Origin: Psychrobacter coccoides
Lineage (GTDB): Bacteria; Pseudomonadota; Gammaproteobacteria; Pseudomonadales; Moraxellaceae
NCBI RefSeq assembly: GCF_017498085.1
Contig: NZ_JAGBKM010000002.1
Span: 1-64,000 of the forward strand
Direction of reading: 5' to 3'
DNA: 64,000 nucleotides
Below the pieces are notes generated by a model, which saw only the letters and a list, made by a program, of their open reading frames with translations, had not been told where the DNA came from and did not search any database. Numbering within the stretch: position 1 is the stretch's first letter; every line of letters begins with the position of its first letter. The position numbers were made by a program, and so were the translations under genes. Shown here piece by piece: positions 1-64,000 of this stretch.

Positions 1-1
1 T

Positions 2-76
2 TCTTGTAAAACGACCCATAACAGAGATGTTAATGGAGCAAAAAACATTCTCGCGGTCGGGCTTGGCCGTCTTTAG
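2..76 (+). pseudogene. tnpB: C-terminal end of a TnpB (IS200/IS605 OrfB) protein, cut by the window edge
   Basis: Only the last 24 codons are visible, ending in TAG at 74-76. They read SCKTTHNRDVNGAKNIL followed by AVGLGRL. This matches the end of TnpB proteins: the last zinc-ribbon cysteine, then an H-x-R-D-x-N-x-A-x-N-I signature that carries the third RuvC-type acidic residue (Asp at codon 26-28). TnpB is an RNA-guided nuclease encoded by IS200/IS605-type elements. The frame is open from base 2, so the gene may be intact to the left. It is entered under pseudogene only because it is partial here; nothing seen shows that it is broken. It lies about 130 bp upstream of ruvB, so the element probably separates ruvB from its usual upstream gene. 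Confidence 0.8.
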
Positions 77-115
77 TAGGAATCCTCGTTCCTTTTAGGT
101 CGGGGAGGAAGTCAA
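77..115 (+). mobile_element. Right end of the IS200/IS605 element, with omegaRNA 3' hairpin
   Basis: Directly after the tnpB stop comes a hairpin, ATCCTCG at 82-88 pairing with CGGGGAG at 101-107, with a TTTTAG loop, followed by GAAGTCAA ending near 115. This is the usual form of the right end of such elements, where the transcript forms the omegaRNA scaffold and ends in a short TCAA-type motif. In known TnpB systems the guide begins at the next base, so 116 to about 131 would be the guide copied from flanking host DNA. The boundary is inferred from this resemblance. Confidence 0.65.
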
Positions 116-206
116 TTCTATAAATGGTTTTGAGTAGTTTGTGCATGACTTCTAAGCTAGGCTTGGTTATGCTATTAATACCCTTTAAATAATGATAAGA
201 GATATG

Positions 207-1184
207 ATGCAAGATCGCTTGATTAATCCGCTAGAAGCAGCAGCTGATGCGCCAGATGCTAATATTCGTCCAGCATTACTGTCTGAGTATATAGGACAGC
301 CAGTTGTGCGTGAGCAGATGGAAGTGTTTATTGGCGCTGCTCGAGGTCGTGATGAGGCGCTGGATCATACTTTGATTTTTGGCCCTCCAGGATTAGGAAA
401 AACCACCCTTGCCAATATCATTGCTCGTGAGATGGGTGGCAACCTGCGCTCAACGTCTGGGCCTGTTCTTGAGCGTGCTGGCGATCTGGCAGCCATGCTG
501 ACTAACCTAGAAGCAGGTGATGTGCTATTTATTGATGAGATTCATCGCTTAAGTCCTGTGATTGAAGAGATTCTCTATCCAGCGATGGAGGATTTTCAAT
601 TGGATATTATGATTGGCGAGGGGCCTGCAGCACGTTCTATTAAGCTGGATTTACCGCCATTTACACTAGTAGCTGCCACGACACGGGCAGGTCTGTTGAC
701 TTCACCGCTGCGTGATCGTTTCGGTATTGTTCAGCGTCTTGAGTTTTATAACATTGCAGATCTGACGACGATTGTGAAGCGTGCAGCAGGACTGATGCGG
801 GTAACAATGAGCGAGGATGGGGCAATAGAGATTGCTCGCCGTGCGAGAGGCACGCCAAGGATAGCCAACCGTTTGCTGCGTCGTGTACGTGACTATGCTG
901 AGGTCAAAGGCGACGGCTGTGTAAACGGGGTGATTGCTGCCAGTGCGCTCGATATGTTGGCGGTTGATAGACGGGGCTTAGACCATCTCGATAGACGCTA
1001 TATTGAGATATTACGTGACCGTTTTGACGGGGGTCCGGCTGGTGTTGAGGCAGTAGCAGCGGCTATGGCCGAGGACCGTGGCACGCTTGAAGATGTGATT
1101 GAGCCATATCTCATCCAGCAAGGCTATGTATTGCGTACTGCTCGTGGGCGTGTGTTGACTCAGATGGCGATTGATCAGATTTGA
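207..1184 (+). CDS. ruvB: Holliday junction branch migration helicase RuvB
   Basis: RuvB is the hexameric AAA+ motor that, with RuvA, drives branch migration of Holliday junctions before RuvC cleavage. The 325-residue product shows Walker A GPPGLGKT (about 59-66), Walker B LFIDEIH (about 107-113), the sensor segment ATTRAG, the SPLRDRFG arginine-finger region, and a C-terminal winged-helix domain ending near [10 protein letters not shown] chose the ATG at 207 because MQDRLINP matches the usual RuvB N-terminus and AAGAG at 197-201 is well spaced. ATGs at 192 and 204 are in frame but less well placed. The gene upstream is a TnpB remnant rather than ruvA, so transcription may come from a local promoter or from the element. 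Confidence 0.97.
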
Positions 1185-1211
1185 CTGGATTGAGGGTGTG
1201 TTGAACACCAG

Positions 1212-1261
1212 AAGAAAGTACGGCTGATAGCCAAAATCGTTTTAAACGTTATCAGCCGTAC
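1212..1261 (-). terminator. Long hairpin between convergent ruvB and the dehydrogenase gene
   Basis: A perfect 12-bp inverted repeat (GTACGGCTGATA at 1218-1229 and its complement at 1250-1261) encloses a loop with a smaller hairpin, CGTTT/AAACG. On the minus strand the stem is followed by TTTCTTC, so it probably ends the ubiE-ubiJ-ubiB-dehydrogenase transcript 40-90 bp past the last stop. No T run follows on the plus strand, so its use by ruvB is doubtful. Confidence 0.55.
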
Positions 1262-1302
1262 GGTCGAATATACAGTACGCCCTAGTCATTGAGCGGCAAA
1301 CC

Positions 1303-2769
1303 CTATGGCAGCGATGGCCATATCTTGCCAGGGTTTAAAATATTATGAGGGTCTAAGGCTTGTTTGATGGCTTGCATCATTATCAAAGCACTGCCGTGCT
1401 CTTGTTGCATATATTTTTGCTTGCCTTGACCGATACCATGCTCGCCAGTACAGGTGCCATCCATTTCGATCGCTCGCTTGGCCAAACGATCGATAATATT
1501 TTCTGCTTTGCTCACCTCATCGGGGTCATCTGTATTTACCAATAGTAATACATGAAAGTTTCCATCACCGACATGACCGACAATGGGCCCAATCATACCA
1601 GCATCTTCAATGTCTTTGGCAGTAGCGCTCACACATTCAGCCAGTCGTGAGATAGGCACGCAAGCATCCGTTGAGAGGGCTTTTGCCTCTGGGCGTAGCG
1701 CAGAACTAGCATGATACGCATTATGCCGAGCTTCCCAAAGTCGTTTACGTTCGGTCTCATCGGTATCCCAGACAAAATCAGTACCGCCAAACTCTTCGAT
1801 AATATCGCTAAAGCTTTGTGCTTGTTCATGTACACCAGCTTCTGTACCATGGAATTCAACAAACAGCGTTGGCGTTTCGGCTAGGTTTAGATGAGCATAC
1901 TGGTTGCAGGCCTTGATTTGTAGTGCATCAAGCAGCTCAATACGGGCAATGGGTAGGCACATCTGAATAGTGAGCATCACAGCCTGACAGGCGTCTTCGA
2001 TGGTCGGAAAGTGACAAAGTCCACTAGCGACACATTCATGGATGCCAGACAGCTTGAGTGTTATTTCGGTGACGATACCAAGCGTGCCTTCAGAGCCAAC
2101 CATTAGACGTGTTAGATCATAGCCAGCCGCTGACTTTTTTGCCCGTGTTCCTGTTTTTATAATCTCTCCGCTTGCTGTGACTACTTCAAGAGCGAGTACC
2201 ACATCTTTCATCGTACCGTAGCGTACAGCATTGGTACCTGATGCACGGGTGGCAACCATCCCGCCAATACTGGCATTGGCACCTGGGTCTATGGGAAAAA
2301 ACAACCCCGTATCACGTAAGTAATGATTGAGCTGTTCTCGGGTGACGCCAGGCTGTACCGTGACAGTTAAGTCTTCATTGTTGACCTGCAAAACCGCATC
2401 AAGCGCATGCATATCGATGCATAAGCCACCATAAGGAGCGTTTAGCTGACCTTCAAGGGACGAGCCTATGCCAAAGGCAATCACAGGCATTTTATGCTGA
2501 TGACAGATCTCAACTGCCTTGGCAACATCGTGCTTATCCTGGGCGCTTAAGACAGCATCGGGCGGCTGATTGGCTAGCCAAGTCATAGTATGACCATGTT
2601 GTTCCCGTACTGTCATATTAGTGCTTAGCTTGTCACCAAACTGCGCCTGCAACGCTTGAATAGCCGCATCGTACTGATGTGTTGCTGCGCTGCGGTCAGG
2701 GCTTTTAAGCGCATTCTTTGAATGGTTATCAGGTTTATTTATAAAAGAGGTGTTTTGAGTATCAGACAT
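1303..2769 (-). CDS. FAD-linked oxidase, D-lactate dehydrogenase (cytochrome)-like
   Basis: A 488-residue flavoprotein of the GlcD/D-lactate dehydrogenase family. The N-terminal FAD-binding type 4 domain has the dinucleotide-binding stretch FGIGSSLEG (about 99-107) and GANASIGGM near 165. The C-terminal FAD-oxidase domain ends with GEHGIGQGKQKY (about 442-453) and ILNPGKIWP, both typical of the family. The expected reaction is oxidation of D-lactate or a related 2-hydroxyacid to the 2-oxoacid, with electrons passed to a cytochrome or quinone. It starts 20 bp after ubiB ends, so it is probably cotranscribed with the ubiquinone genes. An AGGA sequence precedes the ATG. The substrate cannot be fixed from sequence: glycolate or 2-hydroxyglutarate are alternatives. 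Confidence 0.85.
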   Translation of the reverse strand: MSDTQNTSFINKPDNHSKNALKSPDRSAATHQYDAAIQALQAQFGDKLSTNMTVREQHGHTMTWLANQPPDAVLSAQDKHDVAKAVEICHQHKMPVIAFGIGSSLEGQLNAPYGGLCIDMHALDAVLQVNNEDLTVTVQPGVTREQLNHYLRDTGLFFPIDPGANASIGGMVATRASGTNAVRYGTMKDVVLALEVVTASGEIIKTGTRAKKSAAGYDLTRLMVGSEGTLGIVTEITLKLSGIHECVASGLCHFPTIEDACQAVMLTIQMCLPIARIELLDALQIKACNQYAHLNLAETPTLFVEFHGTEAGVHEQAQSFSDIIEEFGGTDFVWDTDETERKRLWEARHNAYHASSALRPEAKALSTDACVPISRLAECVSATAKDIEDAGMIGPIVGHVGDGNFHVLLLVNTDDPDEVSKAENIIDRLAKRAIEMDGTCTGEHGIGQGKQKYMQQEHGSALIMMQAIKQALDPHNILNPGKIWPSLP

Positions 2770-2788
2770 AGATAATTCCTAGTAAAAT

Positions 2789-4447
2789 TTAGGCCAAAAT
2801 ACGCCACACAATCACTAATAGCGCTAATAAATAAAAAATGGGTGCAAACCAGCCAACTTGTATAGCGATAGCAATACTTATCCCAAAACCGGCTAATGCC
2901 AACCAGTCACGGCGGCGATCGTTGAGTATATCAGCGCGTATCTGTTGCATCTCTCGCAGTTGGCTATCCTGACGTGCACCCTGAGAAGCAAGACTTTGCA
3001 AGCCTTGATCTAATAGCTTAGGAATATCAGTTGTCGATAATAAAATCTCTGGCAGCTGTGTCCGAAGTTGCTGCAAATTACGCACAGGATCAAGCTGCTC
3101 CTTAATCCAGCCACTTAGTATAGGCTTTGCAAGTGACCAAATGTCCAAGTCAGGATATAGCTCACGACCTAAGCCTTCTACATGTACTAGGGTTTTTAGC
3201 AATAGCATCAATTGTGGTGGAATACTCATATGATGCCGGCGTGCAATATCCAGTATTTGCATGAGCACCCCGGCAAAATCGATCTCATTGATGGATTTTT
3301 GTAGCATCGGCCCTACAGTACGACGCATATCACGCACCAAGGCATGTTTGTCAGTATTGGGCGGTATCCAGCCCGCTCGGCTGACGATATCAATAAGTGC
3401 TGTGAAGTTGTTATTCATAACGGCCAGCAGCATGCGTGCCACAATCATTTGATCGTCTTTAGACAGTGTCCCCATAATGGCACAATCAAGACCAATATAG
3501 CGAGGTTCGTGACCTAGAGTGGCAGAGGCTACATCTGCGTCAAGCGTCTGAATAGGCGGTGTTTCAACAAACACATTGCCTGGGTGCATGTCGGCATGAA
3601 AAAAGTTATCACGAAAGACTTGAGTAAAAAATATCGTTAAGCCTTTTTCAGCGAGTGCCGCTCTGTCATAGCCAAGCCGATCAAACACGTCAACTTGTGA
3701 GATTGGGACACCTTGAATGCGCTCCATTACCATGACGTTTTGTGCGGCATGGTATACCTCAGGGACATACATCAATGCTGAGCCCAAAAAGTTATTACGC
3801 ATCTGCGTGGTGTTGTCGGCCTCTAAAGTCAAATCAAGCTCATTGAGCATCACTTGCCGATAGTCTTCTACGATATCAATGATATGTACGGCACGGGCAG
3901 CTTCTATACGTGCAGAGGCCCAGCTTGCAAGCTCACGCAATAGCTCAAAGTCAGCAATGATCGTGTCACGAATATCAGGGCGCACCACTTTGACGACAAC
4001 CTCACGACCATCCGGTAGCGCCGCCGTATGTACTTGTGCAATAGAGGCAGCCGCTAAAGGCTTGACATCAAAACGGGCAAATAAGGTTTCGATAGATTGG
4101 CCCAGACCATGTTTGTGGTCCTCGACTTGTGCGGCGGCAATATCGCTATCAAAGGGTTTTACTCTATCCTGTAACTGAACGAGTTGCTCGATAATCTCTG
4201 GTGTTACCAAGTCACGGCGTGTAGAGAGGAGTTGCCCAAGCTTTAAAAATAACGTGCCCATGTCTTCAAGTGCATACTTGATAGCATTGGACTGATGCTT
4301 TTTACCCCAAGCGGCAGGGTGCATACGAATCAAGTGGGCGATAGGCTGTAGCTGCGGCGCTTCATCTATAGGCAGGTGAGTGTCAATGCGATAGCTTGCC
4401 GCAATGCGCCAAAGCTCAAACAAACGGGCACGATGGGATAATAGCAT
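2789..4447 (-). CDS. ubiB: Ubiquinone biosynthesis atypical kinase/ATPase UbiB
   Basis: UbiB is a membrane-bound ABC1/ADCK family ATPase needed for ubiquinone synthesis. The 552-residue length matches E. coli UbiB. Family marks are visible: the KxGQ motif LKLGQ (about 69-72), the alanine-rich nucleotide loop AAAS (132-135), the lysine in VVVKVV (about 153), the catalytic segment HADMHPGN (about 284-291) and YIGLDC (about 317-322). Two hydrophobic segments at the extreme C-terminus (about 515-552) are the membrane anchor. It lies between ubiJ and the FAD oxidase on the minus strand, in the conserved ubiE-ubiJ-ubiB order. Confidence 0.97.
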   Translation of the reverse strand: MLLSHRARLFELWRIAASYRIDTHLPIDEAPQLQPIAHLIRMHPAAWGKKHQSNAIKYALEDMGTLFLKLGQLLSTRRDLVTPEIIEQLVQLQDRVKPFDSDIAAAQVEDHKHGLGQSIETLFARFDVKPLAAASIAQVHTAALPDGREVVVKVVRPDIRDTIIADFELLRELASWASARIEAARAVHIIDIVEDYRQVMLNELDLTLEADNTTQMRNNFLGSALMYVPEVYHAAQNVMVMERIQGVPISQVDVFDRLGYDRAALAEKGLTIFFTQVFRDNFFHADMHPGNVFVETPPIQTLDADVASATLGHEPRYIGLDCAIMGTLSKDDQMIVARMLLAVMNNNFTALIDIVSRAGWIPPNTDKHALVRDMRRTVGPMLQKSINEIDFAGVLMQILDIARRHHMSIPPQLMLLLKTLVHVEGLGRELYPDLDIWSLAKPILSGWIKEQLDPVRNLQQLRTQLPEILLSTTDIPKLLDQGLQSLASQGARQDSQLREMQQIRADILNDRRRDWLALAGFGISIAIAIQVGWFAPIFYLLALLVIVWRILA

Positions 4448-4508
4448 GAGGGTGAATACTCTAAAGTAAAACGAAAGTAAGGCAAATAATAAGCTTGTCT
4501 GTTATTGA

Positions 4509-5228
4509 CTATTGCTGATTTTGCATATGGCGCAAACGTGCTTGCTCCGCTTTTATGGCAGCCAAACGTGCCTCTTCACGTTCGATATCAGCACGAAGCT
4601 TAAGAATCTGCTGCTTAAGGCTGTCCGCCTCTGCTTTTTCGGCAGGGTCAGGCTCGCTATGACCAGCGATATCATTGGCCCAGTCACTGACGTCGTCAAA
4701 CGCACGCTTGGCAGTATCACGAAAGCTTCCTTTTAACTGGGATATCAGCAGCTGTAGCTGGCTTGCTGTTGGTTTGCCAATAAAGGGCTCAAGCTGACCT
4801 GCGATATCCGGATCAAATCCAGAAATCAGCTGTTTTAGCTGCATGAGCACCTTGTAGTCACCAGTAATGGGAAGATTGCCTTCAGCACCGCGCATCAGGT
4901 TGAGTAACTGAGCAGGGTTTTCGACACTGATGGTACAATCTGGGCTTGTATGGCCGATACGTGCTATTTCTGCATCCGCTTGTTGGCGCTCATTAGTACC
5001 AGCCTTAAAGCTTTGTCCACGGGGCTCAAACACTGTATTGGCAGTGAGAGGCTCAAAACGTAAATGCTCATCATTAAACAACACGTCTAAGTGCACTTCA
5101 GGCATTGCCATATTTAACCGTAGCACTTTGCCAGTAAGCGGTTTTAGTCCAGCTTTGGTAATTTCATCACTAGCAATAGCCATATTAATCAGCTTTTCGG
5201 CACTGGCCAAAAGTAATACAGTCAGCAT
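4509..5228 (-). CDS. ubiJ: Ubiquinone biosynthesis accessory factor UbiJ
   Basis: UbiJ is a lipid-binding accessory protein of the aerobic ubiquinone-synthesis complex. The 239-residue product has an SCP2-like sterol-carrier region in its N-terminal half (about 15-115) and ends in a charged coiled coil (about 195-239, rich in Glu, Lys, Ala and Arg), the usual UbiJ layout. Sequence identity to this family is low in general, so the call leans on position: it sits between ubiE (60 bp upstream) and ubiB (62 bp downstream) on the same strand. Confidence 0.9.
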   Translation of the reverse strand: MLTVLLLASAEKLINMAIASDEITKAGLKPLTGKVLRLNMAMPEVHLDVLFNDEHLRFEPLTANTVFEPRGQSFKAGTNERQQADAEIARIGHTSPDCTISVENPAQLLNLMRGAEGNLPITGDYKVLMQLKQLISGFDPDIAGQLEPFIGKPTASQLQLLISQLKGSFRDTAKRAFDDVSDWANDIAGHSEPDPAEKAEADSLKQQILKLRADIEREEARLAAIKAEQARLRHMQNQQ

Positions 5229-5288
5229 AATACTCTCACTTCCTTACAATGGGATTGGCTTTTAAAGAATATACGTGTTCAAAAGGTT

Positions 5289-6335
5289 TTAAGCTTTAAA
5301 CCCACGGTGCACCGCTACGATACCAGCCGTCAAGTTATGATAGTCGCAATTCTCAAATCCTGCTTGTTCCATCATTTGCTTGAGCGTCTGCTGATTAGGA
5401 TGCATACGAATCGACTCAGCCAAATATTGATAGCTTTCTGCATCGTTGGCCACAATTTTGCCCATAAGCGGTAGAGCAGTGAACGAGTATAAGTCATAAG
5501 CTTTTGATAAGGGTTCAAAAACTGGCTTTGAAAACTCAAGGATCAGTAAGCGGCCACCCGGTTTTAGGACTCGGTACATAGAGCGCAGTGCGGCATCTTT
5601 ATCCGTAACATTACGTAGACCAAAGCTGATGGTCACCAAATCAAAGCTTTCATCTTCAAATGGTGCTAAAGTCTCAGCATTGGCTAAGACGAAATCAACA
5701 TTATTGCAGCCAGCATTGATCAGTCGCTCACGACCCACCTCAAGCATGGCTGCGTTGATGTCTGATAAAACGACATGACCCTGCCGACCGACTTCACGGC
5801 TAAACACTTTCGCCAAATCACCAGTCCCGCCAGCAATGTCGAGCACTTGTTGGCCGGCGCGGACCCCTGATAAGCTAATGGCAAAACGCTTCCAGAGACG
5901 ATGAATACCAAAAGACATCAAGTCGTTCATAATGTCATATTTCTTTGCGACTGAAGTAAAAACATCTGCCACCCGAGCTTGTTTTTCAGCTTTTTTTACT
6001 GTTTTGTAGCCGAAGTGGGTCTCTTCTGCGCCATCAGTATCAGCAGTGTGGGGGTTGTTGATATCATCACGCTGATTAAAAGCCGTGTGTGCCGATGACT
6101 GAGCCTTGTTTGACGCTGAAGTTTGATCGGTATTATTTGACATAATGGTTTGTTGACCTTGAGGGGTACCCGTGGGCAAATCTTGCACTTGAGTAAAGTC
6201 ACTGCTATGACTTGCTTTTGCCTGAGCAGTGATGTTTTTGTTGTTTGTGATACTGTCTTGAACCAGCTTGTCTTGTAGCTGCCCATTGTTGGCTGTTTTA
6301 TTATGTGCGCCATCAGTACTGGAGGTATTGGCCAT
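5289..6335 (-). CDS. ubiE: Ubiquinone/menaquinone C-methyltransferase UbiE with a long N-terminal extension
   Basis: UbiE is the SAM-dependent C-methyltransferase of ubiquinone (and menaquinone) synthesis. The core, from about residue 104 (ETHFGYKTV) to the end, matches UbiE throughout: SAM motif [13 protein letters not shown], the LRNVTDKD segment, and [16 protein letters not shown]. coli UbiE is 251 residues; this one is 348. The extra 95-100 N-terminal residues are rich in Asn, Gln, Thr and Ser and look disordered. The upstream start is supported by AGGA about 8 bp before the ATG at 6335; an internal ATG at residue 65 lacks a good site. It is first of the ubi genes, 51 bp after the uncharacterised gene. 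Confidence 0.96.
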
Positions 6336-6386
6336 AGAGGTATCCTATTGCTTGCTTTGATAAGTATCTAAAAATTAGAGTGCCTC

Positions 6387-7100
6387 CTATGATACATCAA
6401 ACGCTGATTTATTGTCGTTATTATCCATGTTGTGAACTTGATCTATAATCATAAGCTCACGCTTACAGAATGGTTCGATAAAGCCACCAACGCTCTTTAA
6501 AGGTTTCATAGCCGTAAAGCCTGCATCAATAAAGTCATACAAAGGCTGGAAGTTGTGACGATAGGCTGTGCCTTTAGTTAATGAAAATACTTTGCGTAAT
6601 ATAAATGAGTTTAGGTATTTGTCAGTGCGATAGCAGACTTCTTTTAAGTTGTTAATCTGAGTACGGCGTGCTTCTGCCTCATCGACCGCACGATAAGCGG
6701 CCAGCATATTGTCTTCATTGACTTCTAGGTTCTCTTTTATAAGCCACTGTGCCAGATGCATGTCCAGCTCGATGGCCAAGATAGCCGCTTGAATAGCCAT
6801 GCTACCAGTTTGTAATACAGACTCTTTAGTCAGACTCTCTAATCTTTTGGCTTTAGGTAAAATGCGCTCCAATTGCTTGGCTAATAGCTGAAACTCATCA
6901 CCGCCGTACAGCTGAGTGAGAAAGTAATTTGCCATGGGTTTGTTTTTTTTCTGCTCAAAAACATCACTATGAGTTTGTTGAATACGAGCACGTTGCCATG
7001 CTTGAACGTCATGAAGCTTAGCCTTAAGTTCGGCATCTTCATGCGTGGGTAATGACCAGTAGTGATCTAAGTGTTGTTGCAGTTGGGATAAAGCTGACAT
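6387..7100 (-). CDS. Conserved uncharacterised alpha-helical protein upstream of ubiE
   Basis: I do not recognise a named function. The 237-residue product is soluble and predicted mostly helical, with no signal peptide or membrane segment. The region around NYFLTQLYGG (about 58-67) recalls an FFL-x-x-LYG motif seen in an uncharacterised gammaproteobacterial family of similar length; this is from memory and unverified. Basic and acidic residues alternate through the middle, and the last 15 residues are Asn/Asp-rich. It precedes ubiE by 51 bp on the same strand and may share its transcript, but no link to quinone synthesis can be shown. Confidence 0.7.
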   Translation of the reverse strand: MSALSQLQQHLDHYWSLPTHEDAELKAKLHDVQAWQRARIQQTHSDVFEQKKNKPMANYFLTQLYGGDEFQLLAKQLERILPKAKRLESLTKESVLQTGSMAIQAAILAIELDMHLAQWLIKENLEVNEDNMLAAYRAVDEAEARRTQINNLKEVCYRTDKYLNSFILRKVFSLTKGTAYRHNFQPLYDFIDAGFTAMKPLKSVGGFIEPFCKRELMIIDQVHNMDNNDNKSAFDVS

Positions 7101-7366
7101 GGCGATTGATCCTAAGTTAATAAAAAAATGGGCGTGACCCTAATCTATATATAGATATGCTAGACATATACAAATAAAGCATGCCTAAATAACAGGCATA
7201 AATAAATAGGCACTTACCTTAAAAGAAAATAAAACATAATACAAATAGCAAACGGTTAAATGGTAGGATTATCTACCGGCTAAGCAAATACTATCATTTA
7301 TCCATTATAACGAATATTAGGAAACTACCAATCTAAACTTTTATAAAAATAAAATGGAGGCAAAAA

Positions 7367-9052
7367 ATGAGTAAGGAGACATCATTACAAACAGTGAGCG
7401 AACAGTTTGCTAAGCATGGGGCTAGTGAGCGTCTAAAGCCCAATCTTTTAAGCCAGTTCTCTTTGGATAAAGATGAGCTAAGACTGGCGCTGGTGACCGC
7501 TCAATATGCGCTGCGAGCGACACGTCAACAAGAGCCGCCAACCATCAATGAACCGACAGGCCTCTTGGTACTCGTCAATGGTATGGAGCAAGCGGGCAAG
7601 GGAATGGCTGTCAAGCAGCTTAGACAGTGGGTTGATCCTCGGTTGTTAAAGGTTGAAGCCACCATTGGCTATCCACCACTTGCGCATCAGCCCATTTGGC
7701 AAGTGCACACCAAGTCTCTGCCACGTCATGGAGATGTGATGGTTTATTTTGGCAACTGGTATGCTGATCTGCTGTATAACGTCATGCAAATGGCTGCAAG
7801 TGACTATCAAAGTAGACAAACAGATGGTGAGCAGGTAGGTCATACTCATAAGCTACCGACTGCAAAATGGCGTGCCTACTTACAGCAGCAACTACAGGCA
7901 TTAAGTGTCTTTGAAGAGGATCTCGCCGCCAATCAGACTGAAGTACTTAAATGCTGGTTCCATGTCGATACAGAGGTATTACAGCAACGTCTGCAAGATG
8001 AAAAAAAGGACCCTGAGTACTTGTATCAGATAGATTGGAGTGATGCAGAGGTGTTGGCACAGTTTAATCAGGTAGCAACCGAGCTGTTGAGGCAGCAAGG
8101 CGACTGGATCATCATTGATGGCAGCGACAAGGCGCAAGCGGCAACTGACTTCTGTCATCATGTGCTGCAGGCCATGCAAAAAGCTTTGGCCAGTAATATC
8201 GTGTCTGCAAATAGTGCTCTTGAGTCGACAGATGATAGGGATAAAAACCAGCAAAGAGTGAATGATCAAGAGATCAAGCAGCAACATAGTAATGATGGTC
8301 AGCAAGGGTTTAAAGCTGTCAAGATACCTTATGAGCTGATAGATATCGATGATCCAGATATGGATAAGTCAGATTATCATAAACAACTGGACAAAAAACA
8401 AACCAGACTTGCCCAGCTCTTACGAGCGCGTCAGGGTCGCCATGTGGTCTTTGCTTTTGAAGGTATGGACGCTGCTGGCAAAGGCGGTGCCATAAAACGT
8501 CTAGTAGCACCTCTCGATCCCCGTGAGTATCAAGTTTATAATATCGGTGCACCCATGCTCTATGAGCTACACCATCCCTATCTGTGGCGATTTTGGACAC
8601 GATTGCCTAATGAGCGTGAGGATCGGATGAGCCGTATCGCCATTTTTGATCGTACTTGGTATGGTCGGGTGTTGGTCGAACGTATCGAAGGCTTTGCCAC
8701 AGATGCTCAGTGGCAGCGAGCGTATGAGGAGATAAATCGCTTCGAGTCTCAACTCGTAACGTCAGGTACGATAGTGCTAAAGTATTGGCTCGCGATAGAC
8801 AAAAAAGAGCAGCTTGAGCGCTTTGAGGATAGAAAAGAGACGCCGCATAAGCAGTTTAAGCTGACAGAAGATGACTGGCGTAATCGAAAAAAGTGGTCAG
8901 ATTATGTGCAGGCAGCAGCAGATATGTTGGCACGCACCGATACTCAAGCAGCGCCTTGGTGTGTGGTGGCGACCAATGATAAGCGGACGGCGCGCTTGGC
9001 TGTTCTGGACTATGCTATCACACAGTTAGAGGCGCATTTGTCAATAAGCTGA
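7367..9052 (+). CDS. pap: Polyphosphate:AMP phosphotransferase (two-domain PPK2)
   Basis: A 561-residue protein with two tandem PPK2 domains, the layout of class II PPK2 (PAP), which makes ADP from AMP using polyphosphate. The N-terminal domain (about 35-265) has a degenerate P-loop, NGMEQAGKG. The C-terminal domain (about 320-555) has the full set: FEGMDAAGKGG, lid-region basic residues, and FDRTWYGRVLVERIEGF. The C-terminal domain is therefore probably the catalytic one. An Asp/Gln/Asn-rich linker of about 45 residues joins them. GGAGG lies 6 bp before the ATG. The phosphate transporter gene follows on the same strand after 545 bp, which suits a phosphate-storage role. Confidence 0.92.
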   Translation: MSKETSLQTVSEQFAKHGASERLKPNLLSQFSLDKDELRLALVTAQYALRATRQQEPPTINEPTGLLVLVNGMEQAGKGMAVKQLRQWVDPRLLKVEATIGYPPLAHQPIWQVHTKSLPRHGDVMVYFGNWYADLLYNVMQMAASDYQSRQTDGEQVGHTHKLPTAKWRAYLQQQLQALSVFEEDLAANQTEVLKCWFHVDTEVLQQRLQDEKKDPEYLYQIDWSDAEVLAQFNQVATELLRQQGDWIIIDGSDKAQAATDFCHHVLQAMQKALASNIVSANSALESTDDRDKNQQRVNDQEIKQQHSNDGQQGFKAVKIPYELIDIDDPDMDKSDYHKQLDKKQTRLAQLLRARQGRHVVFAFEGMDAAGKGGAIKRLVAPLDPREYQVYNIGAPMLYELHHPYLWRFWTRLPNEREDRMSRIAIFDRTWYGRVLVERIEGFATDAQWQRAYEEINRFESQLVTSGTIVLKYWLAIDKKEQLERFEDRKETPHKQFKLTEDDWRNRKKWSDYVQAAADMLARTDTQAAPWCVVATNDKRTARLAVLDYAITQLEAHLSIS

Positions 9053-9597
9053 GCCGTATTTGTGATAAAGATAAAATAATGAAGAAAACTACTCGGATAT
9101 ATAAAGATAGTGCAGTTTGTCTTTGACAATCTGCTGTGAATAACCATAATAGGCGAGTAATTAATGAAGCGCTCAAAATCTCTAATCAGAGTATATGACT
9201 GTCAAGATATCTATTCGCTTGAGTACGCTCTTTAGAGTCACAATTGGTGCTTACATTTACAGTTACAAATTTTGCAGTATCATCATGCATTGTGTGCAAT
9301 TATTTAATATAATAGGCAAATGGTAATAATGGCTAGGTCATAAGTGCTCATAAGACTGCCAGAGTCTAGGCTGTTAAGCTCGCTTACAGTGCCGCCATTT
9401 TATTATCGATGTCTTGAAAATCCGTTCGTTGTCAGATTGTTAGATTCAAACACTTAAGCCGCAAGAAGCTCTAATCAGATGATTTAGCGTTTACCCTTGC
9501 GGCTTAATGGTATGTTAAAAGCTGCTATTTATTTTTTTATAGCATCATTATCAATTGCAAGTATCTTTAAACCAGCTTACGCAGGGCGTATCACTCT
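9053..9597 (+). other. 545-bp intergenic region before the phosphate transporter
   Basis: No credible gene. It holds a TATAAT at 9308-9313 without a clear -35, and a perfect 12-bp inverted repeat (TTAAGCCGCAAG at 9454-9465, complement at 9496-9507, 30-base loop) about 90 bp before the transporter start. No T run follows the repeat on either strand. I looked for a PhoB-type direct repeat and found none that I would defend. Confidence 0.5.
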
Positions 9598-11205
9598 ATG
9601 GGTATTATTAGCAGTTCTAAAGGGCCGACAAAATCAGTGGGCACTATGAGAATCAATCTATTTTTTGCCATTTTACTGATTGCGATGACTGCTTATTTTT
9701 TATGGTGGGGTCTTGACTACACCATGCGTCAGCAGACCACACTATTTATCGTGGCTACCGCTTTTGGTGTGTTTATGGCGTTTAACATCGGGGGTAACGA
9801 TGTTGCTAACTCTTTTGGTACTTCGGTAGGAGCAGGCACGTTAACCATACCACAAGCGCTTGGTGTTGCCGCAATTTTTGAGGTTTCAGGTGCAGTTCTA
9901 GCAGGGGGGGAGGTCACTGATACCATACGAAGTGGTATTGTCGATCTAGATGGGTTGGCAGTCAGTCCCAATCAGTTTATTTACGTGATGCTCTCAGCAT
10001 TGATAGCAGCCGCCTTTTGGTTGTTGTTTGCTACGCGTAAAGGCTTGCCTGTTTCTACCACGCATTCCATCATTGGCGGTGTGGTAGGTAGCTCTATCGT
10101 ATTGGGCTTTGACTTAGGAGGTAGTGCCACCGTACTTTCTACTGTTGATTGGGGGACCATAGGTAAGATTGCTGTCTCTTGGGTGTTGTCACCCGTATTA
10201 GGCGGGGTGTTGGCTTATATCCTCTATGGGCAAATCAAAAAGAACATCATTAACTATAATGATAAAGCAGAAGCACAAGTAGCCACATTAAAAGCCAAGA
10301 AAAAGACCGTAAAAGCGGAGCATAAAGCGTTTTTTGAGGCATTGTCTGAGTCAGAGCAACTGATTTATACCTCAGCGATGTTACGTGATCAAGACATCTA
10401 TAAAGACGACGACTGTAAGGTAGATGACTTAGAAACTGATTATTACAAACATCTTTATACCATCGATCGTGAGCGTAGCAGTTTAGATACCCTAAAGGCA
10501 ATTAAGCAGTGGGTACCTATTATCGCTGCTATTGGTGGGGTGGTGATGACCTCATTGGTTGTATTTAAAGGTCTCAAAAACGTCAATGGCAATTTTACCA
10601 CTTTACATGGGTTTTTATTCATGGGCATGGTGGGTGCCTTGGTATGGCTCGCTGCCTTTATTTATACCAAAAGTATTCGTGGTAAGCATAAAGAAGATTT
10701 GACCAAAGCTACTTTTATCTTGTTCAGTTGGATGCAAGTATTTACCGCATCAGCTTTTGCTTTTAGCCATGGTTCAAACGATATTGCCAACGCAGTCGGT
10801 CCTTTCGCCGCTATCATGGATGTGATTCGTACCAATCAAATCTCTTCAGAAGCTGCCGTACCTCCAGCGGTCATGCTAACCTTTGGTGTGGCGCTCATTG
10901 TCGGTCTTTGGTTTATTGGTAAAGAAGTCATTCAGACCGTCGGCACCAACTTGGCAAAGATGCATCCAGCTTCTGGGTTTTCGGCTGAACTTGCCGCAGC
11001 AGCAGTTGTTATGGGAGCTTCTACGATGGGACTACCTGTATCTAGTACGCATACCTTAGTTGGGGCGGTCTTGGGTATTGGTATTGTCAATCGAAATACC
11101 AACTGGGCTCTAATGAAGCCTATCGGCATGGCTTGGGTGATTACCTTGCCAGCAGCAGCAGGTATGTCAGCGCTAAGCTTTGTTATTCTGACAAAGATAT
11201 TTTAA
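9598..11205 (+). CDS. pit: Pit-family inorganic phosphate transporter
   Basis: Low-affinity inorganic phosphate permease of the PiT family in the inner membrane, usually proton- or sodium-coupled. The 535-residue protein has two homologous membrane halves with the PiT signatures: GGNDVANSFG (about 62-71) in the first and SHGSNDIANAVGP (about 394-406) in the second, each followed by small-residue-rich helices including PVSTTHS and PVSSTHT. A charged cytoplasmic loop of about 100 residues (about 215-310) separates the halves. The start is uncertain: the ATG at 9598 has an AGGG about 11 bp upstream, and ATG 9646 (MRINLFF) is an in-frame alternative that begins nearer the first helix. A hairpin terminator follows the gene. 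Confidence 0.93.
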   Translation: MGIISSSKGPTKSVGTMRINLFFAILLIAMTAYFLWWGLDYTMRQQTTLFIVATAFGVFMAFNIGGNDVANSFGTSVGAGTLTIPQALGVAAIFEVSGAVLAGGEVTDTIRSGIVDLDGLAVSPNQFIYVMLSALIAAAFWLLFATRKGLPVSTTHSIIGGVVGSSIVLGFDLGGSATVLSTVDWGTIGKIAVSWVLSPVLGGVLAYILYGQIKKNIINYNDKAEAQVATLKAKKKTVKAEHKAFFEALSESEQLIYTSAMLRDQDIYKDDDCKVDDLETDYYKHLYTIDRERSSLDTLKAIKQWVPIIAAIGGVVMTSLVVFKGLKNVNGNFTTLHGFLFMGMVGALVWLAAFIYTKSIRGKHKEDLTKATFILFSWMQVFTASAFAFSHGSNDIANAVGPFAAIMDVIRTNQISSEAAVPPAVMLTFGVALIVGLWFIGKEVIQTVGTNLAKMHPASGFSAELAAAAVVMGASTMGLPVSSTHTLVGAVLGIGIVNRNTNWALMKPIGMAWVITLPAAAGMSALSFVILTKIF

Positions 11206-11213
11206 AACACTTA

Positions 11214-11384
11214 GGGTGCGTCCTCAATTCAATCGAAGGATACCTAAATGGGCTAAAAAATGGCTAAACCTTGCCAAACAGCGTTAAATAGCTAGGTCAT
11301 ATCCCAATATTATCTGCGCTACTTTCCTTGTTTGACGGCAATTTATCTCGTTTTTATCTCTATTTTTAAAATGAGGACACCCCC
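11214..11384. mobile_element. MITE-like element flanked by TA
   Basis: A 171-bp non-coding segment bounded by 13-bp terminal inverted repeats, GGGTGCGTCCTCA on the left and TGAGGACACCCCC on the right (11 of 13 match). A TA dinucleotide abuts each end (11212-11213 and 11385-11386), as expected for target duplication by TA-targeting families such as IS630/Tc1-mariner. It lies between the phosphate transporter stop and its terminator. There is no open frame inside, so any movement would need a transposase supplied in trans. Confidence 0.55.
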
Positions 11385-11404
11385 TAGGATTTGTTGAGTA
11401 TTTG

Positions 11405-11443
11405 AAAGCGCTTACCGGTATAAGACCGATAGGCGCTTTTTAT
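11405..11443 (+). terminator. Rho-independent terminator after pit
   Basis: AAAGCGC (11405-11411) pairs with GCGCTTT (11433-11439), and the stem continues inward for eight more positions with one mismatch around an ATAAG loop. A T run follows on the plus strand. It ends the transporter transcript just before the convergent aminotransferase gene. Confidence 0.85.
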
Positions 11444-11460
11444 CAAGTACCAAAGCAAAC

Positions 11461-13101
11461 TTACGCCTCTAAAGCATGAGCGCTATCAGACGGTGTGCTT
11501 TTAGCATCATCAGTACCAAACTGTTGACGTTTTTTGGCAAAGAAGCGATCCAAGCGATCCATAGCGTCTTCTAAGTCATGAAGGTTGGGTAAAAATACCA
11601 CTCGGAAGTGATCAGGAGTGTCCCAATTAAACCCTGTGCCTTGTACCATCAGCACTTTTTCTTCAAGCAAAAGATCCATCATAAATTGCATGTCGTCTTG
11701 AATAGGATAAATATCAAGATCTATCTTGGGGAAGCAGTAAAATGCACCTTGTGGCATGGTGCAGGAGATACCAGGAATGGCATTCAAGCGAGAGACTGCC
11801 ATTTCACGTTGCTTGTATAGCCGCCCAGACTCCGCTGTGAGCGCTTGCATGCTTTGATAGCCACCCATAGCCGTTTGAATGGCATATTGCCCTTGTACGT
11901 TTGAGCATAGACGCATAGACGCAAGCATGTCTAAGCCTTCAATAAAGTCTGTGGCATGCTGCTTTTTGCCCGATACCATGAGCCACCCTGCTCGAAACCC
12001 TGCGATTCGGTGCGATTTTGATAGGCCATTGTAAGAAAGTACCAGTACGTCATCTGTCAAGGTGCTCATCGGAGTATGTACGCAGTCATCGTAAAGGACT
12101 CGGTCGTAAATCTCGTCTGCCATCAACACCAAGTCATGTGCTTTAGCCACTTCAATAAGCTGTTTGAGGACATCATCTGAGTACAGGGCGCCGGTTGGGT
12201 TGTTAGGGTTAATCACTACGATACCCTTGGTTTTGCTGGTTATTTTGGCTTTAATATCCTCGATATCAGGATGCCAGTTGTCATCTTCATTGCAGCGGTA
12301 ATGCACCGCTTTACCTCCAGCAAGGTTGGCTGCTGCTGTCCATAAAGGGTAATCTGGCATAGGAATCAATACCTCATCACCGTCATCCATCAGCGCTTGC
12401 ATGGTCATCACAATCAGCTCAGAGACGCCATTACCCAAGTAAACATCACGTACATCAACAGCAGACAGCAAGCCTTTTGATTGATAGTACTGTAAGACGG
12501 CTTTACGTGCCGAAAAAATCCCTTGTGAATCTGAGTAACCCGTCGCTTCCGGCAGGTTCATGGATACATCACGTAATATCTCGTGCGGAGCCTCTAGACC
12601 AAACGGAGCAGGGTTACCCACATTTAGCTTAATAATACGCTGGCCTTCTGCCTCCATTTGTACAGCAGTCTTTAGTAGCGGACCTCGAATGTCATAGCAA
12701 ACATTTTGTAATTTTGTGGATTTTTTTAGTGAAGCCATAGTCGTGCTACCTGTCGTTGTCTTATTGTTAAACGCTTCGTTATAATTTGTTGTTGCTACCG
12801 ACTTGCTGTCTTGTTTGTCAGCTGTGTTGGTGGGTGTTTCGTTATTGGCTTGGCTGTCTTTTGATTTGATCTCACCACGTAACAAGTAACCTTCACTACA
12901 TCCTAAAATACGAGCAAGCGTTGGCAGTTTTGAAGAAACGATACCATTTGTTCCACGTTCCCAATTAGAGATGGCGCCCCGGCTCACTTTGGCTCCCGCC
13001 TTGGTCATGGCTTGCGCCAGTTGTTCGGCTGTCAATCCTTTATCACGACGCAGCTGTATTAAGCGTTCAGCTTGTGCCAGCCGTTCTTTATTATCACTCA
13101 T
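11461..13101 (-). CDS. alaA: XRE-type HTH domain fused to an AlaA-type aminotransferase
   Basis: The 546-residue product has two parts. Residues about 12-75 form a Cro/C1-type helix-turn-helix (RDKGLTAEQLAQAM, then VSRGAISNWERG, then LARILGCSEGYLL). A polar linker (about 80-120) leads to a class I PLP-dependent aminotransferase that tracks E. coli AlaA closely: KLQNVCYDIRGP, KLNVGNPAPFG, NPNNPTGA, and the Schiff-base lysine in NGLSKSHRIAGFR (Lys about 362). AlaA makes alanine from pyruvate and glutamate. E. coli AlaA is 405 residues, so the HTH is an addition. An in-frame ATG at 12738 (MASLKKS) has AGG upstream and would yield an enzyme without the HTH. Two palindromes lie just upstream of the gene. 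Autoregulation is inference. Confidence 0.92.
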   Translation of the reverse strand: MSDNKERLAQAERLIQLRRDKGLTAEQLAQAMTKAGAKVSRGAISNWERGTNGIVSSKLPTLARILGCSEGYLLRGEIKSKDSQANNETPTNTADKQDSKSVATTNYNEAFNNKTTTGSTTMASLKKSTKLQNVCYDIRGPLLKTAVQMEAEGQRIIKLNVGNPAPFGLEAPHEILRDVSMNLPEATGYSDSQGIFSARKAVLQYYQSKGLLSAVDVRDVYLGNGVSELIVMTMQALMDDGDEVLIPMPDYPLWTAAANLAGGKAVHYRCNEDDNWHPDIEDIKAKITSKTKGIVVINPNNPTGALYSDDVLKQLIEVAKAHDLVLMADEIYDRVLYDDCVHTPMSTLTDDVLVLSYNGLSKSHRIAGFRAGWLMVSGKKQHATDFIEGLDMLASMRLCSNVQGQYAIQTAMGGYQSMQALTAESGRLYKQREMAVSRLNAIPGISCTMPQGAFYCFPKIDLDIYPIQDDMQFMMDLLLEEKVLMVQGTGFNWDTPDHFRVVFLPNLHDLEDAMDRLDRFFAKKRQQFGTDDAKSTPSDSAHALEA

Positions 13102-13163
13102 AACTATCTCGCCTTATTTCACTGACAAGCTTGTTCAAACGCCTGTATGTGTTATTGTTCACT

Positions 13164-13186
13164 TAATGCAAGATTTTATTGCATTA
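13164..13186. promoter_or_regulatory. Palindromic operator candidate 1
   Basis: TAATGCAA (13164-13171) and TTGCATTA (13179-13186) form a perfect 8-bp palindrome with a 7-bp centre, 63 bp upstream of the HTH-aminotransferase start. It shares the core TGCAAGAT with the second palindrome. Sites of this size fit an XRE-family dimer. Confidence 0.5.
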
Positions 13187-13215
13187 GTTGTAAGACTGCA
13201 AGAGGATAATTGAAT

Positions 13216-13244
13216 ACTAATTGCAAGATTATCTTGCAATTAGT
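13216..13244. promoter_or_regulatory. Palindromic operator candidate 2 (29 bp, perfect)
   Basis: A perfect palindrome of 14-bp arms around a single T at 13230: ACTAATTGCAAGAT and its complement. It lies between the divergent HTH-aminotransferase and msrB genes, about 115 bp from the former and 160 bp from the latter. It has no T run, so it is more like a protein-binding site than a terminator. It shares TGCAAGAT with palindrome 1. Confidence 0.55.
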
Positions 13245-13403
13245 GTTTGGTCATTAAACCAGCTGAAATGCCTCTCGTTTAAGTTTAGTAAATAAGGATA
13301 ATTTGACCTTGTAACTTAAGTAAAAACTATCATATCTTAGGTTAGATTATTGACCCTAAGAAGTGTTTAACCAACTAGATGATTAACCAACAAAGGATAA
13401 ACC

Positions 13404-13829
13404 ATGCAAGACAAGCAACTTAGTCCAGAAGAGATAGCGCAGTTGACAGAAGCTGACTGGAAAGAACGCCTCAGTAGTGAGGAGTATCGGGTGATGAGAG
13501 AAAAAGGCACAGAGCGCCCATTTACTGGTATGTACAACGATATCAACGATGAAGGCGTTTATCGCTGTAAAGGCTGTGGCGCTAAGCTATTTGATTCAGA
13601 GCGCAAGTTTGATGCGGGTTGTGGTTGGCCCAGTTTTGATCAAGGGGTAGACAGCGATGCAATCGATGAGCATATTGATGACTCTTTAGGAATGCGCCGA
13701 ATCGAGGTGACTTGTAGTCATTGTGATGCACACTTAGGGCATGTCTTTCCTGATGGTCCACGTGAGACTACTGGCATGCGTTACTGTATTAACTCGGTAG
13801 CTATCGACTTGGATAAAACAGCTAAGTAA
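13404..13829 (+). CDS. msrB: Peptide-methionine (R)-S-oxide reductase MsrB
   Basis: MsrB reduces methionine-R-sulfoxide in proteins. The 141-residue protein has the two zinc-binding CxxC pairs (Cys55/Cys58 in CKGCG and Cys104/Cys107 in CSHC), the GCGWPSF segment, and the catalytic cysteine in RYCINS (Cys128). There is no signal peptide, so it acts in the cytoplasm. AAAGGA precedes the ATG. The glutathione peroxidase gene follows 25 bp later, giving a small oxidative-repair operon. It is divergent from the HTH-aminotransferase, whose operators could also affect it. Confidence 0.96.
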
Positions 13830-13854
13830 AAATGATGATATATAAGGAAGTCTA

Positions 13855-14343
13855 ATGAGCAGTATCTATGATTTTACAGCAGAGCGCATGGACGGTACGC
13901 AGCAAGCCTTTACTGACTATCAGGATAGCGTGTTACTAATAGTCAATACAGCCAGTAAGTGTGGCTTTACCCCACAATTTGCGGGCTTAGAAGAGCTGTA
14001 TCAGCGTTTCAAAGATCAGGGACTTGTGGTCATTGGCTTTCCTTGCAATCAGTTTGGAAGTCAGGATCCTGGAAGCAACGATGAGATTGGTGCCTTTTGT
14101 CAAAAGAACTATGGCGTGACTTTTCCGATGATGGCTAAAACAGACGTTAATGGTCAAGATGCACATCCTGTTTTTGAGTGGTTAAAAGCACAAAAAGGCG
14201 GTGTGCTCACTGATGGTATTAAGTGGAACTTTACTAAGTTTTTAGTGGGAAAAGATGGGCAAGTGCTTGAACGCTATGCGCCAACGACCAAGCCAGAATC
14301 ATTAACAGCAGATATCGAACAGGCTTTATCAGAGATAAGATAA
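13855..14343 (+). CDS. Glutathione peroxidase family protein (thiol peroxidase, BtuE-like)
   Basis: A 162-residue peroxidase of the GPx family that reduces hydrogen peroxide or organic hydroperoxides using a thiol donor. The catalytic cysteine lies in NTASKCGFTPQ (Cys36), the conserved glutamine in FGSQDPGSN (Gln70), and the tryptophan in KWNFTKF. It uses cysteine, not selenocysteine, and lacks a signal peptide. Bacterial members often use thioredoxin, so the name glutathione peroxidase may be only formal. AAGGA lies before the ATG, and the gene is 25 bp downstream of msrB. Confidence 0.93.
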   Translation: MSSIYDFTAERMDGTQQAFTDYQDSVLLIVNTASKCGFTPQFAGLEELYQRFKDQGLVVIGFPCNQFGSQDPGSNDEIGAFCQKNYGVTFPMMAKTDVNGQDAHPVFEWLKAQKGGVLTDGIKWNFTKFLVGKDGQVLERYAPTTKPESLTADIEQALSEIR

Positions 14344-14476
14344 TTTGAGACACTGTATGTCCCTGTCAAAGAAGTTTATTTATTATCACAAAAAAACATA
14401 AAGTCAATAAAAACAAAGACTTACTGGCATTATGGACAATAAAGTAAAAAATAATGCAAAAAAGATAAAATAACAT

Positions 14477-14504
14477 TTGACAGGCATGTGTAAATGTATA
14501 TAAT
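14477..14504 (+). promoter_or_regulatory. Strong sigma-70 promoter of the tRNA operon
   Basis: TTGACA at 14477-14482 and TATAAT at 14499-14504 with a 16-bp spacer: both boxes match consensus. The transcript would start near 14511, about 230 bp before tRNA-Val. Confidence 0.85.
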
Positions 14505-14588
14505 ACACACCCACAGAGCGAGGCTTTAGTCAGCCAGCTTCTGTTAAAAGCCTTTCAAAGGGTGACAGCTTTGAATATCAAAGCTTTT

Positions 14589-14696
14589 AGAATTTTTCCT
14601 TTAAGGAAAATTCTCTTGCGAAGCTAAAATTGCAGTGATACTTATAGTATTGCGTTTAGATACAAGGCTTTTGAAAATCCTATTTAAAGGATTTTC
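14589..14696 (+). repeat. Two similar hairpins in the tRNA operon leader
   Basis: A hairpin at 14589-14614 (AGAATTTT/AAAATTCT arms around CCTTTAAGG) and another at 14673-14696 (GAAAATCC/GGATTTTC) are each followed by a related tail, CTTGC..AGCTAAAA. The repeat of hairpin plus tail suggests duplicated processing elements or decayed operon leader copies. Confidence 0.5.
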
Positions 14697-14739
14697 CTTG
14701 CAGAGCTAAAAAAGCATTGCTTTTTTTATACGCTCTTCA

Positions 14740-14815
14740 GGGTGATTAGCTCAGTTGGTAGAGCGTCTGCCTTACACGCAGAATGTCGGCGGTTCGAATC
14801 CGTCATCACCCACCA
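14740..14815 (+). tRNA. tRNA-Val (anticodon TAC)
   Basis: A full cloverleaf of 76 bases with encoded CCA: acceptor GGGTGAT pairs with ATCACCC, D-arm AGCTCAGTTGG, anticodon stem CTGCC/CGCAG region with loop TTACAC giving TAC, T-arm GGTTCGAATCC. It is first in a two-tRNA operon with tRNA-Asp. Confidence 0.96.
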
Positions 14816-14871
14816 CTCATTTAGCGAAGTGGGCTCTGGCTATAAAGAGCAAAACGCTAAAGATGACCTAA

Positions 14872-14948
14872 GCAGCGGTAGTTCAGTTGGTTAGAATACC
14901 GGCCTGTCACGCCGGGGGTCGCGGGTTCGAGTCCCGTCCGCTGCGCCA
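14872..14948 (+). tRNA. tRNA-Asp (anticodon GTC)
   Basis: A 77-base cloverleaf with encoded CCA: acceptor GCAGCGG pairs with CCGCTGC, discriminator G, D-arm TAGTTCAGTTGG, anticodon stem CCGGC/GCCGG with loop containing GTC, T-arm GGGTTCGAGTCCC. It lies 56 bp after tRNA-Val and before a terminator. Confidence 0.97.
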
Positions 14949-14989
14949 TATTTAAAACGAATTCAGATGTTAAATCTGAGCAAGTTTCG

Positions 14990-15020
14990 CCCCAAACATT
15001 AGATTGTTTGGGGTTTTTTT
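14990..15020 (+). terminator. Rho-independent terminator of the tRNA operon
   Basis: CCCCAAAC (14990-14997) pairs with GTTTGGGG (15006-15013), followed by seven Ts. From here to 15301 I see no gene; the only other mark is the ribosome site of phaB. Confidence 0.95.
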
Positions 15021-15301
15021 GTGTCTGTAAAACTTGTAAGTTAAGTATAGTAGGTTCAGAATGATCGTATCTGTTTTATAAGGTTTTTACCTCTTATTTT
15101 GGGCAGATATCAATAATCAAATACACTGCTATAAAAGACACATAACTACGATATTATAACTAATCTTTTGTTTAGCATTCCCTTTATTTTTAACGTAAAT
15201 AAGCGAGAAATTCTTAATTTGTTACCATTTTAGTATACTTTCGTCATGGAAAAGTGTAATACTAATACTAATGGAATTGTAAATTAACTAGGGGGTCATC
15301 T

Positions 15302-16063
15302 ATGTCAAAATCAAACACATCAGATAAAAAGGTTGCTATGGTAACTGGTGCACTGGGTGGAATTGGTACTGCAGTTTGTGAAAAGTTATTGGCAAAAGGC
15401 TATCATATCATCGCAACCCTGAGTAATGACGATCCAGAGCGAACTAAGAAATGGTGCGATGATAATGGATTTGACCAGAATAATTTCGAATTTCTGGCCG
15501 TTGACCTAAGCGATCACGAAAAAGCAATGGCAGCGATTCAGCAAACGCTTGATAAATATGACAGTGTTTACGCTTTGATAAATAGCGCAGGTATCACGCG
15601 CGATAGTAGCTTCAAAAGAATGAGCTATACTCAGTGGAAGCAAGTCATCGATACCAACCTAACCTCACTTTATACAGTGGTACATCCTGTCTTCACAAAA
15701 ATGCTGCAACAAAAGACAGGTCGTATCGTCAATATTAGCTCAATCAATGGTTTACGTGGTCAATATGGCCAGACAAACTACTCTGCTGCTAAAGCGGGTA
15801 TTATTGGATTCACCAAAGCACTTGCCTATGAAGGTGCATCCTCTTTTATTACGGCCAACGTAGTGGCTCCTGGTTACACTCATACCCCTATGGTAGAAAC
15901 AGTTCCTGAACATATCATGGATAAAATTAAAGAGACCATTCCAATGAATCGCCTGGCTAGCGCAACCGAAATCGCTGCAGCTTGTATGTATCTTATTAGT
16001 GACGATGCCATATTTGTCACAGGGGAGACCATCTCAGTTAACGGTGGTCAGTATATGTCTTAG
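15302..16063 (+). CDS. phaB: Acetoacetyl-CoA reductase PhaB
   Basis: PhaB reduces acetoacetyl-CoA with NADPH to (R)-3-hydroxybutyryl-CoA, the monomer for PHB. The 253-residue SDR protein has the cofactor motif TGALGGIG (15-22), NSAG (94-97), the catalytic serine in NISSING (about 146-147) and YSAAK (Tyr160, Lys164). It ends in the VNGGQYMS form common in PhaB. A strong AGGGGG lies before the ATG. FabG is the close relative, but the direct downstream phasin and phaC genes favour PhaB. No phaA ketothiolase is in the window. Confidence 0.93.
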   Translation: MSKSNTSDKKVAMVTGALGGIGTAVCEKLLAKGYHIIATLSNDDPERTKKWCDDNGFDQNNFEFLAVDLSDHEKAMAAIQQTLDKYDSVYALINSAGITRDSSFKRMSYTQWKQVIDTNLTSLYTVVHPVFTKMLQQKTGRIVNISSINGLRGQYGQTNYSAAKAGIIGFTKALAYEGASSFITANVVAPGYTHTPMVETVPEHIMDKIKETIPMNRLASATEIAAACMYLISDDAIFVTGETISVNGGQYMS

Positions 16064-16192
16064 CCCAAGTGCCATAGAATAAGTAAAAATAAAGTTATAT
16101 TTGTTACATTACTAAGTAACATTCTGATTTAAATAGCATTATAATGTTATCTCAATCGCCTATACACCAACTATCCACATATGGAGCAATAC

Positions 16193-16894
16193 ATGTCACA
16201 ATCAAATCCTCAGGATTTTATCAACCAGTTCAACGAAAACACACAAAAAATGTTTGAGCCTTGGACTAAGCTTAACCAAGCTTTTCTAAGAAATGCTGAA
16301 ACAATGACTGAGTTTTCACTCAATACGATTAAGTCTTATTCTGAAATGGGCTTAGAAAACATGCGTCAAGTGGCTGGTATCGACTCACCAGAATCAGCAA
16401 AAGATTTTAATAGTAAGCAAGCTGAGATGCTGAATGTTATTAGCCAGCAAATGCTAGCAGATGCCAAACGCATGACAGAGCTTGGCAATAATATGCAAGA
16501 AGAAGTCATGAAAGTCTTGAGTGAAGTTCATGGTGAAACCAATGAACAAGTTCAGGCCAACATGCAAAAAGCTGCAGACCAAGCCAAGAAAAAAGCCCAA
16601 GAATATACAGATAACATGAATAAGATGGCAGAAAAAGCAACTGAACAAGTTTCTAAAGCTGCTGAACAAGCCACTAAAGCTGCCGAACAAGCAACAGCCG
16701 CAGCAACTAAGGCTGCTGAGCAAGCAACAGCAGCGGCGACTAAAGCTTCTCAGCAAGCTTCAAAGTCTGCCTCTGCTGCAAAGTCTGCCACTACGGCAAA
16801 GCCTGCAACTGCTGCAAAATCAGCATCTACTACAGCGTCTTCTAACGCTAAAACGGCGTCTACCAGTAGCAATACTAAGTCAGCCAGTAAGTAG
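16193..16894 (+). CDS. phaP: Phasin (PHA granule-associated protein)
   Basis: Phasins coat PHA granules and control their size. The 233-residue protein has an N-terminal phasin_2-like amphipathic region (about 1-125: FINQFNENTQKMFEPW at the start, then long helices). A C-terminal tail (about 145-233) is made of Lys/Ala-rich repeats such as KAAEQATAAAT, then a Ser/Thr/Ala-rich end, resembling histone H1-like PhaF tails. I chose ATG 16193 because GGAG lies 6-7 bp upstream; ATG 16181 overlaps that site. A hairpin terminator follows, so phasin may be made in excess of PhaC. Confidence 0.9.
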   Translation: MSQSNPQDFINQFNENTQKMFEPWTKLNQAFLRNAETMTEFSLNTIKSYSEMGLENMRQVAGIDSPESAKDFNSKQAEMLNVISQQMLADAKRMTELGNNMQEEVMKVLSEVHGETNEQVQANMQKAADQAKKKAQEYTDNMNKMAEKATEQVSKAAEQATKAAEQATAAATKAAEQATAAATKASQQASKSASAAKSATTAKPATAAKSASTTASSNAKTASTSSNTKSASK

Positions 16895-16989
16895 ATACTT
16901 AGGTACTGTAAACATCAACGGAATGACACATTAATGTGTTTTTCTATTTGATGATTATAGAGGCGGTATCATATAGTCATTATGTTAAA

Positions 16990-17026
16990 AAGGTGGGCTA
17001 GAAGGCATTCTCCCACCTTATTTTTA
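16990..17026 (+). terminator. Terminator between phasin and phaC
   Basis: AAGGTGGG (16990-16997) pairs with CCCACCTT (17012-17019), with inner pairing AGAA/TTCT, then ATTTTTATT. It probably lowers read-through from phasin into phaC. Confidence 0.85.
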
Positions 17027-17077
17027 TTGTGTTAGCGGTATTTATACGCTTTCACTAGGGTATAAATAAGATAAAAT

Positions 17078-19210
17078 ATGGGTACAAATATGGACAATAA
17101 GCAGTACGATAAGGACAATCAACAATCCGATAACCAGTCGAAGCACTCATCGGGCGAATCAAGCGCTCACAATGAGCAGAGTACCTCTAATCCTTTTCTT
17201 GATTTCAATAATCTTGGTCAATACTATCTAAATCAGTTGAATCAACTGAGCCAACCGTTTTCTAATCAAAACCCCCAAGCACCAAATCCAATCGAAACCA
17301 ATATGAAGCTATGGCAAGATTCTATGAAGAGTTTTAGTCACTTCATGATGCCAGGTGCTACTGAAGGCCCTGATACTACTGACTCAAGCCAAAAAAACGC
17401 ACAGACCACATCAGAGCAGAGCATTGAGAACCCCATGGATGTGCTTAATGAAACCACTCAAAAGCTCTTTAATGAAACATTTAAACGAGTGGGTCAAGAA
17501 GGTCATGTGAATCAATCACTCATGTTTAACCTCATAGATGGTTGGCAAAACTTTACTACCGGCGTTACAGAGAAGAGTCCAACTGCACTATTAGAACAAC
17601 AAATGGATCTTTGGCAACAGCAATTTAAGCTTTATCAAAATACCTTAATGAAGGTGACAGGTGGTGAGGCTGAACCTCTCATTACTCCAGAAAAAGGTGA
17701 TAAGCGCTTTGCGGATGAGGATTGGTCAGATAATCCTTATTTTGATTTTATCAAACAAAGCTATTTGTTAACCGTCAATAATATGATGGAAGCCATTGAT
17801 AATACTGAAGGTATTGATGAAAAAACCCGGCAACGTTTGTCGTTTTTTACCCGTCAGTGGTTAAATGCAGTGGCACCGAGTAACTTTTTATGGAGCAACC
17901 CTGAGGTTTTACGTCTGACCACAGAATCTGGTGGGCAAAACCTGCTACAAGGACTCAAACAGCTGTCAGAGGATATGGAAAAAAGCTCAGAGATGCTTAG
18001 TATTCGTATGACAGATGATGAAGCCTTTAAACTTGGTGAGAATATTGCAACCACACCTGGTAAGGTGGTATTTCGCAATCGCATGTTTGAGTTGATTCAA
18101 TATACGCCAACCACTTCTAAAGTAAAAAAGCGTCCTTTGTTGATTGTACCGCCATGGATTAATAAGTTTTATATCTTAGACTTAAAAGAAAAAAACTCGT
18201 ACATCCGTTGGGCGTTGGATGAAGGTCATAGTGTATTTGTCATTGCATGGGTAAACCCCACGCCAGCTTATAAAGATGTCGGCATGGAAACCTATATGCA
18301 TGAAGGGTTACTTACTGCCTTAGACGTGATTGAAGAGATCACAGGTGAGCCAGATGCAAACGTCATCGGTTATTGTATCGGGGGTATGTTGTTGGCGCTG
18401 ACACTGTCTTGGCTAACTGAAAATGAGCAGTCAGAGCGCATAGCCAGTGCTACGTTTTGGGCGACAATATTTGATTTTAGTGACCCCGGTGACTTAGGCG
18501 TATTTATTGATGAGCGTGTCGTCAGTGCGCTAGAAAAAGAAGAGGATAATAAAGGCGTTCTTGATGGACGAATCATGGGCGTGGCCTTTAGTTTGCTACG
18601 AGAAAACAGTCTTTACTGGAACTATTATGTACAGAATTATCTAAAGGGCGAGCGTCCAATGCCCTTTGACTTGTTATATTGGAACTCTGACTGTACGAAT
18701 GTCACTGCTGCACTGCACAGCTTCGTATTGCGTGAGCTGTACCTAGAAAATAAAATGATCGAAAAAGGAACATTGGACTTTGATGGTATAAAAATCGATT
18801 TATCAAAAGTTAAGACGCCTGCTTATGTCGTCGCAACCTTGCAAGATCACATTGCTAAATGGAAAGGCAGCTATCAGTCCACCCAAGTATTGGGTGGTGA
18901 CGTTACTTTTGTACTTGGAGAATCAGGGCATATTGCTGGTATTATTAACCCCCCAACGGGTAAGTATGGGTTTTATACACATGATGAGTATGTTGCTGAT
19001 CCTGATGACTGGTACGCTAAGGCTGAAAAACAAGACAGAAGCTGGTGGTTACACTGGTCTGAATGGGTGGATAAACATACCAAAGCCAAAGTCGATGCCA
19101 GACAGCCTGGTTGTGATCATAAAGGTAAGGACTGGCCAGTATTAAGTGATGCGCCAGGTGAGTATGTACATGTTAGAGCAGATGAAGCTTTACGCTCGGT
19201 AGATACTTAG
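17078..19210 (+). CDS. phaC: Class I polyhydroxyalkanoate synthase PhaC
   Basis: PhaC polymerises (R)-3-hydroxyacyl-CoA into PHA on the granule surface. The 710-residue protein has the PhaC N-terminal domain (from about 215) and an alpha/beta hydrolase core with the lipase-like box GYCIGG (catalytic Cys about 433), the aspartate in LQDHIAKW (about 590) and the histidine in ESGHIAG (about 618). Class I enzymes are usually near 590 residues; here the first 120 or so are polar, Gln/Asn/Ser-rich and likely disordered. The start is uncertain: ATG 17090 (MDNKQYD) is preceded by GGGT and may be used. Next to phaB and phasin. Confidence 0.95.
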   Translation: MGTNMDNKQYDKDNQQSDNQSKHSSGESSAHNEQSTSNPFLDFNNLGQYYLNQLNQLSQPFSNQNPQAPNPIETNMKLWQDSMKSFSHFMMPGATEGPDTTDSSQKNAQTTSEQSIENPMDVLNETTQKLFNETFKRVGQEGHVNQSLMFNLIDGWQNFTTGVTEKSPTALLEQQMDLWQQQFKLYQNTLMKVTGGEAEPLITPEKGDKRFADEDWSDNPYFDFIKQSYLLTVNNMMEAIDNTEGIDEKTRQRLSFFTRQWLNAVAPSNFLWSNPEVLRLTTESGGQNLLQGLKQLSEDMEKSSEMLSIRMTDDEAFKLGENIATTPGKVVFRNRMFELIQYTPTTSKVKKRPLLIVPPWINKFYILDLKEKNSYIRWALDEGHSVFVIAWVNPTPAYKDVGMETYMHEGLLTALDVIEEITGEPDANVIGYCIGGMLLALTLSWLTENEQSERIASATFWATIFDFSDPGDLGVFIDERVVSALEKEEDNKGVLDGRIMGVAFSLLRENSLYWNYYVQNYLKGERPMPFDLLYWNSDCTNVTAALHSFVLRELYLENKMIEKGTLDFDGIKIDLSKVKTPAYVVATLQDHIAKWKGSYQSTQVLGGDVTFVLGESGHIAGIINPPTGKYGFYTHDEYVADPDDWYAKAEKQDRSWWLHWSEWVDKHTKAKVDARQPGCDHKGKDWPVLSDAPGEYVHVRADEALRSVDT

Positions 19211-19282
19211 TTTTGTCTGTATATAAAATCCATTTAGAGACACTGCAAAGTCGTATTTTTAACTTAAAATTGGAATAATCAA

Positions 19283-21808
19283 ATGACAGACATCATTGAA
19301 GAAAACATAGAAAACCCAGACAAAGCTGAGATCTGGTTAAGTCGTGACAACCCACATCATAGAATTACGGGCTCGATACCAACTTTTAAAGACATGATAA
19401 AGCATCAGTTTTATCAAAATGAAAATAATATTGAGCAGTATGTTCAGCGCAACCACTATAAAGCTGATAGTGTCGGGCTATTAACTGAAGTGACCTCCAA
19501 GCATCTGCAGCAAAATCATCAGCAAATTCAAGAAAATGTACGAACGCTAAATCAAAATGCTAAAAGCATCACACAAAGTTTTAAGAAAGCGTATACGCCT
19601 AATAAGCTTTGGAAAGAGTGGCTGAGTTATAGCACCGATAGTAGTAAGCGTCTGCTGCAAACTGCTGATGTGCTCAAAGAGCGTGGGGATATTTTCTTAG
19701 AGCATGAGCAAGCTGGTTGCCCACCAGTTTTAGATTATGATTATACAGTGGTGATGGACGCTAGTGAGTTTGAGCGTCCTTGTAACTATGTATTGTTGAG
19801 TATCATACCGCCAAAAGGCTGTGTCACTGATGAGAAGAAACGCCCTTATATCATTATAGATCCCAGAGCAGGACATGGGGCTGGTATTGGTGGTTTTAAG
19901 CACGAAAGCCAAGTTGGGGTCGCGCTAAGCCAAGGGCATCCGGTTTATTTTGTAGCCTTTAAACGGCTGCCAGAGCCAACGCAAACCATCGCTGATGTGA
20001 CCTATGCGGAGGGAAGGTTTGCGCGGGAAGTGGCAAAACGACATCCAAACTCAGATGCGCCTACCATCATAGGTAACTGTCAAGGGGGGTGGGCTGCGCT
20101 GATATTAGCGGCAACCAACCCTAACATCACAGGACCTATCGTCCTAAATGGTGCACCGGTCTCAGCATGGAGTGGTGAGGTTGGGGTCAACCCGATGCGC
20201 TACAAAGCAGGCGTCAATGGTGGAGCTTGGCTCTCTATGCTTAGTGCGGATATGAATAACGGTGTGTTTGATGGAGCAGCGCTGGTACATAACTTTGAGC
20301 AAATGACCCCCTATCGTAACTATGTCGGCAAGTATTACGATCTGTATAAAAACCCACAAGCCAACCGTCAGCGCTTTCTGGACTTTGAACGCTGGTGGGG
20401 CGGTTTCTTTTTGATGAATGATGAAGAGATCCAGTGGATTGTAGAAAACATCTTTATCGGTAACCGAATTGCCCGCAATACCGCCCAGTTGGAAAAAGGG
20501 GTGAATATTGACTTGCGTCATGTTAAAGCACCGATTATCGCTTTTGCTTCACATGGGGATGATATTACCCCGCCACAACAAGCATTATCATGGATTTTGG
20601 ATGCTTATAGTGACGAAAGAGATGTCGAGGTTTGTGGTCAGCGTATAATCTACATGATTCATGAGCAAGTGGGGCACTTGGGAATCTTCGTCAGCTCCAA
20701 AATCGCCAATAATGAGCACAAAGGCATTGCTTCCATTATGGATATGATTGAAGTGCTACCACCGGGTCTATATGAAATGCAGGTGGTTAGTTACGAAGGA
20801 TCTGGTGAAGAAAAGACCTTTACGGTTGATTTAAAACGCCGCACGTTTGAGGACTTGAGTCAGGCGATAGGTAACAATCGTACTGATGAAGAGGCCTTTA
20901 AGGCGGTGCATCGTTATTCTATGTCGCAAACACAAGCCTATGAGCACAATATGCGCCCGCTTGTAAAAGCCATGAGCAATGAAACTTCGGCCCAATTGCT
21001 ACGGACGATCCACCCGCTTAGATTACAAAGAAGTATATGGAGTAGTAAAAACCCATTGGCCATAGCCACGAGTAATCTAAATAAGGTGGTTAGCCGCACG
21101 ATTAATGACCAAAAGAGTGAAAAATTTGTTCCTGTAGAAAAGGATGAAACCAAGCCTAAGCCTTCTGGTGCCTATGCTAGAGTAAGACTGCCTGCTATTG
21201 AGTCTATTCAGCAGGACAATCTTTTTTTGCAAATAGAAAAGATGTTTATGGACAGCACCAGGATGACGCTTGATTTTTGGCGAGACTGGCATGGCAGATA
21301 TACAGAAACCCTGTTTTTTGCCATATGGTCTATGCCTTGGTTTCGCCAATATGGAAAAGCAGTAGGCTCTCGTCGCTTGTTGGATAAGGATGAACTGCAT
21401 GAAATGCCGACAGTAGATAAGGCCTTGGCGAAAATCTATGAAGGCGACTTCAATGAAGCAGTGGTACGAATGCTGATCTTGGGTAATATCGTGGCTGACG
21501 ATACCATAGATCGTGAACAGCTGATGCGTTTGACTGAAGTACTGACCCAACGTGCGCCATTTAAGCATCTGACAAACGCTGAGTTGGCCGCTAAAATACA
21601 TACACAAACGATTATCGTGCGTTTTGCTGAAGATGAGTCCATTAAGTCGCTAAGCAAACTGCTAAAGACCAAAGCCAAACGTATTGAAGCATTAGAATTG
21701 GTAAACTATGTGGTTGGTGACAAATTAGTGGCACAAGACCCCACACTCTCATCGATTAAAAAGCGTATTGAGGCGGCATTAAATGTGAGCGATGCTGATC
21801 TTAAATAG
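19283..21808 (+). CDS. DUF3141 protein, PhaC-like alpha/beta hydrolase
   Basis: An 841-residue protein I recognise as DUF3141. The N-terminal half holds an alpha/beta hydrolase fold like PhaC: the nucleophile box is GNCQGGW (Cys about 266), followed by candidate acid SHGDDITPP (Asp about 426-427) and histidine EQVGHLGIF (His about 465). So it carries a PhaC-type cysteine triad rather than a serine one. The C-terminal third (about 690-835) is helical and resembles TerB-like domains; that is weaker. It begins 72 bp after phaC, in the same direction. The function is unknown; a second polymerase, an acyl transferase or a granule hydrolase are all possible. Confidence 0.85.
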   Translation: MTDIIEENIENPDKAEIWLSRDNPHHRITGSIPTFKDMIKHQFYQNENNIEQYVQRNHYKADSVGLLTEVTSKHLQQNHQQIQENVRTLNQNAKSITQSFKKAYTPNKLWKEWLSYSTDSSKRLLQTADVLKERGDIFLEHEQAGCPPVLDYDYTVVMDASEFERPCNYVLLSIIPPKGCVTDEKKRPYIIIDPRAGHGAGIGGFKHESQVGVALSQGHPVYFVAFKRLPEPTQTIADVTYAEGRFAREVAKRHPNSDAPTIIGNCQGGWAALILAATNPNITGPIVLNGAPVSAWSGEVGVNPMRYKAGVNGGAWLSMLSADMNNGVFDGAALVHNFEQMTPYRNYVGKYYDLYKNPQANRQRFLDFERWWGGFFLMNDEEIQWIVENIFIGNRIARNTAQLEKGVNIDLRHVKAPIIAFASHGDDITPPQQALSWILDAYSDERDVEVCGQRIIYMIHEQVGHLGIFVSSKIANNEHKGIASIMDMIEVLPPGLYEMQVVSYEGSGEEKTFTVDLKRRTFEDLSQAIGNNRTDEEAFKAVHRYSMSQTQAYEHNMRPLVKAMSNETSAQLLRTIHPLRLQRSIWSSKNPLAIATSNLNKVVSRTINDQKSEKFVPVEKDETKPKPSGAYARVRLPAIESIQQDNLFLQIEKMFMDSTRMTLDFWRDWHGRYTETLFFAIWSMPWFRQYGKAVGSRRLLDKDELHEMPTVDKALAKIYEGDFNEAVVRMLILGNIVADDTIDREQLMRLTEVLTQRAPFKHLTNAELAAKIHTQTIIVRFAEDESIKSLSKLLKTKAKRIEALELVNYVVGDKLVAQDPTLSSIKKRIEAALNVSDADLK

Positions 21809-21870
21809 AGACAGTGCTATCAATTAGCCAGTCGGTTTTTATCCAGCTTTAATATCGAGGAAGTGTGTTT

Positions 21871-21907
21871 GCCCCGAGTATGTATGTACTCGGGGCTTTT
21901 TATTTAT
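21871..21907 (+). terminator. Terminator of the PHA cluster
   Basis: GCCCCGAGTA (21871-21880) pairs perfectly with TACTCGGGGC (21887-21896), followed by TTTTTATTTAT. Confidence 0.95.
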
Positions 21908-21934
21908 AAAACAGAAGCATCGCTGAATTTTAGA

Positions 21935-21964
21935 CAATAAAAAACCCACTAATAAGTGGGTTTT
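21935..21964 (-). terminator. Terminator of tRNA-Leu
   Basis: AAAACCCACT (21941-21950) and AGTGGGTTTT (21955-21964) form a hairpin that on the minus strand is followed by a T run. It lies 32 bp past the 3' end of tRNA-Leu. Confidence 0.85.
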
Positions 21965-21995
21965 AATATTTGATCTAAGAAGAACTATCCGAAAA

Positions 21996-22080
21996 TGGTG
22001 GGGATGGAGAGACTCGAACTCTCACACCTCTCGGCGCCAGAACCTAAATCTGGTGCGTCTACCAATTCCGCCACATCCCC
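21996..22080 (-). tRNA. tRNA-Leu (anticodon TAG)
   Basis: An 85-base class II tRNA with encoded CCA on the minus strand: acceptor GGGGATG pairs with CATCCCC, D-arm GGCGGAATTGGTAGACGC, anticodon stem CCAGA/TCTGG with loop TTTAGGT giving TAG, a long variable arm, and T-arm GAGTTCGAGTCTC. It is a single gene followed by a hairpin. Confidence 0.96.
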
Positions 22081-22356
22081 ATTTTCGTTACTCTATCATC
22101 AAAAGCATTTAAATTCAAATACTATCTAAACAGATAACTGATTCGGTAGTGCGTCTCAGTGGTTGGCTATTATATAGAGTTTAAATGTTTTGGCAAGCCC
22201 TTTTTGCAATTAATTTTAAGTTTATTGCTTTTTTTTACGTCTTTAATCGTAGGTATTTGATTTATAGCGTTTTTTTTATTAAAAGGGCTGTTAAGTATTT
22301 AGCCAGTCGCTGGTGCCTATATTTACAATACTGTGTTATTTATATTTTATGGGCTT

Positions 22357-24099
22357 TTAGGAATCTGAAGCCTTATCTATAGAGTGAGTATCGAGCTGCT
22401 GTAATTTACGGGTCAGAGTATTGCGCCCCCAGCCCAAAAGCTTGGCGGCAGCCTTCTTTTTACCGCCACTATGAAGAAGCGCTGCGTTTATAAGCACCTG
22501 TTCAAACTCAGGTGCCGCTGTCTGTAAAATATCGCTATTACCCGCCTGTAGCGACTCTGTCGCCCAATCGGCAAGCGCCTTTTGCCAAGTCACTGTAGCA
22601 CTAGAGTACGGAAGATGTGGTGTAGGAGGTATCGCATTATTATTGGCGTCATCATGCTGATCAGTAGGCAGGTGAGTGGAAGGCTGTGCTAAAGCAGTAT
22701 GGCGATTGGTTAATAACTCAGGAGGCAGGTCTTCAATCAAGACTGTGTCACCTGTTGCCATGACAGTTAACCATAAGCAAACGTTTTCGAGCTGGCGCAC
22801 ATTTCCTCGCCAGTCAAAATCTTGCATTAGGTGTACCGCTTGCGGATGGAGTTGCTTGGTGGCAGTGTTCATTTGTTGGGCTGCACGCTGCATAAAGTGT
22901 TCGGCCAGCGCAGGGATGTCTTCACGACGTGCACGTAACGGTGGTAAGGGCAAACGAATGACGTTGAGACGATAAAATAAATCTTCACGAAACTTGCCTT
23001 GCTGTACAAGATGCTCTAGGTCTTGATGAGTGGCAGCGATAATGCGTACGTCGACTTTGATGGGCTGTTGACCACCAACACGATAAAACTCTCCATTTGC
23101 CAGTACACGTAATAAGCGTGTTTGGGTGCTAAAGGGCATGTCGCCGATTTCATCTAAAAACAGTGTGCCGCCATCTGCTTGCTCAAAGCGTCCTTGCCGA
23201 CGAGTCGTCGCTCCTGTGTAAGCGCCTTTTTCGTGTCCGAACAGCTCAGATTCAATTAAGTCATGTGGAATGGCTGCCATATTAAGTGCGATAAAGGGCT
23301 CTTGCTGCCTAGGTGAGTGCTGATGTAACGCACTAGCGACCAGCTCCTTACCTGTACCAGATTCACCAGTTATCAGTACGGTAACAGGGGAGTGTGCCAG
23401 TCGTCCAATGGCTCGAAAGACCGTTTGCATGGCCTGCGACTGCCCGATGATGCCGTTAGGGTTGTTGGTCTGATTGGTCGCTTTTGTGTTATTTATCTTG
23501 CTAGATTGGGTAATGGGTGACTTGTTTGAAGCAGGATCAGGATGAGGTTGTTGTTTCGCCTGAGCCTTGGTGTCGGTTTTGGTGTGTTTGTTACCTGTTG
23601 GTGTTTTGGACTGATAATGAATGGCCTTATAAATCGTTGCAACGGCTTCATCCAAGTCAAAGGGTTTGGGTAGGTACTCAAATGCGCCTGCCTGATAGCT
23701 GTTGATAGCAGAGGTAAGGTCTGAGTGGGCAGTCATAATAATGATGGGCAGTTGAGGGAAATGGTTATGTACCCAGTCGCTAAAAGACAAGCCATCCATG
23801 ATGGGCATGCGAATATCCGTTACGATCGCATCTGGTAATGACGCCTCTGGTGTCGATTGCTGCAATATATCGTTGAGTTTAGTCCAAGCAGCCTGCGCTT
23901 GCGTAAAGCTGAGTACACAAAAACCAGCTGCCTCAAATGTATCCACCAAAACTAAGCGCAAAGCGGCATCATCTTCTATGAGCCATAAGGTTGCAGTAGG
24001 TGCTTTGGAGATGGTGTTGGCAGCTGGTTCATTTGCTGACGTTTCAGGCAACGTTTGACTGTCGTTGTTAGGATGATGGGTGTCATTATATTCAGTCAT
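22357..24099 (-). CDS. ntrC: Nitrogen regulator NtrC (sigma-54 activator)
   Basis: NtrC is the response regulator for nitrogen limitation. The 580-residue protein has a receiver domain (about 37-165, phospho-acceptor Asp about 95 in VTDIRMPIMDG, Lys in YLPKPFD), a sigma-54 AAA+ domain (about 220-450) with Walker A GESGTGKE, the sigma-54 contact loop as GAYTGA, and Walker B TLFLDEIGD, then a Fis-type HTH at the end (GGKKKAAAKLLGWGRNTLTRKL). GAYTGA replaces the common GAFTGA, a known variant. A polar linker of about 55 residues separates receiver and AAA+ domains. ntrB lies 69 bp upstream. Confidence 0.94.
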   Translation of the reverse strand: MTEYNDTHHPNNDSQTLPETSANEPAANTISKAPTATLWLIEDDAALRLVLVDTFEAAGFCVLSFTQAQAAWTKLNDILQQSTPEASLPDAIVTDIRMPIMDGLSFSDWVHNHFPQLPIIIMTAHSDLTSAINSYQAGAFEYLPKPFDLDEAVATIYKAIHYQSKTPTGNKHTKTDTKAQAKQQPHPDPASNKSPITQSSKINNTKATNQTNNPNGIIGQSQAMQTVFRAIGRLAHSPVTVLITGESGTGKELVASALHQHSPRQQEPFIALNMAAIPHDLIESELFGHEKGAYTGATTRRQGRFEQADGGTLFLDEIGDMPFSTQTRLLRVLANGEFYRVGGQQPIKVDVRIIAATHQDLEHLVQQGKFREDLFYRLNVIRLPLPPLRARREDIPALAEHFMQRAAQQMNTATKQLHPQAVHLMQDFDWRGNVRQLENVCLWLTVMATGDTVLIEDLPPELLTNRHTALAQPSTHLPTDQHDDANNNAIPPTPHLPYSSATVTWQKALADWATESLQAGNSDILQTAAPEFEQVLINAALLHSGGKKKAAAKLLGWGRNTLTRKLQQLDTHSIDKASDS

Positions 24100-24168
24100 G
24101 TATCAGGCCTAATAAGCAAGGGTTTTAGGGTTGTTGGTGATTTAGGGTTGCCAAGGACGTTTACTTAA

Positions 24169-25551
24169 TCACTCTGTCTGCGTCTTAAGCGCTGGCTGAG
24201 CAAAAGGTAAATATAGCGTAAAACATGTTTGACAGTCATACGTGTCAGATGCAGATTGCGTGGTGCTAACGTCAATCATACCATGATGTCGATTGATAAT
24301 ATCTTGTACGACAGATAGGCCTAACCCTGTGCCTGCTGCACGGTTGGTCACCATTGGAAAAAATATCTGCTCAATGAGGGCGGGGTCAATTCCTGCACCA
24401 TTATCAGTAATGGTCACTTGCAGTACTTGCTTATGTTGTTGACTACCGATCGTATGCTGAAAAGCGACACGTGTTTGAATGTCTAGTTTTGGAGTGTAAT
24501 GAGTGTTCATTTGGGCATAGGACTCTGGCAGATGCTTGTTTTGACGGGCTTGTTGTTGCTGGTACTCAGCCATGGATTCGCAAGCGTTATTGATGAGGTT
24601 TAAAAACACTTGAATCAACTGGTCTGCATCTGCCTCCAGCTCAGGTAAAGATAAGTCATAATCACGTTTGACAGTGACTTGTGGATAATGGTTCATTACC
24701 AAAGTTAAAACATGCTCTAGTGGCTTGTGGATATTGATCAGTTGCCAGTCGGGTAGTTGAGGCGAGCCAAGCAGCTGTTCTATGAGCTGTGTTAAGCGGT
24801 CCGTCTCTGAGATGATGATGTCGGTATAGCGATGTGGTTTTTTATGAGTGGTTACTATATTGTTGTCGTTATTAGGTTTAGCCGCTGTTGTGGCGCTCTG
24901 GTTTTTTAGAGAAGAAGTGTCGTTAGTGTTTATAAATTGCCGTTGTAAGAGCTGCGCCGCCCCGCGGATCCCTGCTAAAGGGTTTTTTACTTCATGGGCG
25001 ACTGAGCGTAGCATACGGCGAGCGACATTGTATTGCTGTTGTTGGCGTTGTTCTTCTGTGATACGACTTTGGCGGTCTTTGCCCCACATTTCGATAATAA
25101 AAAAAGAGTGCTGTTGATAGACGACAGGAGTAACACTATAGTCGATAGTCACTACTGTCGTGTTGCTGGCTAGTGGTCTAACCTTATGGTCATGATCGAT
25201 AAAGGGCTGCTGATATTTGGCTGCTTGCGCAAAGCGTGCGGTTAACGAACCGCTCCTATGCATGCTTTTATTGCAGTCAGCTTTCAATGGGCTGTTGAGG
25301 CCGTGGTTTGAACTCTGGCTTGTAGTGATATCTGTGTGCTGATGAAACGCATCACCCAATTCATTAGGCGCAAGTAACATCAGTATGGATTGGCCTATCA
25401 AGCGCTCACGACTGATTGCTAGCAGCTGCTCAGTCTGAGCGTTGAGCCATATTATACTGAGGTCATTGCTGACCCACAGCACAGCGGTATATAAATGTTG
25501 AGAGATAAAAGCCAAGTCTGGCATGGTATTGACTGCTGTTTGCGACGACAT
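24169..25551 (-). CDS. ntrB: Nitrogen sensor histidine kinase NtrB
   Basis: NtrB phosphorylates or dephosphorylates NtrC in response to PII. The 460-residue protein lacks membrane segments, as in other NtrB proteins. It has an N-terminal PAS domain (about 10-150), a dimerisation domain with the phospho-histidine in SVAHEVKNPLAGIRGA (about residue 188-203), and an ATPase domain with N-box NLINNACES, DNGAGIDP and GTGLGLSVVQ. A Thr/Asn/Lys-rich insertion of about 40 residues sits between the two helices of the histidine region. It is 69 bp upstream of ntrC and divergent from rimO, with only about 140 bp between their starts. Confidence 0.94.
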   Translation of the reverse strand: MSSQTAVNTMPDLAFISQHLYTAVLWVSNDLSIIWLNAQTEQLLAISRERLIGQSILMLLAPNELGDAFHQHTDITTSQSSNHGLNSPLKADCNKSMHRSGSLTARFAQAAKYQQPFIDHDHKVRPLASNTTVVTIDYSVTPVVYQQHSFFIIEMWGKDRQSRITEEQRQQQQYNVARRMLRSVAHEVKNPLAGIRGAAQLLQRQFINTNDTSSLKNQSATTAAKPNNDNNIVTTHKKPHRYTDIIISETDRLTQLIEQLLGSPQLPDWQLINIHKPLEHVLTLVMNHYPQVTVKRDYDLSLPELEADADQLIQVFLNLINNACESMAEYQQQQARQNKHLPESYAQMNTHYTPKLDIQTRVAFQHTIGSQQHKQVLQVTITDNGAGIDPALIEQIFFPMVTNRAAGTGLGLSVVQDIINRHHGMIDVSTTQSASDTYDCQTCFTLYLPFAQPALKTQTE

Positions 25552-25689
25552 AAATATAGTAAGCCTGATTACTAACTGTGTTTGAATGAATATTTAACCA
25601 TAAATCAACACTATAGCGTGGTAAAACTGGTGCTTATCAGCAAAAAAACGTACAATGCGCACAGCCAATTTATTCAAGCAAGGTCAGCC

Positions 25690-27249
25690 ATGCCCAAAAC
25701 GTCTACTCCATCAGTATCTTCTGCCGTCAAAGACACTGTTAGCGTCTTTAACCCTACCAAGCCGACAGCAGCGTCAGTACAAAGCTCGACAGCCAGTGTC
25801 CAGCCTAGTATGACTAATAATAGCCATCATAAAGCCAATCACAATCAAAACCGCAGTATCACCCAGAGCAGTGACGCCGCTTTAGCAACGGTCGATGCGC
25901 CTGTCAGTACAGCACCAAAAGTTGGGTTTGTCTCTTTAGGCTGTCCTAAAGCACTTGTCGATAGCGAGCGCATTATTACAGAGCTGAGCCGTGATGGATA
26001 TCAGGTGGCCAGCGACTATGAGGGTGCAGATTTGGTCGTGGTCAATACGTGCGGCTTTATCGAGTCAGCAGTACAAGAGTCCTTAGATGCAATCGGTGAA
26101 GCCATTAGCAAAAATGGTAAAGTCATCGTGACAGGCTGCTTAGGTAAAGAAGCAGAAAAAATCCGTGAAATGCATCCAGCCGTGTTAGCAGTGACTGGTG
26201 CACATGCTTATGATGAGGTGATTACCGCTGTCTCGCAGCATGTGCCCAAACCAAAGCGTGAATCAGCTAGCAATTATGACCCAAAAATTGACTTAATCAA
26301 TGAGGCAGGCATTAAGCTTACGCCAAGTCATTATGCTTATCTAAAAATATCAGAGGGTTGCAACCATCGTTGTACTTTTTGCATCATTCCAAGCTTACGT
26401 GGGGATCTGGTCTCGCGTCCGATTGATAATGTGATGAATGAAGCACTTGCACTAAAAAACGCTGGTGTGAAAGAGTTATTGATCATCTCGCAAGATACCT
26501 CTGCTTATGGGTTAGATTTAAAGTATAAAACCAGCTTTTGGAATGGTATGCCACTAAAGTCTAAGTTTTATGACTTGTGCCAGGCATTAAACGACTTGGG
26601 TATCTGGGTGCGCCTACATTATGTGTATCCCTATCCACACGTCGACAAGGTCGTAGCGCTGATGAGTGAGAAAAAACTGCTGCCTTACCTTGATATTCCG
26701 TTTCAGCATGCCAGCCATCGCATCTTAAAGGCCATGAAACGTCCAGCACATAGTGAAAATACCTTGGCACGTATCAAAGCTTGGCGTGAGATTTGTCCTG
26801 ATATCGTCATTCGCTCCACTTTTGTCGTCGGCTTTCCTGGCGAGACGGAAGAGGACTTTCAATGTTTACTTGACTGGTTGGTTGAAGCTCGTCTCGATCG
26901 GGTAGGCGCTTTTACTTATTCAGAAGTCGAGGGTGCAGTGGCAAATAATCTGCCCAATCCTGTCCCTGAAGACATCAAGCAATCTCGCTATGAGCGTTTG
27001 ATGGCGCTACAGCAAGAGATTTCAGCACAAAAGCTACAAGAGAAAATCGGCAAAACCTTAACGGTCTTGGTTGATGAGATCGACAGTGAAGAAAGTATCG
27101 CAATTTGTCGTAGCTACGCCGACGCACCAGAGATTGATGGTCATGTCTATGTTGATGAGATTAGCACTCATGTCAAAGTCGGACAATTCTTGACGGTCAC
27201 TATTGATGATGCTAGTGAATATGACTTATTTGCCAGCTATCAAGGCTAG
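25690..27249 (+). CDS. rimO: Ribosomal protein S12 methylthiotransferase RimO
   Basis: RimO is a radical-SAM enzyme that adds a methylthio group to Asp88 of ribosomal protein S12. The 519-residue protein has the N-terminal UPF0004 domain ([14 protein letters not shown]), the radical-SAM cluster motif CNHRCTFC, and a C-terminal TRAM domain ending [13 protein letters not shown] chose ATG 25690 (MPKTSTPS) because AAGG lies 6 bp before it; the frame is open further upstream to 25582 but that part has no good start site. Even so, about 75 residues of Ser/Thr/Asn-rich sequence precede the usual N-terminus. Confidence 0.95.
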
Positions 27250-27486
27250 GTCATACCAGTGCATGCGACGTAGACTAAAAAAAGTGCGATATGTTTTTAG
27301 TGTTGCAGATAAAATCAGTCATTAAATGAAAACCCATCGTTCATTCCTGATGAAAATTGCCCAATCTTGGGCAGTTTTTGCTACAATTAGCCCAATTTAG
27401 CGACTTGTTTGTTTGGGACTGCATGTCTTAGTTTGTACTCCAATCTTATTGGTTATAACCATTGTTTATCGATAAAAGGTGCCTTC

Positions 27487-28212
27487 ATGTCTGACAAAAA
27501 TCCACGTTTCTCTCGTATCTTACTTAAACTCTCTGGCGAAGCCTTAGCTGGCGGCAAAGACATGGGTATTGATACCGAAGTGCTTGACAAAATGAGCTTA
27601 TCAATCGCACACTTGCGTGGTCTTGGGGTACAGGTAGGTATTGTCGTTGGTGGGGGTAACTTATATCGTGGGGCACAGCTACAAAAAGAAGGCTTGGTTG
27701 GCCGTGTCACCGGTGATCAGATGGGCATGCTTGCAACAGTGATGAACGGACTGGCAATGCGTGATGCGCTGGAACGTCGCAACATCAAAACCCGCCTTAT
27801 GTCAGCTCTGCCCATTGGCGAAGTCACCGAAAGCTATAGTAGCCGTAATGCGATTCGCTATCTAAAAAACGGTGAGGTTTGTATTTTTGTCGCCGGAACA
27901 GGTAATCCGTTCTTTACGACCGATACCGCAGCTTGTCTGCGTGGTATTGAGATTGAAGCTGGCTTGATCCTTAAAGCGACTAAAGTTGATGGGGTTTATG
28001 ATAAAGACCCAAGCTTGCATGTGGATGCTACCAAGTATGACGGCTTAACTTTCGATGAGGTGCTTGAGCAAAAGCTTGGCGTCATGGACTTAACAGCGAT
28101 TGCTCTGTGCCGTGAGCATAACGTACCCCTGCAAGTGTTTGATATGACAAAACCCAACGCCTTGTTAAATGTCGTAATGGGTGAGAATGAAGGCACACGA
28201 GTGTATCATTAA
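27487..28212 (+). CDS. pyrH: Uridylate kinase PyrH
   Basis: PyrH converts UMP to UDP and is a hexameric amino-acid-kinase-fold enzyme. The 241-residue protein has LLKLSGEAL at the N-terminus, [22 protein letters not shown] and [13 protein letters not shown], all PyrH signatures. ATG 27487 (MSDKNPRF) is preceded by AAGGTG; the open frame to 27409 has no such site. It is followed by frr, as in most proteobacteria, though tsf is not seen upstream (rimO is there). Confidence 0.97.
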
Positions 28213-28400
28213 ACATATAAGCAACATTTGCAAAAGAAAAAAGCAGTTGCTCGGTAGTAAAATTATATAGTCAAATTACTTCAAAACCGCTATAGCATGT
28301 CACTATTAATGTATCGGTTTTATGTAGTGCTAACTCTAGAACATAACACCCAATAACCCATATATTCAGTATTATCGGAAGCGATATATAAGGACACACA

Positions 28401-28955
28401 ATGATTAAAGAGATTAAAAAAGACGGCGAAGCTCGTATGGATAAAACCTTAGAAGCGTTAGAAAACGCTTTTAGTAAGGTTCGTACAGGCCGTGCACATC
28501 CAGGTATGCTCTCAGGCGTGATGGTCAGCTATTATGGTGCAGACACACCCCTTAACCAAGTTGCAAGCGTCAACGTCGAAGACTCACGTACATTATTAGT
28601 ACAGCCATTTGAGCGTAGCATGGTGCAGGCGGTAGACAAAGCCATTCGTGAGGCGGACTTGGGTCTTAACCCTATGAGTGCTGACGTCATTCGTGTACCC
28701 ATGCCAGCCTTAACTGAAGAAACCCGCCGTGATATGCAAAAACTGGCGCGCGCTGAAGCCGAAAACAGCCGTGTTTCTATTCGTAACATCCGCCGTGATA
28801 TGATGAATGACATCAAAGACTTGGCAAAAGAGAAAGAAATCTCAGAGGATGAAGAGCGCCGTGCCAGTGATGACATTCAAAAAATCACTGACAAGTTTAT
28901 CGATACTATTGATAAAAAGCTAAATAATAAAGAAACAGAATTGATGGAAGTTTAA
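28401..28955 (+). CDS. frr: Ribosome recycling factor
   Basis: RRF splits post-termination ribosomes with EF-G. The 184-residue length is standard. Visible marks: [23 protein letters not shown] near the N-terminus in helix [16 protein letters not shown], and [23 protein letters not shown] in the long C-terminal helix. AAGGA lies 7 bp before the ATG. It follows pyrH by 188 bp. Confidence 0.97.
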
Positions 28956-28985
28956 TTCGCTCATTCTTTGCTATGTTGTAATTTG

Positions 28986-29020
28986 ACAGCCAATAGTAGA
29001 CCACTATTGGCTGTTTATTA
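28986..29020 (+). terminator. Hairpin after frr
   Basis: ACAGCCAATAGT (28986-28997) pairs perfectly with ACTATTGGCTGT (29003-29014), followed by TTATTA. The T tract is short, so termination may be partial. Confidence 0.7.
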
Positions 29021-29186
29021 CTACAGCTTTTATTTTAAAAGTGACGACCATGAAATAGAGCTGACTCACGAGCACAAAGCCTATCAACGGTCATGTGTCA
29101 CGTTATGACAAAAGTGTTGTATCTTTAATCCAGTTTTTTAGTCGATATCGCTGATCAATTTATTTCCATAATAAGTAGTATAGTCC

Positions 29187-29942
29187 ATGCCTACATCTCC
29201 ATCTTTACCCTCTAAGCACATCCCCCGTCATATCGCCATTATTATGGATGGCAATAACCGTTATGGTAAAGCCAAAGGCCTTGGCCGTGGTGAAGGTCAT
29301 GTTGCAGGCAAGGATGCACTAGATCCCATCGTTGAGCACTGCCTAGATACTGGGGTTGAAGTACTGACCGTATTTGCCTTTTCAAGTGAGAACTGGCTAC
29401 GGCCGCCCAATGAAGTGGCGCTACTGATGCGACTATTGACCTCAACCATTCATGAGCAGATGCCACGGATGAATAAATACCGTATTCGGCTACGCTTTAT
29501 TGGCGATCGCAGCCAGCTTGACGAGGACTTGCAGGCGCTGATGCTCGATGCAGAAGCCAAAACAGCGCATTTCGATGCGATGACATTGGTCATTGCGATC
29601 AGCTATGGCGGACAATGGGATATTGCCAATGCCGCTATGACGCTCGCACAGCAAGTACAAGCGGGTGAGCTGCGTGCTGATGAGATTGATAAGGCGTTAC
29701 TTGGTCAATATGTGCAACTGGCAGATGCGCCAGCGGTAGATATGCTGATTCGTACGGGCGGGGAATACCGTATTTCTAACTTTTTACTCTGGCAGTCTGC
29801 CTATGCTGAGCTGTTTTTTACCCAGACGTTATGGCCAGACTTTGGTGCCGATGAGCTGACACAGATGATAACGGAGTTTGCTCAGCGTCAACGCCGCTTT
29901 GGTCAGACCAGCGAGCAAGTTGAAGCGCAAACATTGCCATAG
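29187..29942 (+). CDS. uppS: Undecaprenyl diphosphate synthase UppS
   Basis: UppS makes C55 undecaprenyl diphosphate, the carrier for peptidoglycan and LPS precursors. The 251-residue protein shows HIAIIMDGNNRY (catalytic Asp about 20), FAFSSENW, ISYGGQWDI and RTGGEYRISNFLLWQ, the family's conserved blocks. The usual DGNGRW is DGNNRY here. The site before the ATG is weak. cdsA follows 136 bp later. Confidence 0.96.
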   Translation: MPTSPSLPSKHIPRHIAIIMDGNNRYGKAKGLGRGEGHVAGKDALDPIVEHCLDTGVEVLTVFAFSSENWLRPPNEVALLMRLLTSTIHEQMPRMNKYRIRLRFIGDRSQLDEDLQALMLDAEAKTAHFDAMTLVIAISYGGQWDIANAAMTLAQQVQAGELRADEIDKALLGQYVQLADAPAVDMLIRTGGEYRISNFLLWQSAYAELFFTQTLWPDFGADELTQMITEFAQRQRRFGQTSEQVEAQTLP

Positions 29943-30078
29943 ATAATGTACACAAAGCTTGCTGTGTTGAGCGCTTAAGCATAGACTTCGACCTAAATCC
30001 ATCAGCGAATGTTCAACACGGCCTAGCTGATATAATGTAATATTGAGCAGATAATTCTTATTATAAGGCCTGATTGGT

Positions 30079-30888
30079 ATGTGGCAACGGATTAAAACAG
30101 CAATTATTTTAATGATTATTGTTGGTATTGCACTGTTTGCGAGTCAAACACCTATTTTCTTTGCACCGTTACTGGCAATAGGGGTCACCATCGCTGCCCA
30201 TGAATGGACCAAGTTGATGCCTAAATGGCGTCAACCTGCCGTCTTTGTCGCACTGGTATTAGCGATTACGCTGGTTTCCTTGATGTTTAGCGTGACATGG
30301 GTGTTTTGGTGGGTGGCTTCGATCATCATATGGTTAATGGCGCTGTCTTGGGTCGGCCAGTTTCCCACTTATACCAACTGGTATGGTAAAAAACTAAGCT
30401 TGATGGGAGTGGTGATACTGACCGCCTCTATCACAGCTATGTTTTATTTATGGCAGCTGTCTGCGTGGTGGCTGATGTATGTGTTTTTGTTGGTATGGTG
30501 TGCAGACAGCGGTGCTTACTTCGTTGGACGCAAACTAGGAAGGCGTAAAATGGCGCCCAATGTCTCTCCCAACAAAAGCATGGAAGGGCTGGCTGGCGGT
30601 TTGATAACGGGGCTACTTGTGGTCGTGGTCATTAGTGTTTTTAAGCTGCAACTTACAGGAAGCGCTTTATTGGCTTTCGTCGCACTGTCAGCGCTCACAA
30701 TCCTAGCTTCAGTACTTGGTGATTTGTTTGAATCCATGCTAAAGCGCCGTGCTGGTGTCAAGGATTCAGGAACGATTTTGCCTGGACATGGTGGTATTCT
30801 TGATCGCATCGATTCTTTATTGTCCGCCACACCGATATTTGCGCTAGGGTTTTGGGGGTTGCAGTATTTAGGTCTTATCGTGGCCTAA
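30079..30888 (+). CDS. cdsA: Phosphatidate cytidylyltransferase CdsA
   Basis: CdsA makes CDP-diacylglycerol from CTP and phosphatidate in the inner membrane. The 269-residue protein has seven or eight membrane segments and the signature VKDSGTILPGHGGILDRIDS (about 229-248), which holds the catalytic aspartates. DSGAYFVGRKLG and SPNKSMEGLAGG are also family blocks. AAGG lies upstream of the ATG. It sits in the conserved uppS-cdsA-dxr order. Confidence 0.96.
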   Translation: MWQRIKTAIILMIIVGIALFASQTPIFFAPLLAIGVTIAAHEWTKLMPKWRQPAVFVALVLAITLVSLMFSVTWVFWWVASIIIWLMALSWVGQFPTYTNWYGKKLSLMGVVILTASITAMFYLWQLSAWWLMYVFLLVWCADSGAYFVGRKLGRRKMAPNVSPNKSMEGLAGGLITGLLVVVVISVFKLQLTGSALLAFVALSALTILASVLGDLFESMLKRRAGVKDSGTILPGHGGILDRIDSLLSATPIFALGFWGLQYLGLIVA

Positions 30889-31046
30889 GCATGTAACCCA
30901 AACCACACTCAGTCAATCGGTGGTTTTCTATTCGGTACTTTGCTACATCAGTCTCTTTTTTATGATAACTCTACATAATTTACTGATGTAGCCTCTCTTA
31001 TTTTATCTTTTTTACGATACCTTTTTAATCATATGAATGGGCATTA

Positions 31047-32255
31047 ATGGTTATGACGCAACGCATCGCCGTACTTGGCGCCACAGGCTCTATTGGAGAC
31101 AGTACCTTATCAATTCTAGCGGCACATCCGCATGACTATGATGTCTATGCGCTATCAGGATACCAGCGCTTAGATAAGCTATTGGCACTATGTCAGCAGT
31201 TTGAGCCGACACGTGTCTGTGTGCCGAGTAAAGATGTCGATAGTTTTGCCAAAAGGCTTTGTGATGTTGGTTTAGCTATCGATGTGGTGGGCGGCGCTGC
31301 TGGGTTGATAGAAATCGCCACAGACCCACAGGTTGATACTGTGGTCGCAGCGATCGTTGGCGCTGCAGGGTTACCGTCAACGCTGGTCGCTGCTAGGGCA
31401 GGCAAGCGTATCTTACTTGCCAATAAAGAGGCGCTGGTCATGGCAGGCGAGGTCATGATTGCTGCAGTCAAAGCCCATAATGCAACTTTACTGCCGATTG
31501 ATTCAGAGCACAATGCCATTTTTCAGTGTTTGCCGGTGTCTATTCAACAAAATAACAGCCAAATTCATCAAGTCAGTCATGGTGTACGCCGATTATGGCT
31601 CACCGCTTCTGGCGGACCGTTTTTACAGCAGTCGTTTGCCCAGATGCAAAAAGCAGGGGTGGCGCAAGCGGTCAAACATCCTAACTGGTCAATGGGACAA
31701 AAAATATCAGTTGATTCGGCAACGATGATGAATAAGGGCCTTGAGCTAATCGAAGCGTGTCATTTGTTTGACTTACCAGAAGATAAGATAAAGGTGGTCA
31801 TTCATCCTCAAAGTATCATTCATTCGATGGTAGAATATAGCGATGGAAGCTTCTTAGCGCAGCTGGGTAGCCCAGATATGAAAACCCCTATCGCTCATGC
31901 CTTAAGTTATCCCAATCGTATTGATAGTGGTTCGCAGCCTCTTGATTTATTTGCCTTAAATGATCTAGAGTTTATCAAGCCTGATTTACAAAAATTTGCT
32001 TGTTTGCGTCTTGCACGTCAAGCGATGCAAGCAGGTACGCAGTCGACCATCGTGCTCAATGCGGCCAATGAAGTTGCTGTCGCTGCGTTTTTGGCCGAAC
32101 AAATACGCCTGACAGATATTGCTGATATTAATGAGCAAGCGCTTACGCAAGTAGCAGTACCGTCGTTAGATGCCAGTGCAGATATAGAGGATATTTTAGC
32201 CATTGATGATAAGGCACGACGCCATACTCATGACATTATTGCCAAAATGACCTAA
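31047..32255 (+). CDS. dxr: 1-deoxy-D-xylulose 5-phosphate reductoisomerase Dxr
   Basis: Dxr (IspC) makes 2-C-methyl-D-erythritol 4-phosphate, the first committed step of the MEP isoprenoid pathway that feeds UppS. The 402-residue protein has the NADPH-binding GATGSIGDST (about 10-19), LANKEALVMAG, the metal-site PIDSEHNAIFQ (about 149-159) and the flexible loop TASGGPF. ATG 31053 is a possible second start. rseP follows after only 13 bp, so the two are cotranscribed. Confidence 0.97.
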   Translation: MVMTQRIAVLGATGSIGDSTLSILAAHPHDYDVYALSGYQRLDKLLALCQQFEPTRVCVPSKDVDSFAKRLCDVGLAIDVVGGAAGLIEIATDPQVDTVVAAIVGAAGLPSTLVAARAGKRILLANKEALVMAGEVMIAAVKAHNATLLPIDSEHNAIFQCLPVSIQQNNSQIHQVSHGVRRLWLTASGGPFLQQSFAQMQKAGVAQAVKHPNWSMGQKISVDSATMMNKGLELIEACHLFDLPEDKIKVVIHPQSIIHSMVEYSDGSFLAQLGSPDMKTPIAHALSYPNRIDSGSQPLDLFALNDLEFIKPDLQKFACLRLARQAMQAGTQSTIVLNAANEVAVAAFLAEQIRLTDIADINEQALTQVAVPSLDASADIEDILAIDDKARRHTHDIIAKMT

Positions 32256-32268
32256 ACGAGAGAAGGTA

Positions 32269-33645
32269 ATGACGTTTTTACTCACGCTATTAGCAGCGAT
32301 TTTTGTATTAGGGCCCTTGATTGCTCTACATGAATGGGGTCACTATATCGTGGCACGTCTGTGCGGCGTAAAGGTCTTGACGTACTCTATCGGCTTTGGT
32401 CCCAAGCTTACCGGTTGGACCAGCAAAAAGACTGGCACCGACTATCGGTTGTCCATGCTACCGTTTGGTGGTTATGTCAAAATGCTTGATGAGCGAGAAG
32501 GTGAGGTGGCAGAGGAAGAGCAGCACTTGGCTTTTAATCGTCAACACCCGCTAAAGAAAATCGCTATCGTCGCTGCTGGTCCTGTCATGAACTTTGTCAT
32601 CGCCATTGCTCTGTTTTGGGTGCTTTTTATGACCCCCTCTGAGCAATTAGCGACTAAGGTAGGCCAAGTGTTGCCAGAGTCGCCAGCGGCGATGGCACAG
32701 CTACCAGTTGGAGGTGAGATTGTAGCGATTGACGGGCATGAGGTACAAACCTGGGAAGGGGTCAACTATCGCTTGGCAGGGCGTATGGGAGAGACGGATA
32801 ATATCAGCGTCACCCTGCAATCAGCCAATCCAGCGAGCGCTACTACGCAGACATACCAAGCGCCTGTGGTCAACTTTATGCAAGGTGATGCGCAAGGTAA
32901 AGATGCGTTGACCAGCTTTGGTATGTTGCCTTGGCAGCCTCAAATTGCGCCCATTATCGGAGGGTTGTCAGAGGATGGCGCTGCCATTCGCCAAGGGTTA
33001 GAAGTTGGCGACCGCATTACTGAGATTAATGGAACTGTGGTGACAGATTGGCTCAGTGTGACCCGTATCATCCGTGACAGCCCCGAGATTCTGTTGGATT
33101 TTACCGTATTAAGAGATGATAAAACTATACAGCTACAGATTATGCCGCAAGGCAAAAAAGACAATCTAGGTCATACTTATGGTCAGATCGGTGCTATGGT
33201 GGCAGAAACTGAGATTGTCATTCCTGATGAGTATAAAACAACAGTAGTATATGGTCCTGGTGAGGCGCTGATAAAGTCGTTTGAGAAGACAGAACAGCTG
33301 GCGGTGATGACGGTCAGTTCAATGGGCAAAATGCTCTCAGGTATGATAGGTCTGGATAATCTATCAGGTCCAATTACTATAGCAAAGGTCGCCAAACAAA
33401 GCTTTGACATCAGTTGGCAGATGGTATTATCTACGGCAGGGTTAATCAGTTTGAGTCTTGCTGTCTTAAACTTACTGCCTATTCCTGTGTTGGATGGTGG
33501 TCATATCGTTTATTATGTGATTGAGCTTATTCGTGGCAAACCTTTATCAGAAAAGGTACAGATAGTAGGGTTGAATATCGGTTTACTCTTACTGCTAAGT
33601 TTCATGGTGTTAGCAATTGGTAATGATATTAGTCGGCTGTTTTAG
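32269..33645 (+). CDS. rseP: Site-2 protease RseP
   Basis: RseP is an inner-membrane zinc protease that cuts RseA in the sigma-E envelope stress pathway and clears signal peptides. The 458-residue protein has HEWGH in the first membrane segment (His21, Glu22, His25), two PDZ domains (about 115-200 and 215-305), and the second metal motif PIPVLDGGH near the C-terminus (about 404-412). GAAGG precedes the ATG. It is followed by bamA, which sigma-E usually controls. Confidence 0.96.
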   Translation: MTFLLTLLAAIFVLGPLIALHEWGHYIVARLCGVKVLTYSIGFGPKLTGWTSKKTGTDYRLSMLPFGGYVKMLDEREGEVAEEEQHLAFNRQHPLKKIAIVAAGPVMNFVIAIALFWVLFMTPSEQLATKVGQVLPESPAAMAQLPVGGEIVAIDGHEVQTWEGVNYRLAGRMGETDNISVTLQSANPASATTQTYQAPVVNFMQGDAQGKDALTSFGMLPWQPQIAPIIGGLSEDGAAIRQGLEVGDRITEINGTVVTDWLSVTRIIRDSPEILLDFTVLRDDKTIQLQIMPQGKKDNLGHTYGQIGAMVAETEIVIPDEYKTTVVYGPGEALIKSFEKTEQLAVMTVSSMGKMLSGMIGLDNLSGPITIAKVAKQSFDISWQMVLSTAGLISLSLAVLNLLPIPVLDGGHIVYYVIELIRGKPLSEKVQIVGLNIGLLLLLSFMVLAIGNDISRLF

Positions 33646-33915
33646 GTAGATATCATGCGACTGATAGAGTAAGGTAAGCTACAATAACGTGTAAGCGAAA
33701 TACACGCTGTCGCTGTGAGCGTAATATGGCAGTACGTTAGCTTTTGCTACGACTATACTAATCGTACTTTTTAGTTTATTTTATAATGCATTTTATATAA
33801 AGTGTCTTGAGTCGTCCCACAATAAATCGCCAACAGCATAAAATTGGTCATGGGACTAGACAAATTATGCTTTTTAACTTAACTTAAGCAAGTTTTTTAT
33901 TGACGGATAGTGTTT

Positions 33916-36357
33916 ATGCGTACGCCTTTATTTATGAGCGCGGCTGGGTTGCCGTTAGTTGTAGCGATGATGAGTGTTTCGGCACAGGCCGCAGACTTTG
34001 TGGTTACCGATATTGGGTTTTCTGGCTTACAACGTTTAACCCCTGACAGCCTCTATCCAGTATTGCCTATTACGGTAGGCGATACGGTCACTGATAGCAA
34101 TCTAGCAGCCAGTATCAAGGCGTTATATGCCACTGACAATTTTGCTAATATTCAGAGCAGTATAGAGGGAGGGGCGTTGCGCTTTGATGTTGTTGAACGT
34201 CCAACGATCGCTGAAGTTAACTTTGAAGGCAATAAGCTGATTCCTAAAGAAGGACTGACTGAAGGGCTTGCCAATGCGGGCCTATCTGTAGGAGACGTGC
34301 TCAAGCAGTCGACGCTACAGGGCGTTGCAAACGAGTTGCAACAGCAGTACATCAGTCAAGGGTATTACAACAGCAATATCGAAGTCGATCAAACATTACT
34401 TGATGGCAACCGTGTCAAACTAGATGTACGCTTTATCGAAGGTAAGCCGGCCAAAGTTGTTGATATCAATATTATTGGCAATAAACACTTTAGCGATGAA
34501 GATATCAGAGATGTCTTTGCAGTAAAAGAATCTTCATGGACACGTCTGCTATCTAAGTCAGATCGTTATGCCAAAGAAAAACTGGCTGCCAGTTTAGAGA
34601 ACTTAACCGCCCTGTATCAGAATGATGGCTATGTACGCTTTGCCGTTGATAATGCGGTCCTCAATATCAGTGAAGATAAGCGCAGCGTGTTTATCGAAGT
34701 CAGTGTCAGCGAAGGTGAGCAGTATCAATTTGGTGACATCAGCTTTTTAGGTGATCCAAAGTTTGATACCGATGAGCTCAATAAACTGGTCGCCTTTACT
34801 GCCGATGAGCAATACTCACAAGCCAAACTGGATGCCACCACCGCCGCTCTAAAAAGCCGTTATGGCAATGAAGGTTACTATTTGGCTCAGGTACGCCCTG
34901 TACCACGTATTGATGACGAGACCAAAGTAGTCGATGTCGATTACTATATCGACCCTGCACGGCCCATTTATGTCCGCCGTATTAACTTCAATGGCAATAT
35001 CAAGACGCAAGACGAAGTACTGCGCCGTGAAATGCGTCAGCTAGAAGGCGCGCTGGCATCTAACGATAAAATCCAGCTGTCCCGTACACGCCTGATGCGT
35101 ACAGGGTTCTTTAAATCTGTAAATGTAGATGTGAAACCAGTACCCAATCAGCCAGATCAAGTCGATGTCAACTATATGGTAGAAGAGCAGCCTTCTGGCA
35201 GCTCGACCATCGCTGCGGGCTACTCACAAAGTGGCGGTGTGACCTTTCAGTTGGATCTGACACAAAACAACTTTATGGGTACAGGTAACCGTGTCAAGGC
35301 AGCGTTATCACGTTCACAAACACGTGATTCATACAGCTTGGGTTATACCGACCCTTACTTTACTGAAAACGGTGTCTCGCAAGGCGTCAGTGCTTACTAC
35401 CGTGAAACTAAATACGATAGTAGAAACGTCAGTAACTATGTCACTGACTCTTACGGTGCGACCTTAAATTATAGCTATCCTGTTGATGAAACCAAACGCG
35501 TGAGCGCTGGTTTGAATATTGATAATACCGAAGTACGTGGGGGTAACCGTTTGGGAGTCTCTAACGTTCAGCAACTTATTGATGACGGTGGTAAGTTCGA
35601 GAGGTTCACTGGCGAGTTTGACGGTCGTACCGGATTTAGTAATGAATATACCACTTACAATTTATTATTTGGCTGGGACTATAGCACCTTGGATCGTCCG
35701 GTGTTTCCAACCAAAGGCATGAGCCATACTATTGATGCAACCCTAGGCTTTGGTGATTCAAGTTATCAAAAAGCCATCTACCGTGGTAATATTTACTATC
35801 CCATTTATAAAGACTGGGTAGCACGGGGTTATACTAAGCTGGGTTATGGTAATGATTTGCCATTTTATGAAAACTTCTATGCTGGTGGTTATGGTTCGGT
35901 ACGTGGTTATGAATCCTCAACACTCGGTCCTAGATCACAAAGTTATTATGATGCGATCACTGATGAGATACGCTACCTTAAGGACGAAGAAGTCGGTGGT
36001 AACGCGCTAGCAACCTTTGGTGCTGAATTAATTTTACCGATGCCGTTCAAAGGTGATTGGACCGATCAGGTGCGTCCGGTATTATTTGCCGAAGGCGGTC
36101 AAGTATTTGACACCACTGACAAAGAAGATCGTAGCTTTATTGATCCTAATACAGGTAAGCGTCCTGTAGATCAAGATGGCAACCCTGTCGATATACCTTT
36201 ATTGTACCAAGATAACGATCTGCGTTTTAGTGCCGGTGCCGGTGTTACATGGTATACGCCGATTGGGCCAATTTCGCTGAGCTATGCCGTGCCCATCGGT
36301 GACAAAGAAGGTGACGAGACTGAGAAAGTGCAATTCCAGATTGGTAGTACCTTCTAG
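33916..36357 (+). CDS. bamA: Outer-membrane protein assembly factor BamA
   Basis: BamA inserts beta-barrel proteins into the outer membrane. The 813-residue protein has a signal peptide cut after SAQA, five POTRA domains (about 22-420) and a C-terminal 16-strand Omp85 barrel with the VRGY motif in GSVRGYESSTLGP and a terminal phenylalanine (IGSTF). ATG 33916 is 8 bp after GGA; an in-frame GTG at 33910 is too close to it. The gene lies 270 bp after rseP. skp, which often follows bamA, is absent here. Confidence 0.97.
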   Translation: MRTPLFMSAAGLPLVVAMMSVSAQAADFVVTDIGFSGLQRLTPDSLYPVLPITVGDTVTDSNLAASIKALYATDNFANIQSSIEGGALRFDVVERPTIAEVNFEGNKLIPKEGLTEGLANAGLSVGDVLKQSTLQGVANELQQQYISQGYYNSNIEVDQTLLDGNRVKLDVRFIEGKPAKVVDINIIGNKHFSDEDIRDVFAVKESSWTRLLSKSDRYAKEKLAASLENLTALYQNDGYVRFAVDNAVLNISEDKRSVFIEVSVSEGEQYQFGDISFLGDPKFDTDELNKLVAFTADEQYSQAKLDATTAALKSRYGNEGYYLAQVRPVPRIDDETKVVDVDYYIDPARPIYVRRINFNGNIKTQDEVLRREMRQLEGALASNDKIQLSRTRLMRTGFFKSVNVDVKPVPNQPDQVDVNYMVEEQPSGSSTIAAGYSQSGGVTFQLDLTQNNFMGTGNRVKAALSRSQTRDSYSLGYTDPYFTENGVSQGVSAYYRETKYDSRNVSNYVTDSYGATLNYSYPVDETKRVSAGLNIDNTEVRGGNRLGVSNVQQLIDDGGKFERFTGEFDGRTGFSNEYTTYNLLFGWDYSTLDRPVFPTKGMSHTIDATLGFGDSSYQKAIYRGNIYYPIYKDWVARGYTKLGYGNDLPFYENFYAGGYGSVRGYESSTLGPRSQSYYDAITDEIRYLKDEEVGGNALATFGAELILPMPFKGDWTDQVRPVLFAEGGQVFDTTDKEDRSFIDPNTGKRPVDQDGNPVDIPLLYQDNDLRFSAGAGVTWYTPIGPISLSYAVPIGDKEGDETEKVQFQIGSTF

Positions 36358-36459
36358 TAATGTTCGTGCTTTTTTTATTTAGGACTGACGATAGGTCACC
36401 AAGTTAACTGCTTTAGCTTGGTGTCATTTTTATGTTTATTAAGCCGTATTGATTTTACT

Positions 36460-37476
36460 ATGATAACGATCAAGCAACTTATCTCTCAAATCGAGCAGCG
36501 TCAGCCGGTATTGAATAAGGCTGAGTTGAGTGCTGCGCAGCTGCATCAGACCTTAGATGGTGTGGGTGGTTTATATGATGCTTCTAATCAGCAGCTGAGC
36601 TTTTTAGCAGACCCAAAGTATGTCTCCAGTCTAAAAGACAGCCATGCTGGCGCTGTATTGGTCACTGAGCAATACAGTGAGCAAGTACCAGCAACGACGT
36701 TGCCACTGGTCGTAGCAACACCTTATTTAGCCTATGCCAGCGCCAGCCAGTTGTTTGTGCCTCAGCTGTCCAAAAGAGCAGTTCATCCGACAGCAGTCAT
36801 CGCAGAGAGTGCCATTATAGATGCTGACGTCGCTATTGGGCCTTTTTGCGTTATAGGAGAACGTGTACGTATTGGTGCAGGCAGTAGGCTTGACTCACAT
36901 GTGGTCGTTGAGTCTGATACGTGTATCGGTGCTCATAGTGTCATAAAGTCGCAAGTCTTTATTGGGTACAATTGCATCATAGGTGATCATGTGAGGCTAC
37001 ATGCAGGTGCCAGTATTGGGGCAGAGGGCTTTGGCTTTGCGCCAACCCGAGATCCTAGTAGCAGTGGTTGGGAGCGAATAGCCCAGCTTGGTCGAGTGGT
37101 TATTGGTAATCATGTGCGCATCGGTAGCAACACCTGTATCGATCGCGGTGCCATTGACGATACGATCATTGGCGATCATGTGATCATTGATAACTTGGTT
37201 CAAGTTGCACATAATGTCCGTATTGGTGCTGGCACAGCGATCGCTGCGCAAACGGGTATTGCTGGTAGCACGACTATCGGTAAGCGCTGCATTATTGGTG
37301 GGGCAGTCGGTATCACAGGTCATATTGAGATTGCTGATGATGTCACATTATCAGGCATGGCAATGGTAACAAAATCCATTAAAGTGGCCGGCTCTTACTC
37401 ATCTGGGACAGTAGCTATGCCAACAGCTAAATGGCGCCGTGCTGCTGTTCGTTTTCGTCAGCTAGGCAATAACTAG
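36460..37476 (+). CDS. lpxD: UDP-3-O-(3-hydroxyacyl)glucosamine N-acyltransferase LpxD
   Basis: LpxD adds the second acyl chain in lipid A synthesis. The 338-residue protein has an N-terminal uridine-binding domain, then a left-handed beta-helix of hexapeptide repeats (about 105-310), with catalytic histidine in VQVAHNVRIG and the GASIGAEGFGFAP loop. The N-terminus MITIKQLISQ fits LpxD, so I use ATG 36460; the frame runs back to a TTG at 36418. It lies directly between bamA and fabZ. Confidence 0.95.
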   Translation: MITIKQLISQIEQRQPVLNKAELSAAQLHQTLDGVGGLYDASNQQLSFLADPKYVSSLKDSHAGAVLVTEQYSEQVPATTLPLVVATPYLAYASASQLFVPQLSKRAVHPTAVIAESAIIDADVAIGPFCVIGERVRIGAGSRLDSHVVVESDTCIGAHSVIKSQVFIGYNCIIGDHVRLHAGASIGAEGFGFAPTRDPSSSGWERIAQLGRVVIGNHVRIGSNTCIDRGAIDDTIIGDHVIIDNLVQVAHNVRIGAGTAIAAQTGIAGSTTIGKRCIIGGAVGITGHIEIADDVTLSGMAMVTKSIKVAGSYSSGTVAMPTAKWRRAAVRFRQLGNN

Positions 37477-37620
37477 AGCATATCAACCCTTACGATTTAG
37501 CATTGTAGTCAGATGCTTATAAAGAAAGAAGCTGCAGTTTTTTATTATAATACATACAAGTTATTGTTAATAACGATCAGTCTTTATTAACATCAATCAC
37601 CGACGCAAGGAAGCCCTATA

Positions 37621-38130
37621 ATGAGCGAAATCGATATCGAAACACTGACAGACGAAAACATTAAATCACTATCTGAGCAGGGACTGACACTGCCGTTGAC
37701 TTATCATACCTTGAAGCACTATCTGCCACACCGTTATCCCTTTATGTTGGTAGATAGAATTACAGCCTGTAAGCCAGGTGAATGTATTACAGGTATCAAA
37801 AACGTGACGATTAATGAAGAATTCTTTAATGGTCATTTTCCAGATGAGCCGATCATGCCTGGGGTGTTGATGGTAGAGTCGATGGCTCAAGTGTCTGGTG
37901 TTTTGGGCTTTATCAGTGCTGGCTTGACGGCAGAAGATGGTTACTTATATCTGTTTGCTGGTGTAGATAAGGTGCGGTTTAAACGCCGGGTCATACCAGG
38001 TGATCAGCTGATCATTCGAGCGAAAACAGTGATGCAGCGCCATGGTATATATAAGTTTGATTGTACGGTACATGTGGGCGATGAACTCGCTGCCAGTGCA
38101 CAAGTGATGATTGCTCGCCAAGAGCAATAA
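37621..38130 (+). CDS. fabZ: 3-hydroxyacyl-ACP dehydratase FabZ
   Basis: FabZ dehydrates 3-hydroxyacyl-ACP in fatty-acid synthesis and competes with lipid A synthesis for 3-hydroxyacyl-ACP. The 169-residue hot-dog-fold protein has LPHRYPFMLVDR (catalytic His about 40) and FNGHFPDEPIMPGVLMVES (catalytic Glu), both diagnostic. AAGGA lies before the ATG. About 20 extra N-terminal residues precede the usual start. It sits between lpxD and lpxA. Confidence 0.96.
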   Translation: MSEIDIETLTDENIKSLSEQGLTLPLTYHTLKHYLPHRYPFMLVDRITACKPGECITGIKNVTINEEFFNGHFPDEPIMPGVLMVESMAQVSGVLGFISAGLTAEDGYLYLFAGVDKVRFKRRVIPGDQLIIRAKTVMQRHGIYKFDCTVHVGDELAASAQVMIARQEQ

Positions 38131-38261
38131 ATGACTGGTTAGTTTTGATTAGTCATTTATTGATTAGTAAAGTGTTTATAATTATCATTTATGATTATTA
38201 ATCTATGATTATTATTCGTTTCTAAAGTTTATTGGTATTAAATGATACAAAGGCCTGCATT

Positions 38262-39041
38262 ATGAGTCAGATCCACCCTACAGCGCTGGTTTCACCGTCT
38301 GCTACGATTGATGAAACCGCAGTTATCGGGCCGTATTGTATCGTCGGTGATGAGGTAACGATAGGCGCTCATACCATCTTGCATCGACATGTTGTAGTGA
38401 CGAGATTGACTCGTATCGGCAGTCATAATCAGATTTATCAGTTTGCGAGTATTGGTGAAGATCCGCAAGACTTAAAGTATGCTGGTGAGCGAACTTGGCT
38501 TGAGATTGGCGATTACAATAATATTCGTGAGGCTTGTAGCTTGCACCGAGGTACAGCGCAAGATGAAGGCATAACCAAGATTGGCAGCCATAATTTATTG
38601 ATGGTGAATACCCATGTCGCTCATGATTGTGTGATTGGTGATCACAACGTTGTGGCGAATAACGTTGGTATTGCAGGCCATGTCATCATAGGTGATCACA
38701 CTATTATCGGAGGCAACTCAGGTATTCATCAGTTTTGCCGAGTAGATGACTATAGCCTAGTCGGGGGTGCCAGCTTAATCTTAAAAGATGTCGCAGCCTT
38801 CACTATGGTGTCAGGTAATCCGGCCAGTGCACATGGTCTAAACACCGAAGGCATGCGCCGTAAGGATTGGTCGAAGCATACTATTGATGTCTTACGACAG
38901 GCTTACCGAGCCGTATTTAGAATGGGGCTGACAAAAGCGCAAGCACTTGAAGTGCTACAGCAAGAAATGCTGCCTAAAGAGCCAAAAATCCAGTTGTTGA
39001 TTGATTCTTTACAAAACAGTCAACGTGGGGTAGTACGCTAA
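38262..39041 (+). CDS. lpxA: UDP-N-acetylglucosamine O-acyltransferase LpxA
   Basis: LpxA does the first step of lipid A synthesis, moving a 3-hydroxyacyl chain from ACP to UDP-GlcNAc. The 259-residue protein begins with MSQIHPTALVSP and is a hexapeptide beta-helix followed by a helical C-terminal domain (about 190-259). The catalytic histidine lies in NTHVAHDCVIGD. AAGG is 8 bp before ATG 38262; the frame runs back to 38232 without a better site. No lpxB follows; a transporter gene comes next. Confidence 0.96.
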   Translation: MSQIHPTALVSPSATIDETAVIGPYCIVGDEVTIGAHTILHRHVVVTRLTRIGSHNQIYQFASIGEDPQDLKYAGERTWLEIGDYNNIREACSLHRGTAQDEGITKIGSHNLLMVNTHVAHDCVIGDHNVVANNVGIAGHVIIGDHTIIGGNSGIHQFCRVDDYSLVGGASLILKDVAAFTMVSGNPASAHGLNTEGMRRKDWSKHTIDVLRQAYRAVFRMGLTKAQALEVLQQEMLPKEPKIQLLIDSLQNSQRGVVR

Positions 39042-39114
39042 AGTATGCCTGTAGATATGGTAGGGCGGCTTTATTTAAAGCTTAGCTCGTTGTCAATATC
39101 TGTCGTTTTTTATT

Positions 39115-39142
39115 AAGCCATAACGAATTGTTATGGCTTTTT
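39115..39142 (+). terminator. Terminator after lpxA
   Basis: AAGCCATAAC (39115-39124) pairs with GTTATGGCTT (39130-39139), with TTTTT at the end. It closes the rseP-to-lpxA gene run. The stretch from here to 39335 shows no gene. Confidence 0.85.
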
Positions 39143-39335
39143 GTGTTTATGACTACTTGACTTTTTAAGTCGCTTAGCAGAAACTTAGCGTCTACGATAT
39201 TGTAAACAATTCTTTCGTAATGTTGCTGAGCGCGTCACATTGATGCGTAATTTAAATAGCCTATGATTGATGATGCTATTTAAGATAATCAGGGATGATT
39301 ATAGACAATATTAAATAAAGCACGAGGACAAAAAA

Positions 39336-40688
39336 ATGGCTAGCAATAAACAAGAACATGCACAGTGGGGCTCAAGCTTTGGCTTTGTGCTTGCAGCAGT
39401 AGGGTCGGCAGTCGGCTTAGGGAATATTTGGAAGTTCCCATATATGGTCGGTGAAAGTGGGGGTTCCGCTTTTGTTATTGCTTATCTCTTCTGTATTGCA
39501 CTGGTTGGTTTTCCAATACTGGTCGCAGAGTGGTTAATCGGTCGCCGTGGACAAAAAAACCCTGTAAACAGTTATGCCGATGTCGCAGCCAGTGAAGGAA
39601 AGTCAAGAAGTTGGGGCATCGTTGGTGCTTCTGGTATCTTAGGCGGTTTTTTAATCCTCTCCTTTTATAGTGTGATTGGTGGTTGGGCGCTGAATTATAT
39701 TACTAAAGTTGGAGCCGGGAGTTTTTCAGGTCAAGGTAGTGACTCTGTCGCTGCAACTTTTGATGCCATGCTCGCATCAGCTGGCACCTTAACCATTTGG
39801 CATACTGTCTTTATGATTATTACGGCCATTATTGTGGGTATCGGTGTGACAAGTGGTATCGAAAAAACCGCCAAAATTTTAATGCCATTATTGGGTCTTA
39901 TTTTATTTGTTATTGTGGGTTACAACGTTGTCAATGGTGGCTTCGGTCAGGCTGTTGCTTATTTATTTGCCCCAGATCTTAGTAAATTAACTGCTGATGT
40001 GATGCTTGCCGCACTAGGTCACGCATTCTTTACGCTCTCTATCGGTATGGGTATTATGGTCGCTTACGGCTCATATTTGGGTCGTGAGGTGAATCTGCTA
40101 AAGACGGCACGCACCGTTGTAATTTTAGACACAGTGATTGCGTTGGCAGCCGGCCTCGCTATCTTCCCGATTATCTTTAGTAATGGTCTTGATCCTGCTG
40201 CAGGCCCAGGTCTTATTTTTGTGAGCTTACCGATAGCCTTTGGCAGCATGGGTGCAGGTACTGTTATTGGTACGCTGTTCTTCTTGTTGATTACCTTTGC
40301 AGCCATTACCTCATCGATCTCTTTACTTGAGCCTACCGTTGAGTTTTTAGAAGAGCGCACGCCGATGAGCCGAACGGTTTCAACGATTACAGCCAGTATT
40401 GTTATTTGGCTGCTTGGTATTGCTGCATTGCTATCATTCAATTTATGGAGCGACTTTACCATTATGGGTAATGGTATCTTCGATGCCTTAGATAAGCTCA
40501 CCAGTAAGTTTATTCTACCATTGACTGGACTGGCCGCCATTATCTTCCTTGCTTGGAAAATGGACCAACGCAGTATCCAAGAAGAGCTTGGATTGTCTGA
40601 CGGTAGTTGGCAGATCTGGCAGATTATCGCTAAGTTTGTTGCGCCAATTGCAGTAGTCGTCGTCTTTATTACCACACTAATGAGCTAA
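39336..40688 (+). CDS. Sodium-dependent transporter, SNF/neurotransmitter symporter family
   Basis: A 450-residue inner-membrane protein of the neurotransmitter:sodium symporter family (LeuT fold). The first helix carries the diagnostic GSAVGLGNIWKFPYM (about 26-40), which lines the sodium and substrate sites, followed by GGSAFVIAYL. Eleven or twelve membrane segments are predicted, ending PIAVVVVFITTLMS. Bacterial members mostly take up amino acids; the substrate cannot be told from sequence. GAGGA precedes the ATG. It stands alone, with a terminator on each side. Confidence 0.92.
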   Translation: MASNKQEHAQWGSSFGFVLAAVGSAVGLGNIWKFPYMVGESGGSAFVIAYLFCIALVGFPILVAEWLIGRRGQKNPVNSYADVAASEGKSRSWGIVGASGILGGFLILSFYSVIGGWALNYITKVGAGSFSGQGSDSVAATFDAMLASAGTLTIWHTVFMIITAIIVGIGVTSGIEKTAKILMPLLGLILFVIVGYNVVNGGFGQAVAYLFAPDLSKLTADVMLAALGHAFFTLSIGMGIMVAYGSYLGREVNLLKTARTVVILDTVIALAAGLAIFPIIFSNGLDPAAGPGLIFVSLPIAFGSMGAGTVIGTLFFLLITFAAITSSISLLEPTVEFLEERTPMSRTVSTITASIVIWLLGIAALLSFNLWSDFTIMGNGIFDALDKLTSKFILPLTGLAAIIFLAWKMDQRSIQEELGLSDGSWQIWQIIAKFVAPIAVVVVFITTLMS

Positions 40689-40746
40689 TATAGACATCTA
40701 TCAATAGCAGCTGACTGCTTAGTTCTAAAAATTAATAGATAATAAA

Positions 40747-40777
40747 GAGGGCTTAAGATGATTCTTAAGCCCTTTTT
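40747..40777 (+). terminator. Terminator after the symporter gene
   Basis: AGGGCTTAAGA (40747-40757) pairs with TCTTAAGCCCT (40762-40772), followed by TTTT. It lies just before the convergent tgt gene. Confidence 0.9.
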
Positions 40778-40826
40778 GGATTTTATCTAACTTGTATGTG
40801 AACCTGTGAGTCGATGTTGAAAGCGA

Positions 40827-42089
<1,263 letters not shown>

Positions 42090-42097
42090 TTAAAACT

Positions 42098-42126
42098 AAA
42101 AAAGACAGCATATGCTGTCTTTTTTG
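42098..42126 (-). terminator. Bidirectional terminator after asd
   Basis: GACAGCATATGCTGTC is a perfect palindrome flanked by AAAAAA on the left and TTTTTT on the right (42098-42126), so it works on both strands. It ends the asd transcript 20 bp past the stop. Confidence 0.9.
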
Positions 42127-42146
42127 AGTCAAACGATAGTAAGCCG

Positions 42147-43280
42147 TTAGCTGTTTTGCTCACGGATGATATTTAGCATACGACGTAGCGGCTCGGCTGC
42201 ACCCCATAATAGCTGATCGCCAACGGTAAACGCTCCTAAATACTCAGGTCCCATATTGAGCTTACGTAAGCGACCAAGCGCAACGGTCAATGTGCCTGTG
42301 ACTGCCACTGGCGTTAAACGGTTCATAGTGGCTTCTTTATCGTCTTCGACCAAGTCTAACCATTTATTACCGCTGTTTTTTAGTGCCGCTTCGATTTCTT
42401 CTAGCGGAATGTCTTTTTTTAGCTTGATGGTTAAGCCTTGTGCGTGACAGCGCATCGCCCCAATACGGACACACATACCGTCGATAGGGATATTGTTTTC
42501 AGCGCTATTGCCAAGAATTTTATTGGTTTCAACGCCGCCTTTCCACTCCTCTCTTGACTGCTTGTTTTCTAGCTGGGCGTCGATATAGGGAATCAAGCTG
42601 CCAGCCAAAGGTACACCAAAGTACTGTTTAGGGAAATCATCTGAGCGCTGAGTTTGAGCGATCTTTTTATCAATATCTAGTATTGCACTGGCAGGATCGG
42701 CAAGCTCATCTGCTACCGCATCACGGAGCACGCCCATACCCTCGATAAGCTCACGCATATTATTAGCACCAGAGCCGCTTGCCGCTTGATAGGTCATAGC
42801 ACTGACCCACTCCACCCAGCCTTTATTAAACAGCTCACCAATCGCCATCATCATGAGGGACACTGTGCAGTTGCCACCAACAAAGTCTTTTTTGCCATTG
42901 GCTAAAGCGTCATCAATGACGTGACGGTTAACCGGGTCTAGAATGATGATACTGTCATCTTCCATACGCAGGGTGCTTGCCGCATCAATCCAGTAACCGT
43001 CCCAACCAGTATCACGTAATGGCTGGTGCACTTTAGAGGTGTAGTCGCCACCTTGACAGGTAATAATCACATCACAAGCAGCGAGTGCCTTGATATCATG
43101 AGCGTCCTTCAGTTGGCTGGCTTTTATACCATCGAATTTTGGCGCATCGCCGCCTGCATTACTGGTTGAAAAAAACACAGGTGTGATACCATCGAAGTCT
43201 TTTTCTGCCCGCATACGCTCAATGAGTACTGAGCCTACCATTCCGCGCCAACCTACCAAACCTACTGTAACATTACTCAT
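42147..43280 (-). CDS. asd: Aspartate-semialdehyde dehydrogenase
   Basis: Asd reduces aspartyl phosphate to aspartate semialdehyde for lysine, methionine, threonine and diaminopimelate. The 377-residue protein has the NADP-binding [13 protein letters not shown] at the N-terminus, the catalytic cysteine in [10 protein letters not shown] (about 138), the [11 protein letters not shown] segment, and [12 protein letters not shown] with the conserved histidine. The form is the gammaproteobacterial (E. coli-like) type. It is a single gene with its own terminator. Confidence 0.97.
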
Positions 43281-43654
43281 GAAACTTAATCCTTTTTACA
43301 ATTAATTGTAGCATCGCCAACCGATAACAATGCCGTGAATGACCCGAAAAAGCAAGGGGTTTTAGACGGTTTTGTCTGTTTTTATCCGACTATTAATGAT
43401 ACTAATCATAACTTTAGGTTATTTTTACGAATATTCATGCCAATCATCAAGTATATTGATGGTATTGCATCTGACGTTAGACAGTATATCCATACAAGTT
43501 GCTTTGTATAATGAGCATTAGGCACAAATCATACAAAGTGTTAAGGTAAAGTATTGTTTTCGGATAGGGTAATATACTTTATAAGAGTGACTCAAACTCG
43601 AGTTTCCACAGCGATTGGATCTAGTATCTACTTAATAAATGGTTAATAAAATTT
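43281..43654. other. 374-bp divergent intergenic region between asd and the EEP gene
   Basis: No gene seen. It contains a palindrome ACAATTAATTGT near the asd start and an 8-bp inverted repeat CTTTGTAT (43502-43509) / ATACAAAG (43531-43538) with TATAAT overlapping the first arm. These could be control elements, but nothing identifies the factor. Confidence 0.4.
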
Positions 43655-44779
43655 ATGGATATATCTTTACTATTTTATGGTATGCAATTATTAGCAGGAT
43701 TTATTACCTTTGTTACCGTTTGGGGGTGGTTGCCTCTAGATTATTGGTGGGTACGTGTTGTTGATTTTCCACGTATTCAAATTATGGTGCTCGGGGTGAT
43801 AGCTTGGTTAGGTATGCTAAGTTTTTTTTCACAGTGGCAAATGGTGCAGTGGGTCTTATTTATAGCTTTGAACATCACTTTGATATTTCAGCTAAGAATG
43901 GTACTGCCTTATACCAAGCTGTGGAAAAAAGAAGTCCAAACAGCGAAAAAAAAGTCTAAAGCAGAGGCCTATCAATTAAAAATCATGGTCTCAAACGTGT
44001 TAACCCCCAATGATGAGACTCATAAATTGGTTGATTTAATCCAGCAAAAGCAGCCTGATATCTTAATCACGCTTGAATCAGATGAAAAATGGCAGAATGC
44101 GCTAAATGAAATTGAACCAGACTATCCCTATACGGTTAAGGTGCCATTGGATAACCTTTATGGTATGCATTTATATTCAAAACTTGAATTGATAGATCCT
44201 ACAGTTAAATATCTAATGATTGATGATATACCCTCTATTCATACTCAGCTACGCTTGGAAAATGGCCGTGTGATTTGGTTGTATTGTTTGCACCCAATGC
44301 CGCCAAGTCCGACCGAGGCAGACAAGTCGACCACGCGAGATGCTGAGCTGCTGATGGTTGGGCGTCATATTAAAGAACAAGGTCAAACGGCGATACTAGC
44401 AGGAGACCTTAATGATGTCGCATGGTCAAAGACGACCCGCCGTTTTCAGCGCATCTCGGGCCTATTAGATCCTCGTGTGGGTAGGCATTTTATCAATACT
44501 TTTCATGTTGATTATCCGTTTTTACGCTGGGCTCTGGACCATCTGTTTCATAGTGCTTGTTTTACTGTAGTCGACATTGAGCGCTTGCCATCTATTGGCT
44601 CTGATCATTTTCCTGTACTAACTACTTTACAATATGAGCCAGAAGAGGCGAGTACACAGGCAGAAAATGCGCCTACGCCACAGTCAGAGGATTTTGCAGA
44701 AACTGAGAAAAAGATTCAAGAAGGAGAGAAAGAAGGGAATAAAGTCTCAAAGGAGCACGCAAAGGAGCAGCGGTCTTAG
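43655..44779 (+). CDS. Membrane-anchored endonuclease/exonuclease/phosphatase-family protein
   Basis: A 374-residue protein with three N-terminal membrane segments (about 5-25, 35-58 and 62-80) and then an EEP (DNase I-like) domain from about 105 to 330. Catalytic marks are weakly spaced but present: LESDEKW for the metal-binding Glu, LHPMPPSP, AGDLNDVAWS, LDHLFHS and the terminal GSDHFPV. The last 45 residues are charged (Glu, Lys, Gln) and likely disordered. Such proteins are widespread in proteobacteria and the substrate is unknown. The domain should face the periplasm or cytoplasm depending on topology. No good ribosome site is visible at the ATG. Confidence 0.85.
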   Translation: MDISLLFYGMQLLAGFITFVTVWGWLPLDYWWVRVVDFPRIQIMVLGVIAWLGMLSFFSQWQMVQWVLFIALNITLIFQLRMVLPYTKLWKKEVQTAKKKSKAEAYQLKIMVSNVLTPNDETHKLVDLIQQKQPDILITLESDEKWQNALNEIEPDYPYTVKVPLDNLYGMHLYSKLELIDPTVKYLMIDDIPSIHTQLRLENGRVIWLYCLHPMPPSPTEADKSTTRDAELLMVGRHIKEQGQTAILAGDLNDVAWSKTTRRFQRISGLLDPRVGRHFINTFHVDYPFLRWALDHLFHSACFTVVDIERLPSIGSDHFPVLTTLQYEPEEASTQAENAPTPQSEDFAETEKKIQEGEKEGNKVSKEHAKEQRS

Positions 44780-44910
44780 CAATAACTGATTAAGGCGTGT
44801 TGGACATTCGAGCGCATGTAAGAGCCTAGGTAATAGTGTAAGCAAAAGCGTACAAACAATCATGCTTTTGGCGTCTATCTACCCAATTGGGTTCAGCATA
44901 TAATAGCATC

Positions 44911-45083
44911 ATCAACACAAGGATAGGCATGGATGCAGTGTTGAAACAGCCCTAACAGTACAGGTCAGCCCACTGTATGATAGGCTGTTGTTTATGACTT
45001 AGGATAAGTCGTCATGGAAGAAATAATAACAATAATATGCAGCGCCCTAAACCCGAACCAATCGCCCTAGGTTCGGGTTTTTA
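44911..45083 (+). ncRNA. Candidate small structured RNA or orphan leader
   Basis: TATAAT at 44899-44904 is followed by about 170 bases with stacked inverted repeats: AACAGCC (44945-44951) with GGCTGTT near 44983, then ATGACTT/AAGTC.TCAT around 44995-45016, and a strong terminator (45049-45083). No gene on the plus strand follows. The -35 box is poor. I do not recognise a known RNA family; it is not the signal-recognition RNA, as the GGAAGGAAGC tetraloop region is missing. Confidence 0.3.
45049..45083 (+). terminator. Rho-independent terminator without an obvious upstream gene
   Basis: AAACCCGAACC (45049-45059) pairs with GGTTCGGGTTT (45070-45080), followed by further Ts. It lies 270 bp after the EEP gene stop, so it ends either a long EEP transcript or the candidate RNA. 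Confidence 0.85.
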
Positions 45084-45114
45084 TTTGTCTGCTGCTTTCA
45101 TTTTCAAGTGACAT

Positions 45115-45145
45115 AAAAAAAGACACGCCACTGCGTGTCTTTTTT
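45115..45145 (-). terminator. Bidirectional terminator after surA
   Basis: GACACGC (45122-45128) pairs with GCGTGTC (45133-45139), flanked by seven As on the left and six Ts on the right, so it acts on both strands. On the minus strand it ends the lptD-surA transcript. Confidence 0.9.
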
Positions 45146-45180
45146 ATATTCGATAGAGGTTATGATAGGCGTAATAGCGC

Positions 45181-46584
45181 TTAAGGTGCTAATACCTGAA
45201 TATAAGCACTGGCTTGTAACTCTTGTAACCAGTCTTCTTGAGCTTGCGGTGCTAAACGTTGATACAGTGCTTGGCGGGCCATATTGCGACGATACTGGTC
45301 ACTGACATCATGTTGACGTTGACCCTCAACTTTGAGAATGTGCCATCCAAACTGGGTTTTGAACGGTGCAGAATAGTCGCCGACGCTGGTGTTTTTCATT
45401 ACAGCTTCAAAGGGTGCAACCATATCATCTTCGCTGACCCATTCAAGATCGCCGCCACGGCCTGCAGAGCCTGGATCGTCAGAGTAGGTGGCTGCTAAAT
45501 CTGCAAAGTCAGCCCCTTGACGCAGCTGTTCGTACAGGTCATTAATCTTTTGCTCAGCGAGCGCATCTGTTTGTAGCTCATCAACTTTTACCAAGATATG
45601 ACGGGTATGCCACTGCGGGATAATCATCGTGTCGCTGGTTTTTTTATCGGCAAGTTTGATCACATCAATACCTTCAGGAGTAATGAGCGGCTCACTAACT
45701 GCGCCAATATCAAGCTTGGTTATCTCAGTTGATAGCTCAGTAGGTAGGGCAGCAGCTCTGTGAAAACCCATATCGCCCCCCTGTAGAGCTATGGGATAAT
45801 CACCTTGAGAGTCATTCATGGCCATTTCAACATCTATATTAGGTGTCTGTAGGCGGGTACGTAATCTTTGAGCGACTGCCAATGCTTCGCTACGCTGAGC
45901 TGCCGACAGACGATTATAGTCATCTACATAAGGCACACGAACGTGGATGGTTTGGTATTCACTTTGATTAAGGCGTTTGGCTTCTGGAGAGGCCAAAAAG
46001 GCGTCGATATCTTGCTCGCTGATGCGCACACGATTGGCGATTTGACGTTGCTGTAAAGCTTGAATGGCCGCATCTTCAATGAGTTTTTTGCGTAAATTTG
46101 CATAGCTGCCCGCTTGCGCACTATCTAAGCGCTGCTGTAAGGTCGCAATACTGTCTAGCCCCTCAGCTTGTGCAATTTGTGCCAGCCTTTGATTGATAGC
46201 GGCTTCATCAGGCTTGAGTCCCATCCTGTTGACCAATGACAATTGTAGCTCGCGTAAAATAAGCGCATTTAACACTTCAGACTGCAGTTGAGCTGGGTTA
46301 GTAATTGGCTCTCCTGCAGCTTGTGCACGTGCTTGGCTTTGTGCCATAGCCGCCGCCAAATCACTCTTTAAAATGGCGTTGTCATTGACTAGTGCTATGA
46401 TACCATCGGCGCTGTTCGCTGGCGTCAACCGAGTGCTATTGGTTTGGTTGGCAGCAGGACTCATGTCGTTTTGAGCCTGTGTAGACGTCGCTGCATTCAC
46501 ACTCAAGCTAAGTGCTATACCTGCACTCATGCTCATAGAAACTAATACAGCACGGCTGGCTTGTCGTAAAGAAAAAACTCTCAT
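45181..46584 (-). CDS. surA: Periplasmic chaperone/peptidyl-prolyl isomerase SurA
   Basis: SurA escorts outer-membrane proteins, including LptD, to BamA. The 467-residue protein has a signal peptide (about 1-32, cut after VNAA), an N-terminal chaperone domain, a first parvulin-like domain (about 205-310) and a more typical second one (about 325-430: WHTRHILVKVDE, FADLAATYSDDPGSAGRGGDL, FGWHILKVEG). I chose the ATG at 46584 (MRVFSLRQ) because GAGGAG lies 5 bp upstream; the frame runs back to 46650 with three other ATGs. E. coli SurA is 428 residues. It follows lptD by about 185 bp on the same strand. Confidence 0.94.
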   Translation of the reverse strand: MRVFSLRQASRAVLVSMSMSAGIALSLSVNAATSTQAQNDMSPAANQTNSTRLTPANSADGIIALVNDNAILKSDLAAAMAQSQARAQAAGEPITNPAQLQSEVLNALILRELQLSLVNRMGLKPDEAAINQRLAQIAQAEGLDSIATLQQRLDSAQAGSYANLRKKLIEDAAIQALQQRQIANRVRISEQDIDAFLASPEAKRLNQSEYQTIHVRVPYVDDYNRLSAAQRSEALAVAQRLRTRLQTPNIDVEMAMNDSQGDYPIALQGGDMGFHRAAALPTELSTEITKLDIGAVSEPLITPEGIDVIKLADKKTSDTMIIPQWHTRHILVKVDELQTDALAEQKINDLYEQLRQGADFADLAATYSDDPGSAGRGGDLEWVSEDDMVAPFEAVMKNTSVGDYSAPFKTQFGWHILKVEGQRQHDVSDQYRRNMARQALYQRLAPQAQEDWLQELQASAYIQVLAP

Positions 46585-46768
46585 GATGCTCCTCATCAAT
46601 GTCATCGCATTGGATGGCGTTTGGTCAATGTTATCCATAATATTATGCATGACTTTATGGTAAGTAATCAGCTATTAAATAGTCTGACCCATCATACTTT
46701 TGCATGGTTGTTCGCTAAGCTTTGACAATATAGCTTACTTAAAATTGAGCTGATCACTTGAAAAATGG

Positions 46769-49700
46769 CTATTCATCCTTCCAAGCGGTCTGTACCGGCT
46801 CAAACCCCAGTACCTTGTCTGTTAGCAGTCTGGTTAGGCGGCTATTATTACTGCCCAAGCCATTTAATCTAATTTCGGCCATAATCGCCTGCGTTGGCTT
46901 GTTTCTAGTATTCAGGTCATTATAATAACGTCGACCATAAACAGCAAAACCGAAGCAACAATCTTCGTAATCGACGCCAACTAGGGCATCAAGCATTTTA
47001 TCACTGTTATAGTCGTACTGTCCCTGTGCCAGTACGCGCCAGTTATTGTCAAAGGGGAATATCGCCGAGGCAGTAAATGCAGACAGTGGCAGCTGATTGG
47101 TGTTGTCATCACGCATACGTTTGACAAAACCGACATTAAATAGGCTGTTGTCAGATGGCTGATAGCGTATCTCAGTAGTGACATAATTCAGGTCATAGCT
47201 GTTGGTCAGTGCACCACTCACATCGAACCAAACGTTATTGTAGGGCTGTGTGCTAGCGTCCCATACCATCCCTGATGACGAGCTGTTAAACACAGATTGC
47301 TGATCATCGAGAGTGACACGCCCATCATCGATATAAAACTGCTCTGCAATGCTAGCATCAAAACGTGTCACACCCGTTGCATCGATGTAACGATAATTAA
47401 CACCTGGCGTAATGGCGTGCAAATCTTGCAAACGGTCATGCCCCAAAAACCAGCTGTCTGAATAAAGCTGCTCATAATTGATAGAGGCAATGCGAGTATT
47501 AAAGTTAGGAAGCTCGTTTTGATCTTCATATGGAGAGTAGATGTATTTGAGTCTTGGACTGAGGATTTGATAGCCGCCCATGGTGTCATCAAATGCGCCA
47601 AATGGTGAGCCACTCTTATATAGATTTAGACCTGCATCGATACTGGCCTGTGGCACAAAAACGGACTGACTGCCATCTTCTTTACTCAGCGAGTTGTCAG
47701 CCAGACTGTCTTGGTCATATGAAGTATATAAGTGCTGTAAGCTGACTTTAGGCTTTATATATCCCCACGAAGACTCAAGAGGGTAGCTGGTACTGAGTTT
47801 ATTATAGACGCGTACACCACTTTTTTCTGCTTCTGAACCGTCATCAATAGATTTCTTAAAATAAGCGGAGTCATGGACGCCCGTGATATCGAAGTTTTTT
47901 AGCCAAGGCAACCGATAGTTAAGCTCCAGCTGAGGCAAGCGAGAATACGGTTTGTCTTTATCCTCCAAAGGCTCACCTGTACTAAGAAGCCCGTCAAGGG
48001 TCTGGAAGGTTTCAACCTTAAGGCCACCTGTGATGTAGTCATTGTAATAGTTTAGGCGGGCTCGTCTGGGTAAGTTCAGCGTCGTATCCGATAAACCAAG
48101 CGTATCAAAATCATCGAGATAGCTGGCATCAGAGACATAGCTATATTTAGCATCCGCACTTAACCGTGGTATATATTTGGATGACCAATAATGATCGTAG
48201 AATAAGCTGCTTCGATCTTCGTCGTCATATTGTCTGTCATTTGGTAAGTATGAGCCTGTCAGTATTCCTTCGCCATAATTTTCGGTTAAGTAGCGAAACT
48301 CACCTGAGAGCATAGGATTGCGATTGGTATAGAGGTGTGTGTTTAATGTCGCATCATAGTTGGGGGCTAAATTAAAGTAATAGGGAATATCAAGCTCCAG
48401 ACCACTTTCGCTATCAATACTAGCACTGGGTAATAAAAACCCACTGCTGCGACGACTATCAATGGGAAAGTTAAAATAAGGCAAATAAAACACAGGAACG
48501 TCAGCAATGCTAAAGGTTGTGTCGTAAGCCTTACCACGGCCAGTATCCATATCTAAATCAATGCTTTTGGCATCAAACTGCCATTTGCGATTGGTCGGCG
48601 GGCAAGTGCTAAACATCACGTCATCAAGCTCATACTCGCTCTCATTAGGACGATTTAAACGCTTAGCATAACCATGGGATTGTAATGGCACACTCGCAAA
48701 AGCCACGCCGTAAGCCGTGCTTTGTCCAGATTCCGTGCTATAAGCCAGACTATCTGCTACCCCAATAAGTCCTCCTTGAGCCGCTTTTTCAGTCAGAGAA
48801 GCGCTATGGTCTTGACTGAACACTGCCGCCGTCTGACTATGCCCAATCGCCTGATCGGTGAACATCACTTCGCCTTGTGCACCAGCGATGCCATTGGTCA
48901 AATCCAGTACGATTTTATCAGCTTCGATATGCTGAGTGCCTTGGTTTAATATGACATTGCCTGAAAGCTCAGCGTAATCTACATTGTCGTAATAGCCATA
49001 ATCAGACTCTGCAAATAAAGGTGCTTGGCTATTATCATCAACATTACCGCTTGACGATATATCCTGCTGTCCCTTGGTTGTCTGATAGCCAGCTTCATGT
49101 GCCGCACGCTGATAGTTCGGGTTACGCTGAGGGTAGACCCAGCGGCCTTCACAGCGCTGAGAGCTATCCACACTATGAGAAAACAAGTCTAAGTTAGTGC
49201 CACGTTTATTAATGCGCTGACTGTTAGTGAGCGCTAGGTCCGTAGCGGTTAGATTATGGTCTAATGAAGGCGCTGTATCGATTACAGTCTCTTGAGTCTG
49301 TGCTGATGAGGAGGTATCGCTATCTGGCGTCAGCTCATAAAACTCTGCCAGACGCATCAGGCTTTCTTGTATGCTTTCATCACTAACATCAAGGCGACTG
49401 TTATCAATCGCAGGATCTGTGGTTTTACTATATTGAGCACGGGTCAAGCTATGGTCTGAGTCACTCACATCATTGGCAGAAGTATGGTTCAAACTGCCTG
49501 TTTCGATATTTTCTGCTTCAATATTTTTCGTTTCGACACTTGCAACATCAGTATCCTGAACTGTCGTGGCATAGGTAGGGGTATCAAGATGCTGAGGCGT
49601 AGTCTGATAGTCTGTACTTGGGTCATCAAGGCGATCTAGCGTTATGTCTTGGTCTAAGCTTGGTTCTACCGGCTTTGCTGTGGTGGTATGATCCTTAGCC

Positions 49701-50008
49701 TTACTCACTATGGAGCGTGTGATGTGAATGTTTGTGCTACCAGTCGCCAGTTCAGCTTGATTGATAGGGCGGCTGTTTTCTAGATTATGTGTAGCAACTG
49801 CGTCAGCATCGAAGATATCACTATCGACTGTCTGATCGGTGGCGGCACTGTCATCCATAATATTAGGGCGATCAGCAACCAAAGGTGCGGCCGTCTGTGG
49901 ATGACTGTCTGCTACCGCAACAGAGCTTATTGCTAAGCCTGTCACGCTTAAGGCACCAAATAAAATCAAACGAATACTTTGATAGAGCGGAGAATATAAC
50001 AAGGGCAC
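46769..50008 (-). CDS. lptD: LPS-assembly protein LptD with a large N-terminal insertion
   Basis: LptD, with LptE, inserts lipopolysaccharide into the outer leaflet. The 1079-residue protein has a signal peptide (about 1-33, VAVA cleavage), then about 250 polar acidic residues rich in Asp, Ser and Thr, then the first conserved cysteine in CEGRWVYP (about 286), the beta-jellyroll (about 335-480), a second cysteine in STCPPTNRKW (about 469) and the barrel with the paired cysteines DCCFGF (about 1017-1018). All four disulfide cysteines are kept. E. coli LptD is 784. The listed start is GTG; a TTG at 50002 has AGG at better spacing. Confidence 0.95.
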   Translation of the reverse strand: MPLLYSPLYQSIRLILFGALSVTGLAISSVAVADSHPQTAAPLVADRPNIMDDSAATDQTVDSDIFDADAVATHNLENSRPINQAELATGSTNIHITRSIVSKAKDHTTTAKPVEPSLDQDITLDRLDDPSTDYQTTPQHLDTPTYATTVQDTDVASVETKNIEAENIETGSLNHTSANDVSDSDHSLTRAQYSKTTDPAIDNSRLDVSDESIQESLMRLAEFYELTPDSDTSSSAQTQETVIDTAPSLDHNLTATDLALTNSQRINKRGTNLDLFSHSVDSSQRCEGRWVYPQRNPNYQRAAHEAGYQTTKGQQDISSSGNVDDNSQAPLFAESDYGYYDNVDYAELSGNVILNQGTQHIEADKIVLDLTNGIAGAQGEVMFTDQAIGHSQTAAVFSQDHSASLTEKAAQGGLIGVADSLAYSTESGQSTAYGVAFASVPLQSHGYAKRLNRPNESEYELDDVMFSTCPPTNRKWQFDAKSIDLDMDTGRGKAYDTTFSIADVPVFYLPYFNFPIDSRRSSGFLLPSASIDSESGLELDIPYYFNLAPNYDATLNTHLYTNRNPMLSGEFRYLTENYGEGILTGSYLPNDRQYDDEDRSSLFYDHYWSSKYIPRLSADAKYSYVSDASYLDDFDTLGLSDTTLNLPRRARLNYYNDYITGGLKVETFQTLDGLLSTGEPLEDKDKPYSRLPQLELNYRLPWLKNFDITGVHDSAYFKKSIDDGSEAEKSGVRVYNKLSTSYPLESSWGYIKPKVSLQHLYTSYDQDSLADNSLSKEDGSQSVFVPQASIDAGLNLYKSGSPFGAFDDTMGGYQILSPRLKYIYSPYEDQNELPNFNTRIASINYEQLYSDSWFLGHDRLQDLHAITPGVNYRYIDATGVTRFDASIAEQFYIDDGRVTLDDQQSVFNSSSSGMVWDASTQPYNNVWFDVSGALTNSYDLNYVTTEIRYQPSDNSLFNVGFVKRMRDDNTNQLPLSAFTASAIFPFDNNWRVLAQGQYDYNSDKMLDALVGVDYEDCCFGFAVYGRRYYNDLNTRNKPTQAIMAEIRLNGLGSNNSRLTRLLTDKVLGFEPVQTAWKDE

Positions 50009-50441
50009 ACCTATGATTGCCGAGCCTATGGGGCTGCGCTATTGGGTTTGATAATATGTATTAAGCTGTTAAGCATAAGAGGTCATATCGGTCAGCAGGG
50101 AGCGCAGTCAAGCAACTTAATATTATAATTATAACGCTCTAACGATTCACTGTTTGTTTTTACTATGTGCAGACTAGGGCTATAATACCGCACTCGCTCT
50201 AAAAATGGTTTAATATTTGGCTACTATATAATAGGGTGAAGTGTAAAGTTTATCGATATTACATATATTGACGACTTATCATAGTCAAAAAAAACCAAAT
50301 CAGCTACACTATTGAGCAGTTTTTTAGCAAGTATTTGTCGTAATTGTTATGTGAGTCATACAGTATCAAATAGTATCGTCTAAAACTGTCACAATCATAC
50401 GCCATGCTTATCATTTTTATTATTAATCTGAGATGCCACTT
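50009..50441. other. Divergent control region between lptD and amgK
   Basis: About 430 bp with no credible gene. It is AT-rich (ATATTACATATATTG and similar). No clear inverted repeat or promoter of consensus quality was found. Both flanking genes are envelope genes and must be driven from here. Confidence 0.4.
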
Positions 50442-51563
50442 ATGACAAATAATACCATCTTATCGCCCAAAAATTCACCGTCTATAGATAGCGCTCATGT
50501 CAATACTCGTCAGCAGCAGTTAGAGTATTGGCTACAACAACAGTTCCCTCATCAGACATTTCAGTTAGACAGCTTACCAGGGGATGCTAGTGCTCGACGA
50601 TATCATCGCATAGCGTTATTTGATAGCAGTGTAGAGCAACAACCTTCGGCGCGCTATATTGTCATGGATTCTGCTGATGAACAAGATGCAATGCGACAAT
50701 TTATCAATGTCACTACACTCATGGCCCCAGCCGTCAATGTGCCAGAGCTTATTGCCCAGGACTTAACCCAAGGGTTTTTGGTACTACAAGACTTTGGGAC
50801 AGTAGAGTTTGCACATTTGCTGGTAAACGCTACGCCTGAACAAGTCAATAACAACTATCAGTTGGCGATGCAAACACTCATTGAGCTACAAAAAATCTCT
50901 GTAGAGCGGGCACGCATAGCGCATCAGCTCCCCGATTATGACACGGTGTTGCTCAATCGAGAGATGGACTTGTTTTGTGATTGGTTTGTTCCTTTTATTG
51001 GTGTCAGCGTTGAGGCGTCGCTATGGACAAACTTGAAGTCAGCACTGATTGAACAAGTTTTATCACAGCCTACAGTGGTCGTTCATCGTGACTATCACAG
51101 CCGAAATCTGATGCAAGACCAAGCAGATGATCAGCGTTTAGGTGTGATTGATTTTCAAGATGCCGTGATAGGGTCTTATACTTATGACTTGGTCTCACTA
51201 CTGCGGGACGCTTATGTTGACTGGCCTGAGAGTCAAATCAAACAATGGGTAAATGACTTTTGGCAGATGCAAAAGCAGGCCGGTCTAATCACATCAGAAA
51301 ATATAGAGCAGCTTGAAAACGATGTAAATGTCATGGGTGTGCAGCGGCATCTTAAGGTGCTGGGGATTTTTGTTCGCTTGTCTGAGCGTGATGGTAAAGA
51401 CCGCTATTTAGCTGATATTCCTAAGGTCATGCGTGATCTGGTTTTTGAGCTCAATTGGCTTGCTGAGCAAGGCAGTGATGATATAAAGCAAGCAGTGCTG
51501 CCTTTTAATGCATGGCTAAAAGAGACTGTATTGCCAGCTTATCAAGATACGTTTGCTCAGTAG
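50442..51563 (+). CDS. amgK: N-acetylmuramate/N-acetylglucosamine kinase AmgK
   Basis: AmgK phosphorylates free MurNAc at the anomeric position in the peptidoglycan recycling route described in Pseudomonas. The 373-residue protein belongs to the aminoglycoside phosphotransferase (APH) fold: GDASARRYHR in the nucleotide lobe, the catalytic loop VVVHRDYHSRNLM (Asp in HRDYH) and the metal-binding VIDFQDAVIG. ATG 50442 is favoured by GAG 9 bp upstream; ATG 50433 is also in frame. murU follows 57 bp later, and the pair next to lptD-surA matches the Pseudomonas arrangement. Confidence 0.92.
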   Translation: MTNNTILSPKNSPSIDSAHVNTRQQQLEYWLQQQFPHQTFQLDSLPGDASARRYHRIALFDSSVEQQPSARYIVMDSADEQDAMRQFINVTTLMAPAVNVPELIAQDLTQGFLVLQDFGTVEFAHLLVNATPEQVNNNYQLAMQTLIELQKISVERARIAHQLPDYDTVLLNREMDLFCDWFVPFIGVSVEASLWTNLKSALIEQVLSQPTVVVHRDYHSRNLMQDQADDQRLGVIDFQDAVIGSYTYDLVSLLRDAYVDWPESQIKQWVNDFWQMQKQAGLITSENIEQLENDVNVMGVQRHLKVLGIFVRLSERDGKDRYLADIPKVMRDLVFELNWLAEQGSDDIKQAVLPFNAWLKETVLPAYQDTFAQ

Positions 51564-51620
51564 CTTGCAAATAAGCTGCTTCTTAGGGTTATATTTTTAC
51601 GCTTTAAAAAAGGAAAGACT

Positions 51621-52349
51621 ATGTCCGTAATCACGCAAGCCATGATCTTAGCTGCAGGTAAAGGGACACGTTTACGTCCATTGACGCTTGAGACGCCTAA
51701 GCCTTTAGTGGAGGTAGGCGGGCAGCCACTAATTGTATGGCATATTAAAGCGCTACAAGCTGCAGGTGTTACTGATATCACCATAAATGCATCATGGTTG
51801 GCTGACAAGCTGATCAATGTGCTTGGTGATGGGACACAGTATGGGGTGAATTTGCATTGGTCGATAGAAGAAAACGAGCCGTTAGAGACTGCTGGTGGTA
51901 TTTTTCAAGCGCTACAAAACAACAAACTAAAGGATGCGCCGTTTATTTTAGTAAACTCAGATGTTTGGACGACTTATGACTTTGCTAAACTGCACAATTA
52001 TGACCTCAGTCATGATCAAAAAGCACATCTATTATTGATTGATAATCCAGCGCACAACAGCGGTGGCGATTTTGCGATCAATAGTGGACTGGCTAGCGAA
52101 CAAGCAGTTGCCGATGCAGATAAGTTTACCTTTGCAGGTATCAGCGTCATGTCACCACGATTGGTCGATGGGTTGGTGCAAGGTCAACCTGCGGCGCTTG
52201 CGCCCCTGCTTAAGCAGGCGATGCTAAAGCTGCAAATCACTGCTGAGGTCATTGACGATAACTGGGTAGACGTTGGTACGCCTGAACGCTTAGAGCAGAT
52301 AAATGCGTTTCTCGCCACTCAAGATGCAGTGGCTCATCGCGGTATATAG
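51621..52349 (+). CDS. murU: N-acetylmuramate 1-phosphate uridylyltransferase MurU
   Basis: MurU makes UDP-MurNAc from MurNAc-1-phosphate, completing the recycling bypass. The 242-residue nucleotidyltransferase has the signature MILAAGKGTRLRPLT (8-22) with KPLVEVGGQPL, the metal aspartate in LVNSDVW, and WVDVGTPERL near the C-terminus. AAGGA precedes the ATG. Fosfomycin tolerance is linked to this route in Pseudomonas; whether that applies here is inference. Confidence 0.93.
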   Translation: MSVITQAMILAAGKGTRLRPLTLETPKPLVEVGGQPLIVWHIKALQAAGVTDITINASWLADKLINVLGDGTQYGVNLHWSIEENEPLETAGGIFQALQNNKLKDAPFILVNSDVWTTYDFAKLHNYDLSHDQKAHLLLIDNPAHNSGGDFAINSGLASEQAVADADKFTFAGISVMSPRLVDGLVQGQPAALAPLLKQAMLKLQITAEVIDDNWVDVGTPERLEQINAFLATQDAVAHRGI

Positions 52350-52368
52350 ATTAGCCCGAAAGCGCTAC

Positions 52369-52393
52369 TGGTATACATTTTTCAATTGTATCT
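52369..52393. repeat. Partial copy of a dispersed repeat
   Basis: AAAGCGCTACTGGTATAC followed by ATTTTTC nearly matches the complement of 60541-60565. Only one arm is present, so this is a solo half of the inverted repeat at 60475-60571. Confidence 0.5.
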
Positions 52394-52403
52394 ACTATAA
52401 CAG

Positions 52404-52440
52404 CCCTAACGATAGTGAAAGCTGTCGTTAGGGATTTTTA
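52404..52440 (+). terminator. Terminator after murU
   Basis: CCCTAACGATAG (52404-52415) pairs with CTGTCGTTAGGG (52422-52433; one G-U pair), followed by ATTTTTA. Confidence 0.85.
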
Positions 52441-52507
52441 GTAAGCCATATATAAGGCTGTCGGCTGATGGTCTTAAACAAAGATAGCTTTTAGTTTAAA
52501 TAGTTCA

Positions 52508-52624
52508 TTAAACCCCCATCGCTAGTCTAATCAGCTGAGCGATAGTAAACACAACCAAAAACCCTGCTAAGTATAGACCAATAAACCATGCCCATTGTGC
52601 TTGCTTCTTACTGAGCTTTTTCAT
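52508..52624 (-). CDS. DUF2474 small membrane subunit of the cytochrome bd-type oxidase
   Basis: A 38-residue protein with a lysine-rich start (MKKLSKKQAQWAWF) and one membrane helix (LYLAGFLVVFTIAQLI). It matches DUF2474, a short protein coded just after cioB in cyanide-insensitive oxidase operons and comparable to CydX. I chose the ATG at 52624, since AGGTAGG lies 5 bp upstream; the frame runs back to 52723 within cydB. It starts 49 bp after cydB ends. Confidence 0.8.
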   Translation of the reverse strand: MKKLSKKQAQWAWFIGLYLAGFLVVFTIAQLIRLAMGV

Positions 52625-52673
52625 GGCACCTACCTGCTTCATAACGATATAAAAAAGTATTTGTGGCTGATTC

Positions 52674-53690
52674 TTAATACATAGGTTTATGATCAGATTT
52701 TCCTTTAAACGTATAATAGGCATAAGCAGTATAACTTAGGATGATCGGTAGCATGATGAGCGCGCCCACCAACATGAAAGATAGCGAAGTGTCAGCAGCA
52801 GCGGCTTCATATATCGTCATCTGGTACGGTACGATATAAGGAAATATCGCCGCACACACACCCAAGTAACCGGTCAAAAATAGTGCCACGGTCAATAGAA
52901 AAGGGCGGTACTCACGCTCAGTTTTTAGGTCTTTATGCATCAGGATAAATACCAACACAGCGATAATAGGTAGGGGCGCCACATAAACTAAGGTAGACAA
53001 AGTAAACCAGCTCTCAAGCGCTTCAATATAAGAGAAATAAGTGGCTATGGTAACCACCACCATAGCGACAAGCAGCGCCGTCAACAACCAACCTGAGACT
53101 TTGCGTGCCCATGCTTGTAAGCTGTGCTCAGTCTTGATAATCAACCAAGTAGAACCAAGCAACGCATAACCTATGATGACGGCCACACCGCAAAGTAAAG
53201 AAAACGGCGTGAGCCAATCAAAGTCGCCACCAGCATACAAGCGATTGCTCGCCTCAAGCCCTGTTATCAGTGCGCCTAACATCACGCCCTGAAAAAATGC
53301 AGCAGCAATGGAGCCAACAAAAAAGAAACTGTCCCATACGTAGCGCATAGAAGAAGATTTGAAGCGAAACTCAAATGCCACTCCGCGCATGATCAGCCCA
53401 AACAACATAAAAATGACGGGTAAATAAAGACCCGACATGATAATACCGTAAGCCACAGGAAAGGCTGCAAATAACCCACCACCCCCAAGCACCAGCCAGG
53501 TCTCGTTACCGTCCCAAAATGGAGCGATAGAGTTCATGATGCGACTACGGTTTTTATCTGAGCCTGCAAATGGAAATAAAATACCACAGCCTAAATCAAA
53601 GCCGTCGAGTAACACATAGATAAAAACCGAAAGTGCAATGAGCCCGCCCCAGATTAAGGGCAAATCTAATACATCACCGTAGTTAAACAT
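52674..53690 (-). CDS. cydB: Cytochrome bd-type (CIO) oxidase subunit II
   Basis: Subunit II of a quinol oxidase that reduces oxygen to water without proton pumping. The 338-residue protein has about eight membrane segments and the family marks LLDGFDLGCGILFPF and SIAPFWDGNETWLVLGGG near the N-terminus (about 26-70). The length fits CioB-type subunits. Its ATG overlaps the cydA stop by one base (TAATG), implying coupled translation. The DUF2474 gene follows. Confidence 0.95.
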   Translation of the reverse strand: MFNYGDVLDLPLIWGGLIALSVFIYVLLDGFDLGCGILFPFAGSDKNRSRIMNSIAPFWDGNETWLVLGGGGLFAAFPVAYGIIMSGLYLPVIFMLFGLIMRGVAFEFRFKSSSMRYVWDSFFFVGSIAAAFFQGVMLGALITGLEASNRLYAGGDFDWLTPFSLLCGVAVIIGYALLGSTWLIIKTEHSLQAWARKVSGWLLTALLVAMVVVTIATYFSYIEALESWFTLSTLVYVAPLPIIAVLVFILMHKDLKTEREYRPFLLTVALFLTGYLGVCAAIFPYIVPYQMTIYEAAAADTSLSFMLVGALIMLPIILSYTAYAYYTFKGKSDHKPMY

Positions 53691-55195
53691 TAGCGTAACC
53701 CTCCATCATCGCTGTCATTAGCAGGGGTATCTAAATCCTCTGGCTCTTTTTTAGAGTGCGCTGCTGGGCGACTGTCACCACTTAAGGTACGACCTTGACC
53801 TTCAGTAACTGAATGTTCATAGAAGTTATCATCAGCGGGGTCTTCATACGGCTTGGGGCCTTGAGCAATCAAACGCAGGATATAAAAACTGCCTGCACCA
53901 AAAACAAAAACATAGAGCACAATAAAGCCAATCAAAGTTGCTGCTACTTGCTGAGCTGCCACAGGAGAGATGCTTTCTGCTGTGCGAATCACCCCATAAA
54001 CCGTCCATGGTTGACGGCCAACTTCGGTGACAAACCAACCAGCCAGTAATGCTATGAACCCCATCGGTGTCATCAGCATCCAGACACGGTGAAAAGTCTT
54101 GCTATTAGGGCTAAACTGTTGTTTTTTGAAATACTTATAAAGACTAAATAATCCGACCAACACCATCAGCGTGCCAATACCGACCATGATGCGAAACGCC
54201 CAAAACACAATAGCAACTGGCGGTTGATCTTCTGGTGCCCAGTTTTTAAGGCCTTTTACCTCTCCATCAAAAGAATGAGTCAAAATCAATCCGGATACAT
54301 AAGGAATGCTGATCTCATATTTATTGGTTTGGTTTTTTTGGTCAGGAATAGCAAAAAGACGTAAAGCTGCGCCACGTTCGTCCTCCCAGATGCCTTCCAT
54401 GGCAGCGACTTTTGCTGGTTGATGCTCTAGGGTGTTTAAGCCATGTTCATCACCAATCAGTACCTGTGCAGGCGCCACAAATATAGCCATGATCATTGCC
54501 ATGCCAAGCATCACTTGGCCATGTCTACGGTGTTCAGTATGGCGCTTGGACTGTAAATAATAGGCACCGATACCACCCACCACAAAAGCTGTCGTCAAAA
54601 ACGCAGCGGTTATCATATGGACGTAGCGATAAGGAAAAGAGGGGTTAAATATAATCTCAAGCCAATTAACTGGGTAGAGCAGACCGTCAGTACCAATCAT
54701 AAAGCCTTGTGGTGTCTGCATGAAGCTGTTGGCGGATAAAATCCAAAATCCAGAAATAAGTGTGCCGACAGCTACTATAGCGGTCGACGCAAAGTGCATG
54801 CGCTTACTGACACGGCCCCACCCAAAGAGCATAATACCTAAAAATGACGCTTCTAAAAAAAACGCAGTCAATACTTCATAAGCGAGTAAAGGTCCTAGGA
54901 CGTTACCAGCTTTATCAGAAAACACGGCCCAATTGGTACCAAACTGGTAGGACATGACAACGCCTGAGACGACGCCCATGCCGAAAGTCACCGCAAAAAT
55001 CTTTACCCAATGTTTATACACTTCGGCATAAATAGAGTCGCCTGTTTTGAGCCAGCGGAACTCAAGAACCGTTAACCAACTGGCAAGGCCAATCGTAAAA
55101 GCTGGAAAAATAATATGCCATGAAATAACAAAAGCGAACTGGATACGTGCGAGCATTAAGGCATCGAGTTGGTCTATCATAAGTGTAGCGAACAT
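53690..55195 (-). CDS. cydA: Cytochrome bd-type (CIO) oxidase subunit I
   Basis: Subunit I carries hemes b558, b595 and d and oxidises quinol. The 501-residue protein begins with LARIQFAFVISWHIIFPAF (heme-ligand His about 28), includes the GTNWAVFSDKAGNVLGPLL segment and the GRQPWTVYGVIRTAESISP block near 395. The periplasmic Q-loop is short, as in CioA rather than E. coli CydA, and the E. coli-type long insert is lacking. The C-terminal 40 residues are charged. It is first in the operon; the start could also be ATG 55180. CIO-type enzymes resist cyanide in Pseudomonas. Confidence 0.95.
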   Translation of the reverse strand: MFATLMIDQLDALMLARIQFAFVISWHIIFPAFTIGLASWLTVLEFRWLKTGDSIYAEVYKHWVKIFAVTFGMGVVSGVVMSYQFGTNWAVFSDKAGNVLGPLLAYEVLTAFFLEASFLGIMLFGWGRVSKRMHFASTAIVAVGTLISGFWILSANSFMQTPQGFMIGTDGLLYPVNWLEIIFNPSFPYRYVHMITAAFLTTAFVVGGIGAYYLQSKRHTEHRRHGQVMLGMAMIMAIFVAPAQVLIGDEHGLNTLEHQPAKVAAMEGIWEDERGAALRLFAIPDQKNQTNKYEISIPYVSGLILTHSFDGEVKGLKNWAPEDQPPVAIVFWAFRIMVGIGTLMVLVGLFSLYKYFKKQQFSPNSKTFHRVWMLMTPMGFIALLAGWFVTEVGRQPWTVYGVIRTAESISPVAAQQVAATLIGFIVLYVFVFGAGSFYILRLIAQGPKPYEDPADDNFYEHSVTEGQGRTLSGDSRPAAHSKKEPEDLDTPANDSDDGGLR

Positions 55196-55542
55196 AAGCG
55201 CTTGCCTTTATTGGTTGGCCAAATAGCGTTAGCTTCCATCATACGACCCAGTCATCGCCCGCAACTTTTGAATCGCAGCTCATAAAAAATATTTATAGCT
55301 GTAGCGCAGGGTCATTTAGGCGTCGATTTTGCTTAAAACTGACTATAGTCCATGAAATATCTAAATATTATGCGCTTCAAGATAATGATGCGCAAGCATC
55401 TGGCGATGACCGCTATAGGACTGTCTACGTCAAGCAAGGCGACAAGTTGGCAGTTTCAGGCGAAAACACGCCATACATTATTATGTATTAATAATGTATG
55501 GCAGTAAGGTGTGAAGAACGTTTTGATTGCTGTTACCGAGCG
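55196..55542. other. 347-bp intergenic region upstream of the oxidase operon
   Basis: No gene. It holds the oxidase promoter region on the minus strand (no consensus boxes found) and, at 55470-55502, a 14-bp perfect inverted repeat (GCCATACATTATTA and complement, 5-base loop) 40 bp past the stop of the hydrolase gene. On the minus strand GTGTTTTCG follows, so it may be a weak terminator for that gene. Confidence 0.45.
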
Positions 55543-57963
55543 TTATTGTTGTAACTGCTGATGCAAAATACGCCGCAAAGTAAGGATGGTTTGCGGATTG
55601 GTTTGGATACTATGGCCGCCATTAATTATGGTCTCCGATGCGGCACCATCGAGGTGAGCACTGGTATAAGGCACGATACCGTCCGATAGACGCTCAGTAA
55701 GTGCTTGGCTGATGTCTTCATTTACTGATACGGCGGCGACAAGTGGCTTGTTTTTTTCTGTGTCTTCTGCATCGCTCTTTGCAGCAGTTGCAGCTTTGGA
55801 CAAATCAATTTTGATACTGCCGGACTGCATTTGCGCCAACCCTTTCGTGATATCTGCATCGTTGTTAGCAATGATAGAATGATAGGTGATGCGCTCATTG
55901 ATGGTGATGTCACGGGTTAGCTGAATGAAGGATGATTTGTCACTCAGCTGGCTGGCACCATTTTCTAGATACAAAGCGCCAAGCGGACTCTCTGCTAGCT
56001 CACCTTGGGTCGCAATAGTCGCTAGATTGTCAGTGATGGTCTTTACCAGACCGACGGGCAAATAGACGATACGACGTAAGGCACGAGTAAACCATCGATC
56101 TGCATAATCTGTGCCCCTAAAAGGTGCCGACAAAAACACGGCTGTATCCACTTGTGGTAATGCTTGTAGTTTGAAGCGCTCTTGTAGCTGCTGCTTGCCA
56201 AACGATGCTTTTAGTGCCTCACGGATTTGGCGTTTTTCGCTACTTGAGAGCATGCCTTGATTGTCCAGCCTATCCAAATCGTTGAGCAAATTGTCATCTG
56301 ACAGCATCATGCGAGCGATGATGGCACCCATACTGTGACTAATAATGACACTATTTTTGCTGGCACGGTTTTGTGCTGTGGGGTCGGTCTGCTCATAAGT
56401 GGTATTAATCAAACGCTGAATTTGATAGCGGTTTTCTAAAATAGGCAGATTGGTTGGATAAAAAATCTGCCACACTTGATAGTTATCACGCAAAGCATCG
56501 TCGTTCAAAATATCGTTGGTGAGGTTTACCCAAGTGGCAGGACTAGAGGCCAATCCATGTAACATGATCAGCACACGTTTATCAGGATCATAAGGCTCAA
56601 GCATGAATAATCGAGGGAGAGTGGTTTCTGGTCGCCGAGTGATTAGGTTTAAGTAGCCGACACTGTCAAGCTGGTTTTCTGCTAGCCAGAGTCCATAGCC
56701 GGCAGAAAAGTTCGCAGCAAGTGGGTAGTCGTTACCCAAGATATTTATGCTATTACTGCGATAGGGGTTGTATAAGTGAACATCAAGCTGGTCACTGCTA
56801 AGCACATCTAAGACGCTATCGCCTTTGGGTTTTATGAGTCCTGTTATCAACAGATGGCCAGTTGGGTAGATGCGAGTACTAGGGTCGCTGTCATCACTAC
56901 TGGCAGCATGTACTGTCTTGGACAGTCTGCCTGATAAAGATGAGGCCAGCAGTTGGCGTACGGTGGTGGTATAGCGTTCATTCAATGATGCTACCAAGGT
57001 AACCCCGAGCCCAGGACGTTTGCTGATCGAGTTTAAGCCGTTAAGACGAAGTTGTGAGGTGGATACCAGCTCTGCAAGCGCAGAGGTTTGGTTTTGTGCG
57101 TTTTGTAGGTAGTTGTTTTCATTAGGCAAGTGAATATCTAACCTATAGTTATCAACTTTCATCGTCATGACGTTGATTTGATCGGTAGGTTTGCCGCTTA
57201 AAGGTGCCAAGTTGGCCACAGTGGCGGTGTCACTATCATTGATATCGGTACTGATCTGCAGGTGTTGCTTTTTTATGTGACCGGTCAGCTTGTTAGGGCT
57301 GTCGGCTGACTCGTATAATTGGGTAATGACATCGTTGCTGGCTGCATGGTAGATGTCTTGTGTTTGGATATCGACATCGCTTGGGATACTGTGTGTTTGG
57401 CGTCTGACGGCTTGGTCTGTATCCTCTTCTTCAACCTCTTCAAAGTCATGAGCTAGGTTGTCAAAAAACAGATAGGTATAGCTGGACTTAATGGCATCAA
57501 AAAGCTGAGTTTGATAGTTGATAAGACAAGCACTGGTGTTTTCTTTTTGTGCCGCCTCCTCTTCAGCGCTTAAAGGTGCGTTGGCATAATAAGGGTCAAG
57601 AGGCGGACGTAATAATGCTAACTGGCAATCTTGCGAGTCTGCTAGCTGACGTGCTTTTGCATAATGTAGCTCAGCAAAAATAGCCAATGCAGATCGATAA
57701 TGCTTATTGAGCATACTGTCTGTCAGTTGTGTTAAGCATAGATCAAAGTTTTGCATACAGGCTTGCTCATCAAGCCCTGCAGAGAGTAAAGTCGAGACAG
57801 TCGTGCTACTCAGTTGGTTTTCGGTAACGATGTTGCCCCGCTCGGCGGCAATGGTCTTTGCTTGTGACTGAGTTTTTACTGAAACGGTGCTACACGCCGG
57901 TAGCAATAATGTGACCGCTGTCAGTATGGCCGCTGCTGCAATAGATGTGGACTTTTTCTTCAT
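55543..57963 (-). CDS. Lipoprotein with an alpha/beta hydrolase domain
   Basis: A predicted 806-residue lipoprotein. The signal peptide MKKKSTSIAAAAILTAVTLL ends in a lipobox LPAC (Cys about 24). Residues about 45-430 have no fold I recognise and include acidic stretches (EEVEEEDTD). From about 475 there is an alpha/beta hydrolase domain: VLIMLHGLASSPATW (oxyanion region), the nucleophile elbow ISHSMGA (serine) and a C-terminal NGGHSIQ histidine. It resembles esterase/lipase or PGAP1-like hydrolases; the substrate is unknown. I start at 57963 because the lipobox then lies at a normal distance; the frame extends to 58020, and no good ribosome site is seen. Confidence 0.8.
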   Translation of the reverse strand: MKKKSTSIAAAAILTAVTLLLPACSTVSVKTQSQAKTIAAERGNIVTENQLSSTTVSTLLSAGLDEQACMQNFDLCLTQLTDSMLNKHYRSALAIFAELHYAKARQLADSQDCQLALLRPPLDPYYANAPLSAEEEAAQKENTSACLINYQTQLFDAIKSSYTYLFFDNLAHDFEEVEEEDTDQAVRRQTHSIPSDVDIQTQDIYHAASNDVITQLYESADSPNKLTGHIKKQHLQISTDINDSDTATVANLAPLSGKPTDQINVMTMKVDNYRLDIHLPNENNYLQNAQNQTSALAELVSTSQLRLNGLNSISKRPGLGVTLVASLNERYTTTVRQLLASSLSGRLSKTVHAASSDDSDPSTRIYPTGHLLITGLIKPKGDSVLDVLSSDQLDVHLYNPYRSNSINILGNDYPLAANFSAGYGLWLAENQLDSVGYLNLITRRPETTLPRLFMLEPYDPDKRVLIMLHGLASSPATWVNLTNDILNDDALRDNYQVWQIFYPTNLPILENRYQIQRLINTTYEQTDPTAQNRASKNSVIISHSMGAIIARMMLSDDNLLNDLDRLDNQGMLSSSEKRQIREALKASFGKQQLQERFKLQALPQVDTAVFLSAPFRGTDYADRWFTRALRRIVYLPVGLVKTITDNLATIATQGELAESPLGALYLENGASQLSDKSSFIQLTRDITINERITYHSIIANNDADITKGLAQMQSGSIKIDLSKAATAAKSDAEDTEKNKPLVAAVSVNEDISQALTERLSDGIVPYTSAHLDGAASETIINGGHSIQTNPQTILTLRRILHQQLQQ

Positions 57964-58503
57964 ATATGTCGCTGCAACAGCGCTATGGTCGGCAAGCATA
58001 AATGGCCTCAAAAGTAGCAAGAATAAAGGGGTAGTTATTTGGATAGGGCTTAGGATCTATAGTCAAGGAATTTCAAAATCGCTACAAGGCGACCGGCCGC
58101 AGACAGTATACTAAGTAAATCTAGGGCGGGTAACACCGTACGGTTTAAAAGTACTCCGACTATATTGAGCCCTCGCCAGTACTTGGCATCAGCGCTAGGG
58201 TTAAACGCTCAGTATGCCTTATTACATGTTGGTAAGTTTAGCGTAACTTTTAGCGTTAGACTAGGGCGCGCCCTAAATAACGTATCCATTTTATTTAGTA
58301 TCGACTATATTATGATGCCAAGATAGAAGCCATTGAGTATTTGACTGTAGCCTTGATAGAGATAAAGTACAGATGGTAAATAACATCATAAAAAACGCCT
58401 TATCTTATTGATAGATTATCAACAAGATAAGGCGTATTTGGTCGCTAAGTCAGCTGGCCTTCAGCCGTAAACAGATGAAGGGTTTATAGCGGATAAAGCA
58501 ACA
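57964..58503. other. 540-bp intergenic region between the hydrolase and the repeat-protein genes
   Basis: No credible gene. Besides the terminator at 58389-58435 it holds two TAGGGCG-type ends facing each other (near 58119 and 58272) about 150 bp apart, with AGGGCGCGCCCT a perfect palindrome at the right. This might be a decayed mobile segment, but the repeat is too short to claim. Confidence 0.35.
58389..58435 (-). terminator. Terminator of the repeat-protein gene
   Basis: ACGCCTTATCTT (58395-58406) pairs with AAGATAAGGCGT (58424-58435), with inner TTGAT/ATCAA pairing, and is followed on the minus strand by TTTTTT (58389-58394). It lies 70 bp past the stop. Confidence 0.9.
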
Positions 58504-59484
58504 TTAGATTTCGGGTTTAAGGTTGATATTAGGCGCTGGCAGGTCCCAAATATAGTATTTACCTTCTTCGATAAGCTTGATCTGCTGACGAATAATAGCG
58601 TTGTCTGGTACTTGCTGTTCTAATCGGCGTAGACGGTCCAAAGCATCGTTACGACGATCGCTCAGCAGGTCTGATTGGGCCAAGCTTTGCTCAGCTTCAG
58701 TGTAGCCCAGGCTGACAGCTTTATCTAGATATTTCTGCCCTTCTTTAAACCCACCGCCTTCAGACAGCATCATACCGTACAAAAAGTTTGCTTCGCCGCT
58801 GTTTGGCTGTAATTTGATCGCACGGTCAATATAGCGACCGCCACGTACGGCAAAGTCTGAGCCTAAATCTAGGTTGCGACCCATACCATTTAGTTTGGCA
58901 GCTCGTAAAAGCACCTCAAATGAAGCATCTGGTGCGCTAGCATATGGCTCGATCCAATCTGCCAATACTTTGATTTTTTCGCGGGCATAATGGCGCTGTG
59001 AGCGGTTAGGGAAGTTGGGTGGATAGTGGCGAGCATTGGGTGAAACCTCTTTGATAAAGTCATCAAGCAAACTGACGTCAAGTTTGTCGGTGCCCACGTT
59101 TGTCGTCTGCGGAATCAATAGCGTTGGTACAAAGCTGACACTGGCAACTTGTACTTGCGGAGAGGGGATATTAGGCAGTTGACCATGGCTGATATCTATG
59201 CCCGTGGCAGTGATAGGGCCACGCTCATAAATGCGAGTAGCGCCTGTAGGTGCTGAAGCGACAGCAGTAGCAGCAGCTCGAGCGTTTTGCTGTACATTAC
59301 CGCCTGGTTGAGCCCGGCGAATGACACGCTGACTTGAGTCAACAGCGCTGGGCGCATTGGCACCCGATGCCGCCTGATCAGTGGCAGCGATGGTGGGCGC
59401 TGCAAACATCATGGCACAGGCAGCTGCTAAAGCAGTCAGAGTCACAGACTTGTATTGCTTGGTGTGGTTTGTAGATTGGCTCAT
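58504..59484 (-). CDS. Predicted secreted protein with tetratricopeptide-like repeats
   Basis: I do not recognise a named protein. The 326-residue product has a signal peptide (hydrophobic LTALAAACAMMFAAPTIAA, about 20-38), an Ala/Gln-rich stretch to about 90, a central part with no known fold, and TPR or Sel1-like helices in the last 120 residues (AIKLQPNSGEANFLYGMML, then KAVSLGYTEAEQSL). I chose ATG 59484 (MSQSTNH), since AAGG lies upstream; ATG 59499 and 59493 and a TTG at 59508 are alternatives. It has its own terminator and appears to be a single gene, probably periplasmic. Confidence 0.75.
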   Translation of the reverse strand: MSQSTNHTKQYKSVTLTALAAACAMMFAAPTIAATDQAASGANAPSAVDSSQRVIRRAQPGGNVQQNARAAATAVASAPTGATRIYERGPITATGIDISHGQLPNIPSPQVQVASVSFVPTLLIPQTTNVGTDKLDVSLLDDFIKEVSPNARHYPPNFPNRSQRHYAREKIKVLADWIEPYASAPDASFEVLLRAAKLNGMGRNLDLGSDFAVRGGRYIDRAIKLQPNSGEANFLYGMMLSEGGGFKEGQKYLDKAVSLGYTEAEQSLAQSDLLSDRRNDALDRLRRLEQQVPDNAIIRQQIKLIEEGKYYIWDLPAPNINLKPEI

Positions 59485-59799
59485 GGCAGTCATTACCTTG
59501 GTTATCAATAAGTGATTTGTTAAGTGGTTTGTAGATTAGATAGTAGGGTAAAAGTATTCAGTATGGTATTAAAAATTTGATTTTATAGTTTTTTATATCC
59601 ATAGTTTTTACACAATAAGTTTAGCGTTTGTAGCGGGGTGTTGAGCAGCCTTAAATCTGCTTAGTTTTGTTACCCTAGCAAATTAGCACTGAGTTCCTCA
59701 GTAGTAGGATTGTTAATAATCCTACTGTTACCCATCAAGGTCAGAGTCCACTTCTTTATAGCATTACTTTTATTATCTAATGCCTAATATCTGGGCTGG
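59485..59799. other. 315-bp intergenic region between coq7 and the repeat-protein gene
   Basis: No gene seen. The only structure is AGTAGGATTGTTAATAATCC with TACT just after (about 59700-59725), a small inverted repeat that could end the coq7 transcript on the minus strand; its T tract is poor. Confidence 0.35.
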
Positions 59800-60444
59800 T
59801 TATACATGGTAAGCTGTTGCTTTCATACGATTGGCCATCCAGCGCATGGTATGGCGTACCAAAGGCGATAGCGCTGCGCCGCCGTTTGCGAGTGCCAGCT
59901 CGCGGTGATGTAGCTCTTCAATATCCATCTGTGCCAGTATCTCACGTGAGCGCTTATCCTGCTCAGGCAGTTGACCTATATGATCTTGGAGGTGCTCACT
60001 GACTTGCGCTTCGGTTTCAGCGACGAAACCTAAGCTAAACTCATTAGAGATAGCGCCAGCCACAGCACCAAGCCCAAATGACATACCGTACCATAGCGGA
60101 GTAAAGATGCTTGGGTGGCTACCCAGCTCTTTTAGCCGTGTCTCACACCATACCAGATGATCGACTTCTTCCTCTGCTGATTGCTGCATCGCTTGTTTGA
60201 CATCGTCGTCCTTGGCACTAAATGCTTGGCCATGATACAAGCCTTGAGCGCACACCTCTCCAGTATGGTTGATACGCATCAGCCCGGCGACATGACGCGA
60301 CTCTGTGATGCTCAGCTCAGGGATAGTATCATCACTGACAGGCAATGGTCGTGTACTTGGGTTGGAGTTTGGCACAACCGCTCGTAGTGCCTTATCGACG
60401 CCAAGTAATAGGTTGTCAATCTTAGATAAGGATCGTATTCCCAT
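59800..60444 (-). CDS. coq7: Demethoxyubiquinone hydroxylase Coq7
   Basis: Coq7 is a di-iron monooxygenase for the C6 hydroxylation step of ubiquinone synthesis, in place of the flavoprotein UbiF of E. coli. The 214-residue four-helix protein has the metal ligands in MRINHTGEVCAQ (Glu), EEEVDH (ExxH), ETEAQVSEHL (Glu), and IEELHH (ExxH). It lies far from the other ubi genes of this window. It begins at ATG 60444, preceded by AGGAG. Confidence 0.95.
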   Translation of the reverse strand: MGIRSLSKIDNLLLGVDKALRAVVPNSNPSTRPLPVSDDTIPELSITESRHVAGLMRINHTGEVCAQGLYHGQAFSAKDDDVKQAMQQSAEEEVDHLVWCETRLKELGSHPSIFTPLWYGMSFGLGAVAGAISNEFSLGFVAETEAQVSEHLQDHIGQLPEQDKRSREILAQMDIEELHHRELALANGGAALSPLVRHTMRWMANRMKATAYHV

Positions 60445-60474
60445 GATTAGCTCCTGATATAATATAGTAGGCTC

Positions 60475-60571
60475 AATTTAAAAGTGTTACAGCGCTACTG
60501 GGATGAATTTTGCGCAGCCTCTGGGAACGCAGCAAGCAAGGAAAATTTATACCAGTAGCGCTTTTGAATTT
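60475..60571. repeat. Inverted-repeat element upstream of coq7
   Basis: AATTTAAAAG, then AGCGCTACTGG (60491-60501), faces CCAGTAGCGCTTTTGAATT (60552-60570). The arms enclose about 50 bp containing GCAGCAAGCAAGG. It lies 30 bp upstream of the coq7 start, and a half copy lies after murU (52369-52393), so this is a dispersed family, non-coding and REP- or MITE-like. Confidence 0.6.
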
Positions 60572-60642
60572 ATGACAGTTTTGTTTTCAACTGACTATAT
60601 GATGTGCTCAACGATTGCGTGACGGTTGTTTAATGTTACTAA

Positions 60643-61968
60643 CTATACCGCATCATGAGTTTGAATCACGGCTTGCTTAAGGTGTTTGTTCAATTTGATA
60701 TATAAGAATACACCAAAGACAATATTAAGTAAGCCTGTCACTAAAAACAACTGTGGCAGCGACAGCTTTAGAGTATTTAATATCACAATCGCAAAAATCG
60801 CTGAAACCACCATAAAGATAGCATTAAAGATATTGTTGGCTCCGACGATGCGTGCCCGATGGCTTTTAGGGGCATAAGCTTGCATAGAGGCATATAGGGG
60901 CACGATATATAAACCACCACTAAAGCCTAAAAAGAACAAATCTGCAAACACACGCCAGCTACCGGTCACACCAAACAAATCGCTAATACCAAATAAGCGG
61001 TCATGACTGATGGTAAGGTTAAGTCCTGACAATGAGAAGTACAGATCAATAGCAAACAGGCTTAAACCTAAGATACCAAAAGGCAGTAGTCGTAGACTGA
61101 CTTTGTTTCTAGTCAAGGACTTACACAGTAGTGAGCCGATGGAAACCCCGACAGAAAATAAAGTCAGTAAAAAAATAACCACAGACTCATCACCATTTAA
61201 AATGACCTTGCTAAACTCAGGTGTCTGGGTCAAAAACGTCGCCCCATAAAACCAAAACCAGCTGTTGCCCAACACCACAAAGAATAAAAACGGCAAGGCG
61301 TACAAATAGCGCACCGTGGCCATACTGGTGGTAAAGATATTCCAGTTGACCTTTAGATCAGGCTGCATCGCAGGGGTGATCGGAATGTAGCGAGTGGCGA
61401 TATAGCCCAGTAGTGCCACGACGATTACAGTTGCGCTAATCCAGTACAGGGATGCGGGCAGCTGAGTCAATAAGCCTGCGACAATCATACCTATCAAGAT
61501 CGCAAGAGACGTGCCCATCTGAAACAAACCATTGGCACCGACAAGCTCGTCTTTTTTCATGGCTTGAGGCAGATAGGCGTATTTGATCGGACCAAAAAAG
61601 GTCGAGTGAGTACCCATCAAAAACAAGGCCACGAACAATAACGCATACCACTCAAATACAAAACCCACCGCAGCCACACACATGATCGTCAGTTCGAGTA
61701 TTTTGGTTAGGCGAGTGAGCTTGGATTTTTCATACTTATCGGCGATTTGCCCAGCCAGTGCCGAAAATAAAAAGTAAGGCAAGATAAATAACATGGCCGC
61801 TAAGTTATTAAGAATACTGACCTCGACCCCGATTTGACTGGCAGCAGTATAGGTTAAGACTAAAATTAATGCTTGCTTAAAAACATTGTCATTAAAAGCA
61901 CCCAAAAACTGGGTGAAGAACATAGCGCTAAAGCGGCGACGCTTGAATAACTGAAACTGATTTGCCAT
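60643..61968 (-). CDS. lplT: Lysophospholipid transporter LplT-like MFS protein
   Basis: A 441-residue inner-membrane permease of the major facilitator superfamily with about 12 membrane segments. The N-terminal FFTQFLGAFNDNVFKQAL and later FFGPIKYAYLPQ match LplT, which flips lysophospholipids into the cytoplasm for re-acylation by Aas. In many species lplT is fused or next to aas; here no acyltransferase gene is adjacent. It is divergent from tamA. Other uses cannot be excluded, since the family also contains relatives with unknown cargo. Confidence 0.85.
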   Translation of the reverse strand: MANQFQLFKRRRFSAMFFTQFLGAFNDNVFKQALILVLTYTAASQIGVEVSILNNLAAMLFILPYFLFSALAGQIADKYEKSKLTRLTKILELTIMCVAAVGFVFEWYALLFVALFLMGTHSTFFGPIKYAYLPQAMKKDELVGANGLFQMGTSLAILIGMIVAGLLTQLPASLYWISATVIVVALLGYIATRYIPITPAMQPDLKVNWNIFTTSMATVRYLYALPFLFFVVLGNSWFWFYGATFLTQTPEFSKVILNGDESVVIFLLTLFSVGVSIGSLLCKSLTRNKVSLRLLPFGILGLSLFAIDLYFSLSGLNLTISHDRLFGISDLFGVTGSWRVFADLFFLGFSGGLYIVPLYASMQAYAPKSHRARIVGANNIFNAIFMVVSAIFAIVILNTLKLSLPQLFLVTGLLNIVFGVFLYIKLNKHLKQAVIQTHDAV

Positions 61969-62360
61969 GGAAACTCCTACAATGGGCCAGCGTCTAATAC
62001 AGAGTAGTCATAAGCCTGTACAGGCCTATGTTTAATTTATATTTTTATATAATAATGAGTGTTTTCAAAAACTTATCGAAATAGAGGATAGGCTTTATAC
62101 TTTTTAGACCGTATAATAGCAAGGCTATGTCAGAAATACATGCGCTAGATACTATGATTTGATATTTAACTGCGCTATGATTTAAAGTTTTTACTTGATT
62201 GACTCAAAACCAATACCGTCCTAATTGTTCAGGTGATTGGTTAAAAGATTCAGAGCCAACCCCTGTGGTCAATGGCTAAAAGTAGATTCACCGGTAAGCA
62301 TAGACGTTATATATCATATCGTCAGTATGAATGTGCCGCGTGAGGTGATAGGAATTAAGT
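61969..62360. other. Divergent control region between lplT and tamA
   Basis: About 390 bp without a gene. TATAAT occurs at 62047-62052 and 62112-62117, but neither has a good -35 at normal spacing. Nothing else of note. Confidence 0.35.
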
Positions 62361-64000
62361 ATGATAAAACATCAACCTTCAACGCTGCTGCGCTGCTGTT
62401 CAAGCTTGCCGAGTACTCGTTTTACCCGCTCAGCCCTTTTTACTGCTCTTGCCACGACCTTGGTTGGTTTTGGCGCTACGCTTCCTGCTATAGCAGATGA
62501 TGCTCGTCCAGATGCTGATGGTCCTGCCAAGCTTTCTAGCTTATCCAAATACAATGCGTTAATGAAAACCGAAGATACGCAGCTTGATGCCGCCTTGGAT
62601 GCATTGCGTTTAAAACAAGCAGTAGAGCAAGGTATTGTCGATCAGTCAGTACTAGACGACTATAGCAAACAAAGTCTGGGCAATCTCATCAAGCCTTCTA
62701 AACCCTCTAGCCCCGCCATTGTTACAGCAGAGCCCAATGCTGACTTGATTGAGGCAGAGGCCAGTGAAGTACCGCCGCCTAACGCTGATGACGCTATACT
62801 CGAACAAGCCCAGCGCATACAGCAGCAAGGTCATCAGATGATGACGCCTGAGCAGATTGATCGTGAGCTCGCTGAAGTGACTGCTCAAAGCAATAATCAA
62901 GCTGACGAGCAGAGCAGCACTACTCAAAGTGCCACTCAAAGCAATGACACTCAAAGCAGGGATAGTCAGGCTGTTTTGGATAAGGATTTTGATCAGCCTA
63001 TAGCAACCTTAGAGAATCATCAGCTGCCCATTGGCTTGGATCCAGTATTAGATGCTGCCAGTCTACCAGCGCCCACCAACCTCGATACTCTCGGGCGTGA
63101 CCAAGATGCTGCGGACCGTGCCAAAGCGGCTGAAATCATGTCTCGTCCTATTGATGTCAGCCGTGCCGCCAGTAGTGGTGATGCAGACCAAGATCCTGTG
63201 GAGGTGTTGGCGCAACAGGAGGCTGATGCAGTAACGGGTGCTGAGAATAAGACCACTGATGTCAAGGCTCAAGCAAGTGCAGGTAAGCTGCCTATCGAAA
63301 ACGAAGCATCGATTGAGCAAGAACTGAATGGTGTCGATCCATTAAACCCCGAAGACTATCTACCAGAGTATCAAGCTTCTACAGAAGACCAGGCTGTCGC
63401 TGAGAGTATAGAGCAAACCTCTAAACCTAAAACCTCGGCACGTAATAGCGGCGGGTTAGTCAAAGGGGTGTATAACCGCCTATTCAATGGCGGTGTTGCA
63501 GCGATACCAAATGTAGAAACGACGGTTTATCTGCAGCAAGAGGCGGACAGTGATGATATCGATGCCCAACCAAAGCTGATCAAAGCGGACAAAGACAGTC
63601 AGCCGATCAATAATATCAAAGCTGCTCTTGACGATACGAGCGTACAAGCAGTAGTGGACTTTAATGCCGCTTTACCCCGCCTGCGTCAGACAGCATTAGA
63701 TGCGGCCCGTGCTGTCGGCTATTATGACGTCACATTGCGCCTGCGTCAGCCAACTGCTGATACCATTGAAGTGGTTATTGAAAAACTCGGTGAGCCTGTA
63801 CGGGTCGATAATCGTATTTTGGAGATTCGTGGGGAGGGCGGTGAGCAACCAGAGTTTCAAGCCCTTGAAGAAGATTTGCCGCCACAAGAAGGCGATGTGT
63901 TCAATCATCGTGTCTACAAAAACAGTAAAGCGGCGATCGAATCTCTTAGCAACACCTATGGTTATTTTGATCAATACTGGTTAAACAAATCCGTTGATAT
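62361..64000 (+). CDS. tamA: Translocation and assembly module subunit TamA (3' end beyond the window)
   Basis: TamA is an Omp85-family outer-membrane protein that, with TamB, helps in envelope assembly. The frame is open from ATG 62361 to the window edge (546 codons). A signal peptide (about 20-46, ending LPAIA) is followed by about 340 Gln/Asp/Ser/Ala-rich residues with no recognised fold. A POTRA-type region begins near 384 (NVETTVYLQQ), with ARAVGYYDVTLRL, VIEKLGEPVRVDN and LSNTYGYFDQYW, as in TamA POTRA domains 1 and 2. The barrel is not in the window. AGGA lies 8 bp before the ATG. BamA is the alternative, but bamA is at 33916 and the motifs fit TamA. Confidence 0.85.
   Translation, partial: MIKHQPSTLLRCCSSLPSTRFTRSALFTALATTLVGFGATLPAIADDARPDADGPAKLSSLSKYNALMKTEDTQLDAALDALRLKQAVEQGIVDQSVLDDYSKQSLGNLIKPSKPSSPAIVTAEPNADLIEAEASEVPPPNADDAILEQAQRIQQQGHQMMTPEQIDRELAEVTAQSNNQADEQSSTTQSATQSNDTQSRDSQAVLDKDFDQPIATLENHQLPIGLDPVLDAASLPAPTNLDTLGRDQDAADRAKAAEIMSRPIDVSRAASSGDADQDPVEVLAQQEADAVTGAENKTTDVKAQASAGKLPIENEASIEQELNGVDPLNPEDYLPEYQASTEDQAVAESIEQTSKPKTSARNSGGLVKGVYNRLFNGGVAAIPNVETTVYLQQEADSDDIDAQPKLIKADKDSQPINNIKAALDDTSVQAVVDFNAALPRLRQTALDAARAVGYYDVTLRLRQPTADTIEVVIEKLGEPVRVDNRILEIRGEGGEQPEFQALEEDLPPQEGDVFNHRVYKNSKAAIESLSNTYGYFDQYWLNKSVD

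Follow-up and report, generated by a model that had tools for sequence, protein, structure and literature searches.

A Cro/C1-headed AlaA transaminase of Psychrobacter as a probable autorepressing trigger enzyme, and the differing heads and upstream motifs of its Moraxellaceae relatives

The window analysed here, a stretch of 64,000 nt from Psychrobacter coccoides, carries on its minus strand a gene for a protein of 546 amino acids (positions 11461–13101), which starts with ATG and forms an open frame without an internal stop. The predicted protein consists of an XRE (Cro/C1-type) helix-turn-helix head (residues 12–77; 12871–13068, minus strand), a linker of 44 residues (residues 78–121; 12739–12870, minus strand), and an AlaA-type transaminase (residues 122–546; 11464–12738, minus strand). 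The head is supported by its Pfam match, by the helices of an AlphaFold model and by pN/pS. HTH_3 matches residues 15–73 with 27.4 bits against a cut-off of 23, and HTH_19 and HTH_31 score slightly under their cut-offs; these are the only Pfam families matched by the head at E ≤0.001, and the GntR-type winged helix is not among them. In the AlphaFold model of the fusion, the head is a five-helix domain (helices 4–21, 25–34, 41–49, 56–66, and 70–75) with a block pLDDT of 67–90 across residues 1–80. The pN/pS of the HTH part is 0.11 (820 pairs from 41 Psychrobacter loci); for the enzyme, the value over its first 85 residues is 0.07 (820 pairs). The HTH part is under purifying selection. The linker varies in sequence and in length (35–83 amino acids in the 41 Psychrobacter loci), and its pLDDT in the model is below 50. 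In a family sample of 149 genomes, the fusion is present as one open frame in all 41 Psychrobacter genomes, and therefore the XRE-AlaA fusion is genuine and not an assembly error.

The C-terminal part has a class I aminotransferase fold and is closest to AlaA; Aminotran_1_2 of Pfam matches residues 156–515 (E 4.6e-58), and 401 residues from residue 122 onward align with Escherichia coli AlaA (PDB 4cvq) at E 2.8e-169. All 13 mapped positions of E. coli AlaA are identical in the fusion (Y136, I138, R139, P141, Y189, Y251, N301, D329, Y332, K362, R370, Y455, and R500). Among them, K362 (12016–12018, minus strand) is the Schiff-base lysine, aligned with Lys240 of E. coli AlaA, and Y136–P141 (12679–12696, minus strand) is the substrate-closing plug, corresponding to Tyr15–Pro20 of the E. 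coli enzyme and lying about 15 residues past the start of the enzyme part. No other match of AlaA grade exists in its genome, where the runner-up reaches 27% identity. The best NCBIfam match is the alanine aminotransferase model NF006230, at 348 bits below its curated cut-off of 534, and since none of the NCBIfam models listed reached its cut-off, the assignment to AlaA is made by homology and residues. AlphaFold models the enzyme part poorly, probably since it was given only 14 close rows. With its catalytic residues intact, the protein is probably an active AlaA-type alanine transaminase. The original prediction of an XRE-type DNA-binding domain fused to an AlaA-type aminotransferase is thus borne out by the Pfam domains and the 41 genomes, as are its placing of the head in the Cro/C1 type rather than with the winged helix of MocR/GntR regulators (HTH_3 above cut-off) and its claim that the AlaA catalytic motifs are kept, including a Schiff-base lysine at about residue 362. 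Its reservation that two separate genes might have been joined by a sequencing error finds no counterpart in any of the 41 Psychrobacter genomes. As regards its other reservation, an HTH region unable to bind DNA, the HTH is conserved and so is its putative site.

Divergent from alaA lies msrB (13404–13829, plus strand; Pfam SelR). The region 13160–13245 between the two genes, which had been pointed out as a possible operator, does hold two operator-like palindromes, both given here on the minus strand. The far one, O1 (13222–13238), reads TGCAAG-N5-CTTGCA and is the core of a longer palindrome of 35 bp with one mismatched pair (13213–13247) in the spacer to msrB. The near one, O2 (13167–13183), reads TGCAATAAAATCTTGCA, one mismatch from this core. 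Alignment of 40 loci on O2 points to a putative −10 box, TAAAAT (13173–13178, minus strand; genus consensus TAATAT), inside O2 and, 17 nt from it, a putative −35 box, TTGCAG (13196–13201, minus strand; genus cTTGCA), which resembles an operator half-site and whose TTGCA is kept in at least 80% of the loci. With O2 covering the −10 box and with a half-site-like −35 box, the near palindrome is in the position expected of a repressor site. A plain consensus promoter scan called no promoter in the stretch upstream of alaA, because TTGCAG agrees with TTGACA at three places only.

Both palindromes occur in 39 of the 41 Psychrobacter loci; one of the remaining two is cut by a contig end and the other has O2 alone. 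The genus form of O2, TGCAATAATATCTTGCA, is found in 40 of the 41 loci when A or T is allowed at one place. Of 26 Psychrobacter genomes, 24 hold its exact form a single time (none for the reversed-pattern control), and in all 10 of these with alaA coordinates it lies directly upstream of alaA; since O2 of the window has TAAAAT for TAATAT, the genome of the window counts among the two that lack this exact form. In the genome of the window, the exact O1 core occurs twice, here and at one place with the spacer CACGT, and the core with at most one mismatch gives 16 forward matches (2 here and 14 elsewhere) vs 3 for the reversed control. The spacings between O1 and O2 in 39 loci (44–45, 52–56, 59–61, 64–65, 70–71, 81–82, and 92 nt) fit no single helical phase, so that phasing of the two sites was rejected and DNA looping is not claimed. 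Among 42 distinct O1 sites, the flanks of the core pair above shuffled partners at distances 1 and 4, with 7 and 23 of 2000 shuffles, respectively, scoring as high, and at the other distances no clear symmetry beyond the core was seen. At locus L019, O1 is extended well past its core to a perfect palindrome of 33 bp with one central base, at −207 to −175 upstream of the fusion, and at two loci of genus g7 (L043 and L079) a second, different palindrome, TTAATTTTGTCAGTATTTCTGACAAAATTAA, is located at −65 before the XRE-headed gene.

The N-terminal heads on AlaA of Moraxellaceae are of at least three kinds, and the upstream motif differs with the head. From 190 loci scored, 15 with cut upstream DNA or no AlaA start were omitted, and removal of eight genome repeats from the remaining 175 left 167 distinct loci, which are related to one another. 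First, the palindrome core with at most one mismatch, defined on Psychrobacter loci that are themselves counted, is found in 61 of 68 distinct loci with the XRE head and in none of the 99 other loci; the XRE-headed loci without it (L044 with its copy L163, L045, L053, L057, L078, L084, and L085) are all outside Psychrobacter and belong to divergent lineages. Second, an Acinetobacter-type head (MSQKKSV...FKSYLYRYAK; L055, L056, and L126–L205 from Acinetobacter, L046 and L086–L088 from g9) goes with two or more RAGCAA words within 200 nt upstream in 48 of 48 loci, a pattern seen in 0 of 119 other loci. The motif common to these loci is a direct repeat, with a pair 11 bp apart in 13 of 17 Acinetobacter and g9 loci, and no conserved palindrome was found upstream of alaA with this head. 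A single RAGCAA is present in 5 XRE-headed, 1 g11 and 4 headless loci, and several Acinetobacter species without this head are likewise without the repeats. Third, the head of g13 (...FRKDPNFVGELKKGRSPR...; L051, L052, and L106–L110) is accompanied by ATAGG-N6-CCTAT in 7 of 7 loci and 0 of 160 others, a palindrome of the TATAGGGAATA-CCTAT type that is strictly kept just ahead of the start. None of the three motifs occurs in the 41 distinct headless loci; one g10 locus on the Moraxella side (L048), which has lost its head, lacks the palindrome too. By shuffling of the upstream DNA, about 0.2 palindrome, 2.4 two-repeat and zero ATAGG-N6-CCTAT loci are expected among the 175. A fourth head, beginning with MYFVNKK, occurs without any of the three motifs in g11 (L049, L082, and L083), where a conserved upstream stretch ends in AAATCGGTTAA; with three sequences only, this is too few for a claim.

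On a tree of 86 enzyme-part rows, 14 changes of head state are needed; most XRE heads and the Acinetobacter-type heads are in neighbouring clades, and the third head is grouped among headless relatives. Five independent pairs on well-supported branches are available for the Acinetobacter-type head, and the repeats follow the head in all five (sign test, p 0.0625); of two such pairs for the XRE head, one agrees and one is without a difference. Genus names rest on 100% identity of six locus pairs: the genus of the window is Psychrobacter (Psychrobacter sp. GP33, P. aquaticus, and P. piechaudii), g15 is Acinetobacter (A. beijerinckii and Acinetobacter sp. HY1485), and Moraxella atlantae belongs to g7.

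The original prediction that one protein may be both enzyme and regulator is in keeping with the domains and catalytic residues, with the palindromes, with a near site found once per genome and with the way head and palindrome occur together across the family. Judging from the sequences, the fusion is probably a trigger enzyme of the PutA type, that is, an AlaA transaminase whose tethered XRE head would bind the two palindromes at its own promoter and repress its own gene, probably as its single target. First, the fusion would bind O1 and O2; second, this binding would repress alaA; and third, the AlaA dimer would supply paired heads. Two HTH heads would then be borne by the dimer on flexible tethers and, when the protein is abundant or in one of its ligand states, would occupy O2 and perhaps the half-site in the −35 box, with O1 helping; heads bound at O2 would block RNA polymerase. 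More speculatively, binding may be set, via the N-terminal plug, by the active-site state (alanine/pyruvate or glutamate/2-oxoglutarate, PLP or PMP). The N-terminal arm of E. coli AlaA is described as helping to form the dimer interface, and its plug residues Tyr15, Ile17 and Arg18 as appearing fully ordered only with substrate (PMC4094517). Since the head of the fusion is tethered directly before this arm with its plug (residues 136–141), ordering of the plug by substrate is a natural candidate for the switch and could thereby control binding by the heads.

Alternatively, the head may be a structural leftover or have another role, and a separate transcription factor may bind the palindromes and control alaA. 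This is unlikely, although binding of the palindromes by the fusion is what we infer from sequence and although the core is missing in 7 of the 68 distinct XRE-headed loci, for three types of head are each found with a different motif and none of these motifs occurs in the 41 distinct loci without a head; a separate factor could account for this only by coming and going with the head each time. Even less probable is that the palindromes serve msrB, regulated either by the fusion or by another protein. The sites do lie within the spacer shared by alaA and msrB, and a divergent msrB is present in 63 of 74 XRE-headed loci, as it is in 48 of 49 with the Acinetobacter-type head, 7 of 7 with the third head, 3 of 3 of g11 and 32 of 42 headless ones. 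However, O2 is on the alaA promoter, the 32 headless loci have a divergent msrB yet no palindrome, and four loci (L043, L079, L080, and L118) have the palindrome without msrB in the 2.7–3.1 kb before the enzyme part. On present evidence msrB is outside the circuit, and joint control of alaA and msrB may nevertheless occur. It is very improbable that the protein is a pure regulator with its enzyme activity lost, even if the joining of an HTH domain to an aminotransferase fold is the plan described for MocR (PMC5320631), because all 13 mapped AlaA positions are identical, no other AlaA-grade protein is seen in the genome (next best 27%) and the head is not of the GntR type. Finally, separate production of the two domains, with the fusion a reading artefact and AlaA translated from M122, hardly deserves credence and was rejected: of 41 loci, 35 have an ATG where AlaA begins, but Met is missing there in the other 6, only 4 of 41 show an SD-like word ahead of this inner start, the HTH is conserved at the protein level and the whole frame is kept open in 41 of 41 genomes.

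The preferred reading, an AlaA that represses its own gene through its own head, has relatives among known enzymes and regulators. The head of PutA is a ribbon-helix-helix and that of the fusion an XRE domain, and NadR carries a head of the Cro/C1 type. PutA of E. coli, an enzyme of proline use, is described as having a DNA-binding domain of its own, as repressing its own gene and as binding solely to the spacer that separates two divergent genes (PMC8249747). Like PutA, the fusion joins an enzyme and a DNA-binding domain in one chain, here with a putative site in its own promoter, but the enzyme is another one, and PutA also controls the gene for a proline transporter whereas control by the fusion is indicated for alaA only. 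NadR of E. coli and Salmonella, which is grouped with PutA, BirA, PepA and PyrH as a trigger enzyme, has another enzyme activity and is described as multi-target (PMC8249747), in contrast to the fusion, whose near site is single in 24 of 26 genomes. MocR, GabR, PdxR and TauR share with the fusion the plan of a DNA-binding head on a PLP-binding class I aminotransferase fold (PMC5320631). These regulators, however, have a GntR winged-helix head and mostly regulate other genes, whereas the fusion has an XRE head, an AlaA enzyme with intact catalytic residues and a putative site in its own promoter; because its head is not of the GntR type, it is not a MocR factor. E. coli AlaA (4cvq) belongs to the same enzyme family and has the same catalytic and plug residues but no DNA-binding head.

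Within trigger enzymes, the novelty lies in another enzyme, an XRE head and a family whose head differs between genera together with the motif. Among the papers listed by a search confined to open-access literature, none appears, by title or opening of the abstract, to describe a fusion of AlaA to a DNA-binding domain. If true, the proposal would add a second aminotransferase-based regulator design beside MocR and would, to our knowledge, be the first case of a single enzyme whose DNA-binding head differs between sister genera along with the operator. It opens to direct test the questions of how enzymes turn into transcription factors and how a head changes in step with its operator. It would also give a candidate control circuit for alanine in Acinetobacter; there the annotation of the headed protein names just an aminotransferase, the A. 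baumannii record WP_000078703.1 being called simply a PLP-dependent aminotransferase.

As to whether the pairing of the two domains occurs beyond Moraxellaceae, a question raised by the original prediction, an answer can be given for AlaA relatives: within the family the XRE head is found in six genera (Psychrobacter, g7, g8, g10, g14, and g16), and outside it no head was detected in the class. The class sample comprised 369 genomes; AlaA matches at E ≤1e-100 were obtained in 38 from outside the family, and 0 of the 38 matches reach the head. Seven extra-family loci with long open frames were inspected and have no head (two further ones, with frames of 461 and 469 amino acids, were left out). 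For the XRE head, a sample of 398 genomes from the phylum gave only two matches at E ≤1e-10, both of them this fusion in Psychrobacter, in what is a test of close relatives only.

Other heads are found at the same place on AlaA with their own motifs, so that self-control of alaA would have arisen at least three times or have been rebuilt by head swapping. It is quite possible, though we hold this with some reserve, that AlaA is a swap site for DNA-binding heads, in which the own-promoter logic persists through joint exchanges of head and operator, at least one head derives from plasmid DNA-binding proteins, and the N-terminal plug, beside which every head is tethered, serves as a built-in sensor through which whatever head is acquired would respond to alanine metabolism. 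The XRE head has two weak plasmid matches and no close plasmid relative. For the Acinetobacter-type head, 58 records of a plasmid collection match; 4 are A. baumannii AlaA itself and 54 are less than 60% identical, and the 16 listed among those 54 are all annotated as hypothetical protein. Of five plasmid relatives inspected upstream, two from Acinetobacter plasmids sit behind 11-bp tandem repeats (L222, 1012–1145; L223, 1016–1139), which precede small hypothetical-protein genes; these small proteins may form a family of DNA-binding proteins of plasmids that is still uncharacterised. Similar words were seen by eye upstream of L218 and L221 and none upstream of L220. RAGCAA occurs 1, 0, 0, 2 and 0 times upstream of the five, so that the plasmid repeats share only a GCAAA-like core with it. 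The g11 head has weak matches in 23 plasmid records, all typed as mobilizable.

Elsewhere in the window, an open reading frame at 16181–16894 has a repetitive C-terminal part rich in Ala, Lys and Thr (KAAEQAT...), and the frames beside it are presumably polyhydroxyalkanoate genes. At 7367–9052 there is a polyphosphate kinase 2 gene with three PPK2 stretches, which adjoins a gene for a PHO4-type phosphate transporter.
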